A stretch of 36,379 bases of DNA from positions 1-36,379 of the forward strand of contig JACPIJ010000069.1 of the NCBI GenBank assembly GCA_016188145.1, written 5' to 3'. The notes below the pieces were generated by a model. That model saw only the letters and a list, made by a program, of their open reading frames with translations. It had not been told where the DNA came from and searched no databases. The stretch's first letter is position 1; each line of letters begins with the position of its first letter. The stretch is from Candidatus Woesearchaeota archaeon. Its GTDB lineage: Archaea > Nanobdellota > Nanobdellia > Woesearchaeales > UBA10216. Positions 1 to 36,379 of this stretch are shown in pieces. Made by a program: the position numbers and the translations under genes.

Positions 1-162
1 CACCCGACGGTAACTCAACCTGCACTCCTGCCTGACCAGCAATGCCAGTGCGTGATGCCAAAAGTCGTACTTCTTAGGCCCAAACCTGTGCAGCCACCTT
101 GGCAGACCTACTCTTCTCAACAAACGCTTAACTTTTAATAGCAGTTTTGCCTCTTTTTCCAC
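1..162 (-). CDS. Transposase, N-terminal part (runs off left edge; possible GTG start)
   Basis: Hand translation of the minus strand from GTG at 162: VEKEAKLLLKVKRLLRRVGLPRWLHRFGPKKYDFWHHALALLVRQECRLSYRRV, open to the window edge; resembles N-termini of archaeal IS transposases (LPxxLHxFGPKKYxFxxH). Family not assigned. Confidence 0.6.
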   Translation of the reverse strand, partial: MEKEAKLLLKVKRLLRRVGLPRWLHRFGPKKYDFWHHALALLVRQECRLSYRRV

Positions 163-455
163 GGGAAAACACCTCAGATGTTTTCCCCAACTCCACCAGC
201 CACTACAGCCGGTGGAGTTGTTAAATCTTTAGATTTTCAACAGAGCCGCACCTGGCCTTCTTTACGAAAGAAGGTCAATCAAGAAAACTCCCGACGTGAA
301 AATTTGACGGGAAGCTTAAGCTGAAATAAAGGCTGTTCCGGTTCATTGTGCTTTTTCACAGCTGCTGTTACGGCAACAGCAGGCAGTGGCTCACTACCGT
401 GTCAGCTGCCGCTGCCCTGCTGAAAGCATCCAACTCATCCGGCTGGATTGGATTT

Positions 456-506
456 ATTGAAAAGTCGCAGGGTATAAAACCCCGCACTTCAGTGCGACTT
501 TTCAAT
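456..506. repeat. Palindrome, 14-bp perfect stem (attgaaaagtcgca / tgcgacttttcaat)
   Basis: Inverted arms 456-469 and 493-506; overlaps the 3' end of the Taw1 ORF; T-rich arm ends fit a terminator or REP-like unit. Confidence 0.6.
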
Positions 507-1526
507 TCCAAAACTCGCCTGTATGTGCGGAGCGTAAAACCAAGGGTTTTGTTGTAGCTCCGAGCAGGCGAGTTTTGTTATCTCCCCGATTTTGAGGAAC
601 CTGTCGGGGCTGTCCTGCTGCATCATCAGCACAACCCTGCTCTCTTCCTGCTCGTCAATCAGCTTATAGCCGCATTTCTTCCCGACAGCAGCGGCGAATT
701 CCTTAATCTCGCTGTGCGATGCCATATTGTCCCTTTCCAATTTTTCCCTTGAAGTCCCGACCCACATGTAGCTCTTGCACTCAAGGAACATGGGATTGCC
801 GCGCTTAATCATCGCTGCAAACTGTTCCGCATACTGCGACAGCATAGTAATGCCTTTGATTAACGTGAGGCGGATTACCGTTCTCGTTTTGCCATGTTTC
901 CTGAATTCGCTAAGGAGGTCCAGGCTTTTTAGCAGCCTCTGCCAGCCGTCCCTGTAGATTGGCTTGTCAACCTCATTGAAAAGCTGCTCGTTGGGGGCGC
1001 TTACAGAGATGTAGAGCTGCGTTGGCGGAGGAATTTTGGCTAAAACTTCAGGAAGCTGGCCGTTCGTGACCAAAAAGCTCGTGTAGCCGCAGCGGTTCAG
1101 CTCCGAAATGAACTCCCCCAGCCGCGGGTAAGCTGTGTTTTCGCCATTCAGCGAGATTGCAAAGTGCAGCGGCTGCCTTGACTCAACAAATTTCTGCCTG
1201 TCAGCGTCGGGATTCCCGCCAAAGCCTGACAGAACTTTCGACTGTGCACGCACTGCCCTGTCAACGAGCTCAACCGGGTCATCAACCCTGCCAAATGGCG
1301 AGTTGTTCCTTTTCCTCCAGCAGAACACGCAGTCCATGTTGCAGAAATTGGCAGCAACAGTCATCTGCACGCAGCGATGGCTCTGGATGCCGTAGAACTT
1401 GTGCTTGTAGCACGTTTCCTTCCCGGCAATCGAGCTTGCGGTGTAGTGGCAGGTCTTGCAGGCTGAATGCTCGCCAATGAACCTGTAGCCCTGCTTTTCG
1501 AGAAGCTTGCGGTAAGCTGAGTCCAT
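489..1526 (-). CDS. taw1: tRNA 4-demethylwyosine synthase-like radical SAM protein (Taw1/TYW1)
   Basis: CNMDCVFCWRKR radical SAM CxxxCxxC, preceding HRCVQMTVA, FAISLNGE, LYISVSAP..LF..V; start moved to internal MDSAYRKLLEKQGYRF at 1526. Confidence 0.85.
   Translation of the reverse strand: MDSAYRKLLEKQGYRFIGEHSACKTCHYTASSIAGKETCYKHKFYGIQSHRCVQMTVAANFCNMDCVFCWRKRNNSPFGRVDDPVELVDRAVRAQSKVLSGFGGNPDADRQKFVESRQPLHFAISLNGENTAYPRLGEFISELNRCGYTSFLVTNGQLPEVLAKIPPPTQLYISVSAPNEQLFNEVDKPIYRDGWQRLLKSLDLLSEFRKHGKTRTVIRLTLIKGITMLSQYAEQFAAMIKRGNPMFLECKSYMWVGTSREKLERDNMASHSEIKEFAAAVGKKCGYKLIDEQEESRVVLMMQQDSPDRFLKIGEITKLACSELQQNPWFYAPHIQASFGIEKSH
510..576. repeat. Long nested hairpin (aaaactcgcctg / caggcgagtttt outer, cggagc/gctccg middle, aaaacc/ggtttt inner)
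   Basis: Outer arms 510-521/565-576 perfect 12 bp; middle 528-533/557-562; inner 536-541/545-550. Confidence 0.65.
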
Positions 1527-1618
1527 AACAACGAATAGCAGCAGCAGGCATATAAAATTTTTGCGGCTGCCGCTACAGCGTGGAAGGCTTTTTAAACCCG
1601 CAAGGACTCCTTTTTCAT

Positions 1619-2344
1619 ATGGCAATGAAACTGCTTTTCATAGAGACAAAAGCAAACGTTGGCATTGATTTCCCTGAAAAATTAGCCAGCAAACTGCCAA
1701 AGCGGTTGTGCCTCGCAGCAAGCGTCCAGTTCTCGCACCAGCTACCGCAGCTGCAGCAGCAACTAAAAGGATACGGAAAGGAAACATCGCTCCTGAAGGC
1801 GAGGCACTCCAAGCACGTTGGCCAGATTCTGGGCTGCGGCTACAGCAAAATGGAGTTTGACAGCGCGAATACCGACGCCTTTCTTTACGTTGGAGATGGC
1901 ATGTTCCACCCAGAAACGCTGCTGCTTGGAAGCGACAAGGACGTCTACACTTTCGACCCATTCACAAAGGAATTCAAAATGCTCGGAAGAGAGTGGGCTG
2001 AGAGGATAAGGAAAAAGGAGAAAGGCGCGCTTCTTACTTTCCTGTCATCTGATAACATTGGCGTTGTTGTAACTGTAAAGCCTGGGCAATTGGGGGTTCA
2101 AGTCAGCTTCAAGCAGATTTTTTCGCTGCAGCAGAAGTTCCCGGCCAAAAAGTTTTATTACCTGGTATGCGATACCGTTGACTTCACACAGCTGCGGAAT
2201 TTCCCGTTCGTGCAGTGCTTCGTTAACACGGCATGCCACAGGATGCTGGACGACTACGACAAGTTCCCGAAGCCGGTAATTAACATTGAGGAAATGCTGA
2301 AGCTCGCATCTGCTGAAATCCCACGCGCTACGCCATCAAAATAG
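1619..2344 (+). CDS. Dph2-like diphthamide synthase homologue lacking domain 1
   Basis: Aligns from the start of Dph2 domain 2: AASVQFSHQLPQLQ, QILGCGYSK, YVGDGMFHPETLLL, FVNTACHRMLDDYDKFPKPVI; no N-terminal domain upstream (divergent taw1 begins at 1526). Confidence 0.8.
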   Translation: MAMKLLFIETKANVGIDFPEKLASKLPKRLCLAASVQFSHQLPQLQQQLKGYGKETSLLKARHSKHVGQILGCGYSKMEFDSANTDAFLYVGDGMFHPETLLLGSDKDVYTFDPFTKEFKMLGREWAERIRKKEKGALLTFLSSDNIGVVVTVKPGQLGVQVSFKQIFSLQQKFPAKKFYYLVCDTVDFTQLRNFPFVQCFVNTACHRMLDDYDKFPKPVINIEEMLKLASAEIPRATPSK

Positions 2345-2378
2345 TCCTTTTATCTGCTTCTCATATGTCATAAAAACA

Positions 2379-2388
2379 TTTATATAAC
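2379..2388 (+). promoter_or_regulatory. TATA-box-like element upstream of aIF1A
   Basis: tttatataac about 22-31 nt before ATG 2410. Confidence 0.5.
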
Positions 2389-2409
2389 AAGCCAAAGGAT
2401 GCAAATGAC

Positions 2410-2754
2410 ATGGGCGTAAAGAAAGCGCAGGAGGAAAGGCAGGAGCAGCTTGCCGAGGAAATCAGAAGGGTGAAGATGCCAAGGGGAAGGCAGGTGTTCG
2501 GCATTGTTGACCAGCTCCTCGGTGGAACAAGGATGAGGGTCAAGTGCTTTGACGGCAAGCTGAGAATCTGCAGAATCCCGGGCAGGTTCAAGCGCTTCCT
2601 CTGGGTCAGGGCCGGTGATATGATCCTGGTCGAGCCATGGGAGCTTTCAGGCGATGACAGGGGTGATGTGCTGCACAAGTACAGCAAGGCACAGCTCCAG
2701 TATCTCAGGAACAAAGGCATGCTCAAGGAGGCCCAGGCGTTTGAGGAGTTCTGA
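2410..2754 (+). CDS. eif1A: Translation initiation factor aIF-1A
   Basis: RVKMPRGRQVFGIVDQLLGGTRMRVKCFDGKLRICRIPGRFKRFLWVRAGDMILVEPW. Confidence 0.95.
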   Translation: MGVKKAQEERQEQLAEEIRRVKMPRGRQVFGIVDQLLGGTRMRVKCFDGKLRICRIPGRFKRFLWVRAGDMILVEPWELSGDDRGDVLHKYSKAQLQYLRNKGMLKEAQAFEEF

Positions 2755-2802
2755 AAGAAAGGTTTAATAATCAGAGGGATATAACAGCCGTTGTGGTGAG
2801 TT

Positions 2803-3012
2803 ATGACTAGCAAAGAGTTTGAATTTTACATTAAAACGGACTTAAGCAAATATACTGGAAAGTACGTTGCAATAGTGGACGATAAAGTGGTTGGTAGCGG
2901 CGAAAATGCCAAGACCGTGTGGGAAGAAGCAAAGAGAAAAACCGGGAAAATTCCCACCATAGCAAAAATTCCCAAGGAAGAAGCCCTGATTCTAGCGATA
3001 AAATGGAAATAG
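2803..3012 (+). CDS. Small DUF5678-like protein
   Basis: DLSKYTGKYVAIVDDKVVGSGENAKTVWEEAKRKTG..P.IAKIPKEE pattern. Confidence 0.65.
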   Translation: MTSKEFEFYIKTDLSKYTGKYVAIVDDKVVGSGENAKTVWEEAKRKTGKIPTIAKIPKEEALILAIKWK

Positions 3013-3404
3013 AATTTGATTTTAAAAAAGAGCAAAGCAGACTTTTAGGCCCTGTTTTAAGGCCCGTAGCAAGGATAACGCTGGTGAATCAGGAAATTGA
3101 GGTGCCTGAACACCTTTATGTTGATTCTGGAGCGGACTTAACACTAATCCCGAAGTCTGTTGGCGATTTATTAGGCTTTAAGGTCAGCCAAGGCGATTCT
3201 ATCGAAGAAATAAAGGGTGTTGGGGAAAGGGGCATTCCCGTAGTAATTAAAAAAGTAGAAATGAGAATATGCAAAAAAGCGTTCGAAGCGAGAGTGGCAT
3301 GGGCACTTATAGAGGAAGTGCCTTTGCTGCTGGGAAGAGCAGACGTATTTGCCCTGTTCAACGTCTGCTTCAAGAAAAACACGAAGACAGTATTTGAAGA
3401 TTAA
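3003..3404 (+). CDS. Retropepsin-like aspartyl protease family protein
   Basis: LYVDSGADLTLIPKSVGDLLG catalytic D-S/T-G motif, later LLLGRADVF; ATG at 3003 overlaps the upstream stop. Confidence 0.75.
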   Translation: MEIEFDFKKEQSRLLGPVLRPVARITLVNQEIEVPEHLYVDSGADLTLIPKSVGDLLGFKVSQGDSIEEIKGVGERGIPVVIKKVEMRICKKAFEARVAWALIEEVPLLLGRADVFALFNVCFKKNTKTVFED

Positions 3405-3508
3405 AACGCGGGCTTTGGTTTCCAAGGTTGTGAAGCCTGAACAGCTGCCAAGATTTTGTCAGGGCAGGTGACAATTATTACTACTTTAAAATAGATATCA
3501 ATCAAAAA

Positions 3509-3518
3509 ATTTATATAG
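3509..3518 (+). promoter_or_regulatory. TATA-box-like element
   Basis: atttatatag about 25-32 nt before ATG 3541. Confidence 0.5.
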
Positions 3519-3540
3519 TTGCGGCTTCTGGAAAATCCGC

Positions 3541-4041
3541 ATGATGGGCTTTGACCGCACGGCTATTGGCATGATAGCCATTGTCACTTTTCTTGCATCC
3601 ATTCTTTCAGTGGTGAGGGGAAATTTTGCATACCCTGTTGAGCTTTTCCTTCTTGCACTGCTTGGCATACTCCTTGTTGCTTTGCTTGCATCATCGGATG
3701 GCGATGCTGTTTCCCTGCTCCTGCTCACCGTTTTTTTCCTTACAGCTCTGGCAAATATGGCTTACCTCTATACTGTTGCAAAATACCTCAGCCTAGTTAG
3801 GATTGGCACAATCGGCATAGCGGTTGTCGGGCTTCTTCTTTCAGCAACCAGCACGCTGTCACAGCCCGTCCCTGGCAGGCTGAAAACAGAGGTCAAAAAG
3901 CTGATTGCAGCTGGAAAAAAGCTGAGCGATGCAAGGCAGAAGCTCGAGATAGTCAAGGAAGCGATTCCGGCTGGCGCAAAGCGCATAGCAAAGCGGAGCT
4001 CAGGGAGCTCAAAGGCAGCAGCGAAACGAAGAAAGCGCTAA
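3541..4041 (+). CDS. Hypothetical membrane protein with basic C-terminal tail
   Basis: Several hydrophobic segments; tail AKRSSGSSKAAAKRRKR. Confidence 0.7.
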   Translation: MMGFDRTAIGMIAIVTFLASILSVVRGNFAYPVELFLLALLGILLVALLASSDGDAVSLLLLTVFFLTALANMAYLYTVAKYLSLVRIGTIGIAVVGLLLSATSTLSQPVPGRLKTEVKKLIAAGKKLSDARQKLEIVKEAIPAGAKRIAKRSSGSSKAAAKRRKR

Positions 4042-4065
4042 AGCTCACTAAAGCTTGCCACAAGC

Positions 4066-4635
4066 TCATTTTCTGTTCTTTCTTTGCCCGCTGCGCCCGC
4101 TGCGCATGGCAGCAACCGCCAGCAGCCACCGCGGTAGTGAAGGCAGCGAAATGAGTGATAAAAGCAGAAGCGCTGCCCCAAAGAAAAGAAACGTGTCTGC
4201 AAGGTTGAATGCAGGCCATGGGCGCAGGTAAATGAAGTCCGTAACCATGCCGAATAGCAGGCGGTCTATTGTGTTGCCAACCGCACCGGCAATTATCAGG
4301 AGCGCACCAAGCCTCTGAAGCTTTTTGTCCAGTTTTCTGTAAGCCATAATGAGAAAGGCAACAACAGCCACTGATAAGGCGCTAATAAGCAGCTGGGTCC
4401 CTTTCAGCACGCCAAAGATTGAGCCTGTGTTGGTTATGTGCACGATTTGCAGCAGGCCAAGAGAAGCAGGCAGGTCTATGCCGTATGAACGGGCAAGGGA
4501 GCCCCTGATAATCGCTTTTGTAAGCTGGTCAAGTGCGGTTAACGCTGCCACGCTGATAAACAGCGGGATGTAACCTGGAGAGGCCGCTGCAGCCGCTAGC
4601 GCTTTTCCCTTCCTTATGACTGCCGTATTAGCCAA
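4066..4635 (-). CDS. lspA: Lipoprotein signal peptidase (signal peptidase II) homologue
   Basis: LDQLTKAIIRG, HITNTGSIFGVLKG, GAVGNTIDRLLFGMVTDFIYLRPWPAFNLADTF; both catalytic Asp contexts (NxxDR and FNxAD) present; TTG start at 4635 proposed. Confidence 0.85.
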   Translation of the reverse strand: MANTAVIRKGKALAAAAASPGYIPLFISVAALTALDQLTKAIIRGSLARSYGIDLPASLGLLQIVHITNTGSIFGVLKGTQLLISALSVAVVAFLIMAYRKLDKKLQRLGALLIIAGAVGNTIDRLLFGMVTDFIYLRPWPAFNLADTFLFFGAALLLLSLISLPSLPRWLLAVAAMRSGRSGQRKNRK

Positions 4636-4636
4636 T

Positions 4637-5098
4637 CTACCATCCGCGCTTCTTGAAGTCCTGCTCGGTTTGCATGTACCTTTCGATTGATGCAAGCCTC
4701 TGGTTGAGCGTTTCAAGCGCTGCCCTTATTGCATCAAGCTTTGCCGAGACAACCTCAATCTCCTTGCCAGTTGCATAAGACTGCTGGTAAGCCTGGTTGC
4801 TTTGGAATGATTCCATCTGGGGAGTTTGCTGAGCCGTGCCAAACCCGCCAAATTGCTGCTGGGGCTGGGAAGGGTATTGCTGCGCTGTGCCAGGCATTCC
4901 ACTGGGCATGCCAGCTCCTGGCCCCGGTGCCCCTCCAAAGCCAAGGTCCATCCCTGGCATTCCACTTGGCATGCCAGGACCGCCAGGGCCTCCTCCGCCA
5001 AAGCCGCCGCCAAGGCCGAGGTTGTCGTTCAGCCCGAGGCCGAGCTCATCCTTCTTTTTCCACGGAAGCACCTTCCCCAAAATCCCAAAAATACCCAT
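4637..5098 (-). CDS. Hypothetical protein with Gly/Pro/Met-rich low-complexity region and C-terminal coiled coil
   Basis: GGGFGGGGPGGPGMPSGMPGMDLGFGGAPGPGAGMPSGMPG; VVSAKLDAIRAALETLNQRLASIERYM. Confidence 0.8.
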   Translation of the reverse strand: MGIFGILGKVLPWKKKDELGLGLNDNLGLGGGFGGGGPGGPGMPSGMPGMDLGFGGAPGPGAGMPSGMPGTAQQYPSQPQQQFGGFGTAQQTPQMESFQSNQAYQQSYATGKEIEVVSAKLDAIRAALETLNQRLASIERYMQTEQDFKKRGW

Positions 5099-5100
5099 CC

Positions 5101-8100
5101 TTAACCACCTCGTTTCCAGGTCAATACTTTCAGCAGCGCATCAAGCAGCGCGCTTATGATGCCTTTCTTTTTCCCTTCTTTTTCCTTTTCAGCCAGCTGC
5201 CCGGTTTCGTTTACTGCAGGCCCAGGCTCCAGGAGCGTAAATTCGGGCTGCCGGGAGGTCGTTGTCAGCTGCTGGCCTTTAAAAGTGTATGTTGCGCTTG
5301 CAGGTTCCTCTGTCGCCTCGTCTGCCAGTGCATCATAACTTACGTTCTTTTCTTCACCAGGCTTAAGCTCAACAGTAAAGGTTTTCTTCGCGTCAGCTAT
5401 GATAACCCCAAGGACTTCAGCGTGCAGGTTTCTTGCTTTTATTTCCACCTTTACCTTCTCAGCCGGCTTTGCACTACTCGGGCTTATTTCCTTGCTGATT
5501 GAGACCAGCTTTTTCTCCTCAACTTCCAGGTCAGGCGAGTTGGACGCAACTTTGTAAAGACCGCTTCCATAGCTGTATAATGCTATTGCAGCTGCCAATT
5601 TTTGCGCGCCTACTGCCTTGGTCATCTCCTCATAAGTCAGATTAGCGTGGCCCTCCGCAGGGATTGACTTTATTGCCCAGCTTCGCTCACCGTCCGATAT
5701 TGTTATGTTCTCTACTGGCGTCCGGGCACTGCTTTTAAGCATCAGCATCACAGTGTAGAGCTCAACATCGGTAACTTTCGGCGGCACAATTTTTTCTATG
5801 CTCAGCACAGGGTTATCCACTATTTCCACTGAGCTAGCCTTTGATACGGTCTTGTAAACTGTGTCCTTGTATCTGTAGGTTGCCTTTGCCTGTGGCAACT
5901 CCAGCTTCCCTGGCGTCGTGTGCCTTTTGCTGAAGTTGAGTGCGTATTCCGTGCCATTAGCAAGTGATATTCTGAACTCGTTCCCATCGTCTTCAAGAAG
6001 AACATCAGCGGGCATTGTTCCGATATTTTTTGCCTTTAATTCAACGGTAAACAAGTCTGTGTTGTTGGCTTTTTTAGGCACGCTCTTTTCAACAAGTATC
6101 GCCGGGCCCTGCAGGTAACTGTCCTTTATTACTAATATTGCTGAAGTGCCGTTAACCGTGTAGCGGTCGCCATAAGTATTTTCATACTCTAGAACAGGCT
6201 TTGAAAATTCGACATCACCTGAAGACTTTGCCCTTCTCCTATCAAAGTTTGCAACAACAACACTTTCACCAGGCCCAAGAAGCTGGACGCTTGTGTTCTC
6301 TTCTTTGCCAATCAGGTCAAGCCCGTAATCAAGCGGCAACTTCAGCACTATGTTTTTAGCCACCATATTGGTGGCGGTATTGGCTATTCTGTATTTTACA
6401 TCAAATTCTTCTCCCACATAAATGGAGGAATCTTCTATCACAGTGCTTAAGCTCAGCGGAAGGCTTTCGGGTTCCACTTTTACTTCAGTTATTCTGTTCA
6501 TCACATGATCTTTCTGTTCAGCGTACAGGTCCGCGTTATATTTGTCGGAATAGAGCAGCGTGGTGTTAGAGTACAGCACCATTGCCTTGCTGACATGAGG
6601 CACTTTCAGCTTATAGGTAAAAGCAGTTTCATCGCTCTTGCTTTTTACTTCTATAATTGCAGATGTTTTCCCCACCACCGTGAATTCCCCTGAAATGTTG
6701 TCAGAAACGTATACGCCTCTGAGCTTTGTAAGCCGGGAATTCTTCACATATACAGTCACGTCAATTTCATCACCTGACTTTGCTTCGCTTGCCGATACCG
6801 TTTTGACCAAAGTAACGCCCTGTTCAGGCAGAACAGTGGCCGTATCTCTGGACGATGCAGAAAAGTTGTCACCAAACTCTGACAAATAGCTTACGTTTGT
6901 TGCAATAACATAGCCTGTGCTCTTATCAACAACAGGGGCGTAGAAAAACTTATCAGCCAGCAGCACTTGTTCTTTCGGCTCCATCCTTTCAATAAACCCG
7001 TCTGGCAAATAGAGCATGTCTGTGCTTATATTCACATATACGTTGCGCAGGCCTGCGTAGGAATTAAGGTTTTGCAGCCATACTTTCGCTCTCCTGCCCT
7101 GATTCGACTCCAATGTGACTTCCTTTAACGACATCCTCACTATTACTCCTTTATTTGTTACTAAAACGCTTTGCGCGCTTACAGGAAGCACCTTAACAGC
7201 GCTTGCATTCCCCTCGCCCTGTGGCCTGTAATTGGCCTTTACCTGTATTTTTGAATTCCCTGTGTTTGTTGCTTTGAATTCAAAAAACCACGCTTTCGAT
7301 GTGTTAAGCCAGCCCGTGAGGTTGCTGGCGTTTGTAGTCTGGTTGTACACTCTCGGAATCTCGCTGCTCAGTACGTAGTTAAACTGTGAGCTGTTTTTTG
7401 CGCCATAAGGCCATGACACGACTTTAAGCCCGGGATCGAATATCACCTCAATCCCGACCACTGCTGTTTCAGGAAGCCTGCTGCTGAGGTTAATCGTGAT
7501 GTTGTTCCCTTGGCCAATGAAAACTTCACTTTTGCCTACGATTGTCGCCAATGTCAGCGGGCTGCTCGTTTTGAGGGCTAACTTTGTGCTGTAAACGGTC
7601 TTGAGTTTCAGCCCGTCAAAGTAGGTCATGGATGGGATAAGCGAGCCATCAAAAGCCTCCTTTGCCTTGACAGTGTAGCTGAAGCTTACGGTCCCTGATT
7701 CGTCAAGGTTGCCGTTCCAGACAGCAGTATCCTGGTTAAGCGGAATCCCGTAAGCCTCTGTCATTTCAAACTCTTTCGGAATCCTCTCCTCAAAAGTCAC
7801 GTTCCTTGCAAAGCCGCCTGTGTTCTTCAGCGTAACCGTGAACGTTGTTGTATCACCGACAAGAAATTCCGACTTTGATGTCTCGCGGGCTATGCTGATT
7901 ACCGGGGCCAGCGATATCCCCCTTATTTTTATCTTGTAAACCCTGTCAGTGATGTCGTATTGCACGTTATCAAGGCAAATCCTGGCAATGCCGGCAGCAT
8001 CGCAGCTGTTGTTTTTCACAAATAAGCTGCCCTTGCCGTAATCAGCCGCTATCTCGTTTGCTCTTGAACTCAGGTAAATGGCAAAGGACTGCCCCTCCAC

Positions 8101-8295
8101 ATTAATTGTCTGGCCGGAAATGACCCACGTATCAACTGCAGTTGTCAGGGCAAGTGCATCCTCACTTGCGGTTAGCGCTGCGACAAGGAAGACAAGGAAG
8201 GATGCTGCCACGACCGCTGCAAGGAACGCTAAATGCTTCACCCCCCCGACAGCTTTCGCGCTCCTTTCACTTGAACTTATGCCTGGCGTTTCCAC
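5101..8295 (-). CDS. Large surface protein with N-terminal membrane/signal segment and repeated Ig-like (DUF11/CARDB-type) domains
   Basis: N-terminal LAFLAAVVAASFLVFLVAALTA; repeated 'xGxxxxVxVxxxNxxxxxxxxVxVxD' segments, many N-x-S/T sites. Confidence 0.8.
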   Translation of the reverse strand: METPGISSSERSAKAVGGVKHLAFLAAVVAASFLVFLVAALTASEDALALTTAVDTWVISGQTINVEGQSFAIYLSSRANEIAADYGKGSLFVKNNSCDAAGIARICLDNVQYDITDRVYKIKIRGISLAPVISIARETSKSEFLVGDTTTFTVTLKNTGGFARNVTFEERIPKEFEMTEAYGIPLNQDTAVWNGNLDESGTVSFSYTVKAKEAFDGSLIPSMTYFDGLKLKTVYSTKLALKTSSPLTLATIVGKSEVFIGQGNNITINLSSRLPETAVVGIEVIFDPGLKVVSWPYGAKNSSQFNYVLSSEIPRVYNQTTNASNLTGWLNTSKAWFFEFKATNTGNSKIQVKANYRPQGEGNASAVKVLPVSAQSVLVTNKGVIVRMSLKEVTLESNQGRRAKVWLQNLNSYAGLRNVYVNISTDMLYLPDGFIERMEPKEQVLLADKFFYAPVVDKSTGYVIATNVSYLSEFGDNFSASSRDTATVLPEQGVTLVKTVSASEAKSGDEIDVTVYVKNSRLTKLRGVYVSDNISGEFTVVGKTSAIIEVKSKSDETAFTYKLKVPHVSKAMVLYSNTTLLYSDKYNADLYAEQKDHVMNRITEVKVEPESLPLSLSTVIEDSSIYVGEEFDVKYRIANTATNMVAKNIVLKLPLDYGLDLIGKEENTSVQLLGPGESVVVANFDRRRAKSSGDVEFSKPVLEYENTYGDRYTVNGTSAILVIKDSYLQGPAILVEKSVPKKANNTDLFTVELKAKNIGTMPADVLLEDDGNEFRISLANGTEYALNFSKRHTTPGKLELPQAKATYRYKDTVYKTVSKASSVEIVDNPVLSIEKIVPPKVTDVELYTVMLMLKSSARTPVENITISDGERSWAIKSIPAEGHANLTYEEMTKAVGAQKLAAAIALYSYGSGLYKVASNSPDLEVEEKKLVSISKEISPSSAKPAEKVKVEIKARNLHAEVLGVIIADAKKTFTVELKPGEEKNVSYDALADEATEEPASATYTFKGQQLTTTSRQPEFTLLEPGPAVNETGQLAEKEKEGKKKGIISALLDALLKVLTWKRGG

Positions 8296-8351
8296 ACCTC
8301 TTTTTGTGCTGAATTCATTATCAACGTTTTACGCGGCAGCAGCTTTGGCGG

Positions 8352-9011
8352 TTATAGGCCCTTAGTCACATCCGCGCCCTGCCGGAAAGCCTTTCCTGCA
8401 GCTTTCCTGAAAAATGAAAGTGGTATCAGCTTTATCGCCTTGAAAACAGGCGTTTCCGGATAAACAAGGACATTGCCTTTTTTGTATTCTGAAATGATGA
8501 AGACGGGGTCCCGGCTGGCCTTTAGGATGAGCAGCGCTGCAAGCGTTGCCGCCCTTTCCTCACTCTTGCTTCCTGGGAGCTCTTTGCCCCCGCTGCCGGG
8601 AACTGAGCCTGTCACAGAGCTTTCCCTTACTATGATAAGCTTATAGTTTTTGCCGCGCATCGCGACATAATCCTTTTTTGCAAAGTGAGCGTTCAGTTCT
8701 TCCAGCTCTGCCGCCGTAAGCGTCTCAGCACTGCCTTCCTTGCCATCTGCTGCCAGCCCATTTATCGTGATGCCAGCAGTCAGCTTTGCCCAGTTATCAT
8801 CTGAAAGCAAAAGCGTGTTGTTGCCTTTCTGGAAAGTGTCCTTCAACTCAAGCGCGTCCTTTACGACAAACCCGCCAGCAACCGCGGCAAGTATCGACAC
8901 AATAGTGCCTGCAAGGAGCAACCCCTGAATCATGCCCTTGGCAACCTTAAAAATGACTAGCGCTGAAACTACAACTATGGTTAATGTAATGACCAATGAA
9001 GCATCCGGCAT
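8352..9011 (-). CDS. Hypothetical membrane protein
   Basis: Two N-terminal hydrophobic segments then soluble domain. Confidence 0.7.
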   Translation of the reverse strand: MPDASLVITLTIVVVSALVIFKVAKGMIQGLLLAGTIVSILAAVAGGFVVKDALELKDTFQKGNNTLLLSDDNWAKLTAGITINGLAADGKEGSAETLTAAELEELNAHFAKKDYVAMRGKNYKLIIVRESSVTGSVPGSGGKELPGSKSEERAATLAALLILKASRDPVFIISEYKKGNVLVYPETPVFKAIKLIPLSFFRKAAGKAFRQGADVTKGL

Positions 9012-9064
9012 TCTTATATTCCTTTTTACATCTCTTTTTCGTCTACCAAAATTTCTGCTGCAGT

Positions 9065-9763
9065 TTATTTAAAGCTTGTTGTTTTTAAACTGCTCTTGCC
9101 GTAGCGGCAGCAGCCAAGCAATGGACAGGCATGGCAAAGCGGGTTTCGTTTAATGCACGTCCCTTTCCCAAGCTCCACCAGCATGGCATGGTACTGATTA
9201 AATACGGCAACTGTTCTCATTTCCGCCGGCAAACTTTCGGTTACCAGCCGCTGCAGTCCGTGATACGAAATCCGTTCATCGCAGGTGCCAATTCGTGAAA
9301 AAATCCTTTTTGTATAAGCATCAATAACAAACGCTTCTTTACCGCCAGCGTACAAAAGAATCGAGTCAGCCGTCTCAGGACCGATGCCTTTCAGCTGCAG
9401 CAATTCAGCCCTTAGCTCATTAACGCCTTTCTCCAGCAGCAGTTTAACATCCCCATTATAATTGCTGCAAACGTGCTGGGCAAAAAGCCGGAGCCATTCG
9501 GCCTTCTGGTTGAAGTAGCCTGATGACTTTATCAGCCCCGCAATTTTTTCTTTTTTAGCAGCTGCTATTTTCCTGAAATCTACCATGCCTGCAGCCGCAA
9601 GGTTGGCAATGGCTTTCTCAACATTCTTCCAAGAAGTATTCTGGGTCAGGATAGCACCGATAATTACCTCCGTTTCCCTTGCTGCTGTAGTGGTCGGCCA
9701 CCAGTTCTGGGGGCCCAATTTTGACGCCAGAAGCTCATATGCAACTGTTACAAGCTCGCCCAT
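9065..9763 (-). CDS. HhH-GPD DNA glycosylase, endonuclease III-related (MagIII-like 3-methyladenine glycosylase)
   Basis: LKGIGPETADSILLYAGGKEAFVIDAYTKRIFSRIG; 4Fe-4S C-x6-C-x2-C-x5-C = CIKRNPLCHACPLLGCC; lyase Lys position is Glu (GPETAD). Confidence 0.85.
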   Translation of the reverse strand: MGELVTVAYELLASKLGPQNWWPTTTAARETEVIIGAILTQNTSWKNVEKAIANLAAAGMVDFRKIAAAKKEKIAGLIKSSGYFNQKAEWLRLFAQHVCSNYNGDVKLLLEKGVNELRAELLQLKGIGPETADSILLYAGGKEAFVIDAYTKRIFSRIGTCDERISYHGLQRLVTESLPAEMRTVAVFNQYHAMLVELGKGTCIKRNPLCHACPLLGCCRYGKSSLKTTSFK

Positions 9764-9836
9764 TGAAAGCAGATAGAAGCCGGCTTAATTTATAGTTTTT
9801 GCGGCTGGTAAGCAGTTATATTTGCTCAGTATTTGC

Positions 9837-10217
9837 TCACTGCACAAGAACCGCATTAACCTGGCCTTCCTGCCCCGGCCTGTTCGTGACCCTGGCTTTC
9901 CCGAGCTCGGTATCAAGTACTGCACCCTTTGTGATTATGTTTGCCCTTGTGAAGTAGCGGTTCGCCGGGTTGTTGCTGACTGTCTTGATCTTTGCAACGG
10001 CATACTTCTTTGTTGCTGGATTGTAAACATTGGCGACTGCCGCCTGCAAAACCCTTTGCTTAACTGCACCGCCAGTTATCCTGTCTACCCTTGACCTTCT
10101 GCTGCTGCCAAGCTTACCCGTAGTTGGCTGCGCGCCCCTTTCGTAAAGCCTTTTCTTCCTGTAAGGCTTCTTAAGCCCGCCGCTTGGTTTCACCAGTGAC
10201 CTTCCCTGCGTTATCAT
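9837..10217 (-). CDS. rps8e: Ribosomal protein eS8
   Basis: SGGLKKPYRKKRLYERGAQPTTGK...NRPGQEGQVNAVLV. Confidence 0.93.
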   Translation of the reverse strand: MITQGRSLVKPSGGLKKPYRKKRLYERGAQPTTGKLGSSRRSRVDRITGGAVKQRVLQAAVANVYNPATKKYAVAKIKTVSNNPANRYFTRANIITKGAVLDTELGKARVTNRPGQEGQVNAVLVQ

Positions 10218-10303
10218 TTTAGTATTGCTGCAGCAACTGCGGCTGCTTTATTAAGGTTTCGAATTTGCACTTGGCTTGCGTTTCAATTTCCAGTTCCACA
10301 ACC

Positions 10304-10314
10304 TTTATATATTA
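10304..10314 (+). promoter_or_regulatory. TATA-box-like element upstream of LSm gene
   Basis: tttatatatta about 57-67 nt before GTG 10371. Confidence 0.4.
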
Positions 10315-10370
10315 GCAAGAACTAATATTTATTACGGATTTATCACAATATTTTTGTTGGGGGAACTGTT

Positions 10371-10607
10371 GTGGCAGAAGCAAATTACGAGGCAAGGCCG
10401 CTTGATGCGCTTAACAACGCGAGAAACAAGCGAGTCATTGTTGAGCTAAAGAACAACAAGCAGTTCGTTGGCAAGCTCAAGGCTTTTGACATTCACGTCA
10501 ACGTCGTTCTGGACGAGGCCGAGGAAAGAGCTGATGGAGAAGTCAAGAGAAAGCTGGGAACAATATTCCTCAGGGGCGACATGATAGTGATGATTTCTAC
10601 TGAATAG
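10371..10607 (+). CDS. Archaeal Sm-like (LSm) RNA-binding protein
   Basis: RPLDALNNARNKRVIVELKNNKQFVGKLKAFDIHVNVVLDEAEE...GTIFLRGDMIVMIS; GTG start. Confidence 0.92.
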   Translation: MAEANYEARPLDALNNARNKRVIVELKNNKQFVGKLKAFDIHVNVVLDEAEERADGEVKRKLGTIFLRGDMIVMISTE

Positions 10608-10609
10608 CA

Positions 10610-11152
10610 ATGGGAGAGAACAAACTACAGCTAAAGGTAGCGGTTGAAGGCATAGAAGGGCTGGTTAACTTAGTTCGTTCCATCAAGCCAGAGCAAGCTG
10701 TGCCGGAGACAGGCACAACCTACCCGGTAGGCGAGCTAAAAGGAGCTGCCTGTGATGTTACAGTAAGCCTGCGCCCTTATTTGTACAACAACGAGCCTGC
10801 TTACGAGCTCAAAGCCATAATCACTCCTAAGCCTGGGCAAGCGTTTAAAAAGACGTGGAAGGAGGAAAGTTACAATGAGCATACAGGCACACCGAAATCT
10901 ATGCGGGTCACTAATGATACAGGAAGCGTACGCTTAGAATCTACTGTTGAGTACTGTTGGTTGCTTGACAAAGGAGGGGTCACTGGGACGATAAAGAAGT
11001 TTGGCGAAGTGCTTGAAAGATTGCTAAACAGCCTCTGCGTCTGCGATGATGCAAGTTCTCAAAACGGAAGCAAAAGCATTTCGGCACTAACTGAAACTGT
11101 TACCATATCATATCAGCCCGCCGAGCTGGTTCCGGCTCATAAGCCTGCTTAA
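10610..11152 (+). CDS. Hypothetical protein
   Basis: Long ORF directly after LSm stop, same strand. Confidence 0.65.
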   Translation: MGENKLQLKVAVEGIEGLVNLVRSIKPEQAVPETGTTYPVGELKGAACDVTVSLRPYLYNNEPAYELKAIITPKPGQAFKKTWKEESYNEHTGTPKSMRVTNDTGSVRLESTVEYCWLLDKGGVTGTIKKFGEVLERLLNSLCVCDDASSQNGSKSISALTETVTISYQPAELVPAHKPA

Positions 11153-11288
11153 ACGGGTGTGACGCACAGAAAGCTTTATAATCGGCCTGCCGTTTTCGGC
11201 GTTAGTCGCGAGTTAGGTGGCCATAAGGAACTGCAAAGGTAATTTTTCCGCTGCCGCAGCCAAATTCGCTAGACTAATGGTGGAATAA

Positions 11289-11474
11289 ATGAAAGGCACT
11301 CATTCAATGGGCAAGAAAAGCGGGAAGAAGAACATGATTTACTGCCGCAGATGCGGCCAGCGCACCCTGACGCTCAGGGGCAGGACTTGCGCGAGCTGCG
11401 GGTTTGGGTCATCAAAAAAGATGAGAAGCTACAAGTGGCAGAAGGCGAGGAAGAAGAGCGTGATGCTTAGGTAA
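11289..11474 (+). CDS. rpl37e: Ribosomal protein eL37
   Basis: MKGTHSMGKKSGKKNMIYCRRCGQRTLTLRGRTCASCGFGSSKKMRSYKW; two CxxC zinc pairs. Confidence 0.93.
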   Translation: MKGTHSMGKKSGKKNMIYCRRCGQRTLTLRGRTCASCGFGSSKKMRSYKWQKARKKSVMLR

Positions 11475-11508
11475 ACTATTGCTGCTTCTGCCAAAAATGG
11501 CAAATTTC

Positions 11509-12477
11509 TCAGTAAAACGGCTCACTTATTATTGCGTTATCACCATATTTAGCGATGTTTTTGGCTATCATCCTGATTTTGCCTGAGAATCTGGCTGCCA
11601 GCTTAGGAATAGCTTCCCTGCTGATTTCTTTCCTATTAAGAACTATGAGCGTAACTTCCGAATCTTCCCTTGTTTTAAACTGCTTAGCCCATTTTTCGGA
11701 AGGTTCTGAATACTTCTCAATGGAGGCCAGGAATTCAAACAGCTCTTCAAATTCGCTTGAGAAAAAGTCTATTGACTGTGCAAAGCTGCCCTGGAGTTCC
11801 TTGGCTTTCAGAGCCTTTGATATTCTTTCCGCAATCTTTAATGTGCGGTTGTTTAGCCCGTGCTTTTGTAGCCACTTTTCCTTCGTGTCAAACCACTGCT
11901 TGTATTTGCGCCACTCCTTTTCTCGCTCTTCCCATTTTTTCAGGTTCTCGTAAAGCTTCTGGTCGTCCGGATTGTGAAAAAGTTTCAGCTCAGTTACTTT
12001 GCCGTCTTTGATGGAATAGTCAAATCCGACATCCACTTCTTTACCGTCTGTCCTTGTTTTTATTGACGTTGGAACAAAGAGCTCGTCTTGGTCAATTTTT
12101 TGAGCCTCATTGATTTTTTGTTGAAGCCTTTCCGCAAACTCTCTTGGCGCTCTCGTGTAAAGCTCATTGAGCCTATGCCTGTTTTTATGAAGTTCTTTTC
12201 TTTCCCTGCATTCCGCCCATTGCGAGTATTGCCCTAACAGCCGCTTGTATTCATTAAATTTGGGCAGTAGCTGGAGGAAAGTTTGCACGCTTTGAATATT
12301 TATGCAGCCAGAGCCTAGCTTTTTAATCTCTCCAGCAAGAAATACTCGGGTTTCTCTGTCTTTTATTGCATCCCTGAATAGAACGCGTACTATCTTTTCA
12401 GCGTTTTCGCCAGTATTTTTTGCCAGCTGTGTCAAATCTTCTAGTGGGTAAGTGTATGCGCTGTAGCTTAATCCCAT
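11509..12477 (-). CDS. Hypothetical charged, helical protein
   Basis: Long ORF, rich in E/K and aromatic residues. Confidence 0.65.
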   Translation of the reverse strand: MGLSYSAYTYPLEDLTQLAKNTGENAEKIVRVLFRDAIKDRETRVFLAGEIKKLGSGCINIQSVQTFLQLLPKFNEYKRLLGQYSQWAECRERKELHKNRHRLNELYTRAPREFAERLQQKINEAQKIDQDELFVPTSIKTRTDGKEVDVGFDYSIKDGKVTELKLFHNPDDQKLYENLKKWEEREKEWRKYKQWFDTKEKWLQKHGLNNRTLKIAERISKALKAKELQGSFAQSIDFFSSEFEELFEFLASIEKYSEPSEKWAKQFKTREDSEVTLIVLNRKEISREAIPKLAARFSGKIRMIAKNIAKYGDNAIISEPFY

Positions 12478-12487
12478 ATTCGTGCGG

Positions 12488-12889
12488 TTACCTCCTCTTG
12501 AGAGGCATTGTGGAAACTTTTGACGCCTTTCCTATATGTGGCACCTTCTTTACTTCGCCTATCGTATAATCAGAAGCTGTTTTAAACTGGTTCAATTGCC
12601 TTATTTTTCGTTTCTTCTCAAGCAATAACAGAACAACAGATAGTGCTGCCGCAGCAAATGAAATGACTCCTTTCAACGCGGCCCCGCCTTTAAAGTAAAG
12701 AAGCCCCTTCATGGCAAAAAGAGCCGCCAAGGCGAATGAGGCGTTGATATAACTTAGCTCATTTTCAAGCTTTTTAATTTGCTCCTCTCTGGACATCTGC
12801 TTCCTTTTGGTAAAAAGGCTCTTTATGCTGTCATAGATAATTACTACAGAATCAACAAGAGGCCATCCTGTGGGCTTTGCCATTTTCAA
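12488..12889 (-). CDS. Hypothetical small membrane protein
   Basis: Central double hydrophobic hairpin, overlaps dcd stop. Confidence 0.65.
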   Translation of the reverse strand: MKMAKPTGWPLVDSVVIIYDSIKSLFTKRKQMSREEQIKKLENELSYINASFALAALFAMKGLLYFKGGAALKGVISFAAAALSVVLLLLEKKRKIRQLNQFKTASDYTIGEVKKVPHIGKASKVSTMPLKRR

Positions 12890-13452
12890 AACTCCTCATG
12901 AAACCTGCTCGCAACCGGCACCTTCTGGCCCTGATAATGGCTTCCTAATCCTTTCGAGCCGTAAGGCCTGTCTACAGGCGTTGTCATCTGCGTGAAGGAA
13001 ATCTGCCCAATCTTCATCTTATAGTATAGAGTGATTGGGAGCGGAGAGACGTTGCTGAGCTCAAGCGTAAGGTTGCCCTCCCAGCCCGGATCCACGTATC
13101 CCGCTGTTGAGTGAATCAGAAGGCCGAGGCGGCCGAGTGAACTCTTGCCTTCAATCCTTCCCGCAATGTCATTAGGCAGCTTCAGCGATTCAAGCGTGCT
13201 ACCAAGGACAAACTCGCCAGGGTGAAGCATGAAAGGCTCGCCTTCCTTTACCTCAACCGCAGTCATGAGCTCATCCTGCTTCTGCTTCACGTCAATAACG
13301 CCGTGCTTTGCCCTGTTGAACAAGAGAAACTTGTTGTCAAGGTGTATGTCAATGCTTGAAGGCTGGACGCAGTCCTCAAAATAGGGCCTGATGACTATCC
13401 TGCATGCCTTTACGGCTTCCTTTATGCTTTTGTCGCTTAGTAACATTTCCAC
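12886..13452 (-). CDS. dcd: dCTP deaminase
   Basis: PSSIDIHLDNKFLLF, IEGKSSLGRLGLLIHSTAGYVDPGWEGNLTLELSN, KIGQISF. Confidence 0.93.
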   Translation of the reverse strand: MEMLLSDKSIKEAVKACRIVIRPYFEDCVQPSSIDIHLDNKFLLFNRAKHGVIDVKQKQDELMTAVEVKEGEPFMLHPGEFVLGSTLESLKLPNDIAGRIEGKSSLGRLGLLIHSTAGYVDPGWEGNLTLELSNVSPLPITLYYKMKIGQISFTQMTTPVDRPYGSKGLGSHYQGQKVPVASRFHEEF

Positions 13453-13456
13453 AACC

Positions 13457-14017
13457 TCATACGTGCAGGCGTTGAGGCATATACAATCCTTGAGCCACGT
13501 AATTTCTAATTAAGGGCAAGAGTTTCTGCTCATTTTCTTCAAACCCCTGTGTCGGCATGTTGGTGCCCGCGAACCTGTTAAACGCGTCAATCAAGCCTTT
13601 CCATTCGCGGACGTACATTAGCTGCGCGTTTGCTGCAAATATCCCCTGCCAGCTCTGATGCCAGCCTGGCACTCCCAGAAGCATATCTACCGGTACAGAA
13701 CCGCTAATGCGCCCGAACTGCCTTTGCGTCCTGGCTATTACGATTGCAGGAGTGCCTGATTCACCATAAAATTGCAGGCGGTGCTCCCATTCAACGCCCA
13801 GTGTGGTAACGCGCCTTTCTACTTTTACGACAGGCTTCCAGAATTCTTGTTTTGCAACTGCAGTTTCGAGAGGGTTCCCTCCTGGTGTTAACTCATACCT
13901 AAGCGCAACCTCAAATGCTTCCAGCAATGAGCCGACTGTGGCAAGAGGCTTTGCACCTGTTGCAGCCCTTTCGGCTTCTCCTGTTTCTCTTATTCCCAGA
14001 ATCTGATGCAGGTTCAT
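13457..14017 (-). CDS. Hypothetical protein
   Basis: Long ORF in tight same-strand spacing with dcd. Confidence 0.65.
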   Translation of the reverse strand: MNLHQILGIRETGEAERAATGAKPLATVGSLLEAFEVALRYELTPGGNPLETAVAKQEFWKPVVKVERRVTTLGVEWEHRLQFYGESGTPAIVIARTQRQFGRISGSVPVDMLLGVPGWHQSWQGIFAANAQLMYVREWKGLIDAFNRFAGTNMPTQGFEENEQKLLPLIRNYVAQGLYMPQRLHV

Positions 14018-14030
14018 TTTTCAGGTGCTG

Positions 14031-14624
14031 CTATTTTTTAGCGGCTGCTGCAGCTGCGCCGATCTTCGCCATTATCTCGCCAATAACCCTCTCAATCTCC
14101 TTATAAAGCTTCTTGTAGTCAGAATCGTTGCTTATCGTGAAATCAGCTGACTTTATGCACGCTGCGAGCTGCTGGTCTGTGTCCCTGCCTGCCATCTCCC
14201 TTTTCTCCTGGGTAAGGAACTGGCTGAAAGTTTTCGGGTCCCTTTCAGAGTTCCTTTTCCTGGCTCTCTCATACCTGATGTCAACCGGGGCGTCAACAGC
14301 AACCATGTAAAAATCCTTCAGCTCCCTCAGCGCGGCAATCTCTGCAGGGTTCCTTATGCTGTCAACCACGGCGCTTGCAACGCTGGGCGCTCCCCTGAGC
14401 CGCTTAATCGCAAGCTCGGCAAGGAAAGCAGGGCCGTACTTCCTCCTAAGCTCGTTGCCTGCCTTTGTAAGGTTGTCCCTTGTTGCCGGAATGCCCTTCT
14501 CCCTCAGCAAAAGGCGAAGCTCGTCAGAAAGCGAGTAGTACTGGAATCCTTTGCCAATAAGGTACTCTGCCACTGTTCCCTTGCCGGCAGCATAGGTCCC
14601 TGTCAAGCCAACTATCATTTTCAT
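14031..14624 (-). CDS. P-loop nucleotide/dephospho-CoA kinase-like protein
   Basis: MIVGLTGTYAAGKGTVAEYL Walker A; SVVDSIRNPAEIAAL; NMP-kinase-like lid RKRNSERDP. Confidence 0.75.
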   Translation of the reverse strand: MKMIVGLTGTYAAGKGTVAEYLIGKGFQYYSLSDELRLLLREKGIPATRDNLTKAGNELRRKYGPAFLAELAIKRLRGAPSVASAVVDSIRNPAEIAALRELKDFYMVAVDAPVDIRYERARKRNSERDPKTFSQFLTQEKREMAGRDTDQQLAACIKSADFTISNDSDYKKLYKEIERVIGEIMAKIGAAAAAAKK

Positions 14625-14655
14625 TGCCTATTGTGCAGTGATTATAAATAGTTTT

Positions 14656-15108
14656 TTATTGGCCCAGCTCCTTCAGAATGCCCAGAACCATGGCTTCCAG
14701 CCCGTCACGGATTTTTCTTCGAGCAGCTATATCCTGGCTGGGGGGACTCTTAAAATCAAGAACGACACTCAACTTAGCGTCAACACTGCGGTTCATGCGG
14801 AGTTTAACAGCAGCATACATTGAAATAGCGTACACCCTCCACGCCTCTTCCAGCAGACCGGGTGTAAGCTGTACAGGAACGTAGCCTGACATCTTTATCC
14901 CCTTTTCTGCCATCAGCTCTATTGCACCCGTGACATATCTTTGAGCTACCCCAGCTGCTTTTACTCCTGCATTCTTGGCCACATACAACCCGTTTTCATT
15001 ATAGTGGTTGAAAAAGCCAGCTGCAAAGACGCTCCTAATAGACCCCCCGGTGCATACAAACAGGACAACGCGCTGCCCCTCAACCTTGCTACTTGCATAA
15101 TCAGCCAT
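14656..15108 (-). CDS. Low-molecular-weight protein tyrosine phosphatase family protein
   Basis: VVLFVCTGGSIRSVFAAGFFNHY: CX5R(S) P-loop near N-terminus; start at internal MADYASS. Confidence 0.7.
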   Translation of the reverse strand: MADYASSKVEGQRVVLFVCTGGSIRSVFAAGFFNHYNENGLYVAKNAGVKAAGVAQRYVTGAIELMAEKGIKMSGYVPVQLTPGLLEEAWRVYAISMYAAVKLRMNRSVDAKLSVVLDFKSPPSQDIAARRKIRDGLEAMVLGILKELGQ

Positions 15109-15143
15109 GCCAGACAGTGAATAAGGAAAACTATATAAGAGTG

Positions 15144-16823
15144 ATGCTGCAGCGGGCAAGCAAGGCATGCAGGGGGAGCAGGTTGACAGAAGCATTCACC
15201 GTTGAGGAGCAGAGGATTCTTGAACCATACTTCACTAATCTGGACAAGCCGGTGTTCGCCTTCACTTCGCGAGTGCCTGAAGAGGTTGTTGCAGTCCTTT
15301 TTTCAAAGTACAGCCGCTCAGCGCACAGCATCCGCAAAAACTTCCTTGATCTCGTGAAAGACCCTGAGTCTGGGTTTAAGGGAATCCTTGAAAGCATTGG
15401 AGGCAGCGGAAGCAACGACGCATTTGCAGCAGCGCTAATGAAAGCGCGCGACTTCTTCAGGAGAATACTTGTGGAATACGGAGATGACTCTGTGGGCGAG
15501 CTCGGCATAGCCCATGTGGCCTGTGAAGGCGTTTCACAAATAGCTGCAAAGGCCATTGAATCAGCACGGCTCAGCTCGCCGCTTGAAAAGTCAACGAGGT
15601 ATGTTGTTTTTGACAAGGGAAGCTACTACAGGCCTGCCGCGATAATAAATTCCAAGCTTGCTGCTGAATATGCAACGGTCTGTGACGAATTATTCGAAAC
15701 ATACAGCAGCGAAATTGAAGCAACAAAGGCTTTTGTCAGGGAGAAGTGGCCGATTTCTGAGTTTGACTTCAACGGCAAAAAAATCAGCGGAATGGCAGAC
15801 GAGGCTGAGACAAAAAGGGCAAAATCAGCTTATGAGTCCTCTGTAAAGGCAAAAACACTCGATATACTGAGATACTATCTTCCTGCTGCTAGTCAGACAA
15901 ACCTTGGCATGACTGCAAACGGCAGGGGATTTGAGTACCTGATTTCAAAGCTGATGAGCGACGAGCTTGAGGAAATAAGGCAGATTGGGCAGATGATGCA
16001 TGAGGAACTCTCCAAAGTAGTGCCATCCCTGGTCAAGAGGGCAGCGCCCAGCAATTACCTTGTTGAGACAAAGAAAGCTATGCACTCATTTGCAGCTGCG
16101 AGACTAAGCGGCATTAAAATAAAGAAGCAGCCAACAGTCACGCTTGTTAGCTACGACAAGGATGCTGAAATAAAGGTTGTGGCTGCCGCGCTTTACCAGT
16201 TCTCGCACCATCCCATGACGCAGCTGCGAAAGATGGCGAAAAAAATGACTGCGGATGAGCGAATTAAGGCAATTGACGAGTACATGGGCAGACGCAGCAA
16301 CCGAAGGGAAAGGCCGCTGAGGGCAGCTGAGGCAGCCTACTGCCAGTTTGACGTATTAAGCGACTACGGCGCCTACAGGGATTTGCAAAGGCACAGGATA
16401 ATGACGCAAATACCGCAGCTGCTGACAGTTGAGCACGGCTATGACACCCCTCCTGAAATTGTGGAGGCAGGCTTTGGCGAACAATTCCACAAGTGCATGA
16501 AGAAAGCCGCTGCTGTTTACCGCAAAATTGCGGCAGAAATGCCGATGGAAGCGCAGTACGTTGTCCCTCTTGCCTATCGAATAAGGTACATCATGCAGTT
16601 CAACCTGCGCGAGGCATACCACCTTATCGAGCTAAGAAGCACCCCACAAGGGCATCCAAGCTACAGGCATGTCGTGCAGGAAATGTTCAGGCAGATAAAA
16701 GCCGTGCACCCGACGCTTGTGCACTACATGAAATTCGTCAACATGGACGAGCTGGACGCTCTAGGCAGGCTCAAGAGCGAGCTGAGGAAAGAGGAAAAGA
16801 TGGCCGCGTTTGACAAGAAGTGA
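15144..16823 (+). CDS. thyX: Tandem-domain flavin-dependent thymidylate synthase-like protein (ThyX)
   Basis: Two ThyX-like halves: SSPLEKSTRYVVFD ... LPAASQTNLGMTANGRGFEYLISKLMSDELEEIRQIG and LQRHRIMTQIPQLL ... QFNLREAYHLIELRSTPQGHPSYRHVVQEM; start codon uncertain. Confidence 0.8.
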   Translation: MLQRASKACRGSRLTEAFTVEEQRILEPYFTNLDKPVFAFTSRVPEEVVAVLFSKYSRSAHSIRKNFLDLVKDPESGFKGILESIGGSGSNDAFAAALMKARDFFRRILVEYGDDSVGELGIAHVACEGVSQIAAKAIESARLSSPLEKSTRYVVFDKGSYYRPAAIINSKLAAEYATVCDELFETYSSEIEATKAFVREKWPISEFDFNGKKISGMADEAETKRAKSAYESSVKAKTLDILRYYLPAASQTNLGMTANGRGFEYLISKLMSDELEEIRQIGQMMHEELSKVVPSLVKRAAPSNYLVETKKAMHSFAAARLSGIKIKKQPTVTLVSYDKDAEIKVVAAALYQFSHHPMTQLRKMAKKMTADERIKAIDEYMGRRSNRRERPLRAAEAAYCQFDVLSDYGAYRDLQRHRIMTQIPQLLTVEHGYDTPPEIVEAGFGEQFHKCMKKAAAVYRKIAAEMPMEAQYVVPLAYRIRYIMQFNLREAYHLIELRSTPQGHPSYRHVVQEMFRQIKAVHPTLVHYMKFVNMDELDALGRLKSELRKEEKMAAFDKK

Positions 16824-16839
16824 TTATTTCTTTATTGAT

Positions 16840-17103
16840 TTACTTTCCCCTAAGCAGATTTAAGAATTGTTGCTCTTCACTTGGCGTTAGCGGCCTCTGG
16901 TCAGTACCAGAACTTGGCGGAAGGTTCACGAATCGCACTTTGCCCAAAAAGCCAGTGTAATATGGTTTGAATTCTTGGGCAGCTAATTCCAACTTGGAAG
17001 TGTTTAGTGATCCATGTGAGGGAAAGCCTTCTGCCGTTATGATGTAACGTGTTTTTCCTTTAATGTCTTCTGCATAATACCTTATCACTAGTTCTTCTCC
17101 CAT
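16840..17103 (-). CDS. Hypothetical small protein
   Basis: 87-aa ORF filling the intergenic gap. Confidence 0.55.
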   Translation of the reverse strand: MGEELVIRYYAEDIKGKTRYIITAEGFPSHGSLNTSKLELAAQEFKPYYTGFLGKVRFVNLPPSSGTDQRPLTPSEEQQFLNLLRGK

Positions 17104-17202
17104 GAACTCTCGGGAATGAACCTTGCCTTAAATATTTATCTATTCGCCGTATTATTTATCATGTGCAAAACATTTTTAACGCAGCAGGGCTCCTCTAATC
17201 CT

Positions 17203-17928
17203 ATGCTTAAGAACCGCTTCGTGATGGTGGACGGCCTTGACGGCTCGGGCAAGGGCACGATAGTTGACGCGCTGCAGAAGTGGGCCGAACTCAAAGCCAT
17301 GAAAGTTCTTGACCTCAGGCTGTACTGCAGGGAGAAAGGCGCTTTCCCGGAGCCGTGGGAGGTTGAGGATTACGACGCGATCGTTTCTGCAGAGCCAACA
17401 TTTTGCTTCGTTGGAAAGGCAATAAGGGAAGAGCTCATCAGGACAACAGACAGAAAATACTCTGCAATAAGCCTTGCGCACGCGTTTGCGCTGGACAGGG
17501 AGATCCTGTACAAGCGCGTCCTGATCCCAGCGATAAAAGCAGGCAAGTACGTTTTCCAGGAAAGGGGCATCTCAAGCTCGCTGGTTTACCAGCCTGTGCA
17601 GGAGCACATCCAACTATCAGAGCTGCTGCGCCTTGCAGGAAATAAGACAGCGCTGCAGTTCGCGCCCGGCTTGTTCATCGTTGCTACTGTAAAGCCGGAG
17701 ACAGTGATAAAGCGGCTTGGCACGAGGCAGAAGAAGGACTACTCAATCTTTGACAACCTTGAATTCCAGCGAAACATTGACTCAAGGTTCAGGTCGGACT
17801 GGCTCAGGCAGCTTTTCGAGCAGCACGGCTCCAAAGTGGCTTACCTCAACACAGACGAGCCAAAAACAGCCGATGACACTCAGAAAGACGCCGTAAAGGT
17901 GTTTGAGGAATTTATTGCACAAAAGTAA
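17203..17928 (+). CDS. tmk: Thymidylate kinase
   Basis: RFVMVDGLDGSGKGTIVDALQKW; EPTFCFVGKAIREEL; DREILYKRVLIPAIKAGKYVFQERGISSSLVYQ. Confidence 0.88.
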   Translation: MLKNRFVMVDGLDGSGKGTIVDALQKWAELKAMKVLDLRLYCREKGAFPEPWEVEDYDAIVSAEPTFCFVGKAIREELIRTTDRKYSAISLAHAFALDREILYKRVLIPAIKAGKYVFQERGISSSLVYQPVQEHIQLSELLRLAGNKTALQFAPGLFIVATVKPETVIKRLGTRQKKDYSIFDNLEFQRNIDSRFRSDWLRQLFEQHGSKVAYLNTDEPKTADDTQKDAVKVFEEFIAQK

Positions 17929-17938
17929 AAAGGCACTT

Positions 17939-18061
17939 TTACTCTTCTTTATCTTTTTCGGTTGCAGCAGCTGAATCTTCTTTTTCAGTTACTGATGCCG
18001 TATCTGCGCCGAGAACCTGAGAAAGCGTCTTGTTTTTGCGGATTGCGTTGTAGCTTATCAT
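17939..18061 (-). CDS. Putative 40-aa small ORF
   Basis: Hand translation MISYNAIRKNKTLSQVLGADTASVTEKEDSAAATEKDKEE*, preceded by a purine-rich aaggtgggtg; below the ORF-track length cutoff. Confidence 0.35.
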   Translation of the reverse strand: MISYNAIRKNKTLSQVLGADTASVTEKEDSAAATEKDKEE

Positions 18062-18175
18062 GCACCCACCTTCTTTTTGCTTTTCTGTCTTCTCTCGGAG
18101 ACTGATTTCCTGAATTTACTGATATTTAAACTATGTTGCAGTCTAAAATAGCAAGCAGGAAATAGCATAATGAAA

Positions 18176-18265
18176 TAGAGGCAGCAAAGCTGCCTCTACG
18201 CATCGGCTCAAGTCGGCAGTTGCCGACTGAGCAATCGGGCATCTCCCGATTTGCTCTGCCGATGC
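18176..18265. repeat. Multi-branched palindromic element (10-bp hairpin plus three-way-junction-like fold)
   Basis: tagaggcagc-AAA-gctgcctcta (18176-18198); outer gcatcggc/gccgatgc (18200-18207/18258-18265) enclosing agtcggc-agtt-gccgact and gcaatcggg..cccgatttgc. Confidence 0.75.
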
Positions 18266-18275
18266 TGAACTGCAA

Positions 18276-18887
18276 TCACTTGCCTTTCTGGTCTTTCTGC
18301 ATGAAGTCCATCACGCCGGAAATCCTGTGATTCAGCACCTTGCCTGTCTCAGCGTCAATTTTGATGTTAATCACGTTAAATGAACCGGTTATGTATGTTA
18401 TGTTCCACACAGGCCTTGCCCTTGCTTCGCTTTCTTTGCCGCTACTGTTGCCGCCAGTGCTGCCGTTCTCGCTGCCCCCTGAAACCTCTTCGGGGGTTAA
18501 CGGCTGCAGTATTGCTATCACAGTGCTTGCCTCCTCGTCCTTATAGCTGCCCGCCCTGACATTCTCTGCTATCCTTAGGCTGTCATGGACTTCCACTTTA
18601 ACCGAGCCTGCTTCCAGCACAGGCACGGCCTTGCCCTTCTTGAAGGCCTGCTCCTTTGCTGCCGTCAGGCTGCCGGTTGTGCTGAAAGTTGTGAAAGTGT
18701 CGTCTTTCTCATCGTAGTAGCTTAGCAGCCATTCATTAAGCTGCCCGGCGCTTTTACCCATAGCGAACACGCTGGAAAGATGGGCGCGTTTATTGCCCTT
18801 CCTCCACTCCAGAAATTCCCTGCTGCCTTCGACAGCCTGCACAAGCCTTGAAACAGCATTTTTACGCCCGTCACGCTCGTTTGCCAT
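18276..18887 (-). CDS. Hypothetical protein with PepSY-like C-terminal segment
   Basis: PVWNITYITGSFNVINIKIDAETGKVLNHRISGVMDF. Confidence 0.55.
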   Translation of the reverse strand: MANERDGRKNAVSRLVQAVEGSREFLEWRKGNKRAHLSSVFAMGKSAGQLNEWLLSYYDEKDDTFTTFSTTGSLTAAKEQAFKKGKAVPVLEAGSVKVEVHDSLRIAENVRAGSYKDEEASTVIAILQPLTPEEVSGGSENGSTGGNSSGKESEARARPVWNITYITGSFNVINIKIDAETGKVLNHRISGVMDFMQKDQKGK

Positions 18888-19009
18888 GCGCCAACAGCCA
18901 AGCAAAGGTTGACGGATGTTTAAAATGTTTTTGCTGCCAATTTTTGCTGCCCATTTACCTACATTTTGCTGCACGACTCATGATTAAAAAGAATTAAAAA
19001 GCCAAAAGC

Positions 19010-21010
19010 GTGAAAACCGCTGCAAAAACAAGGAAAAAGAGGCGGGAAACCATTACTGTTGCTGAAAGCGGAAGGGATGCCAGGCCGGAATTTAAGCAAA
19101 GCTTCGGCTACTGGGCTGTCCTGTCATTGTCCATCGGCTCAATTATGGGAACCACGCTGTTCCTTGGGGCAGGCATAGGTGCGCGGTATTCAGGCAATCT
19201 TACACTGCTTGCGTGGGTTCTTGTCTCGGCATTTGCAATATACGTTGCTGCGTGCTTTGGCGAGCTGACAAGCATGTTCCCGAAAGCGGGAGGGGCTTAC
19301 GAATTCGCGAAACAGGCTTACGGCCGCTTCTTTTCATTTATGATTGGGTGGATGGCATGGCTTGTTGGGAGCATAGCTGTCGTTGTCATGATTGTTGGCG
19401 CAACCAGCTTCCTTTTCCCGAATTATTCGGATTTCAGCCAGTTCCTGCTGAGCGTTGCAATCATATCAGCCATGAACGCCGTTGCTTACCTTGGCGTGCA
19501 GGCAAGTTCCCTTATGCTTATAGGCTTCGCAATGGCAATGGTGGCAGTGCCGTTGGCCATAACCCTCAAGGGCTTCCCTGCAATAAACTGGCAGAATTTC
19601 GTGCCATTCTTCACGCACCCTCTTTATACAGTTATGGTAACTGGCTTTTTTATCGTGGAAAGCTTTTTCGGGTGGGAAAGTGCGACCTACCTTGCAGAAG
19701 AGACCAGGAATCCCAGAAAAACAATACCGAAAGCGCTAATGCACGCATCACTCATAATAGCAGTGCTCGGGTTCATGCTAATGCTGACAGTTTTTGGCAT
19801 AATCAACTGGCAGCAGCTCGGCATGGTGGAATCGCCCCTCTCTGAAATTGCCCACAGGGCCCTCAGCGAAAAACTTGGGCTTGCCTTGGCTGTTGGCGCA
19901 TTCCTTGCCCTTGTGGGCTCAGCAGCAAGCGGCATTGTAGCGCTTCCGAGGCTCATCCTTGCCATGGCAAGGGACAGGCTGTTCCCGGGCCAGTTCATGA
20001 GAATACACCCAAGATTCAGCACGCCCCACAACGCAATACTTTTTCAGGCAGTATCCCTTGTTACGCTTCTTTTGCTGGGATTTGCGAATTATGAGACTCT
20101 GCTTACCATGCTTATACCCACCAGCGCCTTGATGTATATCCTGATGCTTCTCGCAGTCCCCTTGCTGAGAAAAAAATATCCAAATATGGAAAGGCCATTC
20201 AAGGTGCCTTTCGCGAAAGTTGGAATTACCATTGCAATCCTGTTCCTGATAGCTGCCATTGCCCTCTGGGCATTAAACGTCCAGAACTCGGCAAGGCTGC
20301 TTGAGCTGAGCATTTACCTCATAGCAATGGGGCTTCCGCTTTACCTGCTTGTCGAGCTTTACTACGACCCGAAAATGATTACGCAAGTCAACGACCTGCT
20401 GGCTTACCTCACCCTGTTTACGGAAAAATTCACATTCACGGGCAAGATGAAGAAAGAGATTTTTGCATTCCTGGGGGACTTGAAGAATAAGACCGTGCTG
20501 GAATTCGGATGCGGCGTAGGAACGCTGACGCTCGAACTGGTCAGAAAGGTTGGCTTAAAGGGGAAGGTTTACGCCACTCATTTCTCGAAAAACCACCTAA
20601 AAATAACAAGCAAACGCGTTGATGACCTGAAATGGGGCACTGCCAAACCCGTTGGTACTGTTGAGATCCTGCATGACGATGAGCTCTTCAGGCGGGTCCA
20701 CCCTGATGTAACATATGCTGATGCAATCGTAAGCGCGGGAATGCTGAGCTATATCCAGGACATGCGAAAGGTGCTTAAGGAAATGTGGGCAATACTTCCC
20801 GTGGGCGGAAAAGTGTGCTTTACGGACTATACTGACTTTTTCCACATACTGCCGAACGTTGAATGGGCATCAAGCGAGGCCAGCATCGAGCAGCTTTTCA
20901 GAAGCACAGGGTTCGCAGTCCGGGTAACCAAGATAAAAGGCTTCCTCTGGAACAGGATATTCCTTTACGGAATCAAAACGAAAGAAAAGGAAAGTGTCGC
21001 TTTCATATGA
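19010..21010 (+). CDS. APC-type amino acid permease fused to C-terminal class I SAM methyltransferase
   Basis: N-term APC: GYWAVLSLSIGSIMGTTLFLGAGIGARYSG...GELTSMFPKAGGAYEFAKQAYG; C-term: LKNKTVLEFGCGVGTLTLELVRKVGLKGKVYATHFS; single 666-aa ORF, GTG start. Confidence 0.88.
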   Translation: MKTAAKTRKKRRETITVAESGRDARPEFKQSFGYWAVLSLSIGSIMGTTLFLGAGIGARYSGNLTLLAWVLVSAFAIYVAACFGELTSMFPKAGGAYEFAKQAYGRFFSFMIGWMAWLVGSIAVVVMIVGATSFLFPNYSDFSQFLLSVAIISAMNAVAYLGVQASSLMLIGFAMAMVAVPLAITLKGFPAINWQNFVPFFTHPLYTVMVTGFFIVESFFGWESATYLAEETRNPRKTIPKALMHASLIIAVLGFMLMLTVFGIINWQQLGMVESPLSEIAHRALSEKLGLALAVGAFLALVGSAASGIVALPRLILAMARDRLFPGQFMRIHPRFSTPHNAILFQAVSLVTLLLLGFANYETLLTMLIPTSALMYILMLLAVPLLRKKYPNMERPFKVPFAKVGITIAILFLIAAIALWALNVQNSARLLELSIYLIAMGLPLYLLVELYYDPKMITQVNDLLAYLTLFTEKFTFTGKMKKEIFAFLGDLKNKTVLEFGCGVGTLTLELVRKVGLKGKVYATHFSKNHLKITSKRVDDLKWGTAKPVGTVEILHDDELFRRVHPDVTYADAIVSAGMLSYIQDMRKVLKEMWAILPVGGKVCFTDYTDFFHILPNVEWASSEASIEQLFRSTGFAVRVTKIKGFLWNRIFLYGIKTKEKESVAFI

Positions 21011-21018
21011 TTGAACTG

Positions 21019-21441
21019 CTATCTGCTGGCTTCTGTAAGCGTAACGCGCTTTAACTCCCTTACCTTGTCAAAATCAGCATCGTCTGTAATTATTTCCTTT
21101 TCGCCGTGCAGGATTGCTGTTGCTGCGTGAATGGCATCTCTTGGCCGCAGAGGGCATTCAATGGCAAGCTCCCCAGCTTTTTTTACAATTAGCGCAGTGG
21201 CATCCCTGGCACTCAGATTTGGCAAAGTCAGGATGATCTCTCCCTTACCTACCGCTTCTTTCAATGGCATTGACGCTTTGCAACCCCAAATTATCTCATC
21301 CCATGTCAAAATTGAAGTGGAAGCCAAAATGAGCCCATCTGCAATTTTTTGAAGAATTTGCTTTGACTGAACTGCCTTTGGGTCTGCTGCTTCACCTACA
21401 ACTGCCGCAAAAATAAATACATTAGCGTCTAAGTATGCCAC
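21019..21441 (-). CDS. vapC: PIN-domain ribonuclease toxin (VapC family)
   Basis: VAYLDANVFIFAAV, STSILTWDEIIW, RPRDAIHAATAI, IITDDADFDKV; GTG start overlaps the antitoxin stop. Confidence 0.85.
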   Translation of the reverse strand: MAYLDANVFIFAAVVGEAADPKAVQSKQILQKIADGLILASTSILTWDEIIWGCKASMPLKEAVGKGEIILTLPNLSARDATALIVKKAGELAIECPLRPRDAIHAATAILHGEKEIITDDADFDKVRELKRVTLTEASR

Positions 21442-21715
21442 GGTATTTTTCCTCGTATTGCTCATCAAGCCGTTTCTTAAACCACTTAATAGGGTCGCCC
21501 TTTATTTTTATTCTGCGGCTTGAATTGCAGAACTCTTCAACAATCTCCTGCGGGGTCTTTGCTGGCTTGATAACTATCTCCCCTTGTTTGGCCTCGAAAG
21601 TTATCTCTGTTCCTTCCCGAAGCCCCAGCTGCTCACGAATATCAATAGGCAGCACAACCTGCCCCCTTGCGCCAACAGTCCTTTTAACAAGCACCCTCAT
21701 CACCTTCAAATTCAT
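21422..21715 (-). CDS. vapB: AbrB/SpoVT-type antitoxin (VapB family)
   Basis: KRTVGARGQVVLPIDIREQLGLREGTEITFEAKQGEIVIKPAK. Confidence 0.85.
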   Translation of the reverse strand: MNLKVMRVLVKRTVGARGQVVLPIDIREQLGLREGTEITFEAKQGEIVIKPAKTPQEIVEEFCNSSRRIKIKGDPIKWFKKRLDEQYEEKYRGILRR

Positions 21716-21762
21716 ACCTGTAAATAAGAAAAAGTATGAATTAATATATAAAGTTTTCTGAT

Positions 21763-22566
21763 TTAAGTTTTGACGTCATGTAGCTTTGGAAGCTTCGGTG
21801 CCAGCGCGTCAAATATTGTTTGTGCAACTCTTTGCTGGCCTGCATAGCCGAGGTGAAGCCCATCGCCGGAGTTGTAAGCAGGAGCCAGCCACCCTTCATC
21901 ATCAGAAACTGCTGCGGCAACGTCAACGTGAAGGATACTGTTTTGCTTGCAATAAAGTTTAAGCTTATTGTCAACCGATTGTCTTGCTGCATTTCCCGCT
22001 AATCTGAAAGCTCTGTCGCCCACACCTTCCGCTAATGGCGGGATGTTTAAGTACACCGGATAAATGCCCTTTCCTTTGACAACGGAAAGCATCTCTTCCA
22101 GACTTTTACTAAGTTCCTGAAGCAGATGTTCGCTAATTTTTTGAGGCATAGGATCGAGAGCCAGCGCACCTTCAATTTTCTCAAGCAGAAGTTCATTAAA
22201 TTTATGCGGAAGTTCATCAATACTTTGTTGGCTAACTCCTTGTGGTGATCTAGCGTATTCAGCCTCGAACTCCAGCAAATCTCCCATCATCCCCAAGTCA
22301 TTTGCGCCGCCCTGCAAAATAATTGCGCCAACCTTGCCATGGTCTTTGTACCCGCCACCAACAACTGCTAAAAGCTCCGAAGGTATATGACTGCCCGGGT
22401 ACGGGAATTCAGGAGCGTAATCGCGGGAAAACTTACCCACAAGTGCCCCACCTATCCCGTGGTTGCACACCTGAGCAGCAATCCCTGCACCATTCAGCAG
22501 CCCTTCGAGCAGAGCAGTCCATTTGCCCGTGTGACTGTCACCAACAGCCGCGATGTGCAACGCCAT
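21763..22566 (-). CDS. SGNH/GDSL-type hydrolase
   Basis: AAVGDSHTGKW (block I), LQGGANDLG (block III GxND), SGDGLHLGYAGQ (block V DGxH). Confidence 0.78.
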   Translation of the reverse strand: MALHIAAVGDSHTGKWTALLEGLLNGAGIAAQVCNHGIGGALVGKFSRDYAPEFPYPGSHIPSELLAVVGGGYKDHGKVGAIILQGGANDLGMMGDLLEFEAEYARSPQGVSQQSIDELPHKFNELLLEKIEGALALDPMPQKISEHLLQELSKSLEEMLSVVKGKGIYPVYLNIPPLAEGVGDRAFRLAGNAARQSVDNKLKLYCKQNSILHVDVAAAVSDDEGWLAPAYNSGDGLHLGYAGQQRVAQTIFDALAPKLPKLHDVKT

Positions 22567-22602
22567 TTCAGCTGGGCTGGAGTAAGAAGGAATATTAATA
22601 CT

Positions 22603-23226
22603 TTACCTGCTCGCTTCCGCCTGCCGTTCCAGCTCGAGCTTCTTGCTTATGGCGTGGCTTGTCGGGCTCCTGGAGAATGAGTTAGCGATTTCTTCTGCCA
22701 GGGCTTCTGAAAAGGTTTTCTTGTTATTGAATGACTTTGTCATTGCACCCTGCACGAAGTACTTAAGAACAAGGTCAACCCTTCGCTGGGGGGAGCAGTC
22801 AACCGCCTTAGGGTAGCGCGCGCCGCCGTATTCTATGCTGACAATCTCCTCCCTGGGAGCAGCATTCTCAACAGCCTCAACAAGGACTTTCACAGGGTTC
22901 TGCTTTGTTTTCTGCTCAAGGGCATCAAAAACCTGAGTAATAATCCTGAAAGCCTGCGCTGATTTGCCGCTCATCGTATACGATGTTACTGTGTGCTTCT
23001 TCCCCCTGTGGCCGGCAACCATGAGCTTGTTCATCAGCCTTTCAACGATGCTTACCTTTGACTTGTAGAACTTCTGCTGCGCGTACCTGGCTCCTGTCCT
23101 CGGGACAAAGACCGGCTTGAGAGTGATGTAACTGGCAAGGCCCGGGTCCTTGACTGTAATGCCCTCCATAGGCCATTTTCCGAACATCTTCACCGATGCC
23201 ATTGCTGGCGTTGTCATGGCTGTCAT
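22603..23226 (-). CDS. rps7: Ribosomal protein uS7
   Basis: KLMVAGHRGKKHTVTSY..ALEQKTKQNPVKVLVEAVENAAPREE..ARYPKAVDCSPQRRVDLVLKYFVQGA. Confidence 0.95.
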   Translation of the reverse strand: MTAMTTPAMASVKMFGKWPMEGITVKDPGLASYITLKPVFVPRTGARYAQQKFYKSKVSIVERLMNKLMVAGHRGKKHTVTSYTMSGKSAQAFRIITQVFDALEQKTKQNPVKVLVEAVENAAPREEIVSIEYGGARYPKAVDCSPQRRVDLVLKYFVQGAMTKSFNNKKTFSEALAEEIANSFSRSPTSHAISKKLELERQAEASR

Positions 23227-23270
23227 GTTTGTTTTACCACCAAAAGCAAAAAAGGGCTTCTTTATAAAGC

Positions 23271-25484
23271 TTATTCATCCCTTGAAGGCATTGCAACACC
23301 TTCGACAAGCTTGATGCCCTTCCTGTCCCTGATTTGCTGCGCAACCTTCTCCTGAAGCTCGAACGGAAGCTTTTCAAACAGCTGGTCAAGGACGTAGAAG
23401 CTGCCCCTCCCCTCCGTAGATGAGCGCAGGTCTGAGGTCAGGCCGAAGGTTTCAGCGACTGGAAGCTTTGCCTTTACCGTAATCATCTCACCTTCCTGGG
23501 TCATTTCCAGCAGCTGGCCCCTCCGGTTCTGGATGAGCTTTGAGATAGCGCCCATGTAAGAGGCAGGCGCATCAACCTGCAGCACTTGCAAAGGCTCAAA
23601 AAGCATTGGCCCTGCGTTAAGCATGGCCCCCCTCAGGGAGTCCCTAACAGCGGGTAGCACCTGCGCCGGACCACGGTGAATCGCATCCTCATGCAGTTTC
23701 ATGTCCATCAGGTAGGCAATGACGTTGACACAGGGCTCCCTTGAAATCGGGCCAAACTTCATAACATCATCAAAGGCGTCCATGACCATCTCGATAACCT
23801 CGCCAATGTGGACCTGGCCTCGTGTCATGTCTATGAGCATGTTGCCGTTGAAGATGTCCTTAATGCGCCTCGTCATCTTGCTGTCCATCCCTGCAGCCTC
23901 AAGCTTGTGCCAGATATCCTCCTCTTTTTTCTTGAGCCGCAATGTTGACGGGATATCGCCGCGCTTAATAACCTCAGAATAAGCCACAGGCATCGGCTCG
24001 GCCTTTATGTAGAACTTGTTGTGCTTGTTCGGGCTTTTGCCCTCGAACTCAGGAGAGGGCTTCACAACAGTCTCCCTGTAGACAACTATTGGCGTTGACG
24101 TTTTCACCTCAACTCCTTTATCAGTCAAAATGCGGTTCTCAATGACTTCAAGGTGCAGCTCACCCATGCCGCTGATAAGGTGCTCGCCTGTTTCCTCATT
24201 AATCTCAACAACGAGCGTAGGGTCCTCCTTACTGACCTGCCTCAGCACCTCAACGAGCTTCGGAAGGTCACTTGGCCTTTTTGCCTCAATTGCCTTTGTA
24301 ACAACAGGCTCAAAAATGTGCTTTATTGCCTCAAACGGCTGGATATCAGGAACAGAGCTGACTGTTTCGCCGGAGAAAACACCGCGCAGGCCAACAAGCC
24401 CAATAACGTTGCCGGCAGCGAGCTCATCAACCTGCTCCCTCTTCGGGCCATTGTAAACGAAAACCTGCTGCGCCCTCACCTGCTTCTTAGCCCCAATAAG
24501 GAAAAGCTCCTGGCCCTGCTTGACCGTGCCTGAAAAAAGCCTGCCGGCAGCCACCTCGCCGGCGTTTTTGTCAATGACAATCTTGGTGCAAACGAACACG
24601 ACCGGACCGTTTGGGTCGCAGCTAACCAGAGACTTCCCGGTCTCGCTCTCAAGCTCGCCGTGCCAGAGCTTCGGGATACGGTAAGCCTGGGCGTGCTTTG
24701 GGTTGGGATGGTGCTTTATTGACATGTTAAGCACAACCCTGTGAAGGGGCGCTTTATTAGCAAGCTCCTTTATCCTTTCCTCCTGGCCAGGCGCGTCAGA
24801 GTAAGTGTCAATGACGTCCTTGAACGACAGGCCAGTTTCCTTCATGTATGGAATGGAAAGCGCCCACTTATGGAAAGCCGAGCCAAACGCCACGCTGCCC
24901 TGATTGACGTCAATCTGCCACTTCTCCTTGTACTCAGGCTCGGCAAGATTGCTGATAAGCTTATTCACCTGAGTGATAATTTTAAGGAACCTTTCCTGCA
25001 TCTTTTCAGGCGTGAGCTTCAGCTCCCTGATGAGGCGGTCAACCTTGTTGATAAAAAGGCAGGGCCTCACTCTTTCCTTAAGGGCCTGTCTCAGGACTGT
25101 TTCGGTTTGCGGCATGACGCTCTCGACGGAATCAACCAGGAGTATCGTGCCATCAATAGCCCTCATGGCCCTCGTAACATCGCCGCCAAAATCAACATGC
25201 CCTGGAGTGTCAATGAGGTTGATAAGGTACTCCTGCCCCGCAACATCGTGCACCATTGAAACGTTAGCAGCGTCAATTGTTATGCCCCTCGCCTGCTCAT
25301 CAGGCTTGAAGTCAAGAACAAGCTGCTTCCCGGCTGTTTCGAAAGACATCATACCTGCCCCGGCTATTAAGGAGTCTGAAAAAGTCGTCTTTCCGTGGTC
25401 TATGTGGGCAGACGTACATATGTTCCTGATATGCTCAGGATCGCGGCTAAGCCTCACAATCTTGTCAACAATCTTTTCGTCCAT
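23271..25484 (-). CDS. fusA: Translation elongation factor 2
   Basis: NICTSAHIDHGKTTFSDSLI, DTPGHVDFGGDVTRAMR, NKVDR, LHEDAIHRGPAQVLP diphthamide loop. Confidence 0.97.
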   Translation of the reverse strand: MDEKIVDKIVRLSRDPEHIRNICTSAHIDHGKTTFSDSLIAGAGMMSFETAGKQLVLDFKPDEQARGITIDAANVSMVHDVAGQEYLINLIDTPGHVDFGGDVTRAMRAIDGTILLVDSVESVMPQTETVLRQALKERVRPCLFINKVDRLIRELKLTPEKMQERFLKIITQVNKLISNLAEPEYKEKWQIDVNQGSVAFGSAFHKWALSIPYMKETGLSFKDVIDTYSDAPGQEERIKELANKAPLHRVVLNMSIKHHPNPKHAQAYRIPKLWHGELESETGKSLVSCDPNGPVVFVCTKIVIDKNAGEVAAGRLFSGTVKQGQELFLIGAKKQVRAQQVFVYNGPKREQVDELAAGNVIGLVGLRGVFSGETVSSVPDIQPFEAIKHIFEPVVTKAIEAKRPSDLPKLVEVLRQVSKEDPTLVVEINEETGEHLISGMGELHLEVIENRILTDKGVEVKTSTPIVVYRETVVKPSPEFEGKSPNKHNKFYIKAEPMPVAYSEVIKRGDIPSTLRLKKKEEDIWHKLEAAGMDSKMTRRIKDIFNGNMLIDMTRGQVHIGEVIEMVMDAFDDVMKFGPISREPCVNVIAYLMDMKLHEDAIHRGPAQVLPAVRDSLRGAMLNAGPMLFEPLQVLQVDAPASYMGAISKLIQNRRGQLLEMTQEGEMITVKAKLPVAETFGLTSDLRSSTEGRGSFYVLDQLFEKLPFELQEKVAQQIRDRKGIKLVEGVAMPSRDE

Positions 25485-25556
25485 ACTTAATCAGCACTCA
25501 ACAATTCAACAGAAGCAGCAACTTGGAGGGCGTTTTTAAAGGTTACTGTTCATAAT

Positions 25557-26201
25557 TTATCGGCTTTTCACAAGCGCTTCATCACACTGCTTCACAATCT
25601 TCCCAATCTCGGTGATGTGGAAGCTCGCATCAATCTCGCTCAAAATCCCTTCGTTGCGGTAGTAGTCAATCAGAGGCTTGTTCTGCTCCCCGTAAACCCT
25701 GAGGCGCTCGGTGATTATGCCCGGCTTTTCGTCAGAGCGCTGGTAAAGCTCTCCCGAGCAGCGGTCACAGGTGCCATCCTTCTTTGGGGGATTGTATTTG
25801 ATGTGATAAACAGAGCTGCACTTCCTGCACGTCCTCCTTCCTGATATGCGCTCAACAATCGTCTTGAACGGCGCCTTGAAGTCAAGCACGGCATCAATGG
25901 CAGCAAATTCCTGCAATGCTTTTGCCTGAGCCGAAGTGCGGGGATACCCGTCAAGAATGAAGCCGCCTTTGCAGTCTGGCTGCGCAACGCGCTCCTTGAC
26001 CATTTTTGTAACGAGCTCGTCAGGCACAAGCCTGCCAGCATCCATGAATCCCTTGGCCTCCCTGCCGAGGGCTGTTCCCTTCGTTACAGCCTCCCTGAGC
26101 ATGTTGCCTGTGGAAATGTGAGGAATCCTATATTTAGATGAGAGAATTGCCGCAACTGTTCCCTTGCCAACGCCCGGTGGCCCCAATAAAACGATATTCA
26201 T
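25557..26201 (-). CDS. adk: Adenylate kinase (long form with zinc lid)
   Basis: MNIVLLGPPGVGKGTVA, FILDGYPRT, lid CRKCSSVYHIKYNPPKKDGTCDRC. Confidence 0.93.
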   Translation of the reverse strand: MNIVLLGPPGVGKGTVAAILSSKYRIPHISTGNMLREAVTKGTALGREAKGFMDAGRLVPDELVTKMVKERVAQPDCKGGFILDGYPRTSAQAKALQEFAAIDAVLDFKAPFKTIVERISGRRTCRKCSSVYHIKYNPPKKDGTCDRCSGELYQRSDEKPGIITERLRVYGEQNKPLIDYYRNEGILSEIDASFHITEIGKIVKQCDEALVKSR

Positions 26202-26206
26202 GAGAA

Positions 26207-26698
26207 TCACAGTATGTGAATGTCGTGGACGGTCTTATAGGAGTGAAGCTCCTTTTGGCTGAACCACAATTTTATTTCAGCAGCTGCATCCTGCTTGCTG
26301 GATGAGGCGTGCACAAGGTTCTTCACAGGAACTTTCTTCGCATCAGCATAGCCGTAGCTCATGTGGCTGAAATCTCCCCTGATTGTGCCGGGAGCTGCTG
26401 CTTTTGGCTCAGTTGAGCCAACAAGCTTTCTAGTGTTCTCAATAGCGTTTATGCCTTCAAGCACCATTGCAATAACCGGGCCTGTTGTAAGGAATTCGGC
26501 AATCATCTGCCTTACATGGGCACCAGCCCTCTTCGCAAGCTCCTCAGTGTAGTGCTTAAGCGCAAATTTCTTGTCCACCCACACCATCTTCATCCCAACG
26601 ACCTTAAGGCCGGCATCCTCAAACCTGCCAAGAATCCTTCCCATGATGCCCCTCTGAACTGCATCGGGCTTCAACAACACCAAGGTACGCTCAATCAT
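26207..26698 (-). CDS. ndk: Nucleoside diphosphate kinase
   Basis: MIERTLVLLKPDAVQRGIMGRILGRFE, GTIRGDFS, NLVHASSSKQDAAAEIKLWF. Confidence 0.93.
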   Translation of the reverse strand: MIERTLVLLKPDAVQRGIMGRILGRFEDAGLKVVGMKMVWVDKKFALKHYTEELAKRAGAHVRQMIAEFLTTGPVIAMVLEGINAIENTRKLVGSTEPKAAAPGTIRGDFSHMSYGYADAKKVPVKNLVHASSSKQDAAAEIKLWFSQKELHSYKTVHDIHIL

Positions 26699-26720
26699 AA
26701 AGAGGATTACTTGAGCTGCC

Positions 26721-26730
26721 ACTATATAAG
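26721..26730 (-). promoter_or_regulatory. TATA-box-like element upstream of ndk
   Basis: cttatatagt on minus strand, 23-32 nt before ATG 26698. Confidence 0.5.
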
Positions 26731-26893
26731 TTTTTTCGTTGCGTGTTTCGGCATTGTCAGGTTAAGCATTCGTTGCGCCCAAGATACAGCTTGAAATATA
26801 GAATAATACTACTGGTACATAGTAAAATATAGAAAAGTTTAAATATTGGTGTGAAACCCCAGAGGGGCAAAGTGAAATTACGGGTGAGATGAA

Positions 26894-27463
26894 ATGAGCA
26901 ACGCTGGTACTGTTACTAAGAATGTTGCAGAGAAGAGCGTAGCTGAATATGCTCTCGATTACTTCCTTGAAGCACTAGAGAGGGAGAGAAGAAACAGCCT
27001 AGACGGAAGAGGCAGCCCGGACATAACATATTCTCTTGGAGCAGCAGCCGCCCAAGGTCGGGTTGGCTTCCAGCAAAAACCACGGCTGGCAATAGCCAAA
27101 GCAGGTTGCAACATAACGATTTTTGATATTGAAAATTCAGGATTTAAACTCGGGACTCCTGAAAATCCTGTTAATTCAGGGATATACAGATTAGGTGGGA
27201 TTCCAGAACGACCTGTTATATATAGGGCGCCTATGTGGCAGCGGGAAGTACCAAGCAACAAGGAGTTCTATGCTGCTGTCGGCGAGTTCTTGTTCGGAAG
27301 TAACGGGCAAGCGGCAGCATTTGGCCAGCTTGGAACAGGACGTAGTGCGCTTGCAATTATGAAGGCACTACATCAAAACATATTACCTCCTGCCGAGGCG
27401 AAGGAGTTGCTTGGGAGATTAAAAGCAGAAGGGATAAACGCGTTAGAATATCTCCGAAACTAG
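26894..27463 (+). CDS. Hypothetical protein
   Basis: 189-aa ORF on the strand opposite to its ribosomal-protein/ndk neighbours. Confidence 0.65.
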   Translation: MSNAGTVTKNVAEKSVAEYALDYFLEALERERRNSLDGRGSPDITYSLGAAAAQGRVGFQQKPRLAIAKAGCNITIFDIENSGFKLGTPENPVNSGIYRLGGIPERPVIYRAPMWQREVPSNKEFYAAVGEFLFGSNGQAAAFGQLGTGRSALAIMKALHQNILPPAEAKELLGRLKAEGINALEYLRN

Positions 27464-27487
27464 GCACAATGTAGGCGCAATGGGAGG

Positions 27488-27784
27488 TCACGCGCCGCCT
27501 TTCAATTTCTTCGCGGCAGCGCCAGAAATGCCGAACTTCACTTTGCCGCCTGCTGCCGTTGCCTCTGCCTCGCGCTGGAGGGCCTCCTTTTCAGCCTCTG
27601 CTGTAAGCTTGCCCTTGAGCTTCCTGAATTCCTGAGTCCACCTTGTATGCCTCGGCACCCTGCCAAGGTCAACGTTCCTTTCGCATTTTGAAGAGCAGAA
27701 ATTGAGCACCTTGCCAATCTTCTCCACGAATATCATGCCCGTTCCCTTCTCAATCTCGTTGCCGCAAAAGCTGCACTTTGCCAT
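27488..27784 (-). CDS. rpl24e: Ribosomal protein eL24 with Ala/Lys-rich C-terminal extension
   Basis: MAKCSFCGNEIEKGTGMIFVEKIGKVLNFCSSKCERN. Confidence 0.93.
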   Translation of the reverse strand: MAKCSFCGNEIEKGTGMIFVEKIGKVLNFCSSKCERNVDLGRVPRHTRWTQEFRKLKGKLTAEAEKEALQREAEATAAGGKVKFGISGAAAKKLKGGA

Positions 27785-27786
27785 TG

Positions 27787-28164
27787 CTACTTTCTCCCCT
27801 GGTTTAGCGGCCTTGCCTCAATCTCTGTTTCCCTAAGCATCAGCACATCGCCAATCTGGACAGGCCCTTTGACATTTCTCCTCAAAACCTTGCTGGCGTC
27901 CCTTCCTTCAAGGACCTTGCACCTTATCTGAGTGGCCTCGCCCCTGGTTCCCGTGCGGCCAACAATCTCCTCAACCCTTGCAGGCACTGCAAATGTAAAG
28001 AAAACAGCACCCTTAACCTCCTCCTTCACCTGAGGCGCCTGAGGCTGGCCAGCGGATTGTGCGGATTGTGCCTGTTGCGGCTTTTTACCGCCAACTACCG
28101 GAGTTGCCGCAGCCGGAGCCACAGCTTCTTTTCCTTCCTTTTTGTCCGCCTTTTTTTCAGTCAT
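27787..28164 (-). CDS. rps28e: Ribosomal protein eS28 with low-complexity N-terminal extension
   Basis: [60 protein letters not shown] preceded by an Ala/Lys/Gln/Pro-rich segment. Confidence 0.9.
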
Positions 28165-28189
28165 CTTACTGCAGCTTACCCCATCCTGT

Positions 28190-28528
28190 TTACTGTGACT
28201 TGAATTCCTCGGCAATCTCCTTCACTATTGCCTTTGCATCGCCTTCCTGGATAATCGCAATGCTCACTGCAGGAACGGTAAGGCCTGCTGCAACTCCCAG
28301 CTCTTCCTTGCTCGGAACCTCAACAACAGGGATGCCTTTCTCCTTCCCGAGAAGCGGAAGGTGCATCGTTATCTCCGGAGGGCTGACGTCCTTGGCAACA
28401 ACGACAAGCTTCGCAGTGCCCCTCTCAATTGCCTTTGTGGCTTCGTTTGTGCCCTTCTTCAGCTTACCCGTAGTTCGAGCAAGCTCAATAGCTTCCAAGG
28501 CACGGTTACTCACATTGTTATCAGCCAT
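28190..28528 (-). CDS. rpl7ae: Ribosomal protein L7Ae
   Basis: [58 protein letters not shown]. Confidence 0.95.
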
Positions 28529-28698
28529 CCAACATCACCTTCACAAGATTTATTTCAATCTGATTTTGGTAGCAAAAAAAAGGATAAGCTACCTCATTCA
28601 CGCCGAAACTAATGCGGCGATCATTAATCACAGGCCACAATAAGCGGAAAAAGAGGCGGTATATAAACGTTGCTGTTTGGAAAAAGAAGAAACGAAAA

Positions 28699-29631
28699 TC
28701 ATTTGCCCTGCAGCATAATCAGGTCCTTGGCCGTCAGCTTCTTCCCGCTCTTCAGCTTTTCGGTGAGTTCCTGCTCCTTCTTCTCTTCTGCCTCTTTTTT
28801 CCTGGCAGCAGCCATTGCGTCAAGCCTTTCCTTAACATCGGAAAGCTCATGCAGCGTTTGGCCAAGCGAAGAATTTGCTGCGGCGTAATCCTCCTTTGCC
28901 TTTTCCAGCTGCTCAACAAGGAGCTTTTTGCGCTGCCGCAGTTCCCTGAGCTGCGGAATCAGCTTCACCATCTCCTCATGAAGCCTCTGGCTCTCGGCAG
29001 CGTGCTGCTGAAGCTCCTTGTGGAAGGCGTTTGACTGCCTCCTTATATCCGAGAATTTTGCAAACAGCTCCCTGTGCGATTTTGACGCCTCGGAAAACTG
29101 CTTGACAGACTCCAGCTGCCTTTTCTTTTCATTGATAACCTTCATGAGCTGCTTCTCTTTCTCAAACGGTATGACCTCGGTTTCGATTTTGAGCTCTATA
29201 GAAGCAATCTCGGAAATGAGCTGGCCCACGGATTTCTTTTTGGGAACAGTTTTTCCGTGGCTCCTGTGAGCCAATTCTTCTGCTGCCTCTTCTTCAGCCT
29301 CAACTGCCTTTTTCAGCTCAGCACTGATAAGCTTAAGGGACTCATTGGCTTCCTGCCTCTTCGCTTTCAGTTCCCTGACTATTGCTGTCTCCTTATCACG
29401 CGCTTCCCTGAGCTCCCTTACCTTAATGATGGTTGACTTGAATTTCGGATTAATCTCGCGCAGCTGCCTGATACAGGAATCCCTGCTGCTGCCGAGTGCC
29501 GAAATCCTGGACTTCAGCTCGCGGGCAAGCCTGCTGTCTTTCGCAAGCACGGCTGAAAGCGGCTCATTACCTATCCTTCCACTGCTGCTGCCATCTGCTT
29601 CTGCTGGAGAAATCATTAACTCGCTTGGCAT
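28699..29631 (-). CDS. Archaeal coiled-coil protein (COG1340-like)
   Basis: Heptad-rich, charged throughout; typical of the conserved archaeal coiled-coil family. Confidence 0.7.
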   Translation of the reverse strand: MPSELMISPAEADGSSSGRIGNEPLSAVLAKDSRLARELKSRISALGSSRDSCIRQLREINPKFKSTIIKVRELREARDKETAIVRELKAKRQEANESLKLISAELKKAVEAEEEAAEELAHRSHGKTVPKKKSVGQLISEIASIELKIETEVIPFEKEKQLMKVINEKKRQLESVKQFSEASKSHRELFAKFSDIRRQSNAFHKELQQHAAESQRLHEEMVKLIPQLRELRQRKKLLVEQLEKAKEDYAAANSSLGQTLHELSDVKERLDAMAAARKKEAEEKKEQELTEKLKSGKKLTAKDLIMLQGK

Positions 29632-29714
29632 TATCCCACTATAAAAATCTTATTGGAGTGCCGCAACATAATCGAGAGAGCAACCTTCAATGAATAACAA
29701 ATTAAGTGAATGCA

Positions 29715-29799
29715 CGCCGCGGACGGGAGTTGAACCCGTAAGGCCTGGAGGGCCACCTACTTATCAGGTAGGCGCGTTTACCAATTCCGCTACCGCGGC
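29715..29799 (-). tRNA. Class II tRNA, tRNA-Leu-like body with anticodon GAU (Ile)
   Basis: Acceptor GCCGCGG/CCGCGGC, D-arm GCG-GAATTGGTAAA-CGC, anticodon arm CCTAC-CTGATAA-GTAGG, variable arm TGGCCCTCCAGGCCTT, T-arm ACGGG-TTCAACT-CCCGT, discriminator G, no encoded CCA. Confidence 0.88.
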
Positions 29800-30022
29800 G
29801 GCAAATTCTCTATTTTCTTAAATCTTAATGAAGCTATGCCCTGATTTTTTGAAAATTATTTTCTTAAAGAAGAAATATTCTGACTGTTGCCGCAAATTAT
29901 GCGAGAAAAAGGCAATTTTTTGAAAAACTTACGGTTTGCCTGAAATATTTTTGCGAGGAGTTTTCAAAAGTGCCAGCAAAAAACGAAAGGTATATTAAGG
30001 AGGGAACCAACACTTAAGATAA

Positions 30023-30081
30023 AGACCTGGAGGGTTGCCTGCTGTTGAGGCAGGGACGTTTGCCGGTTTCGTGAACCCGGC
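30023..30081 (-). pseudogene. tRNA-Leu(CAA)-like fragment lacking T-arm and 3' acceptor
   Basis: GCCGGGTTCACGAAACCGGCAAACGTCCCTGCCTCAACAGCAGGCAACCCTCCAGGTCT; ungapped alignment to tRNA 29741-29799 with about 40/59 identities by hand count and compensatory stem changes. Confidence 0.6.
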
Positions 30082-30087
30082 TTTTTT
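30062..30087 (+). terminator. Intrinsic-terminator-like hairpin plus T-tract
   Basis: gccggtt-tcgtg-aacccggc followed by ttttttt. Confidence 0.5.
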
Positions 30088-30091
30088 TCTT

Positions 30092-30724
30092 TTACCGTCT
30101 AGTTCCTGCTTCAAGAATAGCGTTACTGGCCGTGTAAAAAATGAGGTTACGCTCTCGCTCTGTCTGCTTCAGAGCTTTGGACGCATAAGTGCTGGCCGCT
30201 GCTGCAACAAACTCGTCAATAGCCTGCGGTGTCAGTTCTGTTCTGCGGGCTGCGCGTTTACCAAACCCTTGGAAAGTGCCAGTTGCTACTCCTATAAACG
30301 GTGGCACTTGCGCCTTCGCAATCATTTCCAACTGCTCGGCTTCTGACCTGCGTTCCTCAAAATATTCGCCCCTACTATTATAACCGCTGTCTTTAACTGT
30401 AAGTTCTGCAATTCCCGAAATGTGAGCTGCAAGCACAAGCCCTTTTGGATATTGCGAGTGATGCTGGTTTGGTTTAATGTAACCAACTAGGAATGCGTCA
30501 TAGTAAACATTATTCAACTGCCCGACAATTTGCACGAGGACGTGTGACTTCACCACCCGCGAAAGGTAGCCCTCTTTTGTCAAAACTGCCGTGTGCCAGC
30601 CATCAACTGAAGCATCAACTATGTCAACTAATGTGTTAGATGGCAGGTTTGCAAACCGGATAAGCTGTTCAGAAGGTATCCACAGCTTGCAAGCGCTTGT
30701 GCCTGTTGTGCCAGTCATCCTCAA
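30092..30724 (-). CDS. Hypothetical protein
   Basis: 210-aa ORF directly downstream of P1/L12 gene, same strand. Confidence 0.65.
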   Translation of the reverse strand: MRMTGTTGTSACKLWIPSEQLIRFANLPSNTLVDIVDASVDGWHTAVLTKEGYLSRVVKSHVLVQIVGQLNNVYYDAFLVGYIKPNQHHSQYPKGLVLAAHISGIAELTVKDSGYNSRGEYFEERRSEAEQLEMIAKAQVPPFIGVATGTFQGFGKRAARRTELTPQAIDEFVAAAASTYASKALKQTERERNLIFYTASNAILEAGTRR

Positions 30725-30741
30725 AACCCAATTGACTGCAT

Positions 30742-31065
30742 TTACCCAAACAGCGCAGACAGCCCTGCTGCAGCTTCCTCTGCAGACTTCTTCTCGTCCT
30801 CCTTCTTGGCTTCAGGCTTCGCCTCATGCTTGCCACCGGCTGGAGCCGCACCTGCTGGCGCTGCTGCAACCGCAACCTGCTGCACTGCCGCTTCCTTTAT
30901 GGCCTTGTCAATGTCCACTCCATCAAGCGAGGCGACAACCGCCTTCGACATGGCAGCGTCTGACTTTACTCCGGCTGCGTCGAGAACCTTAACCAGTGCG
31001 CCCTCTTCAACCTTCTTCCCTGCCTTGTGCAAAAGCAGAGCCGCATACACGTATTCCATTCCCAT
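30742..31065 (-). CDS. rpl12: Ribosomal protein P1 (archaeal L12)
   Basis: [30 protein letters not shown] ... [12 protein letters not shown]. Confidence 0.95.
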
Positions 31066-31084
31066 CTTGTATCCCTCCTATAGC

Positions 31085-31139
31085 AAACCCAAGTCATGCT
31101 TTGCATGACTGGGCCCCGTCGACCTGTCGACGTGGGTTT
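31085..31139. repeat. Three-way-junction-like palindromic element between uL10 and P1/L12 genes
   Basis: Outer aaaccca/tgggttt (31085-31091/31133-31139) enclosing agtcatgc-ttt-gcatgact and cgtcga-cctg-tcgacg. Confidence 0.75.
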
Positions 31140-31162
31140 CGTTTCATATTTAAAATTATCCA

Positions 31163-32104
31163 TTACTGCGGCGGCTTTTCTGATTCGGCAGCCACAGCAG
31201 GAGCCGGAAACTTTATCATGCCTTCGATTGCCGCTGCTTCCATCCCTGCCTTCCCAACAAGCTCTTCGGCAAGCTCGGGAACCATTATGCCGTATTCCTT
31301 TGCAATGTGCCTTGCCTGCCTTGCTGATTTAGTTATGAGCAGCACTATTGTTTCGGCAGCCGGAAACCCTATGTGCAAGGCTACTGCCCTCGACTCCATC
31401 GCTGCCGAGACGAGCTCATTCACGTAAGTTGCCGGGTCAACAGACAACACCTTCCTGCCGTAGATGATGCCATTCTCGTAAGCAGCAACAAGGTTAAGCC
31501 CGATCTCCATCGGCTGGATGCTGAACTTCGCCAAGACCTCGGCAACCTTCGGCTTGATTTTCTCGCCTTCCCTGACTATTGTTGAAGGCACTTTGACTGC
31601 AATCTTGCCTCCCTCAACGCCTGCTTTTATGCCTACGGCAGCCAGCTCGCTGATAATCGGGCCGGGCGCAAAGCTCGTTGGGCCTGCCGGGATAACTATG
31701 TCGTAAGGCGCAGTCTGCCCTGGCTTGGCCGGGGCTTTTGACTTGCTCTTCTGGAGCAGGTTGGCGAGCTTGAATGGATTCTGGTTTGTGAACAGCAGCG
31801 CTGGCATCCCTATAAGCAAGTCAAGGAGCTGCTCAACGCCTCTCAGTTTGCCCTTGGCAGAACCTATTGCGAGCCTGATGACTGACTTCTTGCACATTAC
31901 TATCTGCAGGTCGTTGCCGAGGCTTAGCCTCAGCCTCTGAAGCTGTGCAGCGGGGAGGCTTTCGAGATTTACGACTGCGGCAACACTGTAGGCGTTAAAT
32001 AGCTTGACAAGCATGTCAACCGCCTTCTTCTTCTGCACCGCGGCCTTTGCAACGTAATCTGCAGGCCTTCGTGCGTTTTTACTCCCCATAGTCTTGGCTT
32101 TCAT
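31163..32104 (-). CDS. rpl10: Ribosomal protein uL10 (P0)
   Basis: VVNLESLPAAQLQRLRLSLGNDLQIVMCKKSVIRLA; TSFAPGPIISELAAVGIKAGVEGGKIAVK. Confidence 0.95.
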   Translation of the reverse strand: MKAKTMGSKNARRPADYVAKAAVQKKKAVDMLVKLFNAYSVAAVVNLESLPAAQLQRLRLSLGNDLQIVMCKKSVIRLAIGSAKGKLRGVEQLLDLLIGMPALLFTNQNPFKLANLLQKSKSKAPAKPGQTAPYDIVIPAGPTSFAPGPIISELAAVGIKAGVEGGKIAVKVPSTIVREGEKIKPKVAEVLAKFSIQPMEIGLNLVAAYENGIIYGRKVLSVDPATYVNELVSAAMESRAVALHIGFPAAETIVLLITKSARQARHIAKEYGIMVPELAEELVGKAGMEAAAIEGMIKFPAPAVAAESEKPPQ

Positions 32105-32113
32105 GTTGAATCA

Positions 32114-32833
32114 TCACTTCTTGGCTGCCTTTTTGGCTGTTGCTTTCCTTGTTGTTGCAACTGCTGCTTTTGCAGACGATGTTATCCCTACTGGAACCCC
32201 CATTGTAAGCTTGACAAAGGCCGCTTTGACATTCTGCTCACTTGCCGGCAGCACGTGAATAAGCTGGTCGTAAATCACAATCACGTTAGCAGCAAGGGCA
32301 TCATCGCTCATTGACTCGTTGCCAACCTTGCACTGCACAATCGGAACAGTCTTTGCCGTAACGTGGACTATGCTCTGGAGCTTTTCAACGAGCGGCTTCA
32401 GGGCTGCTTTTGGGGGAACAATGCAGCCAGCCTTCGGGTTTGGCATCTTACCCTTGGGACCTAAAACGCGGCCAAAAGTGGATGCAATCTGAGGCATTAT
32501 GTTGGCCTGGCCAATAAAGAAATCATACTGCCTGACAAGCTTCCTTGTAAGCTTTTTGTTCTTGCCGTAATTGGGAAAGTCCTCCTGCAAAACCATTCCG
32601 TCACAGGCTGACTTGGCTTCAGGCTGAAGCTCAGGCCCAATCAAGGCACAGACCTTCATCTTCTTGCCAGAGCCGTTTGGAAGGTCGATGAAAAAATCAA
32701 CCTGGTGCTCAGGCTTCTTAAGGTCAAGGCCGATAAGAGGCACGACAAGGTCAACGCTCTGCACAAACCCCCGCTTCCTTGACTTCCTTGCTGCCACAAT
32801 TGCAGCTGCAACATCATCTTTCGTTATCGCCAT
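32114..32833 (-). CDS. rpl1: Ribosomal protein uL1
   Basis: KRGFVQSVDLVVPLIGLDLKKPEHQVDFFIDLP; FGRVLGPKGKMPNPKAGCIVPP. Confidence 0.95.
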   Translation of the reverse strand: MAITKDDVAAAIVAARKSRKRGFVQSVDLVVPLIGLDLKKPEHQVDFFIDLPNGSGKKMKVCALIGPELQPEAKSACDGMVLQEDFPNYGKNKKLTRKLVRQYDFFIGQANIMPQIASTFGRVLGPKGKMPNPKAGCIVPPKAALKPLVEKLQSIVHVTAKTVPIVQCKVGNESMSDDALAANVIVIYDQLIHVLPASEQNVKAAFVKLTMGVPVGITSSAKAAVATTRKATAKKAAKK

Positions 32834-32991
32834 TCTGAAACACTCTCAAAACACTCTCGTGACCCTCCTGCCGAAGCAGTGAAAAAAAGCGAATGATTTG
32901 TAATCGCTCGGGCAACTGCGGAGGATGAGGCAATTGTTTATAAATGTTACTGTACTACCAAGCTGCAAAACGGATTTGGCAATTTGGCAAA

Positions 32992-33918
32992 ATGACAGAG
33001 CTGCAACTTGAGCAACGGGTTGAAGAAACACCACCGTTCAAGGTGGTCTATGATTTAGCGATAGCAGCGTTGGATTCGCTCAGCCGAGATGACACGCGGC
33101 GCGCAGAGGAACAAGCCGCCAAGGCAATCTATGAGCTGCCAAAAGCGAAGAAAGCTATTATGGCACAAAATGGGGAAGAAAGGGGCTTTTGGGAAACGCA
33201 AAAGCTGGAAGCGCTCGTCACGGCAGCAGACCATTTGTCTATTGCGAGGCTTCTCTACGAACAGGGCTCAAAAGACTTCGACACAGCATTGTTGGCATCA
33301 CTGCCGCTGGGCAAAGACCACAGGACGGGCTTAGAAGACGCTTTTAAGCATTACAAGAAAGCAGCCGCCGAGATTTCAAAGTGGAGGGAATTAGTCACAG
33401 AGCCTTCTGAACAGGAACAAACAGCCCTGAAGCAAGGGCTTTCACAACTGTTCCCACGCTGGTGGGCTACGTGCTTTTTTCTGGGAGCTGACAGTGACCT
33501 AACGGGCCTTGAAACCCTGAAAGAAGCCGCGGCACTAGAAAAAGCTCCAGGAAGCGATTACAAAAGCAAGGTCACACAGAGCTTAAAACATTTTGCTGAT
33601 GCGATGAAGTGGTACCATAATGAGATGGGGGTGTTCACAAGGGCAGGAAGGGAAGGGGCAGAAACCCCAGAAGGAGTTAAAGCAAAACTGCAAAACCTGC
33701 AAAGCGAAATAAACGGGCTTGCCTACCAAGCAATTGAGTTGGCAATTATGACAGGAGAAAGAAAGATAGCAAAAAAGCTCAAAAAGGTTGCAATTAAATA
33801 CGACGTGCCAGAAAAATACATGCCAAAACTGTACAGAAGAAAACCACAAGCCATGTATAAAAGCACAGTTTACGGCCAAAAAGAAGACAGCCGCAACTCC
33901 GGTCCCCCGCTGAGATAG
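32992..33918 (+). CDS. Hypothetical alpha-helical (TPR-like) protein
   Basis: Repeated helical A/E/K-rich segments; start at internal MTELQLEQ. Confidence 0.65.
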   Translation: MTELQLEQRVEETPPFKVVYDLAIAALDSLSRDDTRRAEEQAAKAIYELPKAKKAIMAQNGEERGFWETQKLEALVTAADHLSIARLLYEQGSKDFDTALLASLPLGKDHRTGLEDAFKHYKKAAAEISKWRELVTEPSEQEQTALKQGLSQLFPRWWATCFFLGADSDLTGLETLKEAAALEKAPGSDYKSKVTQSLKHFADAMKWYHNEMGVFTRAGREGAETPEGVKAKLQNLQSEINGLAYQAIELAIMTGERKIAKKLKKVAIKYDVPEKYMPKLYRRKPQAMYKSTVYGQKEDSRNSGPPLR

Positions 33919-33936
33919 CTGCTACATTCTGGTTAA

Positions 33937-33946
33937 GCTTATATAG
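33937..33946 (+). promoter_or_regulatory. TATA-box-like element
   Basis: gcttatatag 31-40 nt before ATG 33977. Confidence 0.5.
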
Positions 33947-33976
33947 AAACTTTACTCTGCACTCTGCACACCCGCA

Positions 33977-35182
33977 ATGACAAGCAGCTCAATCATTACG
34001 CAAAGTGTTTACAGCCCAGCCGAGGATTCTTACCTGCTGGCAGCAGCAGTTGAGCAGTATGCGCATGGAAAAGTCCTGGACATGGGCACGGGAAGAGGAC
34101 TACAGGCAATAACAGCTGCGAAGAAAAGAGAAGTCAAGTCTGTTGTAGCTGCGGACGTAAGTGAAGACGCGCTGAAACACGCAGCTGCCACAGCTAAAAA
34201 AGAAAATGCCAAAATAAAAACTCTCAAAAGCAACCTCTTCTCAAACGTCAGGGGAAAATTTGACACGATAATCTTTAACCCCCCTTACCTGCCAGAGGAC
34301 AAAGGAATAAAGGATGATGCAATCTATGGCGGCAGGCACGGCTACGAAACCCTGCAGCGGTTCATTGGCAGCTGCCGCGAATTCTTAAAAGATAGCGGAA
34401 TAATCCTGATTGTGTTCAGCAGCAGGACAAACAGGCAGAAGGTCGATGAGGCAATAGAGCGCAGCTGCCTCGAGTTTGAGGAACTGGAGCAAAAACATCT
34501 GTTTTTTGAAACGCTACATACTTATTTAATCAGAAAATCACAGTTGCTGCTGCAGCTGCAGCAAAAAGGGATTAAGGGCATTGCATTGTTCGAGAAAGGC
34601 AACCGGGGAGTGCTGTACAAAGGAAGCTACCGCGGGAAAACTGTTGTAGTAAAGGCAAAAAGGAAAGAAAGCGCGGCTGTGGCCACAATTGAAAATGAAA
34701 CAAACTGGCTGAAGAAGCTGAACAAGGAAGGAATCGGGCCAAAGCTGCTGATTGCCGGGAAAGGCTGGTTTGCCTACGAGTTTGTTGATGGAGGTTTTAT
34801 TACCGATTTTATCGGCACCTGCAAAGATGCCGCAAAAGTAAAAGACGCAACAATACAAATGCTGCAGCAATGCAGGAAATTAGACGAGATGGGAGTTAAC
34901 AAGGAGGAAATGCTGCGGCCGCAAAAGCACGTTTTAATAGGCAAAAGCGGGAAAGTAACCATGCTCGACTTTGAAAGGTGCAGAAAAACGCAAAAGCCGA
35001 AGAATGTTACACAGCTGTGCCAGTTCCTTGCCGGGAACTATGCGAATTCCATGCTGCGGCAGAAAGAGATAAACATCAACAGAGAAGAACTGCTGGCGGC
35101 TGCCCAACAATACAAGCATAGCCAAAATGAGGAAAATTTTAAAAAAATATGGATAGCTGTGCTTGGAGCTGACAGAAAATGA
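33977..35182 (+). CDS. HemK/Mtq2-like methyltransferase fused to predicted Ser/Thr kinase-like domain (COG2112-like)
   Basis: VYSPAEDSYLLAAAV, VLDMGTGRGLQAI, IIFNPPYLP (NPPY); C-term FEKGNRGVLYKGSYRGKTVVVKAKRKES..IENETNWLKKLNKEGIGPKLL..FAYEFVDG..VTMLDFERCR. Confidence 0.85.
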   Translation: MTSSSIITQSVYSPAEDSYLLAAAVEQYAHGKVLDMGTGRGLQAITAAKKREVKSVVAADVSEDALKHAAATAKKENAKIKTLKSNLFSNVRGKFDTIIFNPPYLPEDKGIKDDAIYGGRHGYETLQRFIGSCREFLKDSGIILIVFSSRTNRQKVDEAIERSCLEFEELEQKHLFFETLHTYLIRKSQLLLQLQQKGIKGIALFEKGNRGVLYKGSYRGKTVVVKAKRKESAAVATIENETNWLKKLNKEGIGPKLLIAGKGWFAYEFVDGGFITDFIGTCKDAAKVKDATIQMLQQCRKLDEMGVNKEEMLRPQKHVLIGKSGKVTMLDFERCRKTQKPKNVTQLCQFLAGNYANSMLRQKEININREELLAAAQQYKHSQNEENFKKIWIAVLGADRK

Positions 35183-35520
35183 GCCTTGCACAAAAGAAAT
35201 GCGAGCCATGCGAAGGCGGAACGCCCCCAATGGCATTAGAGCAAGCTAAAAAGCTGCTGCAACAGATTAGCCAGTGGCAGCTGCTGCAAATAAACGGAAC
35301 TTATACAATCGAGAAGGGATTCAAATTCAAAAACTTCGCGGAAGCGATAAGTTTTGTCAAGAAGGTTGCCGCTGTTGCAGAAGAGCAGGGCCACCACCCT
35401 GACATAAAGATAAGCTGGAATAAGGTTACGCTGCAGCTCACAACGCATGCGACGCATGCGATAAAAGGGCTTTCCGAGAACGATTTCATAATGGCGGCGA
35501 AGATTGACAGGCTCGTCTAA
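35179..35520 (+). CDS. Pterin-4a-carbinolamine dehydratase (PCD/DCoH)
   Basis: KGFKFKNFAEAISFVKKVAAVAEEQGHHPDIKISWNKVTLQLTTHATHAIKGLSENDFIMAAKID. Confidence 0.9.
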   Translation: MSLAQKKCEPCEGGTPPMALEQAKKLLQQISQWQLLQINGTYTIEKGFKFKNFAEAISFVKKVAAVAEEQGHHPDIKISWNKVTLQLTTHATHAIKGLSENDFIMAAKIDRLV

Positions 35521-35822
35521 GAAAGCTTTGCTTCTATCCTTGTTACTCTGGTTGATAAATTTGAAAGCTCCTGATGCGTTTCCTTCTTGAACTCCCTCAT
35601 TTCTGTCTTAAAATCGTGCAAATCATCACCAATATGTTCAACCTTTTGGAAAAAAATACCCGCTCCAAAAATAATGCTTGCTACTGGTACGAACTCTATC
35701 CAGAAGGGAGTTTTAATAAACCCGGCTATTTTAAGGGCGAACCATAGTCCTGTGATAAATAAAGATAACCAAAAAAGCCAGTCGTAAAGTGCTGTGTTGT
35801 GCTTTGAAAAAAGCTGCCTCAT
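35517..35822 (-). CDS. Hypothetical small membrane protein with C-terminal coiled coil
   Basis: Two hydrophobic segments then DLHDFKTEMREFKKETHQELSNLSTRVTRIEAKL. Confidence 0.65.
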   Translation of the reverse strand: MRQLFSKHNTALYDWLFWLSLFITGLWFALKIAGFIKTPFWIEFVPVASIIFGAGIFFQKVEHIGDDLHDFKTEMREFKKETHQELSNLSTRVTRIEAKLS

Positions 35823-35931
35823 AACCTCATCATATGGAGGGACTACTTAATAAGCTTTGCCCCTGTTTTTCCGCAAATTTTCCGACGCCAAACAGATAAT
35901 TTTTAATACCGCTAAAATATTTGCGGCATAT

Positions 35932-36276
35932 ATGGACTTCAACGAAAAAATCTGGCAGCTGTGCAAAAAAGTTCCGAAAGGAAAAGTGACAACTTACAAG
36001 GAAATTGCGGCAGCAATGAAAACAAAAGCCTACCGCGCTGTTGGCAATGCGCTCAACAGGAATCCCATGACCCTTTTCGCAAAAGGGTCAATCCAAAAAC
36101 GAGATATTGTACCGTGCCACCGCGTTGTCGGCAGCGACGGCTCACTGGTTGGGTTTGCAAGAGGGCTGAAGAAGAAGACGGAACTGCTGCGGAAGGAAGG
36201 AATCAAGGTAAAGAACAATAAGCTGGTTAATTTTGAGGAAGCGCTATATACATACTGCGGAAAAAGAAAAGTATAA
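35932..36276 (+). CDS. ogt: Methylated-DNA--protein-cysteine methyltransferase
   Basis: VPKGKVTTYKEIAAAM, AVGNALNRNP, DIVPCHRVVGSDGSLVGFARGL. Confidence 0.93.
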   Translation: MDFNEKIWQLCKKVPKGKVTTYKEIAAAMKTKAYRAVGNALNRNPMTLFAKGSIQKRDIVPCHRVVGSDGSLVGFARGLKKKTELLRKEGIKVKNNKLVNFEEALYTYCGKRKV

Positions 36277-36314
36277 ATACCAGTGCTACTTAGTTATACA
36301 TTAGGTGAGAAAAA

Positions 36315-36379
36315 GTGATAATTAAAGTTAAACTTGGAGGAAAGGGGCAACTTGTAATACCCAAAGTGGTAAGGGAAAG
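36315..36379 (+). CDS. AbrB/SpoVT-type DNA-binding protein, N-terminal part (runs off right edge)
   Basis: Hand translation from GTG: VIIKVKLGGKGQLVIPKVVRE. Confidence 0.65.
   Translation, partial: MIIKVKLGGKGQLVIPKVVRE

Follow-up and report, generated by a model that had tools for sequence, protein, structure and literature searches.

The DNA stretch analysed here (the window) comprises 36,379 nucleotides of contig JACPIJ010000069.1 from the Candidatus Woesearchaeota assembly GCA_016188145.1. This source genome (G000) consists of 1.18 Mb in 81 contigs and is 84.6% complete; all genomes compared were metagenome-assembled and incomplete. ARAGORN, run on the whole window, found exactly one tRNA, at 29714-29800 on the minus strand with the anticodon GAT, and the Rfam tRNA family matched 29715-29799 on the same strand with 63 bits. 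A covariance model built from the first six homologues (R1) scored this tRNA at 106.9 bits. The gene is flanked by a DUF7121 gene (28699-29631, minus strand) on one side and by genes for L10 and L1 on the other; L1, L10, and EF-2 are of the archaeal type. About 225 nt upstream of the tRNA, on the opposite strand, there is a gene for a small RNA of about 70 nt (29983-30093, plus strand); this gene, which the first-pass annotation had overlooked, is the most informative part of the locus. The features of both genes are listed in Table 1.

TABLE 1 Features of the tRNA gene and of the divergent small-RNA gene; positions are those of the window
Feature	Position	Strand	Basis
Serine-type class II tRNA gene, anticodon GAU (29763-29765), G73	29715-29799	-	ARAGORN, Rfam, R1, serine-type body
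V-arm segment of the tRNA, CCCUCCAGG, antisense target	29744-29752	-	Exact complement at 30026-30034
D-arm segment of the tRNA, CGGAAUUGGUAAACG, second target	29775-29789	-	Complementary to 30057-30071 with G-U pairs
BRE/TATA-like promoter of the divergent small-RNA gene, CGAAAGGTATATTAAG	29983-29999	+	Conserved in the 7 closest copies
Predicted antisense small RNA	30022-30093	+	Start inferred from the distance to the TATA box, end from the T-run
Anti-V-arm segment, CCTGGAGGG, near the predicted small-RNA 5' end	30026-30034	+	Complement of the V-arm
Anti-D-arm segment, running into the terminal hairpin	30057-30071	+	Complementarity to the D-arm
GC-rich terminal hairpin, GCCGGTTTCGTGAACCCGGC, followed by a T-run	30062-30093	+	Sequence, conservation in sister copies, minimum-energy fold

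The tRNA has a 5-bp anticodon stem (CCTAC/GTAGG), the loop CTGATAA, a variable region of 16 nt that contains a 4-bp stem, and G73, while CCA is not encoded; its branch consists of a 7-bp acceptor stem and a 5-bp T-stem. The first-pass annotation had described this stem, loop, discriminator, and long variable region, all of which are confirmed in the sequence, and ARAGORN, Rfam, and the comparison of tRNA bodies bear out its reading of a class II tRNA with a GAU anticodon at odds with the body. It had also proposed an 8-bp acceptor stem formed by pairing of C-1 with G73. C at position -1 is restricted to the subfamily of the window tRNA, with T or A in most other members, so this pairing is not a conserved feature, and an 8-bp acceptor, or a Sec-like 8/5 branch, was rejected. 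An alternative register of the anticodon arm (TACCT/AGGTG with UAA in the loop) was rejected because it has no U33 and fails across homologues. A close GAU homologue containing a T-loop intron is present in G006, a second species of the same genus; therefore, the window tRNA is not a one-off sequencing or assembly error.

The body of the tRNA is of the serine type. With the anticodon arm and base 73 left out, its identity was 0.79 to Woesearchaeal tRNA-Ser versus 0.68 to tRNA-Leu, and in the same comparison tRNA-Ser was closer than tRNA-Leu for 67/67 bodies of related class II tRNAs with non-serine anticodons (off-code tRNAs). In full-length comparisons, the best Woesearchaeal tRNA-Ser reached an identity of 0.765 and the best Woesearchaeal tRNA-Leu one of 0.651; of the E. 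coli tRNA-Leu, leuX gave 0.565 and leuZ 0.60. The acceptor GCCGCGG/CCGCGGC-G73 is common to the window tRNA and canonical tRNA-Ser, and the best R1 matches beyond the family were almost all ordinary tRNA-Ser, many of them with the GCCGCGG acceptor and G73. G73, and not the A73 of tRNA-Leu, occurs in the window copy and in essentially all family members. The long variable arm, G73, and the clade-typical acceptor and core of tRNA-Ser are thus present, while a serine anticodon (NGA or GCU) is absent, as are the short variable region and A73 of class I tRNA-Ile. The leucine-type chimera of the first-pass annotation was rejected since the body is nearer to tRNA-Ser in both the part-length and the full-length comparisons, and resembles bacterial tRNA-Leu in the D-arm only.

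Serine identity is determined by the long variable arm and G73, independently of the anticodon. Breitschopf and Gross reportedly found in 1994 that the change of A73 to G73 alone makes human tRNA-Leu a serine acceptor. The archaeal LeuRS of Haloferax is barred by G73 (PMC9976931). In each of the six genomes searched, one SerRS gene exceeded the family cut-off; it is of the bacterial/eukaryal type. Given the identity elements, the block to LeuRS, and the single SerRS per genome, the window tRNA is probably charged with serine. Leucine, serine, and isoleucine had all been named earlier as possible charges; serine is retained, while the leucine-type body behind that proposal is not. The sole full SerRS gene of G000 (L190, C39:10569-11837) contains an in-frame TAG ('FCRP*DSWK'), which is either an assembly error or real; the gene is uninterrupted in G006 and G007.

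Ordinary tRNAs are present alongside. A class I tRNA-Ile(GAU) with A73 and two introns was found in G000 (C74, near 3297-3440), and orthologues exist in all eight same-genus genomes (G000 and seven others), which answers the question of whether such a gene exists elsewhere. It was detected with a model and a D-arm pattern, since the introns and a GTTC D-stem hide it from strict searches. The tRNA-Ile(UAU), tRNA-Phe(GAA), and tRNA-Arg(CCU) of ordinary type were also found. The UAU anticodon is carried by a tRNA-Ile body with two introns in G000 (L186, C4), G007 (L178, C15), and G003 (L226, C31); the usual archaeal counterpart is of the CAU/agmatidine type. In an alignment of EF-2, AUC codons stood opposite isoleucine in 12/16 cases and AUU codons in 14/25, never opposite serine, and CUG, CUC, and CUU were almost always opposite hydrophobic residues. 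Codon reassignment was rejected because EF-2 codons hold their standard meaning, as was replacement of tRNA-Ile(GAU) by an off-code tRNA because the normal gene is present in all eight genomes. Therefore, the off-code tRNAs are extra.

The R1 model was run on 8 same-genus, 11 same-family, and 353 order genomes; the census numbers come from these searches and from retrieved sequence stretches, and their coverage is fairly good within the genus and incomplete in the family beyond it. Six of the eight same-genus genomes contained 6-12 intact off-code class II tRNAs each: eight in G000 (GAU, GAA, GAG, AAG, CAA, and three CAG) and 6-12 in each of G001 and G004-G007. In G002, just 67% complete, and G003, the class II hits were normal tRNA-Ser and tRNA-Leu only. 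The best hits suggest that the off-code family is absent elsewhere in the order. Its non-serine anticodons are CAG, GAA, GAU, AAG, CCU, GAG, UAU, CAA, and CUC. The features needed for decoding are retained, with U33 in 62/65 and A37 in 58/65 members, and the positions of the anticodon stem are paired in 95%-100% across the family, with 29 different 5' arms. A T-loop intron was found in 51/67 off-code tRNAs versus 3/43 tRNA-Ser; owing to such introns, unusually frequent in this genus (e.g., L016, L021, L046, and L150), many of its tRNA genes are missed by standard tRNA searches. One class II tRNA with A73 (L007, G000:C72:4031-4117) has the leucine anticodon AAG, that is, a wobble A34 in an archaeon.

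Anticodons turn over at orthologous sites. Upstream of lonB, the off-code tRNA has CAG in G001, GAA in G005, and GAU in G006, while the site is empty in G002 and G003; beside an EamA-type transporter gene, CAG was found in G005 and CUC in G007. Upstream of the DUF7121 gene, GAU in G000 corresponds to CAG in G004 and in the public record JACPBX010000004.1. A leucine anticodon at this locus in relatives had been named in advance as a refuting condition that would point to a point mutation or an assembly error; it does occur, but it is neither of the two and is a case of anticodon turnover across the whole G73 family. Several syntenic off-code copies are kept across species, and truncated and fused copies exist as well. 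Upstream of lonB in G000, a broken fusion (L164, C51:462-589) combines the 5' part of an antisense element with the 3' part of a tRNA, consistent with a deletion between two homologous segments. The LonB of G001 (L024, G001:C26) has an intein. In G000, G004, and G007, the top LonB-like hits (L273-L275) seem to be broken close to the N-terminus, possibly by a further intein. The leader and trailer of off-code tRNAs paired with a mean energy of -4.7 kcal/mol versus -3.0 kcal/mol for swapped flanks, and complementary stretches of about 7-11 bp with compensating differences lie just outside the acceptor stem in L057, L128, L044, L028, and L041; the pairing is real in some subfamilies and is not the main signal.

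Alignment of upstream regions revealed a conserved block about 200-300 nt upstream of the seven nearest tRNA copies. On the strand opposite to that of the tRNA, this block contains a BRE/TATA element, followed after about 25 nt by an anti-V-arm segment, an anti-D-arm segment running into a GC hairpin, and a T-run. A weak R1 match in the window (29984-30081, minus strand, 27.5 bits) is this antisense element read in the tRNA sense. The promoter, the T-run, and the divergent orientation led us to reject a split tRNA or a T-loop intron as an explanation of this element at about 30.0 kb. Generic scans of this locus flagged neither the terminal hairpin as a terminator nor the antisense element as a repeat, and the small RNA's own fold is not unusually stable. 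Sister copies also show good conservation of the ~185 nt separating the two RNA genes (29800-29985), with GGCATAGCTTCATTAAGAT upstream of the tRNA as an example, and additional control sites may lie there. All eight intact off-code tRNAs of G000 have an antisense element upstream, and almost all members of the family lie next to one. In one case (L120) the antisense segment is located downstream of the tRNA, and some family members (e.g., L139, L140, and L109) have no clear antisense partner in the flank examined. An orphan antisense gene (L184/L017, G000:C18:18828-18926) has no tRNA alongside in the stretch read.

The V-arm and the matching upstream segment vary together: CCCTCCAGG in the window, CCAAAGGG in L022, CCCCGAAGG in L023, CTTCACAGGTC in L024, ACCCACAAGTC in L025, and TCTCCAAGGCC in L042; such co-variation was also found in other subfamilies. 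In the fixed interval from -250 to -150, with pairs unselected for matches, the longest exact V-arm match averaged 8.81 nt for cognate versus 4.87 nt for non-cognate pairs, and matches of at least 9 nt occurred in 36/59 cognate pairs versus 0.47% of the non-cognate ones, with 0/34 among canonical tRNA-Ser. The D-arm match in this interval was weaker than that of the V-arm, still significant, and the anticodon arm gave no cognate signal there. In a second arrangement (class B), the interval from -75 to -15 matches the anticodon arm, with matches of at least 9 nt in 10/67 versus 0.7%, and the antisense segment spans the partner's own anticodon (GAG, GAU, GAA, or AAG) in 10/11 copies shown. A TATA-like box, a motif picked post hoc from sequences already inspected, precedes the antisense segment in 41/41 pairs with a located V-arm match versus 0/35 in the other orientation, at a spacing of 21-31 nt (once 10) from the anti-V segment. 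A T-run follows the antisense segment in 25/28 cases versus 12/41 in the other orientation. Among 35 pairs pre-selected for a V-arm match, the duplex energy averaged -64 kcal/mol for cognate versus -46 kcal/mol for non-cognate partners, and the cognate ranked first in 31/35; cognate matching in these pairs involves the V-arm and the D-arm only, and not the anticodon arm, T-arm, or acceptor. Differences between the small RNA and the tRNA were more often transitions preserving G-U pairs (83) than transitions that break pairs (29), an excess that depends on the proposed strand of small-RNA transcription. The p-values are optimistic because related copies are not independent. A 9-nt match at a single locus is weak, and the case for the pair is comparative; across the copies compared, the tRNA and its cognate antisense RNA gene very probably form a real pair.

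We propose that the interval 29715-30093 represents a single copy of a module made of two RNAs, in which a mis-coding seryl-tRNA is restrained by an antisense RNA in a toxin-antitoxin-like manner, and we assign this reading a probability of roughly 0.5. The first RNA, a serine-type tRNA with a non-serine anticodon, would be charged by the cell's single SerRS, which is blind to the anticodon; the GAU form would then insert serine at isoleucine AUC and AUU codons, and other family members at leucine, phenylalanine, arginine, or glutamate codons. The second, a divergent antisense RNA of about 70 nt, would pair with the D-arm and with the V-arm needed by SerRS, and thereby hinder SerRS binding, charging, or folding of its own tRNA, while a class B antisense RNA lying over the anticodon loop would stop decoding. 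Upon failure of the antisense RNA, the tRNA would become harmful, as in a selfish or abortive-infection device. Expression, serylation, neutralization, and toxicity of the module are predicted from sequence. That the small RNA controls the tRNA appears reasonably likely, while the toxin-antitoxin role is put forward tentatively. The cis-encoded cognate antisense RNAs, many copies, empty sites, remnants, and orphan L184 resemble toxin-antitoxin biology. A search of viral contigs with two exact patterns showed no spread of the module. Nematode nev-tRNAs exist in a mature, mischargeable form, but no mistranslation by them could be detected (PMC4300185), so the toxicity of off-code tRNAs cannot be assumed.

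The syntenic copies maintained between species, together with the retained decoding features, would also fit a regulated and beneficial role, in which stressed cells profit from serine misincorporation and the antisense RNAs serve as ordinary regulators, with no addiction or suicide. Two same-genus genomes have no off-code tRNAs found, and the fast anticodon turnover, empty sites, and remnants better fit a selfish module, which makes such regulated mistranslation unlikely. Even less probable is a non-translational pair, in which a tRNA-like effector, sponge, or aminoacyl donor is kept at a level set by the antisense RNA: nev-tRNAs leave no proteome trace (PMC4300185) and some allo-tRNAs are inactive in translation (PMC7609411), but U33, A37, and the 7-nt loop would drift were decoding irrelevant. 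Truncated and fused copies do occur, as expected of functionless debris of duplicated tRNA-Ser genes and inverted fragments; the cognate-specific V-arm matches, G-U polarity, fixed promoter spacing (41/41), and intact stems make this origin very improbable. About equally improbable, or slightly more so, is a C/D or H/ACA guide for tRNA modification or processing: the length and the 9-14 nt complementarity are within the guide range, but no Rfam guide family exceeded the threshold, and the window small RNA has a T-run at its end and no C (RUGAUGA), D (CUGA), or ACA boxes. A working isoleucine tRNA for AUC and AUU, with a class II body that IleRS nonetheless accepts, is largely refuted, although GAU is an IleRS determinant, by the class I tRNA-Ile(GAU) with A73 in G000 and all relatives and by the leucine, phenylalanine, or glutamate anticodons of sister copies at orthologous sites.

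If the proposed module is real, a toxin can take the form of a tRNA gene, with a plain antisense RNA as the antidote, which would be a new means of attacking or policing translation, would account for off-code class II tRNAs, and would provide a ready source of anticodon turnover relevant to genetic-code change. Owing to the matches to the V-arm and the anticodon, the idea lends itself to direct tests with synthetic RNAs. Our literature search found no earlier description of a multi-copy antisense RNA family dedicated to tRNAs; to our knowledge, such a family is undescribed even if not toxic. The module might represent a new all-RNA toxin-antitoxin class, with about eight modules in a small archaeal genome, in which a serine-charged tRNA rewrites leucine, isoleucine, phenylalanine, arginine, or glutamate codons as serine and a cognate antisense RNA as the antitoxin masks the SerRS-binding arm or the anticodon.

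In CTG-clade yeasts, the CUG-decoding tRNA-Ser(CAG) is a serine tRNA with a leucine anticodon, and the code itself is changed; here, on the contrary, EF-2 codons are standard and anticodons differ between species. Among toxin-antitoxin systems, SdsR/RyeA belongs to type VIII (RNA-RNA). The type VIII system CreTA (PMC8501985) likewise has RNA partners, and CreT too hits a tRNA-related step of translation in archaea. CreT is a mini-ORF RNA repressed via CRISPR Cascade, whereas the module proposed here would have a tRNA as its toxin and a plain antisense RNA as its antitoxin. The bacterial allo-tRNAs (Mukai et al. 2017, reviewed in PMC7609411) share the class II structure, serine identity elements, and diverse non-serine anticodons, and a toxin-antitoxin link has been merely guessed for some of them. 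The acceptor branch of allo-tRNAs comprises 12 bp (8/4 or 9/3), while the Woesearchaeal off-code tRNAs belong to DPANN archaea, have the ordinary 7/5 branch, often contain a T-loop intron, and are accompanied by a cognate antisense RNA. We know of no antisense partner of the nematode nev-tRNAs. The likeness to nev-tRNAs pointed out in the first-pass annotation is upheld, since these are also class II tRNAs with mismatched anticodons, namely those of class I amino acids including isoleucine (PMC4300185), but they are leucylated and eukaryotic, unlike the serine-type off-code tRNAs of archaea.
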